From a virus: a DNA stretch of 24,286 nucleotides. The stretch is from positions 1-24,286 of IMG/VR virus record IMGVR_UViG_3300020395_000098, one strand, 5' to 3'. The position numbers were made by a program, and so were the translations under genes. The notes below the pieces were generated by a model. It worked only from the letters and a program-made list of their open reading frames with translations, was not told the origin of the DNA and did no database searches. Shown one piece after another: positions 1 through 24,286 of the stretch (positions are counted from its first letter, which is position 1; each line of letters begins with the position of its first letter).

Positions 1-60
1 GCAGTACAAGAGGTCTCCAAACATAAAGAGCAGTTTTCCACAGCGTGTACCAAAGGACAT
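1..60 (-). CDS. Possible partial ORF running off the left edge
   Basis: An ATG on the minus strand at 58-60 opens a frame that stays open for 20 codons to the window edge (begins MSFGTRCGKLL). A GGTGAG stretch lies about 11 nt upstream, a weak ribosome site. The frame contains one TTTTCCACA box (34-42), so it may instead be non-coding DNA with a regulatory element. There are too few residues to recognise a family. The same strand and the 43-nt spacing from the preceding gene fit an operon, but nothing more can be said. Confidence 0.2.
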   Translation of the reverse strand, partial: MSFGTRCGKLLFMFGDLLYC

Positions 61-103
61 CTGATTGTTGCTCACCCTTGCCTTGCGTTTGCCCAGAGCG
101 TGC

Positions 104-283
104 CTATTGGCAACGCTCATCAAATAGTTTTTGTGCTGTTCTCTCTATGTGCTCAACTGTGCCTCTAGAGAATGAGCATAGTTCTTCCATCATCTCAACA
201 GTCAATTTGTTGTGGACTCTGAAATCTTCCCATGCTGTTTCAAAACAGTCTTCCAATAATGCTTCGTGATGTAGGGTGCTCAT
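104..283 (-). CDS. Small phage protein, 59 aa, function unknown
   Basis: The frame starts at ATG 281-283 (MSTLHHEALLEDC...) and ends with TAG at 104-106. An AAAGGAAC stretch lies about 6 nt upstream as a ribosome site. The product is acidic and probably helical, with the pattern FRVHNKLTVEMMEEL followed by a C-terminal helix ending DERCQ. This layout resembles short uncharacterised proteins I recall from cyanomyoviruses, but I cannot assign a role. It follows the terminator at 318-340, so it probably has its own promoter; a TATTATTAAAG element lies about 20 nt before the ATG. A longer antisense frame on the plus strand over the same bases is a shadow. Confidence 0.72.
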   Translation of the reverse strand: MSTLHHEALLEDCFETAWEDFRVHNKLTVEMMEELCSFSRGTVEHIERTAQKLFDERCQ

Positions 284-317
284 GCTTGGTTCCTTTACTA
301 CTCTTTAATAATACCAA

Positions 318-340
318 TAAAAAACCCCTAGTGGGGGTTG
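318..340 (-). terminator. Rho-independent terminator for the 378-935 operon
   Basis: On the minus strand the stem AACCCC/GGGGTT (arms at 334-339 and 323-328, five-base loop) is followed directly by a run of six T. It sits about 40 nt after the stop codon of the 378-575 gene, on the correct strand. Confidence 0.82.
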
Positions 341-341
341 A

Positions 342-363
342 GTGTGCCAGTTTGTGAACTGTC
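342..363. repeat. Palindromic repeat, copy 1 of 6
   Basis: An imperfect palindrome, GTGTGCCAGTTTG followed by TGAACTGTC, lies between the stop codon at 378 and the terminator at 318-340. It is followed on the plus strand by GGGCAGCTGG (367-376), a 10-mer repeated exactly beside copy 2. Confidence 0.6.
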
Positions 364-377
364 TGAGGGCAGCTGGA

Positions 378-575
378 TTATTTGAGTTGGATCTCGTAAT
401 CTATAGAATTGATGCACCAACCCGATGCCGTGGTGATCTCCTCTATAAGGTCATCCTCGTCATCCGCTTCCCAGACTCCCAAGGCAAGGTCTCTACATTC
501 AATTTCATCATCAAATGAGATTGTCCCTTGAGAGTCGTTGAAATCAAATTCAATTTCAGTGACGTTGAATTTCAT
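378..575 (-). CDS. Small acidic phage protein, 65 aa, function unknown
   Basis: The frame runs from ATG 573-575 (MKFNVTEIEFDFND) to TAA. The centre is strongly acidic (ADDEDDLIEEIT) and is followed by SGWCINSIDY. The combination of an acidic DEDDL block and a GWC-x-SIDY end resembles a recurrent small hypothetical protein of cyanomyoviruses; this is from memory of the pattern, not a search. Its start overlaps the stop of the 572-757 gene by four bases (ATGA), which indicates translational coupling. It is the last gene of a three-gene set that ends at the terminator at 318-340. No membrane segment or catalytic motif is visible. Confidence 0.82.
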   Translation of the reverse strand: MKFNVTEIEFDFNDSQGTISFDDEIECRDLALGVWEADDEDDLIEEITTASGWCINSIDYEIQLK

Positions 576-757
576 AAACCGTTTAGAAAATCGTGCATTG
601 CTTCAACGTACTCATCATAAGTGCCATTGAACCAATCTGGTTTGACTTGAGCAGGTGTCTGAGACCCTTGCCCGTGGACACACTCCCTAAGAGTGTATCC
701 CTTTTGTTGGAGTTGTGGAAAAAACTCCTGGAAGTTCTGACTATTCAAATTCTGCAC
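572..757 (-). CDS. Small phage protein, 61 aa, GTG start, function unknown
   Basis: The only good start for this frame is GTG at 755-757 (read as M, then QNLNSQNFQEFF); no internal ATG occurs before the last eight residues. The product has a Gln-rich N-terminus and an aromatic C-terminal part (KPDWFNGTYDEYVEAMHDFL). It overlaps the 741-935 gene by 17 nt and the 378-575 gene by 4 nt, so all three are probably co-translated. A TTTTCCACA box on the minus strand (714-722) lies inside the coding sequence. The plus-strand frame over the same bases is a shadow. The family is not recognised. Confidence 0.68.
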   Translation of the reverse strand: MQNLNSQNFQEFFPQLQQKGYTLRECVHGQGSQTPAQVKPDWFNGTYDEYVEAMHDFLNGL

Positions 758-935
758 CTACGATTGATTGTACAATTTCAGATGCCATTGAAATCGTCAT
801 CCAGTCCATTTCAACATCTTGCATTTCAAGGAAATCACATGCTAACTCAAGGTCAGGCATTGCACCTTGCTCACCCATCAAAAATCTCAAGTATCCTTCA
901 AGATCAGATAGAGCGAAATCAAGATTTGAGGTCAT
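741..935 (-). CDS. Small acidic phage protein, 64 aa, function unknown
   Basis: The frame starts at ATG 933-935 (MTSNLDFALSDLEGYL) with a CGGAG ribosome site six bases upstream, one of the clearer ones in the window. The product is acidic and Met-rich and probably mostly helical (FLEMQDVEMDWMTISM). It is first in a three-gene set with 572-757 and 378-575. A TATTATATAAGAG stretch about 35 nt upstream could be a -10 region, and the terminator of the preceding gene (991-1020) lies just beyond it, which supports an independent promoter. No known domain is recognised. Confidence 0.72.
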   Translation of the reverse strand: MTSNLDFALSDLEGYLRFLMGEQGAMPDLELACDFLEMQDVEMDWMTISMASEIVQSIVGAEFE

Positions 936-990
936 TCACGTCTCCGTTTGGTTTACTCTTATATAATACATGAAAATCACGCACACGCAC

Positions 991-1020
991 AAAAAAGTGG
1001 ACAGTTTCTCAACCGTCCAC
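991..1020 (-). terminator. Rho-independent terminator made from palindromic repeat copy 2
   Basis: On the minus strand GTGGACGGTT pairs with AACTGTCCAC (one G-T) around a short loop and is followed by six T. It starts 14 nt after the stop codon of the 1035-1160 gene. The same sequence is a member of the dispersed palindrome family, and GGGCAGCTGG (1021-1030) separates it from the stop as at copy 1. Confidence 0.85.
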
Positions 1021-1034
1021 GGGCAGCTGGTTTT

Positions 1035-1160
1035 TTAGTACGATGTACAGTATTCTATTTCTATACCCTCGCAACTCAGATCCTCAATTGAGAGTTCAGC
1101 ATATTTGCCAAAGGCAGCTGCCTCCTCTTCCTGGTCTTTGAGTTCTTGCTCCCAGTCCAT
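1035..1160 (-). CDS. Very small acidic protein, 41 aa, function unknown
   Basis: The open frame extends further upstream (to 1259), but the proper start is ATG 1158-1160, because GGAGG lies four bases before it and the longer form would run over the terminator at 1190-1214. The product begins MDWEQELKDQEEEAAAFG and ends EIEYCTSY. It is strongly acidic with a likely N-terminal helix. It stands alone between two terminators (1190-1214 upstream, 991-1020 downstream), so it is probably a monocistronic unit. The family is not recognised. Confidence 0.72.
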   Translation of the reverse strand: MDWEQELKDQEEEAAAFGKYAELSIEDLSCEGIEIEYCTSY

Positions 1161-1189
1161 AGGTCCTCCGTGCGAGTAAATGTATTTAG

Positions 1190-1214
1190 AAAAAAAGAGG
1201 GTTGCCCCTCTTTT
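1190..1214 (-). terminator. Rho-independent terminator overlapping the stop of 1213-1536
   Basis: The stem is GAGGG/CCCTC flanked by complementary A/T tracts, with a seven-base T run on the minus strand (complement of 1190-1196). It begins within the stop codon of the 1213-1536 gene. The opposite strand has only four T, so the main direction is leftward. Confidence 0.85.
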
Positions 1215-1536
1215 AAAAACCAATTTCAAAACCGTCATAGAATGGTTCTGTCCCACCACGTGGGGTGTTGATAAACCAATTCCAGTTTTGCTGGAAAACT
1301 CCTACACCCATTTGCCCGATCCCGTCAAGGATCGCATTCAGTCTAGACTTGGTTGTGACAGTTTGCCAACCGCCATCAAATAATAGCACCTTGTCATTTT
1401 TGACTGTTGCAATTAGATTGTTATGCAGTAGTACATGTGCATTACCTGCATCAGAGATGGAAACACGTGTGTTATCCTTTGACCAGTCAACCCTGTTACG
1501 GATTGCGTTGTTCATTTCTCTTTCAATCTTTCTCAT
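1213..1536 (-). CDS. Conserved-type phage protein, 107 aa, function unknown
   Basis: The chosen start is ATG 1534-1536 (MRKIEREMNNAIRNRVDW); the open frame continues upstream to 1596, but the extra residues (MPHMHLISCILRMY...) look like translated leader. A start at the next ATG (MNNAIRN) is also possible. The layout is a short N-terminal helix, then a beta-rich part (DNTRVSISDAGNAHVLLHNN, then LIATVKND), then GGWQTVTTKSRLNAILDGIG. This pattern resembles a small uncharacterised phage protein I have seen in several phages, where TVTTKSRLNA is the most constant block. No role is known to me. The gene ends in the terminator at 1190-1214. A TTGATATCATGTATATTAAG stretch about 35 nt upstream may hold its promoter. 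Confidence 0.8.
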   Translation of the reverse strand: MRKIEREMNNAIRNRVDWSKDNTRVSISDAGNAHVLLHNNLIATVKNDKVLLFDGGWQTVTTKSRLNAILDGIGQMGVGVFQQNWNWFINTPRGGTEPFYDGFEIGF

Positions 1537-1600
1537 GAAATGCTTTTTATGTGTGTACATTCTTAATATACATGATATCAAATGCATATGGGGCAATCTT

Positions 1601-1622
1601 GTGCCACTTTGTCAACTGTCAC
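1601..1622. repeat. Palindromic repeat, copy 3 of 6
   Basis: GTGCCACTTTGTC followed by AACTGTCAC. It overlaps the stop codon of the small gene 1612-1770. No T run follows on the minus strand, so unlike copy 2 it is not an obvious terminator. Confidence 0.6.
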
Positions 1623-1770
1623 CGTAATCATCACGATAGTCCTTGAATTTTGCTATCCTACGTTTTGAGGATCGCTTCATATTCTTAATATTGTATCCAT
1701 AATCTTCATCCTGCTCATAATAGTCATCTGGTCTCGCATCCTTAGTTGGACGAAAGTTCTTCTTTGACAT
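1612..1770 (-). CDS. Small basic/acidic protein, 52 aa, function unknown
   Basis: The frame runs from ATG 1768-1770 to TGA 1612-1614. It begins MSKKNFRPTKDARPDDYYEQ, continues with an acidic DEDYGY stretch, then a basic KRSSKRRIAKFKDYR block, and ends DDYGDS. A charged, low-complexity protein with alternating acidic and basic blocks is typical of small phage proteins that bind nucleic acid or host proteins, but this is only suggestive. It lies 31 nt after the stop of 1802-2038 on the same strand, so the two may share a transcript. No clear ribosome site is visible. Its stop lies inside palindromic repeat copy 3. Confidence 0.62.
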   Translation of the reverse strand: MSKKNFRPTKDARPDDYYEQDEDYGYNIKNMKRSSKRRIAKFKDYRDDYGDS

Positions 1771-1801
1771 GATTTTGGTAGATGTACAACAAAATGGGTA
1801 G

Positions 1802-2038
1802 TTATTTAGTGACTGGGACTAGTTTGTTCTCTTTTATTAGAGAATGGAGTAGTTTTCCACAGCTTCCCTTAGTCTCAAGGGTCTCAGACAGTCTTTTAGT
1901 GAAACTATCTGTGTTTTCACAGCTAAATTCATATTCTTTGTCAATATTACTGTTATATGTTACAAATACAGAGTTTTTATCTACTTTTACTCTGAATAAA
2001 GCTGAACTATTGAGGTTTTCGTAATTTTTCACAAACAT
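1802..2038 (-). CDS. Small phage protein, 78 aa, KTSC-like pattern
   Basis: The frame starts at ATG 2036-2038 (MFVKNYENLNSSALFRVKV). The order of two beta strands (FRVKVDKNSVFVTYN, then KEYEFSC), a helix with SFTKRLSETLETKGS and a final helix GKLLHSLIKENKLVPV resembles small KTSC-type or related phage proteins. The likeness is structural only and the role is unknown. One TTTTCCACA box (1853-1861) lies inside the gene near its 3' part. Directly upstream is an AT-rich non-coding stretch with a large inverted repeat (2064-2133), which may control it. A plus-strand frame here is a shadow. Confidence 0.72.
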   Translation of the reverse strand: MFVKNYENLNSSALFRVKVDKNSVFVTYNSNIDKEYEFSCENTDSFTKRLSETLETKGSCGKLLHSLIKENKLVPVTK

Positions 2039-2063
2039 GTTAAATGTAAATTTATTAAATTCT

Positions 2064-2133
2064 TTAAAAAGTCAGTTTTTCGTTTTTTTGGCTTTTTTAA
2101 CTTTCTCAAAAAGTCAAAAAACTGACTTTTTAA
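2064..2133. repeat. Perfect 17-bp inverted repeat with a 36-nt loop
   Basis: TTAAAAAGTCAGTTTTT at 2064-2080 is the exact reverse complement of 2117-2133. Part of the arm (AAAAAGTC) is repeated once more at 2108-2115 inside the loop, so alternative pairings are possible. It lies 26 nt upstream of the start codon of the 1802-2038 gene. Confidence 0.85.
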
Positions 2134-2276
2134 GATTTTGAGTTTTCCACAGGTTGTGGAAAAGTGTATTTCTGAAGTTTTCCGAATGTTTAGTTTTCCA
2201 CAGGTTGGGGAAAAACTCAGGATCCTCCTTAACTCTCCCCTTATTATAAAGGATCTCAGAGGGTTTCCGAGGGTTA

Positions 2277-2301
2277 GTGTGCAACTTTGAGAACTGGCAC
2301 A
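2277..2301. repeat. Palindromic repeat, copy 4 of 6
   Basis: GTGTGCAACTTTG followed by AGAACTGGCACA, with outer arms TGTGC/GCACA. It is the only copy not beside a recognised stop codon; it lies in the gene-free stretch 2039-2465. Confidence 0.6.
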
Positions 2302-2465
2302 ACCGTACTTGACTTTCGGTAGGTGGCAGGCTAAGACTACATCAACACCGCACATTACCTATATTTAATTAAACATTTCAAAAGTTTTCCACAACCCTGT
2401 GTAAAACCTTGTAACATCCCTGTGACACCAACGTGCGGATAGTGGTACAAGGATACTATCCTATA

Positions 2466-2582
2466 CTATCTTTTGTCTAATTTGTCTCTCTTTCTCATTG
2501 GTGTCTTTCTACCATTAGCTAGGTCATGTTTTAACTTCTTCAAATACTTAAGATGATCTCTGATCTCTTTCTTTGATATCAT
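2466..2582 (-). CDS. Possible mini-gene, 38 aa, basic
   Basis: The frame begins at ATG 2580-2582 inside the end of the 2548-2859 gene and ends with TAG at 2466-2468. It starts MISKKEIRDHLKYLKKLKHD and ends TPMRKRDKLDKR: a Lys-rich helix with regular Leu spacing, then a basic tail. The 35-nt overlap with the previous gene is longer than the 4-14 nt typical of this operon, and no ribosome site is visible, so the call is tentative. If real, it is the last gene of the operon that begins at the promoter 5025-5053. Confidence 0.45.
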   Translation of the reverse strand: MISKKEIRDHLKYLKKLKHDLANGRKTPMRKRDKLDKR

Positions 2583-2859
2583 ATTCTATCACGATTTTCT
2601 TTGATGTTCTACCTATAGAATTGCTAGTCTCTAATCGTGACATGTTACCATCTAGTAGTGCTGTTAGTGTTAATAACTCACTAATGATTTCTCCTTCATC
2701 TACATGAACCATGGTCTCACATCCTTTATAGTCTTCCACACATTCTTCCTTACATTCTTTATCATTGATATCACATTCACTATGACATTCCATGAGTTGT
2801 TCTGTACATTCTTCTTGTGTGGTGGCTTGATTTCTTTTAGATACATTATTCTCCTTCAT
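2548..2859 (-). CDS. Cysteine-rich small protein, 103 aa, with paired C-x3-C motifs
   Basis: The frame is open up to 2883, but the start is placed at ATG 2857-2859 (MKENNVSKRN), because GGAGG lies six bases before it. Residues about 18-48 carry six cysteines in the order C-x6-C-x3-C-x6-C-x3-C-x6-C, in an acidic setting (ECHSECDINDKECKEECVED). Paired C-x3-C motifs on two helices recall disulfide-linked helical hairpins or a metal site, but no family is recognised. The C-terminal half (SELLTLTALLDGN ... KKIVIEYDIKERD) lacks cysteine. It overlaps the preceding gene by 14 nt and belongs to the 2466-5004 operon. Confidence 0.72.
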   Translation of the reverse strand: MKENNVSKRNQATTQEECTEQLMECHSECDINDKECKEECVEDYKGCETMVHVDEGEIISELLTLTALLDGNMSRLETSNSIGRTSKKIVIEYDIKERDQRSS

Positions 2860-2989
2860 AATCATCCTCCATATGACATGCAAGATGATGTTGACGTTTT
2901 AGGTATTGATAGTATGTATCAGGTGGTGTTATGATTACCTTAGCATCCATCTCACTATTGGTCGCATTAGGATTAGCGTCTATTTTCAT
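2846..2989 (-). CDS. Mini-gene, 47 aa, function unknown
   Basis: The frame runs from ATG 2987-2989 to TAA 2846-2848, with the start sharing one base with the stop of the upstream gene (TAATG). It begins MKIDANPNATNSEMDAKVII, then TPPDTYYQYLKRQHHLACHM, and ends EDDYEGE. The tyrosine-rich helix after a Pro-Pro turn looks like real protein. Support comes from the tight coupling on both sides: a 1-base overlap upstream and a 14-nt overlap with the 2548-2859 gene, whose ribosome site lies inside this frame. The family is not recognised. Confidence 0.65.
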   Translation of the reverse strand: MKIDANPNATNSEMDAKVIITPPDTYYQYLKRQHHLACHMEDDYEGE

Positions 2990-3183
2990 TAGTAAAACCT
3001 CGGTTCACTGCCTACTTCAATATCTATAGTGTCAAATATCCTGTTAAGTGCATTAGCATATGATCTATAACCACTGCCTACGTACACTTGACCAGCTACC
3101 ACACTGAAGGTTGCAATACCCCAGAAGATATAATAGAATTTACTTTTCACTTGGTTACGTGCTTTCGTGATCTTGTGTGTCAT
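2989..3183 (-). CDS. Small single-pass membrane protein, 64 aa, function unknown
   Basis: The frame starts at ATG 3181-3183 with AGGA about six bases upstream. A basic N-terminus (MTHKITKARNQVKSK) is followed by one hydrophobic segment of about 19 residues (residues 16-35, FYYIFWGIATFSVVAGQVYV), then GSGYRSYANALNRIFDTIDI and a short tail ending EPRFY. The positive-inside rule puts the N-terminus in the cytoplasm. The FYYIFWG...VAGQVYVG pattern resembles a small membrane protein I recall from many cyanomyoviruses with no assigned role. It overlaps the upstream gene by four bases and the downstream one by one base. Confidence 0.8.
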   Translation of the reverse strand: MTHKITKARNQVKSKFYYIFWGIATFSVVAGQVYVGSGYRSYANALNRIFDTIDIEVGSEPRFY

Positions 3184-3479
3184 TTCTTTCCTGTATAATG
3201 ATAAGCAGTGTATTCATTTTGCTTTAGTTTATGTTTTCTTATCCATGCTTGTATCCTATCAAGATCATCAAACCATGCCTTATTAAGATGGTCTTCATGT
3301 TTCTTTCCTGGAAAGAATGCATAAGGGAAGCGATTAAGATGTGGGAACAATTCCTTATCTTTGCTTCCTTTTATTAGAGGAGTTTTGCTTACTGTTACGT
3401 TCTTTCTCTTGCTCGTTGAACCACTTGAAGTAGTCAGAGTCGTTAGATTGTTGTTCAGAGACTTTTGTGTCCGTGGCAT
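3180..3479 (-). CDS. Phage protein, 99 aa, function unknown
   Basis: The frame starts at ATG 3477-3479 with GGAG six bases upstream. The first 35 residues are Ser/Thr/Asn-rich and probably disordered (NNLTTLTTSSGSTSKRKN). The rest is a compact aromatic, basic part (FPHLNRFPYAFFPGKKHEDH, then KAWFDDLDRIQAWIRKHKL) ending in YTAYHYTGKK. No known motif is seen. The stop overlaps the start of the membrane-protein gene by four bases (ATGA), so expression of the two is probably coupled. Confidence 0.72.
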   Translation of the reverse strand: MPRTQKSLNNNLTTLTTSSGSTSKRKNVTVSKTPLIKGSKDKELFPHLNRFPYAFFPGKKHEDHLNKAWFDDLDRIQAWIRKHKLKQNEYTAYHYTGKK

Positions 3480-3487
3480 TCTTTCTC

Positions 3488-3682
3488 CTATTTTGTTTTG
3501 GTCTTAGTTTCAATGTACCAATGCTCCTTTTCTATCATTTCATCACAACATGTGCAACTTAGTGCAGACCATGAGAGATGATATACCTTTGTAATTGTGT
3601 TGCAGTTAGGGCAACATATATGAGATCCAGACCGCCGAGTGCGTGAGCGTTTGTGAATCGGTGAGAATGTAACTGAGATCAT
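3488..3682 (-). CDS. Small zinc-finger-like protein, 64 aa
   Basis: The frame starts at ATG 3680-3682, overlapping the stop of the oxygenase gene by four bases. A basic N-terminus (HKRSRTRRSGSH) precedes CCPNC (residues 23-27), and a second cysteine cluster, CTCC, lies at 43-46 after VYHLSWSALS. The two C-x2-C pairs about 17 residues apart are enough for a single zinc-ribbon or zinc-knuckle. The CPNC...VYHLSWSAL pattern is familiar from small cyanophage proteins of unknown role. Nucleic-acid binding is possible but not shown. Confidence 0.75.
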   Translation of the reverse strand: MISVTFSPIHKRSRTRRSGSHICCPNCNTITKVYHLSWSALSCTCCDEMIEKEHWYIETKTKTK

Positions 3683-4281
3683 TTCTTTGCTGAGTGTTTA
3701 ATAATACTATCAAGGGCAATGGAATATCTTATATTACTCTCTTTACCGTTAGGTGTGGCGAAGTGTTCTACCCAACTGGGAATAACAACTATTAACCCAC
3801 TCCTAGGAATAACTCTCCATAGGTTAGCATTGTATATATTAAACCTATCAACAACAGAGTTTTCATTAGCTTCAGATGATATGACATAGGGCAAACTATC
3901 GTTAGGATTAACTAATTCTAAGTGTCCTACCTCATCACCTTCAACATATGGATAATAGATTGAATTAAATGTCGCTTCAATGTGCCTATGGGCAACACCA
4001 AAGCGTATGTTCCAATCTGTATTCACCCAACCCTTCTTAAGATCCTGATAATACTGTCTCTTAAGACCTAGTTGCGTGTGTAGATCATTAAAGATCGCAC
4101 GTACTTCCGCATAATACTCTGTTAGTTCAGGTTCTGCTAATCCTAACCTAATTCTACCATTTACATCACTCTCTTGACTGCGTATCCAGTGTAATACCCT
4201 ATCATGGTCAATGTTCAGTTGTCCTTCACATAAGAACGAACTGAAGATAGGTGTTACATTCAACTGTGATGTCGCATTCAT
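3679..4281 (-). CDS. Putative 2OG-Fe(II) oxygenase, 200 aa
   Basis: The C-terminal half follows the phage 2-oxoglutarate/Fe(II) oxygenase pattern (PF13759-like). GWVNTDWNIRFGVAHRHIEA (residues about 84-103) carries the H-x-H entry to the iron site, followed by the SIYYPYVEGDEVGHLELVNP beta strands. RSGLIVVIPSWVEHFATPN (about 159-177) supplies the distal histidine, and IRYSIALDS the arginine expected to bind 2-oxoglutarate. Such enzymes hydroxylate proteins, bases or small molecules; the substrate of the phage forms is unknown. The start at ATG 4279-4281 overlaps the stop of the 35-aa gene upstream (ATGA). Its neighbours give no hint of a substrate. The family assignment is from motifs alone. 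Confidence 0.75.
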   Translation of the reverse strand: MNATSQLNVTPIFSSFLCEGQLNIDHDRVLHWIRSQESDVNGRIRLGLAEPELTEYYAEVRAIFNDLHTQLGLKRQYYQDLKKGWVNTDWNIRFGVAHRHIEATFNSIYYPYVEGDEVGHLELVNPNDSLPYVISSEANENSVVDRFNIYNANLWRVIPRSGLIVVIPSWVEHFATPNGKESNIRYSIALDSIIKHSAKK

Positions 4282-4385
4282 TTGTTTTGATTGATCTCAT
4301 GTAGAATTGCTTCAGCAGATGCATGATCACCCTTATTATATGCTTCAGCATACTTAAGGATGAGCAAACGCATCTCATCACTCAT
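4278..4385 (-). CDS. Mini-gene, 35 aa, function unknown
   Basis: The frame runs from ATG 4383-4385 to TGA 4278-4280. It reads MSDEMRLLILKYAEAYNKGD, then HASAEAILHEINQNK: two short amphipathic helices joined at NKGDH, the shape of one helical-hairpin repeat. It overlaps the upstream gene by eight bases and the oxygenase start by four (ATGA), a perfect fit to the coupling used throughout this operon and the main reason to accept so short a gene. No known family is recognised. Confidence 0.65.
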   Translation of the reverse strand: MSDEMRLLILKYAEAYNKGDHASAEAILHEINQNK

Positions 4386-4602
4386 TGATGAGTTCTTCGT
4401 AGTATCCTGTGATTTCTTCTTCATTTGAGAATAAGGTTTCCTCCTCCTCTAATTGATCTGGATCTAACCATTCAAACCACTCATCAGCAAAACACATCGC
4501 ATCATCAATGCGTTGGTCTTTCATCAGTTGATTGAATCTAGTGCATACCCACTCATGTAATTGATCACGTTGAGCAGATACAACAGTTTGTTCGTTATTC
4601 AT
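4378..4602 (-). CDS. Acidic phage protein, 74 aa, function unknown
   Basis: The frame starts at ATG 4600-4602 (MNNEQTVVSAQRDQLHEWV). It appears fully helical, with FADEWFEWLDPDQLEEEETL in the middle and an acidic C-terminus (NEEEITGYYEELINE). The high net negative charge and Trp-rich centre recall small phage inhibitors or DNA mimics in composition, but there is no specific evidence. It overlaps the upstream 52-aa gene by eight bases and the downstream 35-aa gene by eight bases. Confidence 0.72.
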   Translation of the reverse strand: MNNEQTVVSAQRDQLHEWVCTRFNQLMKDQRIDDAMCFADEWFEWLDPDQLEEEETLFSNEEEITGYYEELINE

Positions 4603-4753
4603 TAGTAGGGAACTCCACGTTTAGTTTTGCTTGAGCTAGTGATGCAACCATATTCCAGACAGTTTCACCTGAAATGATATGTTGATCACAGAAGTATTCA
4701 ACTGTATCCTCCATGATCTCCATGAGTTCTACTAGTTGCTTTTCTTGATTCAT
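4595..4753 (-). CDS. Mini-gene, 52 aa, function unknown
   Basis: The frame runs from ATG 4751-4753 to TAA 4595-4597. It begins MNQEKQLVELMEIMEDTVEY, continues FCDQHIISGETVWNMVASLA, and ends QAKLNVEFPTNE. Two helices with a central CDQ turn are likely. The start overlaps the stop of the 4750-5004 gene by four bases (ATGA), and the end overlaps the next gene by eight bases. These overlaps fill what would otherwise be a 147-nt gap in an operon without gaps, which is strong contextual support. No family is recognised. Confidence 0.7.
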   Translation of the reverse strand: MNQEKQLVELMEIMEDTVEYFCDQHIISGETVWNMVASLAQAKLNVEFPTNE

Positions 4754-5004
4754 TTCTTTATCAGAGTGAGTGTGTTGGATAAATGATCGTATGATACAAA
4801 CTCCACATCACGTGGTAGCATACGATTGAGAGCAGCAGCAAAGTCATTAGGAAACTTCCTGAATGCTCGCCAGTAGCGTAACACTCCATCCTCATCTAAA
4901 TCAGCACGAGGAGTGACACTAAATGAATATTCCCCAACAGTACGTCTGCTAGGAAATGGTTCTACTAATGTCTGAATGTAGTCAGCAAGTGGATTTGGTT
5001 TCAT
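4750..5004 (-). CDS. First gene of an early operon, 84 aa, function unknown
   Basis: The frame starts at ATG 5002-5004 (MKPNPLADYIQTLVEPFPSR), about 15 nt after the predicted start point of the promoter at 5025-5053; no ribosome site is seen in the short leader. The product is a mixed alpha/beta protein with YSFSVTPRADLDEDGVLRYW, a basic/aromatic helix (RAFRKFPNDFAAALNRML) and a final FVSYDHLSNTLTLIKK strand pair. The family is not recognised. As the promoter-proximal gene of a chain of overlapping genes extending to about 2466, it is likely to be made soon after infection. Confidence 0.75.
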   Translation of the reverse strand: MKPNPLADYIQTLVEPFPSRRTVGEYSFSVTPRADLDEDGVLRYWRAFRKFPNDFAAALNRMLPRDVEFVSYDHLSNTLTLIKK

Positions 5005-5024
5005 TTTGAATGATGAATGTATGT

Positions 5025-5053
5025 AGTATAGTATAAAATGAAGGAAAGGTCAA
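5025..5053 (-). promoter_or_regulatory. Sigma-70-like (early) promoter for the 4750-5004 operon
   Basis: On the minus strand TTGACC (5048-5053) and TATACT (5025-5030) are separated by exactly 17 bp, close to the bacterial consensus. A second TATACT lies at 5030-5035 with poor spacing. The -35 box lies just after the stop codon of 5057-5506. Use of host polymerase early in infection is inferred from what is known of T4-like phages. Confidence 0.72.
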
Positions 5054-5056
5054 CCC

Positions 5057-5506
5057 CTATCTAAGATAGAGGTAACCACCTGCCCAGTCTGCTCTCTTAA
5101 AGCACTCTGCTCTATTCTCATCATCTAATAGATTATAACGTACGTACTTAGTATGTGGTGACTTCCATGATGCAGGTTTATAAACTGCACCAGTCTTCTT
5201 ATCTACGAATGCATGTACGCTAGTATCTTTATACTCATTCCTATCTTGGAATGTATCATACTCTACTTGTATAACCTTGTGATACTTACGTCCTTCTTCA
5301 ATTCTAAATGTAATTACATCTTTCTCAGTACCATCTTTGAGAGCATTCAGTCTGTTACGTGTCCATTCTGAACCTTCACCTCTAGCTAGAAGTCTCTCGT
5401 TAGATTCTATCCTGTACTTGATATATTGCTTGCCCAACACTTCACATAGTTCCTCAGTGTACTGTCTAACAGTTTCTGTAGTAGGAATGAATTGAGTTTT
5501 GGTCAT
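5057..5506 (-). CDS. Conserved-type phage protein, 149 aa, function unknown
   Basis: The frame starts at ATG 5504-5506 (MTKTQFIPTTETVRQYTEEL). The N-terminal 60 residues are helical (LGKQYIKYRIESNERLLARG, then SEWTRNRLNALKDG). A beta-rich part follows (DVITFRIEEGRKYHKVIQVE). The C-terminus has VHAFVDKKTGAVYKPASWKS, YVRYNLLDD and DWAGGYLYLR, a set of blocks I recognise from an uncharacterised protein found in several groups of tailed phages. No catalytic residues are evident and its role is unknown to me. It follows the 434-nt gene-free block and ends four bases before the -35 box at 5048-5053. A short hairpin (CTATC/GATAG) covers its stop codon. Confidence 0.78.
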   Translation of the reverse strand: MTKTQFIPTTETVRQYTEELCEVLGKQYIKYRIESNERLLARGEGSEWTRNRLNALKDGTEKDVITFRIEEGRKYHKVIQVEYDTFQDRNEYKDTSVHAFVDKKTGAVYKPASWKSPHTKYVRYNLLDDENRAECFKRADWAGGYLYLR

Positions 5507-5940
5507 TTGAAATAATTAGATTTGAATTGAGTGTTAAGAGGGAGTGGGTCTGCACAATGGGTTTCACCCAAGAGACCAAATTTACCCTACGGGAATCGCT
5601 TACACCTGAACCCCCACCACTTGCACATTGGACTTACAGGACGTAATTTCTCTGCTGAACAGAGACAACCATAGATCCTTGCGTGTGCTCAACCATCAGT
5701 CATCTGTGTGCTGTGATAGGTTTCTACCAACGATCATGTGACTGCTTTAGGGTCTTACACTCATTGCTATCCCATCCCCATATGCAAGAATAAATTCTGC
5801 TTTTTCGGGTTTAAGTATGGACTCTCACCATACCCAATGGATGCCCATGTCAGTCTAGTCGGTAGGTTTGGGGCGTAGGAACCACATATCCCTCTCAACA
5901 TTTATATAATAGTATATTTGAAGGTCTGTGTCAGCATATA
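5507..5940. ncRNA. Gene-free, GC-richer, hairpin-rich block; candidate structured RNA or intron relic
   Basis: No frame over 50 codons is convincing. Visible stems include: GGTCT/AGACC (5547-5551 with 5573-5577) enclosing TGGGT/ACCCA (5558-5562 with 5566-5570); TCTCTG/CAGAGA (5649-5665); CAGTCA/TGACTG (minus strand, about 5695-5745); and GTATGG/CCATAC (5815-5833). On the minus strand, CGACTAGAC (within 5844-5863) followed about 30 nt later by GGTGAGAGTCC (within 5815-5834) resembles the R and S core elements of group I introns. I could not find convincing P and Q partners or splice sites. The block is visibly richer in GC than the genes beside it. Strand is undecided. Confidence 0.4.
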
Positions 5941-5961
5941 GTGTGCACTTTGATAACTGTC
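5941..5961. repeat. Palindromic repeat, copy 5 of 6
   Basis: GTGTGCACTTTGATAACTGTC, immediately after and touching the stop codon of the nuclease gene (TAG at 5961-5963). No T run follows. Confidence 0.6.
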
Positions 5962-6497
5962 TACCATAGTGACACATCCATCACCCATTCTTGCTTTAAT
6001 AGCTCTTTGACCTTAGTACAGATGAAATCATCATTCTTAATGCCCTTGCCACCTTGTTGATGGGCAAACAAACTATTAGCAGACTCTACATTATTAAGGA
6101 AATCTTCTTTAGTAAACCATACTAGTCTACACTCATCCTCATCTGGGTTGATGCCAAAGAATACCAGTCTCTCCCAATCCTTATCTTTACTGACATGATT
6201 GATGATGAACTGGTCTTTGTTAACTCCTCCCTTCTTATTGCGTGTAGCAAGTGAGAACTTAATCTCTGTTCTTATCTGATCAATTACTCTATCATGACCT
6301 GCAGTTGATGTTGGTGCTCTATCAATAGCATAACCCAACTCTTGCATATAATATGATACAAAACGCTCTCCAAACTCACCCTTTTGTTTGGGTGACATAT
6401 ACACATAACCCTTGAAAGGTGTATCCTCCCAAGGGTCTTGTACGTTTGATTCAATATAGGTGCGGAGTTTTCCGTCTTGGAATTGATCTTGGAACAT
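5961..6497 (-). CDS. Putative PD-(D/E)XK nuclease, 178 aa
   Basis: The frame starts at ATG 6495-6497, five bases after the stop of the 71-aa gene. The core fits a PD-(D/E)XK site: a helix with glutamates (KQKGEFGERFVSYYMQEL, residues about 37-54), then GHD (D69) in APTSTAGHDRVID, then E78 and K80 in RTEIKFSLAT, separated by eight residues from D69. A strand/helix part follows (KDKDWERLVFFGI, then CRLVWFTKEDF). This fold is used by restriction enzymes, resolvases and some homing endonucleases; I-Ssp6803I from a cyanobacterial group I intron is a known example. Its place next to a structured gene-free block makes a homing role attractive, but this is unproven. No DNA-binding accessory domain is seen. 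Confidence 0.62.
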   Translation of the reverse strand: MFQDQFQDGKLRTYIESNVQDPWEDTPFKGYVYMSPKQKGEFGERFVSYYMQELGYAIDRAPTSTAGHDRVIDQIRTEIKFSLATRNKKGGVNKDQFIINHVSKDKDWERLVFFGINPDEDECRLVWFTKEDFLNNVESANSLFAHQQGGKGIKNDDFICTKVKELLKQEWVMDVSLW

Positions 6498-6502
6498 AAT
6501 AA

Positions 6503-6718
6503 TTAAGGAATTAGGTTACCGTCTGCGTCATACCAGTCATCAGTCACATTTTCTATCTCTACACCATCATCATCAATGTCATCAAAGTATGAATCAGAAT
6601 GATTGTAAGTGTGTAATCTAGACTGTAATGCATAGAATAGTGATGGTTCAGATTTCTCGTAAACCATTAGTGCGTCTAGGATTGTAGTGAGTTGATTCTT
6701 TGAGAGTTCAACGTTCAT
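6503..6718 (-). CDS. Small acidic phage protein, 71 aa, function unknown
   Basis: The frame starts at ATG 6716-6718, with GGAG about eight bases upstream in a leader following a TATAAT element (6745-6750). The N-terminal part is helical (ELSKNQLTTILDALMVYEKS, then PSLFYALQSRLHTY). The C-terminal third is very acidic (DSYFDDIDDDGVEIENVTDD). The shape, a helix pair plus an acidic tail, is common among small phage proteins of unknown role. It is the first gene of a two-gene unit with the nuclease (5-nt gap), so it could regulate or accompany that enzyme, which is speculation. Confidence 0.72.
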   Translation of the reverse strand: MNVELSKNQLTTILDALMVYEKSEPSLFYALQSRLHTYNHSDSYFDDIDDDGVEIENVTDDWYDADGNLIP

Positions 6719-6744
6719 GCATAACTCCGTGTCTTTACCTTATT

Positions 6745-6750
6745 ATTATA
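6745..6750 (-). promoter_or_regulatory. Possible -10 element (TATAAT) before 6503-6718
   Basis: An exact TATAAT lies 27 nt before the start codon, after palindromic repeat copy 6 and the end of the previous operon. No good -35 box occurs at 16-18 bp (TTCCGC at 17 bp), so an activator-dependent or phage-modified promoter is more likely than a plain sigma-70 one. Confidence 0.4.
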
Positions 6751-6782
6751 GTGCATACAGAGTGGATGCGGAACAATAATAT

Positions 6783-6803
6783 ACAGTTTGTAAACTGGCA
6801 CAC
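6783..6803. repeat. Palindromic repeat, copy 6 of 6
   Basis: ACAGTTTGTAAACTGGCACAC, three bases after the stop codon of 6807-7121 on the minus strand. The core CAGTTTGTAAACTG is perfectly symmetrical apart from its centre. No T run follows. Confidence 0.6.
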
Positions 6804-6806
6804 CAT

Positions 6807-7121
6807 CTATTGCACTTCATCCCATTTTCTAGGATTATGAGGACACGTAGCAGTTGAGAATCTTGCCTTAATGGTCATCAGACAACCGCATAGCTTACAG
6901 TTATCAAGAATACCAAGAGAACTATCATCTTTAATAGTCCTCCTCCCTTCTCTGTCTGGTATCCATCCTTTCCAGTAATCTAACTGTACCTTATTAAGAT
7001 ACTCACAGCCATGACATATTGCTAACCGTTCGTTATATATTTTATCATCAACTATGAACTTCTTTCTCATTAGTCTCTCTACGATTCTTGATATATTTAA
7101 GTTGACACCATTGTGATTCAT
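6807..7121 (-). CDS. Zinc-ribbon-type phage protein, 104 aa
   Basis: The segment ERLAICHGCEYL supplies C-x2-C, and DNCKLCGCLMTIKARFS ... ATCPHNPRKW supplies a second group C-x2-C-x-C plus CPH, so a four-cysteine zinc site is likely. This CHGC ... CKLCGC ... CPxxKW order is widespread in small phage proteins of unknown function. The frame starts at ATG 7119-7121, which overlaps the preceding gene by 74 nt. A start at ATG 7068-7070 (MRKKFIVDD), with GAGAG upstream and a 23-nt overlap, is at least as likely. A nucleic-acid or scaffold role is possible. It ends the operon that starts at the promoter 8188-8216. Confidence 0.75.
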   Translation of the reverse strand: MNHNGVNLNISRIVERLMRKKFIVDDKIYNERLAICHGCEYLNKVQLDYWKGWIPDREGRRTIKDDSSLGILDNCKLCGCLMTIKARFSTATCPHNPRKWDEVQ

Positions 7122-7374
7122 GACACAATAATAGTGTATGAATCTTCTTATGTTTCATCTCCTTACCACTAGTGTATATACAAGTTTGTTTATCCTTAAC
7201 ACTAGTTTCAATTGTAATGTAAGGTGGATGCCATGGAAATCCTTTCTTCTTTGGTTCTGGGGTACCCTTAAAGTATACCCAACCTTCATCTATGAGAGTT
7301 CCACCCCAATACTCACGTTCCCATACAACGTAGTCACCAACTTGGGGGTTGTATTTTGAATTAGTCAACGACAT
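7048..7374 (-). CDS. Conserved-type phage protein, 108 aa, function unknown
   Basis: The start is ATG 7372-7374 (MSLTNSKYNPQVGDYVVW); a TTG codon directly before it also lies in frame. The order VGDYVVWEREY, EGWVYFKG, YITIETSVKDK, QTCIYT, KKIHTLLLCHESQWCQLKYI resembles a beta-rich small protein common in cyanomyoviruses, with the IHTLLLC block most typical. No enzymatic residues are obvious. It overlaps the previous gene by 14 nt and the next by up to 74 nt. Confidence 0.75.
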   Translation of the reverse strand: MSLTNSKYNPQVGDYVVWEREYWGGTLIDEGWVYFKGTPEPKKKGFPWHPPYITIETSVKDKQTCIYTSGKEMKHKKIHTLLLCHESQWCQLKYIKNRRETNEKEVHS

Positions 7375-7558
7375 CAAACTCTTTCCTATCCTTATTTGCT
7401 GGATTAGGTAATCTGAACATCTCTTTCAGATCATTGAGTTCTTTCAGTTCTTCTCTAAGCTTATCTATTTGTGCTTGTAGAATTTGGAAGTTGTGATCAT
7501 TATTATTCTGAAGCATTAATATGTTGTTGATTGCTTCCTTGAATTCGTTCTCTTTCAT
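7361..7558 (-). CDS. Small coiled-coil protein, 65 aa
   Basis: The frame from ATG 7556-7558 gives MKENEFKEAINNILMLQNNN, then a regular heptad region (FQILQAQIDKLREELKELND) and a polar tail. This is a clear short coiled coil, probably dimeric. The start overlaps the preceding gene by 56 nt, which is much for this operon; starting at the second ATG (7514-7516, MLQNNND) would cut the overlap to 14 nt and keep the coiled coil, so that shorter form is a good alternative. The role is unknown; such proteins are often assembly or regulatory partners. Confidence 0.68.
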   Translation of the reverse strand: MKENEFKEAINNILMLQNNNDHNFQILQAQIDKLREELKELNDLKEMFRLPNPANKDRKEFDVVD

Positions 7559-7712
7559 GACAGATGAGTTGGTATAGTTGACGGTGTAGTTCAGTTTCTA
7601 CTGAGTTTAAGTGTTCAAGTATAAAATCTTTATCTTGATTATCACGAGTCAGTTCAATGACATTATTTATTTGTGTCAGTGCTGACAACAAACGTTCCTT
7701 CTCTGTTCTCAT
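7503..7712 (-). CDS. Small helical protein, 69 aa, function unknown
   Basis: The frame starts at ATG 7710-7712, sharing one base with the previous stop codon (TAATG). It begins MRTEKERLLSALTQINNVIE and continues with DFILEHLNSVETELHRQLYQ, two long amphipathic helices, then a short polar tail. A helical hairpin or coiled coil is likely. The final 19 codons overlap the next gene in another frame, unless that gene starts at its second ATG. No family is recognised. Confidence 0.7.
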   Translation of the reverse strand: MRTEKERLLSALTQINNVIELTRDNQDKDFILEHLNSVETELHRQLYQLICHERERIQGSNQQHINASE

Positions 7713-7930
7713 TAATATCTAGATGGATACTCTGGTGGTTTATAATTATCTAATCCAAACTCTTGTTGATGTCTAGTCTGAAGATATTGAATCACTTCAT
7801 CTCTCCACTCCATCAATTCATGGAAACATTCTTGATTATGTGCACATGCACGAAGATGGTGATCAGGTTTATGTACTGATTCAGTAAAGATGGTTAATGC
7901 ATCTCTACGCTTTTCATGTTTATTTGTCAT
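7712..7930 (-). CDS. Small His-rich helical protein, 72 aa, function unknown
   Basis: The frame starts at ATG 7928-7930, overlapping the upstream stop by one base. It begins MTNKHEKRRDALTIFTESVH and contains HHLRACAHNQECFHELMEW, with histidines and two cysteines that could bind a metal (H-H-x4-C-x-H ... C-x2-H), although the spacing fits no family I know. The end is Pro/Tyr-rich (DNYKPPEYPSRY). It is coupled by 1-base overlaps to both neighbours. Confidence 0.7.
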   Translation of the reverse strand: MTNKHEKRRDALTIFTESVHKPDHHLRACAHNQECFHELMEWRDEVIQYLQTRHQQEFGLDNYKPPEYPSRY

Positions 7931-8166
7931 TAATCATCAACACTGTCAAAGTTACTTATATCACATACAGGAACTTCATGTTCATCATTGATAATATACC
8001 AATGCTGCATTGTACCATGTAATTCTGGATGTCCAACAAAATCTGATGGATATTCACGTTCACCAATGTATCTGATCTGATCTTCAGGAATATCATTATC
8101 CCTCATGATCGCTTGGATCTTATAATGCATCAGCTCGTATGGAGCTGGCACAGTCATCTGTGTCAT
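7930..8166 (-). CDS. First gene of the 6807-8166 operon, 78 aa, function unknown
   Basis: The frame starts at ATG 8164-8166 (MTQMTVPAPYELMHYKIQAI), about 12-15 nt after the predicted transcription start of the promoter at 8188-8216; a second ATG (M4) is possible. It is acidic, with YPSDFVGHPELHGTMQHWYI and NDEHEVPVCDISNFDSVDD in the C-terminal half. No ribosome site is evident, as with the other promoter-proximal gene at 4750-5004. No known motif is seen. Confidence 0.72.
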   Translation of the reverse strand: MTQMTVPAPYELMHYKIQAIMRDNDIPEDQIRYIGEREYPSDFVGHPELHGTMQHWYIINDEHEVPVCDISNFDSVDD

Positions 8167-8187
8167 TCAAATAATGCTAATGTAAAA

Positions 8188-8216
8188 ATTCTACCACACG
8201 TTAAGGTGTGTGTCAA
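8188..8216 (-). promoter_or_regulatory. Strong sigma-70-like promoter with a palindromic spacer
   Basis: On the minus strand a perfect TTGACA (8211-8216) and TAGAAT (8188-8193) are separated by exactly 17 bp. The spacer is almost wholly the palindrome CACACCTTAACGTGTG (8195-8210), a plausible operator. The -35 box overlaps the stop codon of the last structural gene (TGA, 8213-8215). It drives the small-gene operon 6807-8166. Confidence 0.78.
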
Positions 8217-8572
8217 CCTGGATTTGCTGGTACTTTGTTACCGTATGGTTGTGACCCACTTGGATTCATAACATAGCACTCAACAAAATAATCCATGTCT
8301 GATAGGTCAGTTGATAGTGGGAACCAATCACCTGCTGTTTCTATTGCTGTTGTCTGACTATCAAATTCATAGAATGTATATCTATTAGTAAATACCTCAC
8401 CAATCTCATCTTCTGGTATGAAATCCTCATAGTATGTTTTTACTGTTGCTTTCTTGGTGTCATCCAATGCCATCCAATCAGATGTATCAATAACCAATAT
8501 GTATTTGTTTTTATTCTTTGCAAAGTAATGGACTACTTCAAATAGTCTCTGTGCATTCATTGATACTAGCAT
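8213..8572 (-). CDS. Last gene of the structural module, 119 aa, function unknown
   Basis: The frame starts at ATG 8570-8572, one base into the stop of the 334-aa gene (TAATG), with GGAG eight bases upstream; a second ATG (M5) is possible. The sequence is an alpha/beta mix: RLFEVVHYFAKNKNKYILVI, DTSDWMALDDTKKATVKTYY, then FYEFDSQTTAIETAGDWFPL, ending PYGNKVPANPG. The tight coupling suggests a partner of the preceding tail-assembly gene, for example a fibre assembly or structural accessory protein. This is inference from position only. Confidence 0.72.
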   Translation of the reverse strand: MLVSMNAQRLFEVVHYFAKNKNKYILVIDTSDWMALDDTKKATVKTYYEDFIPEDEIGEVFTNRYTFYEFDSQTTAIETAGDWFPLSTDLSDMDYFVECYVMNPSGSQPYGNKVPANPG

Positions 8573-9576
8573 TATAATTCTCCATTTTCAAGACGTGCAA
8601 TTAAATTATCTAACCATTCTTCACCCTTAGCTTCTATCTGTGCATCTGTCATATTCACTGCTTCTAATGTCTCTGGTGACATCTGACTTTCACCTGAACT
8701 ATCATAGTTTGTATATCTCTGTATACCTGCCCGTTGAGCAGTTGCTTGAGTTCTATACTTTGCAACCTCTATTCTACCCATTGTACCAAACTCTGCTTGT
8801 GCTTGAGTTATAGTTGATAGAACTAGATACGAGGTCATCTTCTGTGAGAAGTATTTCAACGAGTTGCTTGATAGTTTCCAGAAATGATATGTACTATCTA
8901 GAAAATCCTCATCATTACCTTGTTGACCATATGCTAATAGTGCTTTTTCACTAAGACCAACTGTTTTCCTTGTATTATATTCTGTTGGTGTGATGGGGAA
9001 GATAACATCATTTGCATTCTGTGCATCTCCTCCTTGTGCATTCTTTTTAGGATTATTTCTAATCCATTCTCTATATGCTAACCATTGAGCTGCTAACTCT
9101 GTACTTAATCCATTATCAGGTAATTGTGTCCAATCACTATCTTTAAGAAGAAATACTCTAACAAGATTAACCTTTTCCCACGTTAATATATTAGTCTCTT
9201 GAATCTTTCTTTCAACTGCCTTCTGATACTCTGCCTCAGTTATATCCTTATAATCAAAGAACTTTTCTCTCAATGAAGTGAACAGTGCATCCACATCATA
9301 TTCAGCAACACCAGCTGGGTCAAATTCATAACTGGACCACTTACTCGTCTGAGTCTTATGATCTCGTTTATACTTACTACGTTGTATTAAATATGTACCA
9401 TCTGCATGATAGACAAACAACTCCAATTGATCCTTATCAGAATTCCATAGAGGTGTAATAATTGGTTCTATCTCAGAATTCCAATAATCATCATTAAATT
9501 GCTTTTTAACACCCTGATAAGAAACTATCCTATCAAAGACATTAAAAATCATTTGTGCAGTTGAAGACGTTGCCAT
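8572..9576 (-). CDS. Putative tail-fibre assembly/structural protein with tail-assembly-chaperone-like segment, 334 aa
   Basis: The frame starts at ATG 9574-9576. Residues about 139-178 (RVFLLKDSDWTQLPDNGLS, then AAQWLAYREWIRNNP) match the Phage_tail_APC pattern, in which an arginine-rich helix, S-D-W-T-x-L-P-D and a W-x2-Y-R helix recur in tail-fibre assembly chaperones. The N-terminal part has short beta strands (QLELFVYHADGTYLIQRSKY), and the C-terminal part is helical (FSQKMTSYLVLSTITQAQAE). Chaperones of this type usually sit right after the fibre they help fold, and here the gene directly follows the 2174-aa adhesin-like gene. A late-promoter octamer lies 23 nt upstream. Whether it is also in the virion is unclear. 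Confidence 0.65.
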   Translation of the reverse strand: MATSSTAQMIFNVFDRIVSYQGVKKQFNDDYWNSEIEPIITPLWNSDKDQLELFVYHADGTYLIQRSKYKRDHKTQTSKWSSYEFDPAGVAEYDVDALFTSLREKFFDYKDITEAEYQKAVERKIQETNILTWEKVNLVRVFLLKDSDWTQLPDNGLSTELAAQWLAYREWIRNNPKKNAQGGDAQNANDVIFPITPTEYNTRKTVGLSEKALLAYGQQGNDEDFLDSTYHFWKLSSNSLKYFSQKMTSYLVLSTITQAQAEFGTMGRIEVAKYRTQATAQRAGIQRYTNYDSSGESQMSPETLEAVNMTDAQIEAKGEEWLDNLIARLENGEL

Positions 9577-9598
9577 CAGTATCTTGATCTTTATGTAT

Positions 9599-9606
9599 TA
9601 TTTATC
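9599..9606 (-). promoter_or_regulatory. T4-type late promoter octamer GATAAATA
   Basis: GATAAATA on the minus strand, 23 nt upstream of the 334-aa gene and just past the stop of the giant gene. T4 late promoters use TATAAATA, and cyanomyoviruses tolerate other first bases. The same octamer occurs at 16174-16181 before the giant gene. Confidence 0.6.
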
Positions 9607-12600
9607 CTACATCGCTTTGATGAGGTACTTAGAACGATGATATTTAGTGACAAGAGATAAACTATCTTGAACACTTGCAGTACCTGCTACAGATATTGGT
9701 GTGGATGTAGATAGAGTTAATGTACCATCAGTGAATCTAATATTAGAATCTCTTGCAGTAACTACTCTTCTAATCTCATCAATACCATCTTCAGGTCCAC
9801 AATCACCATCATTACCAGGAATTGATGCATTTAATGTTGGAACAAATATTCTTTCAGTGTATGTTGCATACCTAACACCAAACAATGCAAGACCCCAGTT
9901 ATCATTAACAGATCCACCTTGTTCATTTGGGTTGTCTCCTGAACCATCTGGTCTTGTTTGTCTTATTATTAAATATATACCATTTATTCTTGCATCACTT
10001 TCTTCATCAATATCAATACTATAATTTGCCCAACCTGAAGTTCCTACATTTTGTGGATCTGCTACAGCTTGAAGCACAGTTTCAGATGTTGCATCCAATG
10101 ATACTTTAAAATAACAATCTATTGCTTCTTCTGGTGCTTCACCACCATTAGAGTTATTACCTTTAATAACACCAAATGTAATCTTATCAGCATTAAGTAA
10201 GTTTAGAGGACCGATTTGTAAGAATCTACTACCAAGACCACTGTATCTAATATGTCTATTAGCCATACCATTACTAATGTTAGTTGCAAGTCCAAAGTTA
10301 TCACCAACAGATCCAACAACATCTAATGCTTCACTTGCTGAGTGCCATATATTAGCAGCAGCACCTGTGAATGGTGCACCAGCATTTGCTATATCATAAT
10401 TACCATCTGGGAAATTTGGAACTTCATAATATCTACCTGAAGGTGCAGATATACCAACTACATCATCATCGCCAGGTAATCTACCATAACATCCAATTTC
10501 TACTCTACCTGGATTACCATTTTGTATAGCAGCACCTTGATTACCTGCACCACCAGAACCACCATCACCAACTTCAATAAAGAATGATGTTGATATATCA
10601 TCTGAAGTTGTTAATGGTTGCATTGCTATATTCAATGCAGCACCACCACCTCCACCACCTCCAGAGGCGTTGAATCCTTCTTCTTCAAATGTTGCTGTGA
10701 GTGTGACATAACCACCACCTGTAGATCCAGATGATTCACTAGGAGAAGTGACGTAAGTTGTACTGATTGCTGATCTACCAGCATTACCACCTGATCCTGA
10801 ACCTGTATTAACATGACCAGCACCAGCGACACCACCAGCACCACCATTACCTCCACCAGTGGGGCCAGCACCACCGCCACCACCTCCTCCTCCACCAGAG
10901 GTACATCCTTTTGATCCACCACTTCCACCAGGATTGAATGTAAATAGATTTGCTTCATATAATCCACTGGTAGGTCCGAGACCTGCACCACCAGTCCAGC
11001 ATGGGTCAGTGATACCACCACCGTTCCATCCTCCACCTGAACCACCGCCACCGCCACCGCCGCCAGCAGCAGCGATTGCTTGACCAAAACCAACATTTAG
11101 AGACGTGCATCCACCGCCACCTCCTCCAGATCCACCATTACCCCATGCACCTGAACCTGATGTACCACCATTAGCACCATTAGCACCAGAACCACCATTA
11201 GCTGATGGTTCACCTACACTTCCTACTTGTTGGTTTACACCTGGATCTCCTTGTTGTCCTATAGTCCAATCAAGTACACCATTAAAATTCAACAATCTTC
11301 CTGTGACCCTTCTACCTGGAGATCCAGTACCACCACCATAACCAACACATCCTCCTATACCATTAGCAGGACCATTACCACCAGCACCACCAGAAATATC
11401 AAAGTCTACATATGAAATTGAAGCAATTTCCTCATCTGGTACTCCAACAATATCATTAACATCTATACTACCAGTAGTAACGTTTGTACCAGTAGTTATC
11501 AATTCTTCTACCCTAATCTCCCATAGATTAGTACCTGCACTAACTCCCTTACTATATCTAAATGAACCAGCAGTATTTCCAGTTACTATCTGTGCACCAT
11601 CTGCGTTAGAACCAACACTTGCACCATTATAATAGTATGTGTATGTTCCACCTCCACCTCCACCTTGTAACTGTTGCTCTGATACATCACAAACCCAATT
11701 CATTTCTGATGTACTATTAAAGGAATTTACATATGCTCCTGTTATTGAACTAACTTCACAAAGATCAAACCTTTGAGTTGGAGAATGCTCATAAGTAGGG
11801 AATTGCATTTGTTGTACTTCTATTTCATACCTAGTTTGTGGTTGATTATTAATAGCAACAATTTCTACCTTAGCATTACAGTCATTTCCATCACCATCCT
11901 TGAAACATAAACCAGGAAATGCTGGTGGTGATGGAATTACATCAAATCCAGCAGCATTCATACCTGTTATAGTACAAGGATAAATTGTATTAGCTGTTAC
12001 TGCTATGTTAACATGAGTAGTATCATCTACACCTGATGTTTGTCCCTGATTCTGAGTAAATGATACAGTTTGTCCTCCAATCTGCCATGATACAGTTCCT
12101 AATGCATATCCATTAGATCCACCGTCTAACCATTCAAAACGAAAATCTACTTGAGCAAATCCAGTACCAGTAACTTTTAAATCTCCACTACCACCTATAA
12201 ACTCAACTGCAATATCAGAAGTACCTGCTAATTGAGTTCCTCCTTTAAATCTATAACAACCCCAATAGTTCCATAGACCATTTTCATATGTTGGACCATT
12301 TCTTCCATATGGGTTGACTGCTCTTAAAACTCCCTTATAATAAAAATGGTATCCCATCAGGCCAGATTTATTCTGAGGATTAGGATTTCCTGGATCTATA
12401 ACCAAACCATTTGGATTTGAACAGGTCTCCATAAAGTTTTGTGCAGTGAAGTTTGCACCAGGTCCATATACAGTAGTCCAACTTTCATCTCCCGTTTGTC
12501 CAAATATAGTTGAACCTTGAATCTGAGTACCAGCACCAAGATCCCAATTTAAACCAGCAGTAAAAGTTGGTGGAACCTTCCAAAGATTTTGCTGTCCTAA

Positions 12601-15600
12601 ACCATTAGGACTATTAACTGCAGTTGTTTTAATCTCAGCTGTACGAACTGGTGATATTTGTATAGAACATGGCCATGTTGTCACCCATGATCCCGTAGAT
12701 TGTCCCGTTAATTCAACATAATTATTACCAGCACTATAAGCAGGACCATATACTTGTGTCCAACTAGTAGTTGATGTGCTCCAAGTCTGTGTTGCACTTC
12801 CTGTTGATAGAAATTCATCATATGAACCAGCACCACCATTACCTCTATCATTCCATCCAGCTATTGGTGGCAATCCACCAGCAGGAACTGCACCATTACC
12901 TATACCACCAGTAGTTCCGTTATCACCATTAGATGTAATATTGAATGTAAATCTAGGATCAGTGAATATCTCTGTAGGTATTGTCCATGTACCACCTTGT
13001 CCACCTTGACCTCCATTAGTACCAGCTTGTCCACCTTGTCCACCACCAGCAGTAATAGTATATGGATTACCATCAACAGTTAAAGTTACAGAGGAATCAA
13101 ATCCATTTCCACCTGAACCTGAGGAACCTCCTCCTCCACCTCCACCACCTGCAATTCTCATGGTATAAGATGTAATATTTTCTCCACCAGCATTTGCTGC
13201 TATATTTGCAGTACCACTATCATATGTGTTTATAAATCTTTCTTCACCAGTTCCTGGTGTAGTAACTATGATCTCTTTACCACCAATAACAGTATTATCA
13301 TCAACCACCCAAACTCTTGGTGTTGGTGTAACAGGAACTTCAGTGAAATATCCTGACGCTAATCTAACAGAACCAAAACCAGCAGATTGAGTTTCATCAC
13401 ATAAGCATTGGAATGATGCTAGTGTAAAGTTAGCTTCTAAAATAGTATATGCACCATCCAAACTAGTTTGTGTGTTTGATAGTATTATATTATCACCAAT
13501 TTCAAATGTATGATTTGCTGTGAATATTATTGTTAGAACACCATTTTGAGCAGCAGCACTAACAATTGGAAGTGATCCTGGTTCTGTAATCTTATAGTTA
13601 TAGCATCCATCCCAGTTACCATCTTCACCTGCTCTTAGTCCAATTTTTGCAAGACCATAGGCATCATATCCATTAGGATGGAAAGTAGTACCAACTGGAG
13701 TATTTAATGTACCACTAATATTATTTGCACTCCTATACTCACCAATTGGATCACCACCTGATACATTACTATCAGATGTCTGTTGTATTTCTATAGTTAA
13801 AGGTTGTTCAGCAGCATCACGATATATTGCAGGTATATCAATTTCTCTATTCTTCCATACTTGATAACTTGCATCATATGCACCAAATCCAACACTATTA
13901 TTGTTTATATTATATGAACCAGCAGATTCCATCAATTCATACCATGTTGATGTTGGAGCACTACCAGCACCTGTAAATCTTATTCTAAGATTATCACCAA
14001 CATCATCACATCTTTCACCACCATTAATATCATTACCAGCAATTCCTAATGCAAAGAACTTACTATATCCTTCAACATTTAAAGTGAATGATGCATCTCT
14101 AGTTGCTTGATGAGTTGCGAACGTTGTACTACCTGGACTACCAAATGCTAAGTATTGTGATCCACTACCAGGACTCACAAATCCACCAACTTCTCCTACT
14201 CCATTACCCCAATTAAGTAATGCAGTACCATTTAATGTCCATACAAGCTCAGCATCAGTAACATCCCATGTCTTATCTGGTAATGCGTTTGTTTGTTCTT
14301 TTAATCCAATACCTTCTACATTACCAAATGTAGATGTCTTTGGACTTAATGGTCTATATCCTAACAATCCATGAGAGTGACCTAATGTTTCTCCACTGGG
14401 TAAATTAGGTATAAAGTTCTCAATATATCCTTTTACCTTACCATATCCTGTAGTAAATGTATCAACACCTTCTGCGTTAGCTTCAGTAACATCATCTGGT
14501 TCACTATGTAATAAGTTATGTAAGTGTGATGGTGGTCTTGCAAAGATATAATCTTGAATTGGTCCTACAGTATATTTCTTTTCACCAGTTAAATATGGTT
14601 GAACTAATGTAGTAACATTTGCATATCCTGTAGTAAGAACATCACTTATCTCATAGAATTCAACAGGATCTTCAATAGTATCTGTACCAATAAACCATTG
14701 TCCACCAACATCACCAACATTCATGGTGATTCTATCTCCTACCAAAGGAGTACCAGCACCATTAACACCTTGACCAAATCCAATTAACTTTCTATCTCTA
14801 TAATCAGGTACTCTAAACTTACCAAGTACCTGTGGTAAATCTGAAATACTAAATGCTTTTCTTATTTTAATACGTGGTTGGTTAGTTAAGTCACCAATAA
14901 TTACATCTAAACTTGTGTCTACAATACCAGAATTACCACCAGTAACATTAAAATTCTGTGTTAGCTGTGGATTTCTATTGTATAATGGTATTAATGATCC
15001 AGCACCAGCAGTAAAATCTTGATATGTACAAATCTGTTGTGAATTATTTAATGTTGCTTGTACATGAAATCTATAGATATGCTTCTCACCTGTTGGTGGT
15101 TGTGGTCCTGAATAACCATTATTAACCCATTCAGGAGCAGAACCAATTGATGATTGTTCTACAGTATTTTGTTGCAATACAACACCAGCAGGCATTTGTT
15201 GGTTAACACTAAATCCTGTAAATGTATTTGGTATATTCTGAACATGCCAATTAGTTCTTACATCTGTAGATAAATCTTCAATTAATATTTCATAGGTATC
15301 TACAATAACACCAACAGGTAAACCACTTAAGTTTGCCCATGAAAATGCTGGTGTATCATTATTAGCATTAGCATATTGAGAATAACCTGTAGGGTATCCT
15401 TGTCCAGTTAAAGGATCATATGTTCCTGGATCAAGAGCAGGTACAGTACCATAATTAGTCTCTGGTAATACAAGAGGATAATTTAGATCTGCTGTCTGTA
15501 TTAATGTTATTGATGTTATGACCCAGTTAACAGTACCACCTGGACTACCACCTGTATTATTATCAGGATCATAATTTATTAATAACCTGAATACATGAGT

Positions 15601-16131
15601 ATCAGCTTGTGATGCAAGTGATTGAAATGTTTCTGAATATTCTAAAAGATATTGTGTACCTTGTACTACTTGTCCATTAGCAGTAGGATAATCATTTAAT
15701 AATTCAAATGTTAATTGAGCACCATTTGGAACTACTCTTGTATACTCAGTAGAATTTGGTATTGGTTCTGAATGTATCTCAGCATATACATTACCATTAT
15801 CTACAAATGTTCTATAAACTGTACCTGGTGCACCAGATACCTCTGATCTTATAGCATTATTTGATGTTGCTTCTGTTGTTAAATTATAATCATTACCTAT
15901 CTTTTCATATAATAATGGATACTTCCTAATATCATACTGTTCACCATCACAATATAAAAAATTTCTATAATTATATGATGGATCCAAACCACCATTTCCT
16001 TCCCCAGTTATTGACGATCCTACATCAGTAGAATAACTATCTACCAATGAAGGAACGATAGCACCTATGCTCATATAAGAGCCAGTTTTATCGCTATAAA
16101 AATTTGGGTAAGGAGACCTATATTGTACCAT
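9607..16131 (-). CDS. Giant glycine-rich tail adhesin/fibre-like protein with split collar domain and PEBP-like insert, 2174 aa
   Basis: The start ATG 16129-16131 overlaps the previous stop by one base. The N-terminus (residues about 19-84: SIGAIVPS ... FLYCDGEQYDIRKYPLLYEK) is the first half of a phage tail-collar domain, and the second half appears only at about 430-455 (LPQVLGKFRVPDYRDRKLIG). Between them, residues about 258-365 (DTPAFSWANLSG, NWHVQNIPNTF, NGYSGPQPPTGEKHIYRFHV) match the PEBP/YbhB pattern. H-x-H motifs follow (PSHLHN, LGHSHG). Poly-Gly blocks lie at about 993-1046, 1489-1494, 1580-1605 and 1650-1830, recalling glycine-rich phage adhesins. A domain near 1955-2090 is shared with the 18979-24286 protein. 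Likely role: distal tail or baseplate adhesin that contacts the host surface. Confidence 0.8.
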   Translation of the reverse strand: MVQYRSPYPNFYSDKTGSYMSIGAIVPSLVDSYSTDVGSSITGEGNGGLDPSYNYRNFLYCDGEQYDIRKYPLLYEKIGNDYNLTTEATSNNAIRSEVSGAPGTVYRTFVDNGNVYAEIHSEPIPNSTEYTRVVPNGAQLTFELLNDYPTANGQVVQGTQYLLEYSETFQSLASQADTHVFRLLINYDPDNNTGGSPGGTVNWVITSITLIQTADLNYPLVLPETNYGTVPALDPGTYDPLTGQGYPTGYSQYANANNDTPAFSWANLSGLPVGVIVDTYEILIEDLSTDVRTNWHVQNIPNTFTGFSVNQQMPAGVVLQQNTVEQSSIGSAPEWVNNGYSGPQPPTGEKHIYRFHVQATLNNSQQICTYQDFTAGAGSLIPLYNRNPQLTQNFNVTGGNSGIVDTSLDVIIGDLTNQPRIKIRKAFSISDLPQVLGKFRVPDYRDRKLIGFGQGVNGAGTPLVGDRITMNVGDVGGQWFIGTDTIEDPVEFYEISDVLTTGYANVTTLVQPYLTGEKKYTVGPIQDYIFARPPSHLHNLLHSEPDDVTEANAEGVDTFTTGYGKVKGYIENFIPNLPSGETLGHSHGLLGYRPLSPKTSTFGNVEGIGLKEQTNALPDKTWDVTDAELVWTLNGTALLNWGNGVGEVGGFVSPGSGSQYLAFGSPGSTTFATHQATRDASFTLNVEGYSKFFALGIAGNDINGGERCDDVGDNLRIRFTGAGSAPTSTWYELMESAGSYNINNNSVGFGAYDASYQVWKNREIDIPAIYRDAAEQPLTIEIQQTSDSNVSGGDPIGEYRSANNISGTLNTPVGTTFHPNGYDAYGLAKIGLRAGEDGNWDGCYNYKITEPGSLPIVSAAAQNGVLTIIFTANHTFEIGDNIILSNTQTSLDGAYTILEANFTLASFQCLCDETQSAGFGSVRLASGYFTEVPVTPTPRVWVVDDNTVIGGKEIIVTTPGTGEERFINTYDSGTANIAANAGGENITSYTMRIAGGGGGGGGSSGSGGNGFDSSVTLTVDGNPYTITAGGGQGGQAGTNGGQGGQGGTWTIPTEIFTDPRFTFNITSNGDNGTTGGIGNGAVPAGGLPPIAGWNDRGNGGAGSYDEFLSTGSATQTWSTSTTSWTQVYGPAYSAGNNYVELTGQSTGSWVTTWPCSIQISPVRTAEIKTTAVNSPNGLGQQNLWKVPPTFTAGLNWDLGAGTQIQGSTIFGQTGDESWTTVYGPGANFTAQNFMETCSNPNGLVIDPGNPNPQNKSGLMGYHFYYKGVLRAVNPYGRNGPTYENGLWNYWGCYRFKGGTQLAGTSDIAVEFIGGSGDLKVTGTGFAQVDFRFEWLDGGSNGYALGTVSWQIGGQTVSFTQNQGQTSGVDDTTHVNIAVTANTIYPCTITGMNAAGFDVIPSPPAFPGLCFKDGDGNDCNAKVEIVAINNQPQTRYEIEVQQMQFPTYEHSPTQRFDLCEVSSITGAYVNSFNSTSEMNWVCDVSEQQLQGGGGGGTYTYYYNGASVGSNADGAQIVTGNTAGSFRYSKGVSAGTNLWEIRVEELITTGTNVTTGSIDVNDIVGVPDEEIASISYVDFDISGGAGGNGPANGIGGCVGYGGGTGSPGRRVTGRLLNFNGVLDWTIGQQGDPGVNQQVGSVGEPSANGGSGANGANGGTSGSGAWGNGGSGGGGGGCTSLNVGFGQAIAAAGGGGGGGGSGGGWNGGGITDPCWTGGAGLGPTSGLYEANLFTFNPGGSGGSKGCTSGGGGGGGGGAGPTGGGNGGAGGVAGAGHVNTGSGSGGNAGRSAISTTYVTSPSESSGSTGGGYVTLTATFEEEGFNASGGGGGGGAALNIAMQPLTTSDDISTSFFIEVGDGGSGGAGNQGAAIQNGNPGRVEIGCYGRLPGDDDVVGISAPSGRYYEVPNFPDGNYDIANAGAPFTGAAANIWHSASEALDVVGSVGDNFGLATNISNGMANRHIRYSGLGSRFLQIGPLNLLNADKITFGVIKGNNSNGGEAPEEAIDCYFKVSLDATSETVLQAVADPQNVGTSGWANYSIDIDEESDARINGIYLIIRQTRPDGSGDNPNEQGGSVNDNWGLALFGVRYATYTERIFVPTLNASIPGNDGDCGPEDGIDEIRRVVTARDSNIRFTDGTLTLSTSTPISVAGTASVQDSLSLVTKYHRSKYLIKAM

Positions 16132-17573
16132 CAGATTTTAATTAGATATTCCGTGACGATGTATGGCTGAATGTATTTATCTGCCTTCTTAGAGTTGTTT
16201 TTCTCAATAGTAATCTTAGAAACTAGTCCACTATCAGCTCTAGCAAAAGTAGCTCTTGTAATCATTTTATATGTGTGCTCTTCATCAGAATTAAAATCAA
16301 TTCTATGTCTATGAGAACCATCATTACCAGTCTCACCAACAATTGTTGTTATGTTTGCAACTCCAGTTGGTATTTGATTATAACTATCTGGATCACTACT
16401 AGAGAATGGCATATTTTTACAACCAGAACCATATCCCCAACCACTTGGATAGTTATTACTGTCTCCGTAGTTTTCTAATTCAGATGAGTTAATAGGTGTG
16501 TTTCCTTGACCATCCATGTCACAAAAGTCAACACCAAATAGAACTAAACCACAGTTACATCTCTGATACAGTGCTGGATCATAACTAACATTACCAAACT
16601 GTACTGTAAGAGGAGGAGCTGCATTATTATCTACACCAACATTACCACTACTACACCATGTATCATCGCCTAAATTTATAAGTCTATTATCCCATGAAAC
16701 ATTAGACCATGTGTTAGAACTATTTGGTTCATCAGCACATAATGCTTGCTCTGGCCATAAACAATATCCACCACTACCGAAGTTAGTACATCCATTGAAA
16801 CATGCACCATAATATGAATACCTTAAGTTACCAATAACAGTTTGGTTAGCAAAGTATGTTGTATTTCCCTGCATCAAATTCTCCCACTGATGCCTACACA
16901 ATGGTTGAGTAGTATTAGTAAACCATTGGCATATATTTAATGTACTCAATGTCTTTTCATAGTTCCTCTGTCTAGATCTAAAATAATTTTGTGAATTATC
17001 TTTCTGTCTGTGTCTAGTAGTTGTTGATCTATGTAAATGTGGTTGGAATGCAGTATGAGGAACTTCAGTTGTTGCAGTATATACACCAGTATCAACAGTG
17101 AATCTTGGTTCACCTCTTAATTCTATTGTTTGTGGTGGTATATAAAAATCTCCTGTATAACTTAATTGATATGGACTATCAATATTCTGAACAACATCTA
17201 ACTGAATACCAGATTTAAACTGAGTTGCACCATTTTCATCAGTAATCTGTAAATCATTATATAAACCAATGTTAGATGATGTTGTAGCTCTAATATGTTT
17301 ATTCCTTAAGTCTGGAAGTTGAAACTGTTCATTAGTAATAACTTGACCATCTTTTAAATATTTTGTTTCTTGACCTACTCCTAAAACTGTTGCTAGTTCT
17401 GGATAAACAGAAGCAAATAAAATACTACCATCACATCTTAAATAACCAGCAGGTAATAAATTTCTATTAACAGGATCTTTAGGATCAGTTTCCGTAAGTT
17501 CTACTGGAAATGATATAATAGAACCAGTCATAGTTCCATGTTTTGCTTTCTCTTTTGTATAAAATCTTGCCAT
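16131..17573 (-). CDS. Tail-collar-domain structural protein with cysteine-rich centre, 480 aa
   Basis: The frame starts at ATG 17571-17573, one base after the preceding stop. Residues about 15-105 form a tail-collar domain: GTMTGSIISFPVE, LLPAGYLRCDGSILFASVYP, FQLPDLRNKHIRAT. The middle (215-385) has eleven cysteines (for example FNGCTNFGSGGYCLWPEQAL, YQRCNCGLVLFGVDFC) in a Trp/Tyr/Asn-rich setting, unusual for a cytoplasmically assembled protein. Histidine motifs (HLHRSTTTRHR, SHRHRID) may bind metal, as H-x-H does in T4 gp12. The C-terminus has SKITIEKN and ends QPYIVTEYLIKI, typical of collar proteins. It is probably a short fibre or baseplate pin beside its two neighbours. Confidence 0.8.
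   Translation of the reverse strand: MARFYTKEKAKHGTMTGSIISFPVELTETDPKDPVNRNLLPAGYLRCDGSILFASVYPELATVLGVGQETKYLKDGQVITNEQFQLPDLRNKHIRATTSSNIGLYNDLQITDENGATQFKSGIQLDVVQNIDSPYQLSYTGDFYIPPQTIELRGEPRFTVDTGVYTATTEVPHTAFQPHLHRSTTTRHRQKDNSQNYFRSRQRNYEKTLSTLNICQWFTNTTQPLCRHQWENLMQGNTTYFANQTVIGNLRYSYYGACFNGCTNFGSGGYCLWPEQALCADEPNSSNTWSNVSWDNRLINLGDDTWCSSGNVGVDNNAAPPLTVQFGNVSYDPALYQRCNCGLVLFGVDFCDMDGQGNTPINSSELENYGDSNNYPSGWGYGSGCKNMPFSSSDPDSYNQIPTGVANITTIVGETGNDGSHRHRIDFNSDEEHTYKMITRATFARADSGLVSKITIEKNNSKKADKYIQPYIVTEYLIKI
16174..16181 (-). promoter_or_regulatory. T4-type late promoter octamer GATAAATA before the giant gene
   Basis: GATAAATA on the minus strand, 43 nt upstream of the start at 16131 and inside the last codons of the preceding gene. 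It is identical to the octamer at 9599-9606, at a position suitable for driving 9607-16131. A coding coincidence is possible. Confidence 0.45.
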
Positions 17574-17574
17574 C

Positions 17575-18975
17575 TTAGAATGCCCTGATGATGTACATCA
17601 TTGTTAACGAAGGTGTGTTTGGGTTTATTTGTACACTTAATGCAGTTGCTACAGATAATGGTGCTGTAGTTCCTGTAGCGATATCATTAACAAGAATGGT
17701 TGATGGTATGGATAGACTACCTCTAGACATACTAACTTCCATTGCATCATGAGTATGTGATTTTAAATCATTACTACCCCATCCTTCACCCAAATGATTT
17801 AAAGTTGTTGTATATGTATCAGTTACAGCTGTATTTATTGGTTGTAACTCACCTAATGAAGGATCATAAGGCATATCTTGAATATCTGTTAAGGGCATAC
17901 TCTCCCCTCTTTGTTTCTCAGGGATATCTACTGATGCATAATAATTTCTTCTACCATTATAATATCCAGCAGGTGGGAATGCTCCTGTATGTGCTGATTT
18001 TTGAACAGCTTCTACTGATCTGTTATCATCATTATAACCAAAGTTATCATCATAATGATAGTATCTCTGTGGTATTGCTCTAGCAGCTGCAGGTACAGCA
18101 GGTATCATCTCTAATTCAGGGTTAATATAAACTCTATTGATACCATCTGGTAAACTTATTCCACCATCAAATTCATCCCACCATGAAATATTCTTTTCAC
18201 CTGGTTTCCACCTAAGTGCTTCTGTATCTGTTTTTTGACCAGTAGGAGCAACAGCACCATAATCTGGAGATTTATCCTTTTCTGCTGCACCTGGAACAAA
18301 TTCTTGTACTCCATTACCAAATGCATAAGCACCCCAGAACTGATCAAACTCTGCAGTAGTAGCAGGTTTATGTGTATGCTCTGGTATATGATCTACACCC
18401 AATTTTCTAGGTACAACATAAGCAGTATCAAAATAGATAGGATCATCCATTGTAATACCAGTTATCCTACCAGCAAGCTGACTAGATGGTTCTAGTGTAA
18501 ATGTAATATCTACATCAGAACTAAGAAGTGTTGGTGGTTGTGTAGCATCAGGTCCGTTTTCACCAATATACTGACCCATTTCAATCTTATCTGCACCAGT
18601 AAGACTACTGCTGTTAGGTTGTTGTCTTTGTCCTTCAATATCAACTAACGCAAGTTGATTTAGATTAGGCAAACCAAACTTATCAACATGACCAAGAGAT
18701 CCATCCTTATTATATGGAAAAGCATTAACTATACCATGATTAACACCATTAACAAATCCACTACCATCTTCTGGAAATGGACCGTATTCATTACCAAATG
18801 TAGCAGCAAGCAACGGATAATCTGCAGCATTAAGAACAGCATTAGTCATACTACATATAATCCAACCTGTTGGTATATTATCCAAAGTTTGTCCTATTTG
18901 AGAACTACCGCCCCAAGGCATTATAGTGCCTATTGGAGCGAGTTTCCCTGATTTGATTCTGTTATAGAATGCCAT
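17575..18975 (-). CDS. Tail-collar-domain structural protein, 466 aa (short-fibre/pin-like)
   Basis: The frame starts at ATG 18973-18975 with GAGAGG about nine bases upstream. The N-terminal collar domain (residues about 12-115) is very clear: KLAPIGTIMPWGG, NIPTGWIICSMTNAVLNAAD, YPLLAATFGNEYG, KFGLPNLNQLALVDIEG. H-x-H motifs occur at HIPEHTHKP (about 196-203) and LKSHTHDA (about 404-411), as at the metal-binding knot of T4 gp12. The C-terminus (ATALSVQINPNTPSLTMMYI, then IRAF) is the usual end of collar proteins. Such proteins are trimeric baseplate fibres or pins that hold the phage to the cell. Assignment to gp10 or gp12 of T4 is not possible from this sequence alone. Confidence 0.85.
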   Translation of the reverse strand: MAFYNRIKSGKLAPIGTIMPWGGSSQIGQTLDNIPTGWIICSMTNAVLNAADYPLLAATFGNEYGPFPEDGSGFVNGVNHGIVNAFPYNKDGSLGHVDKFGLPNLNQLALVDIEGQRQQPNSSSLTGADKIEMGQYIGENGPDATQPPTLLSSDVDITFTLEPSSQLAGRITGITMDDPIYFDTAYVVPRKLGVDHIPEHTHKPATTAEFDQFWGAYAFGNGVQEFVPGAAEKDKSPDYGAVAPTGQKTDTEALRWKPGEKNISWWDEFDGGISLPDGINRVYINPELEMIPAVPAAARAIPQRYYHYDDNFGYNDDNRSVEAVQKSAHTGAFPPAGYYNGRRNYYASVDIPEKQRGESMPLTDIQDMPYDPSLGELQPINTAVTDTYTTTLNHLGEGWGSNDLKSHTHDAMEVSMSRGSLSIPSTILVNDIATGTTAPLSVATALSVQINPNTPSLTMMYIIRAF

Positions 18976-18978
18976 GTG

Positions 18979-21900
18979 TTAGACCTCTCTTAGCCACCAT
19001 CCTTGTACAGAGGAAGAAACGATGGTGCCTTGTGAATCCGTTCCTCCTAGGTATACCAATGTGAATCCAGCGTTCGCTGTCTGTACTACAAGTTCACCTG
19101 AATTGTATGGTGTAGTACCACTCAATCCTATTGTAGTTCCAGTTGCATCTCCTTGTACTCTAGTATTTGGAGTCAATGCTCTAACAATCAACATTGTATC
19201 ATAACCAAGATTTCCACCAACTTCAACAATTCTAACTTCATCACCTGTAGTTGGTGTCTCAGGTAAGTAAACAATTAAGTTACTTTGATCTGTTACGTTA
19301 ACAAAGTATGTTACATTTGCTTTTAGATTTAGATCAGTGACATCAGATCCAGTAGAAATGTAACGTGAGTGTCTACCACCAGTCTTAGTATAGAAGTTAG
19401 TTAATCCAAATGCATCAATAGATTGATCTCTATTAATTGTAAATGTATTTGCACCATTAATACCAAGATTAGTTAGGTTAAACTGTGGACTCTTAGCTGG
19501 TGATTCAGAAGCAGTTCCTCTAATTGTAAGAGAATTACTTATCTCTGCATCACCATAAACATCAACAGCAAATGTAACTTGGTTTCCAAGTGTTAGAACT
19601 TCTTCAGGACCGAATGATGAGTAAAGTTTAATATCACCTCTACCAATTACACCAGCATCAAAGTAGATAGAACCAGAGTGATCAGCATGACCATCATCAT
19701 TAATTACCTTAACGATACTTGTCTGTCCTACAGAATCTAAGATGTTAACTCCACCACCATATGATGTGAGTTCACCATTAAGAGTTAAGTTACCTCTTCT
19801 AAATGGTATAGTTCCATCTTGACCCAATTCGTTCATGGTAGCTGTATGAACAGTACCAAAGAGTGCGAAATTAACTAAGAAGTATTCACTATTTTCTGTG
19901 GTCTTATCATAAACACGTAACCAGTTAGTGTAATCTAGTTTAGTTTGTACAATAATACCATTATCAATGATAGCAGAGAGATAATCTACACCAGAACGTT
20001 GACGTAAATCAATATCTACAAGATTTGCAGACTTACCATGCTTAAGTATCCTTACTACATTAGTAGTTGCTTGAACATAGTTAGCAATATCATTAGCAGC
20101 AGTTCCTTCTTGTCCAGGAAGACATCTTAGAACCTTACCTGCTACATCAACTGCAGCAATCTTCATTATCTCCCATACACCAGTACCACCTGATGCTGTA
20201 TTAACTCTAACTAAATCATCAACCTCAAATGCTCCAGTACCTTCACCAAGTGAATCAACCTGTAAGTAAACTGACCCTGGTACAGCACCTGTTGCTGCAT
20301 TAGCTGATAAACTAGTATTAGGTCCGTTACCCTGTATTGATAGAGGATCTTCCCAGTAAGAGTAGATTCTAATATTATTCTCATTACCTTCATATCTTGC
20401 ATATGATGTAGCAGTAGCTTCTGTATTTGGAAGTACCCTACTAATATCAAGTCTTCTATACTGATTACCAATTTCCATGGTAGCAGCACATGTATCAAAG
20501 TAAAGAGTATTCTGATCATTACCATTCTTAATGGTAAACTCTTCATTAACTTCTGCTCTGAATACAACATTAGTTAAGTTCTGAGTGCTAAGAATGTTTC
20601 TAGAAACCTTAATCTTATCTGAATCAATCTCTGTAATTCTAGTATCAGGAAGTAATAATGCACTACCAAAGTTAGATTCAAATGTAAGAATATCATTAAC
20701 ACTTAACTTAGCAATGTCAACAGAACTAATATTAGTGATATAGAATGTAAATTCTTCACCAGCATTAAGTTCAAGATTACCTGTAAATGTTCCTCTATCA
20801 ATGCTTCCACAACCACCAGATATATCAACGTTATTATTGATGACTAGATCACCACCAATATATGTGTCACCATTTACAGAATTAATTGTGAATACATCAT
20901 TAGCAGCACCACCATCACATCCACTAGAAACAACTAAGCTCTTAATTGTTTGTGAAAGTGTAGTCTTAACTTGGAATACCTCACCAATATCATATACAAG
21001 TGGTTCAACATCTGGAGCACTAGCAGCTCTACTAATGATAACATAATCGTTAGTAGCAATTTCTCCTCCAAATTCTGCAAGGTACACATTCTCTGTATTA
21101 CCAACATCATCAATTACATCAGTAGTCCATGTAGCATCAAACTGTACGTTACACTTATAGATTGCTGTTCCATCAGGATGATCATTTCTTACACCTGTGA
21201 AAGTACCAAATGGTTCTCTCTCAGCAATGATATAAAATGGAGCAGTTGATATTCTTGGAGTAGATATAACTCTTAAGAATTCAACGTGAGTTAAACCACC
21301 AGAGTTAGATGCAGCAAAGTATCTTACATTTGTAATACCATAGTTATCTACACCAGTGTTACTTGGTTGATATAACTGGAAGGTTACATTTGCCTGTTGT
21401 GCAGCAACTGGAACATCTAATGTCCACTTCTCTACAACACCATTATGACTTGAATCTAGGATTGGAATTATTTGTCCAATCACTACCCATGTAGCAGATG
21501 CAATACCAACGTTATAAGCATCTAAACTATAACGTAATTCTAAATGTTCTGCACTTGCAGGATCAGTAACATCTGGATATTCACCACCGTTATTGTTATT
21601 ACCTACAATAGCATCTATTTCAAATCTAGAAATAGGACCAGCACCACCAAGATTAGATCCATCTACAGGAGAGAATGCAACTGATCTTTCAGATCCAGAT
21701 GAACTACTACCAGCTCCACTTTCAGAGAACCAAATATAATTCTGTCCTGTATTAAATCCACCAGATGAACCAACAGGAGAAGCATTAGATTCTTTGATTG
21801 ATACATTACCAACAACACCAAGGAAGGTACCACCTGAAGTAATGGCACCTAATGTCTCAGAAGCCATTGCAAGTGTAGTATAATTTTCACCAACACCTTC

Positions 21901-24286
21901 AGGTGAGTCAACTATAATATAATCATTTTCTTTAAACCATGGATCACCATTTTCATCAACTGGAGATTGACCTAATGGTAGATAAATCTGATTACCTGTT
22001 AATTGACCAAGTTCCTGAGGTTCAATCTGTGGGTTACCACCAATATTAGTGATAGCATCTTGATATTGAATACCACCCCAGTTTCCAGTACCAGCTGTGT
22101 CAACAGTACAATACTTAGATGAACTTGTTGCTACTCTATCAACAGTAACAATATCAACATTATTATTGAATAGGTTGTTACCTAAGATACCAGTAGCATG
22201 ATTAATTTTCTCAGAACCAGATCTTGCTCTGTCTGCAGTAAAGGAGAATGATGCAAATCCACCACATAATTTAACACTAGAGTTAAATCTTGCAGATGCA
22301 TCAACAACTAGACTGTTTCTAACTCTAGTTGTTCCACCTTGACCAGCAATTGTAATGTCAGAAGCATTAGTAGCAAAATTAAGTGTATTAGTATTACTAC
22401 TACCACCAAAGAAGTTAACAGTTCCAGCAGTTGTTGTTAGATTTACTGTGTCTTCTAGTTCTCTGGAAGTACCAAGTTGTACATCACCAGCAATTTTAAA
22501 TGACTTAGTTCTTATCTGAGTATATGATAATGTTTCATTATTACCATATGCACCACCGATTTCTACTTTAGAAATATTGGTGATTGGTGTATTTGGTGTG
22601 GTACCTAGATTAATATTACTATGATAACTGTTGCGACCAATATTAATGAATTGATCACCAGTAACAGCATCAACTACATTTAATGTAGCAACTTCAGTTC
22701 TCTGATTACCTATTGTAATCGTTGAAGCAAAGTCACCAATATTAAGTGTTCCTATAAATGTGTTATCACTTACAGCATTGAATGTTCCAGATGTCTCAGA
22801 AGTTCTGATTTCAGCTGTGGTTCCATCACCATTGACTTCAATGTCACGCTCAAATCTAACATCTTCAGTGAATCTTGCATCACCCTTAACAACTAATGCT
22901 CTATCTAATTCAGCATCAGTTACATTAACACCAACCTTACCTTCATTATCTCCACGAGTAGCTTCAGTAATTACTGCAGTCTCAGTAGAAACACGTAATG
23001 TAGCGTAATCTGTAATAGTCTCACTATCTCCACCAACAACTAATGCATCATTAATTCTTGCCTTAGTACGTGAAGCATATTGTGTATGTGTTAGGTAATC
23101 TGTTGTTCTACGTCCACTGATGTATACGTTACCAACAACATCTAAGTTTGCTTTTGGATCAGTGTTTGTAGGTTCTACAAATGCATTCTTATATGCATCA
23201 TGTGAAGATCTAACAATTGTGTTAATACCTAACTTGTATTCACCAATCGTTTCAGTCTCAGTTCTTAATGCCTCAGCACCTAGAACACCAACTTCCTTGA
23301 AGTTAGCATTAGAGAATTCAATAGTAGGATTAGGTTCGCCAGCAGGAGTATTGGTAAGAATATCCGCCCATGCTTCAAGCACCTGTGGAATTTGATCAAT
23401 AACTTGGAAGTGAACGTAGTTATTTGTTGGTGAGAATGGATCACCAGGTTTAGCAGCATATACTGTCCAAGTTAAATTAATTCTAGGATCAAAGTAGAAG
23501 TTCTTAATTCTAATCTGTGATCCAGATGTAATACCAACCTCACTGTTAGATTTAATAATACCAGTATTAATGTTTTTGAATGAAAGTTTAACAACGTTAG
23601 TACCATCAAACTCAATCGTAAAGATATCGTCATTAGATATAAATTCAAAGTAGTTTGCAAGTACCCATGCAATTGATCCATTCTTACCAACTTCAGATCC
23701 CTTAAAGAGAACGTCACCTGGTACTGGAAGAACTCCACCATAATTGATAGTTTGTTCTGCACCAATACTAGTTCCACCTTGAGCAATCAATGCAGTTTGA
23801 TTAGGTGTAATGTTAGAAGCTACACCACTAACTGTATGTGTCTGGAACTTATAAGATTGTCCTTTACCTCTAGCATTGAATCCAAATACAGCAGATCTGA
23901 TAGTATTCTTACTGATTCTAATATCACCTTCAGTTGGTGGAGAGAATGCAGTTCTATCTAAACCTTCGTCTTGCTCAATTTGACCAAGATCATTTTCTGT
24001 ACTATCTACATTTGAACGTATGATTAAGGAATCCTTCTGCTGTGTGAAGTCACCATCTTGTACAGAGATAACAACAGGAGATTCAAATGTATTAACTAGT
24101 TCTCCTTCTCCACCAATAATTGTAATATTCTGGTTGAATGTTACAGGGGTGTCAAAGGTGGTAACTAGACCTCCAATTGTATCATCCTCGTCACCATCAT
24201 CTGTAAGTTTTGCTTGATCAATGAATGTTTCTTCACCAGTGATAGCATTAATTCTCTTATTACCAATGTATAGATCACCTTGTGAG
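18979..24286 (-). CDS. Very large tail-fibre-like structural protein, partial (N-terminus beyond right edge), >1768 aa
   Basis: The frame stays open from the stop at 18979 to the window end, so the true start lies outside; a TTG at 23788-23790 is not the start, because homologous-looking repeats continue upstream of it (LVTTFDTPVTFNQNITIIGG, then ELVNTFESPVVI). The sequence is almost all beta: many short units with T-I-x-I-G-x or N-x-L-x-V patterns (for example ITIGNQRTEVATLNVVDAV), as in repetitive fibre shafts. A domain at about 21290-21720 is shared with the giant protein 9607-16131. The C-terminus (VYLPETPTTGDEVRIVEVGG ... LVYLG ... QGWWLREV) is a typical T4-like structural end domain. 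It is probably a baseplate or tail fibre. The next gene follows after three bases. Confidence 0.82.
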   Translation of the reverse strand, partial: SQGDLYIGNKRINAITGEETFIDQAKLTDDGDEDDTIGGLVTTFDTPVTFNQNITIIGGEGELVNTFESPVVISVQDGDFTQQKDSLIIRSNVDSTENDLGQIEQDEGLDRTAFSPPTEGDIRISKNTIRSAVFGFNARGKGQSYKFQTHTVSGVASNITPNQTALIAQGGTSIGAEQTINYGGVLPVPGDVLFKGSEVGKNGSIAWVLANYFEFISNDDIFTIEFDGTNVVKLSFKNINTGIIKSNSEVGITSGSQIRIKNFYFDPRINLTWTVYAAKPGDPFSPTNNYVHFQVIDQIPQVLEAWADILTNTPAGEPNPTIEFSNANFKEVGVLGAEALRTETETIGEYKLGINTIVRSSHDAYKNAFVEPTNTDPKANLDVVGNVYISGRRTTDYLTHTQYASRTKARINDALVVGGDSETITDYATLRVSTETAVITEATRGDNEGKVGVNVTDAELDRALVVKGDARFTEDVRFERDIEVNGDGTTAEIRTSETSGTFNAVSDNTFIGTLNIGDFASTITIGNQRTEVATLNVVDAVTGDQFINIGRNSYHSNINLGTTPNTPITNISKVEIGGAYGNNETLSYTQIRTKSFKIAGDVQLGTSRELEDTVNLTTTAGTVNFFGGSSNTNTLNFATNASDITIAGQGGTTRVRNSLVVDASARFNSSVKLCGGFASFSFTADRARSGSEKINHATGILGNNLFNNNVDIVTVDRVATSSSKYCTVDTAGTGNWGGIQYQDAITNIGGNPQIEPQELGQLTGNQIYLPLGQSPVDENGDPWFKENDYIIVDSPEGVGENYTTLAMASETLGAITSGGTFLGVVGNVSIKESNASPVGSSGGFNTGQNYIWFSESGAGSSSSGSERSVAFSPVDGSNLGGAGPISRFEIDAIVGNNNNGGEYPDVTDPASAEHLELRYSLDAYNVGIASATWVVIGQIIPILDSSHNGVVEKWTLDVPVAAQQANVTFQLYQPSNTGVDNYGITNVRYFAASNSGGLTHVEFLRVISTPRISTAPFYIIAEREPFGTFTGVRNDHPDGTAIYKCNVQFDATWTTDVIDDVGNTENVYLAEFGGEIATNDYVIISRAASAPDVEPLVYDIGEVFQVKTTLSQTIKSLVVSSGCDGGAANDVFTINSVNGDTYIGGDLVINNNVDISGGCGSIDRGTFTGNLELNAGEEFTFYITNISSVDIAKLSVNDILTFESNFGSALLLPDTRITEIDSDKIKVSRNILSTQNLTNVVFRAEVNEEFTIKNGNDQNTLYFDTCAATMEIGNQYRRLDISRVLPNTEATATSYARYEGNENNIRIYSYWEDPLSIQGNGPNTSLSANAATGAVPGSVYLQVDSLGEGTGAFEVDDLVRVNTASGGTGVWEIMKIAAVDVAGKVLRCLPGQEGTAANDIANYVQATTNVVRILKHGKSANLVDIDLRQRSGVDYLSAIIDNGIIVQTKLDYTNWLRVYDKTTENSEYFLVNFALFGTVHTATMNELGQDGTIPFRRGNLTLNGELTSYGGGVNILDSVGQTSIVKVINDDGHADHSGSIYFDAGVIGRGDIKLYSSFGPEEVLTLGNQVTFAVDVYGDAEISNSLTIRGTASESPAKSPQFNLTNLGINGANTFTINRDQSIDAFGLTNFYTKTGGRHSRYISTGSDVTDLNLKANVTYFVNVTDQSNLIVYLPETPTTGDEVRIVEVGGNLGYDTMLIVRALTPNTRVQGDATGTTIGLSGTTPYNSGELVVQTANAGFTLVYLGGTDSQGTIVSSSVQGWWLREV

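Follow-up and report, generated by a model that had tools for sequence, protein, structure and literature searches.

A cluster of cyanobacterial-type DnaA boxes in a conserved control element of T4-like cyanophages

A cluster of cyanobacterial-type DnaA boxes occupies a conserved control region in a T4-like cyanophage and in a subset of its relatives. This points to recruitment of host DnaA by some T4-like phages. Our preferred reading, to which we assign a probability of roughly 45%, is that the boxes bind host DnaA in a conserved control element, most likely a replication origin. To our knowledge, T4 itself does not use DnaA; T4-like phages are regarded as independent of host DnaA, and we know of no case of DnaA recruitment in the group. 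Within the literature collection searched, no report of DnaA boxes in cyanophages was found.

The DNA analyzed (the window) is a 24,286-base IMG/VR virus record, IMGVR_UViG_3300020395_000098, positions 1 to 24,286. Judged by its genes, the window is a piece of a T4-like cyanophage genome (Kyanoviridae), in line with the T4-like identity assumed in the original prediction: its large genes are tail fibre and virion genes of T4-like type, and its nearest relatives are T4-like phages of Synechococcus and Prochlorococcus. Because it comprises only this 24-kb record, genome-wide box counts were taken from named relatives.

Box cluster in the window

Exact copies of the 9-mer TTTTCCACA occur seven times in the 24.3 kb, at 34(+), 714(-), 1853(+), 2143(+), 2155(-), 2194(+) and 2385(+), compared to a mean of 0.53 in shuffled sequences, where seven copies were never reached. 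Five of them fall within 1800-2420 (541 bp, 1853-2393), an interval for which dinucleotide shuffling gave a mean of 0.024 and, among 5,000 shuffles, a maximum of two. No 600-bp stretch in 300 shuffled windows contained more than one box. These values confirm the initial claim that five exact 9-mers within about 550 bp exceed chance, and the three proposed units of box, gap and inverted box were likewise recovered, one exact (2143-2163) and two with one mismatch each (2194-2214 and 2385-2406). The box pairs of the window have spacings of 12 and 13. One-mismatch boxes are present at an ordinary frequency across the window (13 versus 11 expected), so the signal resides in the exact 9-mer. Apart from one sequence at 11167, a coding repeat of a tail gene, TTTTCCACA is the sole 9-mer of mixed composition with four copies inside 300 bp in the window. 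The features of the cluster and one nearby gene are as follows.

1213-1596: gene of the 'Kyanoviridae Gp96' family, by family match
1853-1861, plus strand: exact box within the coding sequence of phrog_4357; the nearest relative, L020, has a box at the matching site (3178-3186)
2143-2163: exact box pair TTTTCCACA-GGT-TGTGGAAAA, retained in L020, L027, L036 and L042
2194-2214: box at 2194-2202 (plus strand) with an inverted one-mismatch partner at 2206-2214; identical sequence in L020
2385-2406: box at 2385-2393 (plus strand) with an inverted one-mismatch partner at 2398-2406, within the exchangeable slot described below

The location of the cluster in a gene-free stretch, as first described, holds for four boxes (in 2039-2547) but not for the box at 1853, which is part of the phrog_4357 gene. 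The stretch 2039-2547 yielded no conserved gene; an unsupported 108-aa open reading frame at 2029-2355 lacks a PHROG match.

Conserved element and boxes in relatives

Positions 1802-2380 of the window are homologous to one locus in many named Kyanoviridae. Homologues of the phrog_4357 protein were found in 36 records of named phages and in 80 retained IMG/VR loci, and one relative is annotated as a KTSC domain protein. Read on the strand of this gene, the element starts with a conserved edge (CCGCAC...), followed by the slot, AAATATAGG, the core (GTCTTAGC..GC.ACCTA.CGAAAGTCAAG), a palindrome (TGTG.CA...TG.CACA), TATAAT, a leader, AT-rich inverted repeats and the gene. In window coordinates, its parts are:

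1802-2038, minus strand: phrog_4357 gene, 78 aa (PHROG match, E 1.3e-21), the first gene downstream of the element
2064-2133: AT-rich inverted repeats AAAAAGTC...GACTTTTT, with 27-nt arms that are 89% complementary; a possible DNA-unwinding stretch
2243-2248, minus strand: TATAAT as the -10 hexamer of an early-type promoter directed at phrog_4357, from sequence comparison
2278-2301: conserved palindrome TGTGC(A/C)A...TGGCACA, from the alignment of 63 loci
2309-2337, plus strand: conserved core, from the alignment of 63 loci
2380-2440: slot of the element (homologous loci L008-L099)
2418-2438, minus strand: conserved outer edge CCGCAC.TTGGTGTCACAGGG, from comparison with relatives

A scan of the window with a consensus promoter did not call the TATAAT promoter at 2243-2248. 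Its -35 sequence, CTCGGA, is weak; in several relatives TTGCAA or TTGACA precedes TATAAT by 17 bp, and Syn9, S-SM2 and P-SSM7 feature TTGACA-17/18-TATAAT. The core at 2309-2337 might additionally act as a divergent promoter (TTGACT-17-TAAGAC, with a poor -10), a possibility suggested by its sequence; at the matching core position, S-SM2 has TTGACA-17-TAGAAT. The AT-rich stretch, seen in the window, is extreme in five of the eight box- or element-bearing genomes tested. Among the five genomes with the full element, its homologue is the genome's lowest-GC 300 bp in three (Syn1, S-WAM2 and S-CAM4) and takes second (S-PM2) or third place (Sf-FR1) in the other two. No AT-rich stretch was found near the boxes of S-SM2, P-TIM68, P-SSM7 and Syn9.

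Relatives were fetched by protein alone (80 in total, of which 71 were used for box density and 51 represent non-redundant loci). In the 71 relatives, the 450 bp upstream of the gene contain 63 boxes in 31 kb versus 23 in 333 kb elsewhere, a 29-fold excess. Boxes thus recur at one place in relatives, and neither a similar density of the 9-mer elsewhere nor a lack of conservation, either of which would have spoken against the original prediction, was observed. At least one box is present upstream in 18 of the 51 non-redundant loci, while 33 have none. A search based solely on box pairs yielded 172 viral contigs, of which 36 matched the element profile, 30 of these at the boxes as counted from coordinates and with some near-identical contigs among them; for contigs found with the reversed word, the profile matched 0 of 120.

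When 22 named phage genomes were scanned whole, close box pairs or triples were detected in eight (Syn1, S-RIM44, Sf-FR1, S-PM2, P-SSM7, Syn9, S-SM2 and P-TIM68), each in a common gene neighbourhood. These box-bearing genomes contain three to eight boxes, with close pairs or triples only in this neighbourhood, and the remaining 14 contain zero to four scattered boxes. Syn1, S-RIM44 and Sf-FR1 carry three direct boxes with a 12-bp period, P-SSM7 has a further box pair ~600 bp away, and the pair of Syn9, at 52,565-52,597, belongs to an element of the same type. S-SM2 and P-TIM68 were placed by neighbourhood (upstream of gp25 and gp6), since the element profile misses both.

Where pairs of loci were compared, boxes were mostly better conserved than their surroundings: L027 and L036 share 36 of 36 box bases versus 63% identity outside, and Syn1 and Sf-FR1 share 27 of 28 versus 56%. 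The window and L020 differ by gains and losses of boxes, with 53 of 71 box bases identical versus 72% outside. The counterpart of the window pair at 2385-2406 is an exact inverted pair in L020, L027 and L036; in Syn1 and Sf-FR1 it consists of three direct boxes.

In a second group of contigs, three to four direct boxes alternate with TTATA-type motifs and are joined by inverted boxes, at the following positions.

L122, 12909-13218
L131, 706-824
L134, 581-890
L184, 5907-6194
L193, 4848-5146
L215, 3941-4163

Genes on these contigs encode phrog_1574, gp6-type baseplate and ferredoxin proteins, and several of the contigs are T4-like by their baseplate or phrog_1574 genes; no DNA match to named phages was found. 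Their arrays appear even more oriC-like and strengthen the case for host-type DnaA arrays in T4-like cyanophages.

Exchangeable slot and the case for host DnaA

The 9-mer TTTTCCACA is, as originally proposed, the cyanobacterial form of the DnaA box, with binding demonstrated in vitro (PMC4674748). Of 145 cyanobacterial genomes, 119 contain pairs of this 9-mer, compared to three for the reversed word. Box spacings in viral contigs peak at 11-12, 21-22 and 32-33 bp, consistent with helical phasing and matching bacterial genomes, while the reversed word shows weaker periodicity. The flank consensus [AG]G-TTTTCCACA-[GA] is the same as in cyanobacterial arrays and unlike that of isolated boxes in phage genomes; like the spacing analysis, this comparison draws on sets of related loci. 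At the element locus, G precedes the box in 72% of cases (position -1), versus 57% in cyanobacteria and 22% at isolated phage boxes, and G or A follows it (position +1) in 96%, versus 97% in cyanobacteria. An intact DNA-reading motif was present in the DnaA of all ten small-genome cyanobacteria, which were assigned as picocyanobacterial hosts from size, G+C and gene order; the host of the window phage is itself a prediction. From these sequence features, the boxes are very probably binding sites for host DnaA.

Two related candidates were rejected. A phage-encoded DnaA was absent from all ten phage genomes searched. Boxes marking the host oriC beside dnaN were missing from five of six GC-poor, Prochlorococcus-like genomes and also from G104, a genome of the same class; the scarcity of boxes beside dnaN in such genomes agrees with previous findings cited in PMC4674748 and speaks against a strict dependence on DnaA.

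The slot of the element holds different modules in different phages. Among 63 non-redundant loci, with motif classes set by eye, 15 carried boxes in the slot, 22 a TTCTCAATA...TATTGAGAA palindrome, eight GGATACTACC-type repeats, seven TCTCCCCCCTCGGTGAA and 11 none of these modules; no locus had two. Other proteins presumably bind the non-box modules. Phages sharing a host differ as well: for WH8102, Sf-FR1 has boxes and Sf-CH1b none, and for WH7803, S-PM2 has boxes and ACG-2014h none. With other modules in the slot and same-host phages that differ, the boxes are optional, and T4-like cyanophages as a group are therefore not strictly DnaA-dependent at this locus. A further candidate, that the most frequent non-box module contains a host regulon word (TTATTGANNNTCAATAA), was rejected: in ten host genomes, TTATTGANNNTCAATAA was not clearly more abundant than the reversed word.

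Proposed origin function and competing explanations

We ranked an origin first, since a single locus per genome brings together oriC-like arrays, a promoter and an extreme AT-rich stretch. Following infection, host DnaA would bind the box pairs and, positioned beside the early promoter and the AT-rich stretch, might help to open the duplex; alternatively, bound DnaA could stabilize an RNA-DNA hybrid derived from the promoter. Phage helicase and polymerase would then load at the element for a first round of replication, with later rounds driven by recombination in the T4 fashion. Known T4 R-loop origins (oriF/uvsY and oriG/34) comprise a MotA-dependent middle promoter and lack DnaA boxes. Like these, the phage element places a promoter ahead of an easily unwound stretch (in the window, TATAAT at 2243-2248 on the minus strand followed by the AT-rich repeats at 2064-2133, with a weak -35), but here host-type DnaA boxes flank the promoter. 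GC skew, proposed as a check with the original prediction, shows no turn at the locus, which in this respect lends the origin no support. The absence of an AT-rich stretch near the boxes of S-SM2, P-SSM7 and Syn9 also speaks against it. Only phage genes, and neither dnaA nor dnaN, lie next to the cluster; such adjacency is not expected in a phage.

DnaA boxes at the origin of a mobile genome have precedents in plasmids and plasmid-prophages such as P1, whose oriR combines them with its own initiator and iterons in a low-copy replicon; the present element belongs instead to a lytic T4-like phage. Cyanobacterial oriC arrays (Synechococcus elongatus PCC 7942, Anabaena PCC 7120 and Cyanothece 51142; PMC4674748) share with it the 9-mer, spacing classes, flanks and, in the window and some of the phages, a nearby AT-rich stretch. 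Unlike them, it resides in a lytic phage away from dnaN and dnaA, adjoins a phage early-type promoter and carries a replaceable module. Syn9, for which a single theta origin has been predicted according to a review (PMC2984593), has a box pair in the same type of element. No mapped start site for cyanophage replication was found in the literature collection searched.

A broader proposal, which we regard as rather unlikely, is that T4-like cyanophages start their first round with host DnaA at a conserved origin whose exchangeable initiator slot confers modular specificity. Phages would plug in sites for different initiators, either host DnaA or at least three other modules. The slot suggests modularity of initiation or early control among abundant marine phages, and the presence of one small locus in cultured phages (Syn9, S-PM2, Syn1 and P-SSM7) makes DnaA binding, origin firing and early transcription testable.

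Instead of starting replication, DnaA at the element may regulate transcription, blocking or tuning early expression of the phrog_4357 cluster according to the replication state of the host. This reading, which we rank second and consider possible but doubtful, fits the position of the boxes immediately downstream of both the early promoter and the possible divergent promoter: the start predicted for the promoter at 2243-2248 is followed ~20-95 nt downstream by the boxes at 2194-2214 and 2143-2163. Strong promoters also accompany the arrays that lack an AT-rich stretch (Syn9, S-SM2 and P-SSM7), and DnaA is known to act as a bacterial transcription factor (PMC8203912). However, the box triple of Syn1 is located ~200 bp upstream of the promoter, arrays of the L122 group, with up to four direct boxes and TTATA motifs, resemble oriC more than operators, and the extreme AT-rich stretch would be left unexplained.

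It is unlikely that another host or phage protein prefers TTTTCCACA and that DnaA is uninvolved. The slot is not tied to DnaA, since other phages hold unrelated modules there, and boxes beside dnaN are mostly missing in Prochlorococcus-like hosts; yet the exact cyanobacterial box, its flanks and the spacing of host arrays would have to agree by triple coincidence. Even less probable is a titrating site that would sequester host DnaA and so prevent further host replication rounds. A fast-multiplying genome with several strong boxes could have such an effect, and the datA-like loci of Escherichia coli, which titrate DnaA, are likewise box clusters outside oriC. The phage boxes are, however, few per genome (six to eight) and fixed at one conserved promoter element rather than in free clusters, and box-free phages use the same hosts.

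That inverted boxes act as RNA hairpin stems or terminators is very improbable: although 2143-2163 folds as a 9-pair, terminator-like stem and outward pairs TGTGGAAAA-CTTT-TTTTCCACA recur in L087 and L047, the stem stays TTTTCCACA without covariation, box spacing tracks the helical repeat, and a terminator is rejected because several members (Syn1, S-RIM44, Sf-FR1 and S-SM2) carry direct repeats only, which cannot form a stem. An RNA element was rejected as well, with no Rfam match at the gathering score and only short palindromes from RNAalifold on 63 sequences, in ~40% of which the outer CCGCAC/GTGCGG arms were mispaired.

Several further repeats and shared segments were recorded. The outward pairs, at L087:3557-3578, 4250-4271 and 5145-5166 and at L047:3683-3704, are preceded by a CAGCTGCC or CAGCCGCC motif and are possibly terminators reusing TTTTCCACA. 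In the window, positions 656-670 and 1876-1890 form a perfect 15-nt inverted repeat (TGTCTGAGACCCTTG / CAAGGGTCTCAGACA) with a separation of ~1.2 kb. A 35-nt direct repeat with 77% identity (CAGTTTGTGAACTGTCTGAGGGCAGCTGG; 348-382 and 1002-1036) lies between small genes and perhaps represents hairpins at gene ends. Positions 135-344 share 76% identity with an unannotated stretch of P-SSM2. Finally, 53 bp at 5630-5682 are identical to unannotated intergenic DNA of P-SSM2 and marine single-cell phage contigs, far exceeding the similarity of the surrounding DNA.
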